A stretch of 10,741 bases of DNA from Propionibacteriaceae bacterium UBA4569. GTDB taxonomy: Bacteria; Actinomycetota; Actinomycetes; Propionibacteriales; Propionibacteriaceae. Position numbers and translations under genes: made by a program. Under the pieces are notes generated by a model that was not told the DNA's origin, ran no database searches, and saw nothing but the letters and a program-made list of their open reading frames with translations. Each line of letters starts with the position of its first letter. Positions within the stretch are counted from its first letter, which is position 1. The DNA is taken from the NCBI GenBank assembly GCA_002387005.1, contig DGKN01000102.1:9336-20076 (forward strand), written 5' to 3'. Of this stretch, positions 1-10,741 are shown one piece after another.

Positions 1-518
1 AGCGCGAGTTCACCGACGTCGACTCCGCGATCGAGCAGGTCGCGGGCAAGCCGATCTCGGCGATCTTCCTGGAGGACGGCGAACCGGCCTTCCGCGAGTT
101 GGAGCGTCGGGTGACCCTCGACGCCCTGCAGCGTCCCGGCGTGGTGTCGCTCGGTGGCGGTGCGGTGATGAACCCCGAGATCCGGGACGCGCTGGCCGGT
201 CACACCGTGGTGTGGCTGGACGTCAGCGCCGCGCAGGCCACCCGTCGGGTGGGCTTGGGGGACAGCCGTCCGCTGCTCGCCGGTCAGGGCATCCATTCGA
301 CGATGGTGAGGCTGCTCAACGAGCGCCTGCCCGTGTACGAGCAGGTCTCGACCCATCGCGTGGACACCAACGGGCGCCGCCCCAACCAGGTGGCCCGTGA
401 CGTGATGGAAATGCTGGGTTTCCCGGCCGCCACGGGCTCGGAGCAGCCCGATATCCTCGGCGAGCCTGTCGAGGGGCCGCCCCAGACCTTCCCCGAGCCT
501 GGCGAGCAGTCCCGATGA
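1..518 (+). CDS. aroK: Shikimate kinase, 3' part (5' end outside window)
   Basis: This enzyme phosphorylates shikimate to shikimate 3-phosphate with ATP in the cytoplasmic chorismate pathway. The frame is open from base 3, before any ATG, and the first residues (REFTDVDSAIE) match the shikimate-binding F-x-D-x-D-x-x-IE segment, so the Walker A loop and true start lie upstream. In order follow the GE-x-x-FR-x-x-E motif with its substrate-binding Arg, a glycine triplet in SLGGGAV, the lid arginine in GDSRPLL, and the NERLPVYE arginine near the C-terminus. After the core there is a hydrophilic, Pro/Glu-rich tail of about 30 residues (from roughly base 430) that is not needed for the fold. The stop overlaps the aroB start (ATGA), indicating translational coupling. 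I am very sure of the family. Only the missing 5' end is unknown. Confidence 0.95.
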   Translation, partial: REFTDVDSAIEQVAGKPISAIFLEDGEPAFRELERRVTLDALQRPGVVSLGGGAVMNPEIRDALAGHTVVWLDVSAAQATRRVGLGDSRPLLAGQGIHSTMVRLLNERLPVYEQVSTHRVDTNGRRPNQVARDVMEMLGFPAATGSEQPDILGEPVEGPPQTFPEPGEQSR

Positions 519-1600
519 CGACGATCGAGGTTCACGCGGACAACCCCTACCAGGTGCACGTCGAAGCCGGCGCGCTCACCCAACTCCCAGCGCTGGTGGG
601 GGATGCGGCTCGGGTCGCGCTCGTCCACCCGCACGCCCTGGCCGACCGGGCGAGCGAACTGGCCCGCCAGTTGGAGGCCCCCGGGCGCACCATCACGCCC
701 ATCGAACTGCCCGATGGTGAGCGGGCCAAGACCGCCGAGCAACTCGTTGCCGGCTGGAGCACGCTGGCCGATGCAGGGTTCACCCGTTCCGACGTCGTCG
801 TCGGCTTTGGCGGGGGAGCGACCACCGACATGGCCGGTTTCCTCGCCGCCTCCTGGCTGCGCGGCGTCGGCTATGTCTGCGTCCCGACGACCGTCCTGGC
901 GATGGTCGACGCGGCCGTGGGCGGCAAGACCGGCATCAACATACCGGCCGGAAAGAACCTCGTGGGCGCCTTCCATGAGCCGCGCGGCGTGCTCTGCGAC
1001 CTGGCCGTGCTCGACGGACTGCCCGCGCCCGAGGTGGTCAGCGGTCTGGCCGAGGTGATCAAGTGCGGCTTCATCGCCGACACCGTCATCCTCGACCTGG
1101 TCGAGGCCGACCCGATCGACGCGCTGGACGTGCGTGGTGACCGCCTCGCCGAACTCGTCACCCGAGGGATCGCCGTCAAGGCCGAGACCGTCAGCGCCGA
1201 CCTGCGGGAGTCGACGTCCGTGGGTGGCAGGGTGGGACGCGAGAAGCTGAACTATGGCCACACCCTGGGCCACGCGATCGAGAAGCAGGAGAACTTCACC
1301 TGGCGTCACGGCGAGGCGATCAGCGTCGGCATGGTCTTCGCCGCCGAACTCTCGGCCCGCGCGCTGGGGCTCGACCAGACGAGCGTCCAGCGACATCGAG
1401 ACGTGCTCACCTCAGTAGGACTCCCGATCACCTATTCCGGGGCCGACTTCGACACCCTGCGCGCAACCATGTCGCTCGACAAGAAGGCTCGGGGCGCGAA
1501 GCTCCGTTTCGTCGGTCTCCCCGAGGTCGGTCGAGTGTCCATCATCGACGGCCCGGACGAGGAAGCCCTGCGGGAGTGCTGGGCTGGCGTGGCCCGGTAG
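515..1600 (+). CDS. aroB: 3-dehydroquinate synthase
   Basis: This enzyme converts DAHP to 3-dehydroquinate, the second step of the shikimate pathway, using NAD and a divalent metal in the cytoplasm. The 361-residue product is normal for the family. The nucleotide-binding region GFGGGATTDMAGF lies at residues 97-109 and the KTGIN/GKNLVGAFHEP region at about 138-155. The metal ligands are visible as E180 (GLAEVIKCGF), H249 (NYGHTLGHA) and H265 (RHGEAIS); the 16-residue spacing of the two histidines matches the family. The ATG overlaps the aroK stop by 4 bases, so both are surely read from one transcript. No aroQ follows; the next gene is convergent. Nothing suggests damage or a foreign origin. 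Confidence 0.97.
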   Translation: MTTIEVHADNPYQVHVEAGALTQLPALVGDAARVALVHPHALADRASELARQLEAPGRTITPIELPDGERAKTAEQLVAGWSTLADAGFTRSDVVVGFGGGATTDMAGFLAASWLRGVGYVCVPTTVLAMVDAAVGGKTGINIPAGKNLVGAFHEPRGVLCDLAVLDGLPAPEVVSGLAEVIKCGFIADTVILDLVEADPIDALDVRGDRLAELVTRGIAVKAETVSADLRESTSVGGRVGREKLNYGHTLGHAIEKQENFTWRHGEAISVGMVFAAELSARALGLDQTSVQRHRDVLTSVGLPITYSGADFDTLRATMSLDKKARGAKLRFVGLPEVGRVSIIDGPDEEALRECWAGVAR

Positions 1601-1720
1601 TTGCCTGGGCTCCTGCCATGAGCCTTTCGCCCAGCCTCCAACCTTCGCCGCTCTGATCGTCCCCGCAGCGGTGACCTTTTCATGGGCGTGTTGATCGCCA
1701 TGAGCGCGCACGTGACACCG

Positions 1721-1754
1721 CAGGGCCCTGGTGACCTGCGCTGCATACCAGGTC
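1721..1754. other. Weak inverted repeats in the aroB/pentapeptide-gene convergent gap
   Basis: The 169-base gap between the convergent aroB and pentapeptide-repeat genes has no convincing gene. It contains a 10-base palindrome (CAGGGCCCTG, 1721-1730) and a 6-bp inverted repeat (GACCTG at 1733-1738, CAGGTC at 1749-1754). Overlapping alternative pairings exist (CCTGGT at 1727-1732 with ACCAGG at 1747-1752). There is no T-run. It could act as a weak bidirectional terminator, but stems this short are expected by chance in GC-rich DNA. Confidence 0.2.
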
Positions 1755-1769
1755 CAGCCCGCGAGTCGA

Positions 1770-2441
1770 TCAGTCGACGAGTTCGAGACCCAGTGCCTGC
1801 GCCATCGAACGGGCCAGGTCGAGCACCCGGTCGGAGCGCACCTGCGCGCCCCGCAGACCCTCAAGCCCACGCACGTCCACGATCGAACCGCCGTCGAGCA
1901 GGACGCGCTCGGAGCGGGCCTTGTCGAAGACCGCCTCGTCCAGCGTGCAGTTGGCGAAGGTGACGTCGTTGAGCATGGCATTGCTGAAGTCGGCGCCACG
2001 CAGGTCACAGCCGACGAAGCTGACGCGCTTGAGGTTGGCAAACCGAAAGTTCGCCAGGTCGAGGCGGCACTCGGTGAAAGTGACGTCCTGCGCGGTGCAA
2101 CCGGGCAGGCCCAGACCGGTCAGGCGGCAGGCAGTGAACGAGGTGCGGTGCAGGCCCGACTCGTCGAAGACCGCGTTGGCGCCGTCGGCGTGGCTGATCG
2201 ACACGTCCACCCAGTTGGTGCGTCGCCAGTGGCTGCCTGCCAGGCTGCCGCCCTCGGCCAGCAGTTGCGACAACTCGATGAACTCGCTGCGCAGACCGCT
2301 CAGTTCAAGGCGAGCGCAGGACAAGTCGCTGACCAGTTCGTCGTCCCCGAACCGCTGCGCGTCCACGAGTTCCACGCGCTGCAGGTCAACCTGCAGCGGC
2401 GAGAGTTTCGGGGCGGTGGCAGGCTTCGGGGACGTCGACAT
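1770..2441 (-). CDS. Pentapeptide-repeat protein
   Basis: The 223-residue product is probably cytoplasmic, with no signal peptide or membrane segment. From about residue 40 to 195 it shows the five-residue periodicity of the pentapeptide fold, with alternating small/aromatic residues and Cys or Ala corners. The clearest repeats are [20 protein letters not shown] and the following [19 protein letters not shown]. Such repeats form a right-handed quadrilateral beta-helix; some members (Qnr, MfpA) mimic DNA and protect gyrase, but most have no known role and nothing here points to gyrase. An upstream in-frame ATG exists at 2459. I chose 2441 because TAAGCT lies exactly 7 bases before it, the leaderless pattern of other genes here, and neither start has a Shine-Dalgarno site. 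It is convergent with aroB and divergent from efp. Family call firm, function unknown. Confidence 0.85.
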
Positions 2442-2448
2442 GCCGGGC

Positions 2449-2454
2449 AGCTTA
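2449..2454 (-). promoter_or_regulatory. Candidate -10 box, leaderless pentapeptide-repeat gene
   Basis: Read on the minus strand, TAAGCT is followed by 7 bases and then the ATG at 2441. This puts the expected transcription start on or next to the start codon. No SD-like sequence and no convincing -35 box are visible. The box decides the start chosen for the gene. Confidence 0.5.
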
Positions 2455-2471
2455 CGCATCCGGGGAGGTCC

Positions 2472-2481
2472 GGGGGGGGGG
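2472..2481. repeat. Homopolymer run of ten G
   Basis: Ten consecutive G lie in the divergent spacer between the pentapeptide-repeat gene and efp. They start about 20 bases upstream of the efp -10 box, where its -35 region would be. Such runs can vary in length by slippage, and they are also a common place for sequencing error. Confidence 0.9.
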
Positions 2482-2502
2482 CGTCCACGCTGGTGCTTGG
2501 GT

Positions 2503-2508
2503 TAGACT
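2503..2508 (+). promoter_or_regulatory. Candidate efp-nusB promoter (-10 box)
   Basis: TAGACT fits the actinobacterial TANNNT -10 pattern and lies 40 bases before the efp GTG, leaving room for a short leader. No good -35 hexamer is seen; that position is next to the G-run. Just downstream is an inverted repeat, CTGCCG (2512-2517) and CGGCAG (2523-2528) with a 5-base loop, which could be an operator or the start of the leader. Confidence 0.45.
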
Positions 2509-2548
2509 GACCTGCCGACTCGCGGCAGACGTCTTGAAAGGGTGTTTC

Positions 2549-3112
2549 GTGGCCTCCACCAACGATCTGAAGAATGGCATGGTGCTCGACCTGGACGGTC
2601 AGCTCTGGCAGGTGATCTGGTTCCAGCACCACAAGCCGGGCAAGGGCAACACGGTCGTCCGTTCGAAGCTGAAGCACGTCCTGACCGGCAAGGTCGTCGA
2701 CAAGACCTTCAACTCCGACACCAAGGTCGACACCGCCACGGTGGACCGCCGCGACATGCAGTACCTGTACCACGACGGTGATGGCTTCGTGTTCATGGAC
2801 ACCGTCTCCTTCGACCAGATGTCGATCCCGGACGCCACCGTCGGCGACGCCAAGGACTACCTGCTGGAGAACCAGATCGCCACCGTGGCGATCCACGAGG
2901 GCACCCCCCTCTACGTTGACATGCCCGCCTCCGTCGAGCTCGAGGTCACCTACACCGAGCCCGGCCTGCAGGGCGACCGCTCCACCGGCGGCACCAAGCC
3001 CGCCACGCTGGAGACCGGCAAGCAGGTGCAGGTGCCCCTGTTCATCACCACCGGCGAGAAGATCAAGGTCGACACCCGCGACGGTTCCTACCTCTCGCGC
3101 GTCAGCAACTGA
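2549..3112 (+). CDS. efp: Translation elongation factor P
   Basis: EF-P binds ribosomes stalled on polyproline and promotes peptide bond formation. The product is 187 residues, the standard length. I start at GTG 2549, giving [11 protein letters not shown] as in other actinobacterial EF-Ps. A TTG at 2534 would add five residues, but AAAGGG (2537-2542) is then a well-placed ribosome binding site 6 bases before the GTG. Domain I carries the active loop at residues 29-33 (K-P-G-K32-G); domains II and III follow, with the signature region [19 protein letters not shown] near residues 138-156. The residue after the loop is Asn34, where I recall Pro (PGKGP) in actinobacterial EF-Ps with unmodified lysine. 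No EF-P modification gene is present in the window. The stop overlaps nusB by one base (TGATG). Confidence 0.97.
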
Positions 3113-3618
3113 TGTCGTCGCACGATCCCGAGCTGGTGGGGGAGCCCGTTCCCGGGCGGCCCGACCTGCTCAAGATCACCCCGGAGCCGATCCCGGTCGT
3201 CCCGAACCCTCACCACACGACCCGCACCAAGGCCCGCATGCGGGCGATGGACCTGCTGTTCGAGTCGGAACTGCGCGGACGTGACGTGCTGGAGACCTTG
3301 GACGAGCGCATCGCGGCGAATGAGCCGCCCGTGCGCCTGTACACCCGTGACATCGTCCGCGGTGTCGAGGCCTTCCGGGACGAGATCGACGAGCGGATCA
3401 GCGAGGCAGCCTCCGAGGAGTGGCCCTTGGAGCGGATGCCCCGGGTCGACCGAAACCTGGCTCGGATCGCGGTCTACGAGCTGGACCACACCGAAACGCC
3501 GTCCCAGGTCATCATCGCCGAGTGCGTCCAGCTGGCCGAGGAGTTCAGCACGGACGACTCCGCACCCTTCCTGAATGGCCTGCTCGCGAAGGTGGCCCGC
3601 ACCCGGGCGTCCGAGTGA
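3112..3618 (+). CDS. nusB: Transcription antitermination protein NusB
   Basis: NusB, with NusE (S10), binds boxA in rRNA leaders and forms part of the antitermination complex. The product is 168 residues. The conserved all-helical domain begins at about residue 38 with TRTKARMRAMDLLFESELRG, followed by YTRDIVRGVEAFRDEID, the RMPRVDRNLARIAVYEL helix and the C-terminal PSQVIIAECVQLAEEFSTDDSAPFLNGLLAKVA. The roughly 37 residues before this domain are Pro-rich and look disordered; most NusB proteins start close to the TKAR helix. The ATG shares one base with the efp stop, so the two genes are translationally coupled. The downstream 135 bases, up to a convergent gene, hold no clear gene and only short inverted repeats (for example CACCGGTG). 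Confidence 0.95.
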   Translation: MSSHDPELVGEPVPGRPDLLKITPEPIPVVPNPHHTTRTKARMRAMDLLFESELRGRDVLETLDERIAANEPPVRLYTRDIVRGVEAFRDEIDERISEAASEEWPLERMPRVDRNLARIAVYELDHTETPSQVIIAECVQLAEEFSTDDSAPFLNGLLAKVARTRASE

Positions 3619-3753
3619 CGGCGTCGTGACCTGGCACGCGTGACCGCGACGGTCGGGCTTCCGATGAGCCTGCACCGGTGATGGGCGTCCTCCACCACGA
3701 CGGGCTGGCCGATTTCGCCGCCCTCGGCCACGTGCCGGTGGTGCTGTTGCTGG

Positions 3754-4788
3754 TCAGGGCTCCACGCACACCTTGACGCCGAGCTTGTTCTCGACCGCCT
3801 CGATCGCCTGGTCGACGTCGTCCAGTGCGAAGGTGTGGGTGACGATCTTGTCGGCGTCGATGGCGCCGCTCGCCAGCACCTGCACCGCGCGATGCACGTC
3901 CGAACGGCGCGCATTCGAGCCGCCGGTCACCACCAGTTCCTTGTAGTGGATCAGGTTCGGGTCCATCACGGCCGTCGACCCCTTCGGGAAGCCCGCGAAG
4001 TAGTTCACCCGTCCACCCGTCCCGGCGAGTTCCAGAGCCTGGTTGGCCAGGTCCAGCGCCCCGATGGCGACGATGACGACGTCCGCGCCGCGTCCGTTCG
4101 TGACCTCACCGACAACGGCCGCGACGTCCTCCGACGTCGGGTCAACGGCATGAGTTGCGCCGAGTTCCAGGGCCAGGGCCCGACGCTGCGCGGAGCGGTT
4201 GGTGACGATCACGTTCGACGCGCCCTGCAGCCGCGCCAACTGGGTGTGCAACAGCCCGATCGGTCCCGCGCCCAGCACCACCACGGTCTCCCCGGGCTGG
4301 GTGTTGAACTGCGATGCACCGTTCAGCACGCAGCTCAGCGGCTCGGCCAGGCACAGCGTCCGGGCTGGCATCTCCGGGGTCAGGACGACGTTTCCGCTGG
4401 CGACGGCGCGCGCGGGCACCAGCAGGTACTCCGCCAGCCCACCGTCGATTCCGTAGCCGAACAACTCGAGGTTCTCGCAGAAGTGCTCACGCCCGGCCAG
4501 ACAATTCGCGCAGTGGTTGCAGCTGACGACGATGGACACGGTGGCCTGCGCCCCGACCGGGTAGCCGTCCACGTTCTCCCCGACCGACTCCACGCGTCCG
4601 GCGATCTCATGGCCCAGCACAACGCCGGGACGAACCCCCGCGGTCTTGGCGCCGCTGATCAGCCGCAGATCGGTGCCGCACAGGGTGGTCGCCTCGACGC
4701 GCAGGAGTACTTCATCGGGGCCGGGGGTGGGAGTGGGAACCTCGGTGAGACCGAAGTTGCCGGGGGCGTGGAGGACGGCTGCTCGCAT
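3754..4788 (-). CDS. Zinc-dependent medium-chain alcohol/polyol dehydrogenase
   Basis: A 344-residue MDR-family enzyme of the sorbitol/threonine-dehydrogenase type. The GroES-like domain carries the catalytic zinc ligands C37 (TLCGTD) and H60-E61 (GHE), with E149 (AEPLSC) a further candidate. The structural zinc lobe C90-x2-C93-x2-C96-x7-C104 is complete. The Rossmann motif GAGPIG is at 173-178. The residue ending the second strand, normally an acidic NAD-specificity residue, is N197 followed by R198 (VTNRS), which hints at NADP(H) use. A TTG at 4806 would add six residues; I chose ATG 4788 because MRAAVLHAP is the usual family start and a -10 box sits 7 bases before it. The gene is divergent from a ketose kinase only 88 bases away, so a polyol (glycerol, tetritol) substrate is a reasonable inference. 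Exact substrate unknown. Confidence 0.9.
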   Translation of the reverse strand: MRAAVLHAPGNFGLTEVPTPTPGPDEVLLRVEATTLCGTDLRLISGAKTAGVRPGVVLGHEIAGRVESVGENVDGYPVGAQATVSIVVSCNHCANCLAGREHFCENLELFGYGIDGGLAEYLLVPARAVASGNVVLTPEMPARTLCLAEPLSCVLNGASQFNTQPGETVVVLGAGPIGLLHTQLARLQGASNVIVTNRSAQRRALALELGATHAVDPTSEDVAAVVGEVTNGRGADVVIVAIGALDLANQALELAGTGGRVNYFAGFPKGSTAVMDPNLIHYKELVVTGGSNARRSDVHRAVQVLASGAIDADKIVTHTFALDDVDQAIEAVENKLGVKVCVEP

Positions 4789-4795
4789 GTCCACA

Positions 4796-4801
4796 AACCT
4801 A
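4796..4801 (-). promoter_or_regulatory. Candidate -10 box, leaderless dehydrogenase gene
   Basis: TAGGTT on the minus strand stands 7 bases before the ATG at 4788. The 19 bases GGCTAGGTT-YGYGGRC-ATG are shared, allowing pyrimidine/purine exchanges, with the upstream of the DUF72 gene at 7427-7445. No clear -35 box is visible. Confidence 0.5.
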
Positions 4802-4822
4802 GCCAAGGTGCAGGCCCGGCCA

Positions 4823-4828
4823 TAGCGT
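4823..4828 (+). promoter_or_regulatory. Possible -10 box for the ketose kinase gene
   Basis: TAGCGT fits TANNNT and would give a leader of about 40 bases before the kinase ATG. The site is inferred only from the hexamer, with no supporting -35, and other positions in the 88-base divergent spacer are possible. Confidence 0.25.
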
Positions 4829-4858
4829 GGGGCCTGATCCGCCCGCGGAACCCCTCAC

Positions 4859-4874
4859 CTGTCGAAGGAGACAG
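4859..4874 (+). promoter_or_regulatory. Ribosome binding site of the ketose kinase, inside a small hairpin loop
   Basis: GAAGGAG (4864-4870) is a strong Shine-Dalgarno site 6 bases before the ATG at 4877. The purine core GAAGGA forms the 6-base loop of a potential 5-bp hairpin (CTGTC 4859-4863 with GACAG 4870-4874). The core would stay exposed in the loop, although one base (G4870) is in the stem. Confidence 0.6.
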
Positions 4875-4876
4875 CC

Positions 4877-6586
4877 ATGACGCGTCTTGTGAACAATCCC
4901 GATGACTTTCCCGCGGAGGCCGTGGCCGGCTTCGCGGACGCCTACAGCGAGTATGTGAAGCCCGTCTTCGGCGGCGTCGTCCGCTCCACCAAGACGCGTC
5001 AGGGCAAGGTAGCGCTGGTGGTCGGAGGTGGCTCCGGCCATTACCCGGCCTTCGCCGGTTGGGTCGGCCAGGGCTTCGCCGACGGTGCGGTCTGCGGAAA
5101 CATCTTCTCCTCACCGTCGGGCGCTCAGGCCTACTCGGTCTGCAAGGCCGCCGACCGCGGCGCTGGCGTGCTGATCGGCTTCGGCAACTATGCCGGGGAC
5201 GTGCTGCACTTCGGCCAGGCCGTCGAGCGGCTGTCCGGTGAGGGGATCGATGCCCGCACCTTGCTGGTCACCGACGACATCGCCTCGGCCAAGCCGCAGG
5301 AACATCTCAAGCGCCGCGGCATCGCCGGCGACCTGCCCACCTTCAAGATCACCGGCGCCGCCTGCGAGGCGGGGCTGGACATCGACGAGGTGGTGCGGGT
5401 TTTCAACAAGGCCAACGAAGCCACCCGCAGCTATGGCGTCGCCTTCGCCGGCTGCACCCTGCCCGGCCAGAACCACCCGCTGTTCACCGTTCCGAGCGGG
5501 CAGATGGGCATCGGCCTGGGCATCCACGGCGAGCCCGGCGTCGACGAAGCGCCGCTGGGCACCGCCGACGAGGTCGCCAAGCTGCTCGTCGACGGCCTGC
5601 TCGCCGACCACCCTGCTGATGACGGCCAGCGCGTCGTCGCGCTTCTCAACGGCCTGGGCGCGAGCAAGTACGAGGAGATGTTCGTCGTCTGGCATTCGGT
5701 GAAGAAGTACCTGCGGGAGGCCGGACTGGTGATCGCCCAGGGTGAGGTGGGGGAGTTCGTCACCAGCCTCGACATGGCCGGCATCAGCCTGACGCTGGTC
5801 TTCCTGGACGAGGAACTGGAGAAGTTCTGGTTCGCGCCCTGCGACACCCCCGCCTACCGTCGTGGCTCGATCGGGGACGTCGAGCGCGACGAGACCGAGT
5901 TGCAGCAAGAGGCGATCAAGGCGTCCGTCGAGCGTCCCGGTAGCGAGAACTCCCAGGCGCTGGCTGGCCGTGTCGCGCAGGTGCTGGAGCAGGTTGCGGC
6001 CACGCTCAAGCAGAACGAGGAGAAGCTGGGTGACCTGGACGCGGTGGCCGGCGACGGAGACCATGGCATCGGCATGGCCCGCGGCTCGGCAGCTGCCGTG
6101 GCCGCAGCCAGGGATTTGACCGGTCAGCGGGCGGGTGTCCAGACGACGTTGAGTGGGGCCGGGGCCGCCTGGTCCGATGCGGCCGGTGGCACCTCGGGCG
6201 CGCTGTGGGGCGCCGTTCTCACAGCGCTGGGCAATGCGCTCGGCGACGACGACGATCCGCAGACCACGACGCTGGCTGGCGCAGCCCGCGCCACGCTGGC
6301 ATCGGTGCAGCGCCTGGGTGGAGCGCAGGTGGGGGACAAGACGATGGTCGACGCGCTGCAGCCTGCGGTCGACGCCTTCGTCGCCGCCATCGAGAGTGGC
6401 AAGCCCGCTGCCCAGGCTTTCGCCGAGTCGGTGCCCGCGGCGCAGACGGGTGCTGAGTCCACCGCCGACATGGTCGCGAAGCTCGGCCGCGCCCGTCCGC
6501 TGGGCCAGAAGTCGGTCGGCACTCCCGACCCCGGGGCCACCAGCCTGGCGCTGGTGCTCGAGACGGTCGCCAAGGCCGTCGCCTGA
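4877..6586 (+). CDS. DhaK-DhaL fusion ketose kinase (dihydroxyacetone kinase family)
   Basis: A single-chain, ATP-dependent kinase of 569 residues, the length usual for Dak-type fusions. The DhaK domain (about 1-330) has GGGSGH at 50-55 and GIHGEPG with the substrate-binding histidine H217. After a linker (about 335-358), the DhaL domain holds the magnesium/ATP aspartates D388, D393 and D395 (DAVAGDGDHG) and GGTSGALWG at 437-445. No PTS partner is present, in keeping with ATP use. In the substrate region I read GHYPAF where classic dihydroxyacetone kinases have GHEPAH, and GFGNYAGD in place of the usual K-N-Y-x-GD. This resembles my recollection of actinobacterial erythrulose-type kinases. 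It is divergent from a polyol-type dehydrogenase, suggesting polyol to ketose to ketose phosphate. Dihydroxyacetone remains possible. Start set by a strong SD. Confidence 0.9.
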   Translation: MTRLVNNPDDFPAEAVAGFADAYSEYVKPVFGGVVRSTKTRQGKVALVVGGGSGHYPAFAGWVGQGFADGAVCGNIFSSPSGAQAYSVCKAADRGAGVLIGFGNYAGDVLHFGQAVERLSGEGIDARTLLVTDDIASAKPQEHLKRRGIAGDLPTFKITGAACEAGLDIDEVVRVFNKANEATRSYGVAFAGCTLPGQNHPLFTVPSGQMGIGLGIHGEPGVDEAPLGTADEVAKLLVDGLLADHPADDGQRVVALLNGLGASKYEEMFVVWHSVKKYLREAGLVIAQGEVGEFVTSLDMAGISLTLVFLDEELEKFWFAPCDTPAYRRGSIGDVERDETELQQEAIKASVERPGSENSQALAGRVAQVLEQVAATLKQNEEKLGDLDAVAGDGDHGIGMARGSAAAVAAARDLTGQRAGVQTTLSGAGAAWSDAAGGTSGALWGAVLTALGNALGDDDDPQTTTLAGAARATLASVQRLGGAQVGDKTMVDALQPAVDAFVAAIESGKPAAQAFAESVPAAQTGAESTADMVAKLGRARPLGQKSVGTPDPGATSLALVLETVAKAVA

Positions 6587-6604
6587 CCCTTGGCGAGTCA
6601 ACGT

Positions 6605-6679
6605 CCGCCAAAATCGCCCGCTCAGGGCGATCCGGTCCCGCCATGGGACCGGATCGCCCTGAGCTGCGCGTTCTGGCGG
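6605..6679. repeat. 75-bp palindromic element, copy 1
   Basis: The element is bounded by CCGCCA (6605-6610) and TGGCGG (6674-6679) and is symmetric about base 6642. A perfect 20-bp inner stem lies at its core. Between the outer 6-bp arm and the inner stem is a short, mostly unpaired stretch. The same architecture and length recur at 10363-10437, with about 68% ungapped identity and the best matches at the ends and centre. The flank before the element (GTCAACGT) is also similar to that of the other copy (GTCCACGTT). It lies between two convergent genes. Confidence 0.8.
6620..6664. terminator. Perfect 20-bp stem-loop, likely bidirectional terminator
   Basis: GCTCAGGGCGATCCGGTCCC (6620-6639) pairs without mismatch with 6645-6664 around the 5-base loop GCCAT. 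It lies 33 bases after the kinase stop and 33 bases beyond the convergent DUF72 stop, so it can serve both transcripts. There is no U-tract, as is common for actinobacterial hairpin terminators. It forms the core of the 75-bp repeat. Confidence 0.7.
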
Positions 6680-6697
6680 AATGCCGCCGCCGCCGGG

Positions 6698-7429
6698 TTA
6701 CTGGCCGAGCATCCAGCGCAGGGTGCGGGCATTGCGCACCGCGTTCCCGCCGCCGTCGTTGTTGAAGTAGGCGTGCACCGAGTGCCCTTGTGCGGCCCAC
6801 TCCCGGAAGCGGTCGGACCACCACCCCATCGAGTCGTCCGAATAGCTGCCGCCGTAGAGCCAGCGCCCGTCCGGCCCGTGGAAGCGCACGTAGACCAGCG
6901 GGTGGGTGGCGCGCAACACACACGGGAGCCCAGCCCCCGAGGTCACCACGTAGACGGCCCGATGCCGCTCCAGCAGGGAGAAGACCTCGTCGCAGTGCCA
7001 GCTCGGGTGCCGGAACTCCACCGCCGCCGTGATCCATGGCGGAAGATGGCCGAGGAACCAGCCCAGCCGCTCGTCGTCGCGCGCCAACCCGGGCGGCAGC
7101 TGGACCAACAGGGTTCCACGCTTGTCGCCGAGCGCGTGCATCCCTACCTCGATGCGCCCGATCCACTCCTCGGGTCGGTGGAGCATGCGCGCGTGCGTCA
7201 GCCCCCGCGGGGCCTTCACCGTGAGCAGGAAGCCAGCGGGCAGGCGGCGCTGCCAGGACGCGAAGGTCGCCGGCCTGGGCCAGCGGTAGTGGGACGCATT
7301 GAGCTCCACCGTGTCGAACTCCGCGCAGTAGGCGGCCAGACGGTCCTGGGTCGCCATCCCCGGCGGATACAACACTGCGTCCCAGTGGTCGTAGGACCAT
7401 CCCGAGGTCCCGATCCTCACCTCACCCAT
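6698..7429 (-). CDS. DUF72 (YecE-like) family protein
   Basis: A 243-residue soluble protein with the DUF72 TIM-barrel pattern. It begins with the hallmark RIGTSGWSYDHW, followed by FDTVELNASHYRWP, FLLTVKAPRGLTH, TLLVQLPPGL, AAVEFRHPSWH, VYVRFHGPDG and HAYFNNDGGGNAVRNA near the end, in normal order and length. The family is widespread but has no assigned biochemical function. The frame is open further upstream, to 7570, but that extension is low-complexity and runs into the opposing gene. ATG 7429 gives the usual family start and has TAGGTT 7 bases ahead of it. It is convergent with the ketose kinase and divergent from the glycoside hydrolase. Family call firm, role unknown. Confidence 0.9.
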   Translation of the reverse strand: MGEVRIGTSGWSYDHWDAVLYPPGMATQDRLAAYCAEFDTVELNASHYRWPRPATFASWQRRLPAGFLLTVKAPRGLTHARMLHRPEEWIGRIEVGMHALGDKRGTLLVQLPPGLARDDERLGWFLGHLPPWITAAVEFRHPSWHCDEVFSLLERHRAVYVVTSGAGLPCVLRATHPLVYVRFHGPDGRWLYGGSYSDDSMGWWSDRFREWAAQGHSVHAYFNNDGGGNAVRNARTLRWMLGQ

Positions 7430-7436
7430 GCCCGCG

Positions 7437-7442
7437 AACCTA
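7437..7442 (-). promoter_or_regulatory. Candidate -10 box, leaderless DUF72 gene
   Basis: TAGGTT on the minus strand is 7 bases before the ATG at 7429, with no SD site. Hexamer and spacing are identical to those of the dehydrogenase gene at 4796-4801, and the surrounding bases are nearly so. Confidence 0.5.
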
Positions 7443-7471
7443 GCCCCGCAACCCCCCGGGCCACCCGTGAT

Positions 7472-7496
7472 CCGCCAACGGTGGACCCGTTGGCGG
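7472..7496. promoter_or_regulatory. 25-bp perfect palindrome, candidate operator
   Basis: CCGCCAACGG (7472-7481) and CCGTTGGCGG (7487-7496) are exact inverted repeats around TGGAC. The site lies in the 97-base divergent spacer between the DUF72 and glycoside hydrolase genes and covers the candidate -35 box TTGGCG (7490-7495). A dimeric regulator bound here could block or assist the hydrolase promoter. The binding protein is unknown. Confidence 0.55.
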
Positions 7497-7519
7497 CGCC
7501 CCCTCCCGACGCCTACCCT
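7490..7519 (+). promoter_or_regulatory. Candidate promoter of the glycoside hydrolase gene
   Basis: A -35-like TTGGCG (7490-7495), an 18-base spacer and TACCCT (7514-7519) precede the ATG at 7527 by 7 bases, which predicts a leaderless mRNA. This supports 7527, rather than the in-frame ATG at 7428, as the start. The GGG at 7522-7524 is too close to the ATG to be a ribosome binding site. Confidence 0.5.
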
Positions 7520-7526
7520 CAGGGCC

Positions 7527-10271
7527 ATGCGCGACGAGGTTGCTGCCACGGCAGAAGGACGACGGCTCACCCACTCGTCCTCTGACGACTCCGCCTGGCG
7601 ACGCTGGGGCCCCTACCTGAGCGCGCGCCAGTGGGGCACCGTCCGTGAGGACTACACCGACAACGGCGACGCCTGGAACGCCTTCCCCTTCGACCACGCC
7701 CACCTGCGCACCTACCGCTGGGGTGAGGACGGTCTGGGTGGGCTCACCGACCGCTACGGCTTCCTGAACCTCGCCGTCGCCCTGTGGAACACCCACGACG
7801 ACCGCCTCAAGGAGCGCCTGTTCGGCCTCACCGGGCCCGAGGGGAATCACGGTGAGGACGTGAAGGAGTACTACTGGGCCCTCGACGCCACCCCCACCCA
7901 CTCCTGGGGACAGTGGCGCTATCGCTACCCGCAGGCCGCCTACCCCTACCAACAGCTCCGCGACGCCAACCGCGATCGCGGCTTCGACCTCGACGAGTAC
8001 GAGCTCGCGGACACCGGCGTCCTGGCCGAGAACCGCTTCTTCGACGTCACCGTCACCCACGCGAAGAACTCCTCGTCCGACATCTGCATCGTCTACGAAG
8101 CCACCAACCACGGACCCGACCCGGCCCCGCTGCACCTCGTCCCCCAGCTCTGGCTGCGCAACACCTGGGCCTGGGGACGGGACCGCCGCAAGGCGTCCAT
8201 GCAGGGCCACGAGTTCGACGAGCCCACCGGACACGTCCAGGTCAGCATCGAGCACGCCTGGCTGAACCGCTACACGCTGGTGGCCGAGGGATCCCCGGAG
8301 CTGCTGTGGTGCGCCAACGAGACCGACGAGGTGGCCTGCTTCGGGGCCGCCGAGAACTCCCACCCGCACCCGAAGTCGGCGGTCGACCGGGCGATCGTCC
8401 ATGGCGACCGGAGCCTGCTCTCGGACGAGAACAATGGCTCCAAGGTGGGCCTTGACTACGTCTTCGAGTCCGTAGAGCCGGGGCAGACGGTTGCCGTCCG
8501 GTTGCGTCTGGTGGCGGGCGACGCCCCCGAGGACCCCTTCGGACCCTCCTTCGACGAGACCCTGCGCACCCGCCGCGCCGAGGCGGACGAGTTCTACGAC
8601 GCCGTCATCCCCGACCGGGTGAGCGAGGTCGACCGGCTCGTCGTCCGACGTGCCTTCGCGGGCCTCAACTGGGGCAAGCAGGTCTACCGCTACTCGGTGC
8701 GCGAGTGGCTGGACGGGGACCCCGGATCACCCGTCGCGCCGCCCGAGGCACGCCGCGCTCCCGAGCCCTGGGGCCGCAACACCAACTGGAAGAACCTCGA
8801 CCTCGCCGACGTCATATCGATGCCGGACGACTGGGAGTACCCCTGGTTCGCCACCTGGGACCTTGCCTTCCACACCGTCGCGCTGGCGCACATCGACCCC
8901 TCCTTCGCGAAGAACCAGCTGCTGCTGATGTGCAGGGAGTGGTCCCAGCACCCCGACGGCCAGCTGCCTGCCTATGAATGGAACTTCTCGGACGTGAACC
9001 CGCCGGTGCACGCGTGGGCGGCCTGGCAGGTCTACGTCGCTGATGGGTCCAGCGACCACGAGTTCCTGGCCCGGATCATGCACAAGCTGCTGCTCAACTT
9101 CGGCTGGTGGGTCAACCGCAAGGACGAGGCGGGCAACGACCTCTTCGAGGGCGGCTTCCTCGGCATGGACAACATCTCGGTCTTCGACAGGTCGAAGCAG
9201 ATCCCGGACGGCTGGCGGCTCGAGCAGTCGGACGCGACGAGCTGGATCGCCTTCCTCTGCCTGGAGATGCTGCGGATCGCGTCCGAGCTGGCCCGCGTCG
9301 ACCCCGACTGGGGTGACGTCGCGACCACCTTCATGGAACGTTTCTTGTCGATCTCCCAGGCGGTCGAGAACTTCGGCAGCAACCGGGAGAGCCTCTGGGA
9401 CGAGCAGGACGGCTTCTTCTACGACATCCTCGTCGACGAAAACCAGCGGGTGGAGCCGGTGCGCGTTCGCTCGATGGTGGGCCTGGTGCCGTTGTTGGCG
9501 GTCGCGAACGCGTCCGCAGCGCTGACGCATCAGGTGCCGGAACTGGCGGAGCGCCTGGTCTGGCTGCGCCGCCACCGCCCCGACCTGGTGCACTACCTGC
9601 TCACCGAGAAGCAGGACGACGACTCGGCGATCACCTTTTCGCTGGTCGACCCGACCCGCTACCCGCGCATCCTCAACCGGCTGCTGGACGAGCAGGAATT
9701 TCTGTCCCCGCACGGAATCCGGTCGCTGTCGGCGGTCTACTGCGAGGGCACGGAGCTCGACATCGTGGGCCAGCAGATGCACATCCGCTACACCCCCGGT
9801 TGGTCGGAGGACGGGATGTTCGGTGGCAACTCCAACTGGCGTGGGCCGGTCTGGTTCCCGCTGAACTCGCTGCTGGTGGACGCTCTGCGCACCCGCGCCG
9901 AAGGCGTTGGTGGTCGTGCATTGCGCTTCGAGTTCCCGACTGGGTCAGGGCAGGAACTTGGGTTGTACGAGATCGCGAACGCCATCGAACAGCGCTTGTT
10001 GGACCTCTTCCGTCCCGGGGTCGATGGTCGGCGTCCCGGTGCGCAGCGAGACCAGCCCTCGGGGGAGTTGTGGGACGAGCACCCGGTCTTCAGCGAGTAC
10101 TTCGACGCAGATGTTGGCACCGGTCTGGGTGCCTCGCACCAAACGGGTTGGACGGCGATGGTCGCGCACATGGTGTGCCCCCCGCCGATGGGTCCGCCAG
10201 CGACTCCGTCCAACTCATCCCCCATCCCGGCGGACGAGTGCACCCAGAGCCCCGACCCGAACCAGGCCTGA
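7527..10271 (+). CDS. GH63 / MGH1-like glycoside hydrolase (glucosidase)
   Basis: A 914-residue (alpha/alpha)6-barrel glycosidase of the clan holding GH63 glucosidases and mannosylglycerate-type hydrolases. No signal peptide is present, so it should act on intracellular sugars. The N-terminal region has [17 protein letters not shown] at about 27-43 and [15 protein letters not shown] near 103-117. The catalytic domain shows [14 protein letters not shown] with the likely acid D445, [26 protein letters not shown] near 768-780, and [14 protein letters not shown] with the likely base E857. Catalytic roles are assigned by analogy with E. coli YgjK (GH63). An in-frame ATG at 7428 would add 33 residues of poor composition and cross the promoter, so I reject it. 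The last 30 or so residues are Pro/Ser-rich and look disordered. The substrate cannot be fixed; alpha-glucosides or glucosylglycerate-like solutes are candidates. Confidence 0.88.
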
Positions 10272-10362
10272 GGTTCCCCGGGCCGGTCTCTCCCATTCCC
10301 TGACACTCGCCGCGCGATCCCTGATGTTCCCCGATCCGATCGAGGGCGCCTGCGTCCACGTT

Positions 10363-10437
10363 CCGCCAAAAAGCGCGCGTGAGAGCGATCCGGTCCCGCA
10401 GCAGGACCGGTTCCAGCTGTGGCGCACATCGTGGCGG
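10363..10437. repeat. 75-bp palindromic element, copy 2
   Basis: The second copy has the same ends (CCGCCA 10363-10368, TGGCGG 10432-10437) and the same length, and is symmetric about base 10400. The inner stem is decayed: GATCCGGTCC (10387-10396) pairs with 10404-10413 with one mismatch. Its left arm, read in reverse, matches the right arm of copy 1 well, including GGGACCGGATCGC. It lies in the 276-base gap after the glycoside hydrolase stop, which holds no other convincing gene except a doubtful 30-codon frame, and may partly terminate that transcript. Confidence 0.75.
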
Positions 10438-10447
10438 ACCAGGGAGG

Positions 10448-10459
10448 TGACAGCTGTCA
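10448..10459. promoter_or_regulatory. 12-bp palindrome, possible operator
   Basis: TGACAGCTGTCA is a perfect 12-base palindrome with no spacer, 88 bases before the ATG at 10548. Its size and position suit a dimeric repressor site, but no regulator gene is in view and no clear promoter box is next to it. Confidence 0.3.
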
Positions 10460-10547
10460 TGGCCGGTGCACGACCAGAGACACTGGTTCGCTCGGCGTTG
10501 GCTCGCGATCGTGGAAGGGAATCGTCCCCACCACTGCGGAGGCAGCC

Positions 10548-10741
10548 ATGACCACGAGCATCGCGAACACCCCCAGCCCGACGGCAACCGCCGCGGACCT
10601 TCTCACCGAGCAGGCCCGGCTGCTGGGCATCGCAGGGCGATCCTGGGCGGCCCGACGGGTGTCGTGGGCGCTCGGGTCGGTGCTCGTGCTGTCGGTGGCC
10701 TCGGCCTGGAATGCCGGGCAAGGCGCGGCGGCCGCGGCCGC
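10548..10741 (+). CDS. Probable membrane protein, N-terminal fragment (3' end outside window)
   Basis: The frame is open from ATG 10548 to the window end, 64 codons with no stop. GGAGG (10538-10542) is 5 bases before the ATG, the strongest ribosome binding site in the second half of the window, which makes this a credible gene start. The first 37 residues are hydrophilic (LLTEQARLLGIAGRSWAARR), with a basic end. Residues from about 38 to 55 (VSWALGSVLVLSVASAW) form a hydrophobic segment preceded by Arg, fitting one membrane helix with an N-in orientation, then an Ala/Gly-rich stretch. I do not recognise the family. Too little is present to assign a function. Confidence 0.65.
   Translation, partial: MTTSIANTPSPTATAADLLTEQARLLGIAGRSWAARRVSWALGSVLVLSVASAWNAGQGAAAAA

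Follow-up and report, generated by a model that had tools for sequence, protein, structure and literature searches.

Introduction

ERIC elements are 127 bp long, and the same length, 127 bp, is given for the enterobacterial repeat unit RU-1. For the hairpins of REPINs, the length and the pairing of the middle are described as seeming critical and compensatory changes as common (PMC3116915); a GTAG-type start is listed for many RAYT-linked REPs, and REPs usually number more than 100 copies (PMC2817692). Rickettsia palindromic elements (RPEs) are noted for in-frame insertion in genes (PMC10969869).

Here we describe a 77-bp palindromic element, two copies of which lie in a 10,741-nt stretch of DNA (the window) from Propionibacteriaceae bacterium UBA4569. 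Like REPINs and BIMEs, it is an extragenic inverted doublet forming one hairpin of near-fixed length, with compensatory changes and a species-specific sequence (PMC3116915, PMC2817692). It differs from them in that no RAYT or Y1 gene was found with it, in having no GTAG-type start, in its copy number of about 18 versus more than 100, and in its conserved blocks, which lie at both ends of the hairpin and at its centre. With ERIC and small MITE-like palindromes it shares the form of a short imperfect palindrome located between genes, sometimes at gene 3' ends, and lacking its own transposase (PMC10969869). In contrast to ERIC, it measures 77 bp, is known from one genome so far and shows no target duplication. 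As in RPEs, the palindromes leave several reading frames open, but no 77-bp copy was found inside a plausible gene.

Results

Copy 1 spans positions 6604..6680 (75-bp core 6605-6679, 5-nt centre 6640-6644) and copy 2 positions 10362..10438 (75-bp core 10363-10437), neither being assigned to a strand. Both were matched by BLAST and a covariance model, and copy 1 is further supported by its fold, in agreement with the preliminary description, which had reported two 75-bp palindromes here. The cores are identical at 51 of 75 positions (68%). Symmetric positions are paired in 29 of 37 cases in copy 1 and in 25 of 37 in copy 2, which is the more degraded and has unlike arms. The perfect 20-bp inner stem claimed for copy 1 was recovered in the fold. 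Against 200 dinucleotide shuffles, the folding z-scores of the two strands were -9.5 and -11.6 for copy 1 and -2.7 and -4.0 for copy 2, whose plus strand was equalled by 3 of the 200 shuffles. No Rfam family matched in the window at gathering scores, and no tRNA was found there.

The repeat unit consists of the 75-bp core plus one outer T/A pair, which varies more (21 of 30 arm starts have T), so that the ends read TCCGCCA. Each arm runs from TCCGCCAAAA through 16 variable, often paired bases to ATCCGGTCCC, and a 5-nt centre separates the arms. The element thus has terminal inverted repeats, and each arm holds two conserved boxes a constant distance apart, the conservation of the central ATCCGGTCCC being similar to that of the ends. 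Compared with the symmetric consensus, the 16 complete 77-bp copies carry 285 substitutions and no indels.

The family is dispersed in the host genome (G000), an assembly of 263 contigs that is 79% complete and in which the window contig measures 20 kb. Sixteen complete copies measure 77 bp and one measures 78 bp; a further copy is cut by a contig end, and one member is degenerate (C47:1401-1473). Two copies, on C236 (E 4.5e-7) and C29 (E 1.7e-4), were found by the covariance model from outside the set used to build it, the remaining ones matching it by construction. Copy 1 used alone as a BLAST query retrieved 15 other places at E <= 0.01, namely 14 further complete copies and the one cut by a contig end (best 9e-16), so the two window copies are not the only matches. 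We attributed weaker BLAST places (13-40 bases, E 0.2-10) to chance; those inspected were on C131, C141, C232 and C35 for copy 1 and on C154 for the consensus, together with C125 and C94 as printed.

Searches of the one sister species examined (genome 99% complete) gave no member of the family. In 56 relatives the covariance model gave nothing at E <= 0.001 among the best 84 or fewer of hundreds to thousands of candidates per genome. A family-wide search gave matches in 4 of 198 genomes, host included, at E <= 0.01, among the best 24 or fewer of hundreds to thousands of candidates per genome; with 84 or 24 candidates scored, a strongly diverged relative could escape these searches. The three non-host genomes each held a single weak place (E 6e-4, 0.003 and 0.006), and the best of these, in G131, was a different palindrome lacking CCGCCA ends. 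Two window copies that are only 68% alike might by themselves suggest a chance resemblance of independent GC-rich palindromes, but the 15 places matched by copy 1 and the silence of the model in the 56 relatives, with three weak single places in the 197 other family genomes, make the probability of such a coincidence negligible.

Beyond this bacterial family, two Streptomyces plasmids matched 37 query bases at E 0.06, which we took as chance, and phage records gave no match. A pattern for half the element, matched by 13 of the 15 aligned copies, had two single matches, both in planctomycete MAGs and taken as chance, in a genome contig collection of 84,980 species, and none in viral contigs; these collections may omit the host and its near relatives. 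Among the papers listed by searches of open-licence PMC literature, none mentioned the 77-bp repeat.

The preliminary description had seen in the two copies an old, dispersed REP/MITE-like family kept palindromic. About 18 extragenic copies with graded divergence and compensatory changes support this picture, except that "old" needs to be qualified, since the family was found neither in the sister species nor convincingly elsewhere in the bacterial family.

The arms covaried more than shuffled and slid controls did. Forty-three cells were changed on both sides versus 23.7 +/- 3.7 in shuffles, none of 500 shuffles reaching this value, and slid versions of the alignment gave only 10-16; when pairs changed on both sides were counted instead, 2 of 500 shuffles reached the observed value, a control that retains no relatedness among copies. 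Arms were more similar within one copy (0.74) than between copies (0.69; permutation p 0.0006). Pairing is not kept in every copy, as the arms are clearly unlike in C32, C236, C40, C28b and C76. Inverted repeats, a single hairpin of near-constant length and compensatory changes, as in REPINs, were all found across the sixteen 77-bp copies. The pair of conserved boxes at constant distance in each arm, symmetry at the DNA level and a fixed length would also suit the binding site of a dimeric or tetrameric protein, involved in chromosome organisation or replication, that imposes the symmetry. However, the middle varies and still pairs, which such a site does not need, and for a host-essential site it would be unusual to be missing from the sister species and to have only three weak single matches elsewhere in the family; we regard this reading as very improbable.

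Upstream of copy 1 an ORF on the plus strand (4877..6586), which we take to encode a dihydroxyacetone-kinase-like protein, stops 17 bp before the element, and a convergent DUF72 (YecE-like) gene on the minus strand (6698..7429), with homologues carrying PF01904, ends 17 bp after it, so that copy 1 lies 17 bp from the stop codon of each neighbour. A large plus-strand ORF (7527..10271, start codon uncertain), presumably glycosidase-like, has its stop 90 bp before copy 2. The motif DRIAL-x-x-AFWR(N) is indeed readable in copy 1 (plus strand) and in copy 2 (minus strand), but the tails on neighbouring ORFs proposed with it are not seen: the genes stop before the element, and no plausible neighbour running into a copy was found.

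None of 19 places lies inside a plausible gene. Thirteen start less than 100 bp behind a stop codon, five copies lie between convergent genes, and in tandem contexts 8 of 10 copies are closer to the upstream stop than to the downstream start, a skew that chance would give about once in 18 (one-sided, worked by hand on a small sample). The places behind stop codons and between convergent genes and the very stable fold of copy 1 would fit a hairpin that functions in RNA, as a bidirectional terminator or mRNA 3'-end stabiliser, and is copied and kept for that role. On the transcribed strand of 11 oriented copies, however, G-U pairs (19) were not in excess of A-C mismatches (27), and the next 10 bases held only 0-2 T, short of the T-tract of intrinsic terminators; since neither feature was seen, the symmetry looks like one of DNA, not of an RNA terminator. 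Moreover, a terminator scan flagged neither window copy, and C40 and C225 already lie behind terminator-like hairpins, as judged by eye. A role as RNA hairpin is therefore quite improbable.

Beside several copies lies a short repeat that occurs across the genus, here in an extended form. A degenerate version of this companion (TTCCCCGA..) on the plus strand at 10327..10361 directly abuts copy 2; it has 11 mismatches in 32 positions to the companion string and is thus weak taken alone. Copy 2 with its left flank aligns to C56 over 102 bp at 79%, with equal length on both sides. The similarity outside the left end (GTCMACGT) noted previously is present, although it is short and in copy 2 represents the end of this companion.

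A linked RAYT gene and target-site duplications had also been envisaged, and neither was borne out. Y1_Tnp (PF01797) had no match in the host (79% complete) or the sister genome G001 (99% complete), with controls recovered, an absence that is weak evidence in an incomplete host genome. No GTAG or GTGG beside the stem is shared across 16 flank pairs, as judged by eye. The gene upstream of copy 1 is present in the sister genome at 79% identity, without a match there to the window's next gene after it; the comparison gave no clean empty site, and no movement was seen.

Inverted-repeat ends, extragenic location and small size are also what an ordinary MITE would show, that is, a deletion derivative of an IS whose terminal inverted repeats were TCCGCCAAAA, mobilised by a DDE transposase encoded in the unassembled part of this genome of 263 contigs and 79% completeness, or since lost. 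Against this, no duplicated target site of 2-10 bp stood out from shuffled flanks when 16 copies were analysed with two boundary choices (18 tests, best p 0.03). Every row with the end motif CCGCCAAAA-N0-2-CG (18 rows, 17 distinct places) falls within a copy, and the motif reveals no parent IS in an assembly lacking about a fifth of the genome (as it requires CG within 2 bases, other ends could escape). BLAST with the consensus listed no longer relative, and a terminal-repeat-only element does not need a centre conserved about like its ends. We therefore consider a MITE of this kind unlikely.

Discussion

The copies are probably non-autonomous fold-back elements of fixed length, apparently private to the species, that work like REPIN/ERIC-type repeats; the family is new and its kind ordinary. 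Such an element would be copied as a whole unit by a trans-acting enzyme that recognises the folded single-stranded hairpin, or that binds both arms as a dimer, and whose gene either sits in sequence missing from the assembly or has been lost in the meantime. Pairing may be kept because only foldable copies spread or because template switching corrects one arm against the other. Any influence on the host is probably a by-product of stable hairpins lying in 3' regions. It seems doubtful that the element is instead a length-locked palindrome spreading without a classical transposase, RAYT or IS parent, through a host or other enzyme that uses the single-stranded hairpin as its substrate, or through template switching at forks, and travelling partly in company with a second short hairpin repeat.

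As a fold-back family it adds to the known palindromic repeats one without a visible RAYT and with fixed length and measurable DNA-level arm covariation. One genome carries it, and no other examined member of the bacterial family does so convincingly. There are probably further assemblies of this species, since the cluster that includes the window's DUF72 protein counts 4 members, spread over 3 contigs, of which the longest reaches 206 kb, against 20 kb for the window contig. A strain-to-strain comparison could show whether the element moves and what moves it; otherwise it would be an ordinary intergenic repeat.

A dispersed family of fold-back repeats

The two 75-bp palindromic cores with CCGCCA/TGGCGG ends are present in the window where the preliminary description had placed them, at 6605-6679 (copy 1) and 10363-10437 (copy 2). 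They share 51/75 positions, symmetric pairing holds at 29/37 positions in copy 1 and 25/37 in copy 2, and the perfect 20-bp inner stem described for copy 1 was confirmed by folding. Both copies folded better than dinucleotide shuffles, copy 2 by a modest margin, with 3 of 200 shuffles folding as well as its plus strand. Counting the outer T/A pair, the unit is 77 bp long (6604-6680 and 10362-10438); 21 of 30 arms start with T.

When the host assembly (2.58 Mb in 263 contigs, 79% complete) was searched by BLAST with copy 1, 14 further complete copies were obtained, plus one truncated by a contig end (E <= 0.01). A palindrome-aware covariance model built from 15 copies, whose E-values are rough, added two copies outside its training set, at C236:1081-1157 (E 4.5e-7) and C29:17106-17183 (78 bp, E 1.7e-4), where C-numbers denote host contigs and the copies on them, and a pattern search gave a degenerate copy at C47:1401-1473. 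This search and copy count, suggested in the preliminary description, bore out a dispersed family with 19 places in all: 16 complete copies measure 77 bp and one 78 bp, and the other two are a truncated and a degenerate copy. Pairs among the 16 copies are on average 70% identical (range 53-87%), and the copies differ from a symmetric consensus by 285 substitutions and no indels. With the 77-bp frame set from the left end of each copy, the CCGCCA right end was in place without mismatches in 13/16, and with 1, 1 and 2 in the others. The end motif gave 18 rows at 17 distinct places in the host assembly, from which about a fifth of the genome is missing, all within copies; the reversed control pattern gave four matches. 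By eye, copy C47 is flanked by an additional imperfect inverted repeat with sides of ~44 bp, which extends as far as the end of the contig (L049:4905-5065, an extracted piece at the end of contig C47), and this element seems to be the centre of a larger palindrome.

Symmetry of the arms

Each arm consists of TCCGCCAAAA, 16 variable bases and ATCCGGTCCC, with a 5-nt centre between the arms. Across 15 copies, 43 cells were changed on both sides, versus 23.7 +/- 3.7 in shuffles, none of 500 of which reached that number; sliding the partner by 1-3 bases gave 10-16. The number of pairs with a both-side change was 18 versus 12.8 in shuffles, 2/500 of which reached the observed value. Arms were more alike within a copy than between copies (0.74 versus 0.69, permutation p 0.0006), an effect small on average and differing from copy to copy, with 33/36 identical arm bases in C16, C47 and C230 and 17 to 21 in C32, C236 and C40. 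Hence some copies preserve or renew their palindrome, while in others it decays. Template-switch correction of imperfect palindromes, described in the literature, could contribute to the symmetry without selection.

In the 11 copies of defined transcription direction, the transcript strand held 19 G-U pairs and 27 A-C mismatches, and the ten bases behind the hairpin contained 0-2 T; a terminator scan flagged neither window copy. Together, these results argue for DNA as the level at which the symmetry is important or originates.

Position relative to genes

According to gene calls made by simple codon scoring, with the genes of the window as training set and with approximate starts, none of the 19 places lies inside a plausible gene. 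Called ORFs overlapping copies at window 10419-10739 and at 4141-4386 of L047 (another extracted piece) were set aside, as later in-frame ATG codons exist, and so was one overlapping C230, which runs across two N bases. In the frame that follows the N bases at C230, which was judged by eye to be the correct one, the stop of an amidohydrolase gene (PF01979) lies 2 nt before the element. At C99, the first base of the copy doubles as the third base of a stop codon. Gene contexts were convergent in five places (including the degenerate copy), divergent in two and tandem in ten, with two at contig ends, where one side only is visible. In 13/19 places, no more than 100 bp separated the start of the copy from a preceding stop codon, and the upstream stop was closer than the downstream start in 8/10 tandem contexts (distances set by hand).

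A companion repeat

The similarity that had been noted outside the left end is explained in part by a degenerate companion repeat abutting copy 2 (10327-10361). This short, hairpin-like repeat, with the core CCCCGAGC(C/T)TGTCGAGGGG, is common to the host and its sister species and flanks some palindromes. At C56 and C76 it does so on both sides in direct orientation (L053:2995-3026 and 3114-3145; L050:1007-1038 and 1151-1182). The short form occupies four distinct places in the host, two of them (C80, C113) on contigs with no known palindrome copy, 25 distinct places (26 rows) in the sister genome and two in one further genome, and was absent from nine other genomes searched. Given this distribution, the companion repeat probably predates the palindrome. 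In the host, an extended form (...GGGGCCCCTCCGGCC) had five matches genome-wide at <=3 mismatches. All were within 245 bp of a palindrome, and in two cases 4 bp separated the match from the left end of the palindrome. As the string was derived from copies adjoining elements, only three matches count as independent, namely C236, the right side of C56 and C225. There were also looser matches kilobases from elements.

Distribution and classification

With the covariance model, no match was found in 56 relatives at E <= 0.001. At E <= 0.01, 3/197 other genomes of the same bacterial family had one weak place each, the best of which was rejected as unrelated upon inspection of its sequence. In the single same-genus genome, all matches were short (13-31 bases; best E 0.125). 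In this sister genome, at locus L100, the orthologue of the window's kinase-like gene is followed, by eye, by a different hairpin ending in GCTCTCAGTTTTGG; the gene that comes next in the window had no match behind it. Searched against 84,980 species, a half-element pattern had two isolated matches, both in planctomycetes, and viral contigs yielded no match; these collections may omit the host's own species.

Of the checks raised in the preliminary description, the search for target-site duplications at the copies found none, and no Y1_Tnp/RAYT gene was detected in the host (about a fifth missing) or the sister. The REP/MITE-like reading holds mostly in kind. Membership of the REPINs was not supported, as no RAYT and no GTAG start were found, and neither was membership of the classical MITEs, as no target duplication was found; a parent IS might lie in the part absent from the assembly. 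The copies establish its dispersal, fixed length, symmetry, placement and restricted distribution; recognition may be of the single strand, by an enzyme presumably missing from the assembly. The palindromes form a new, small family of a known kind, apparently private to one species.
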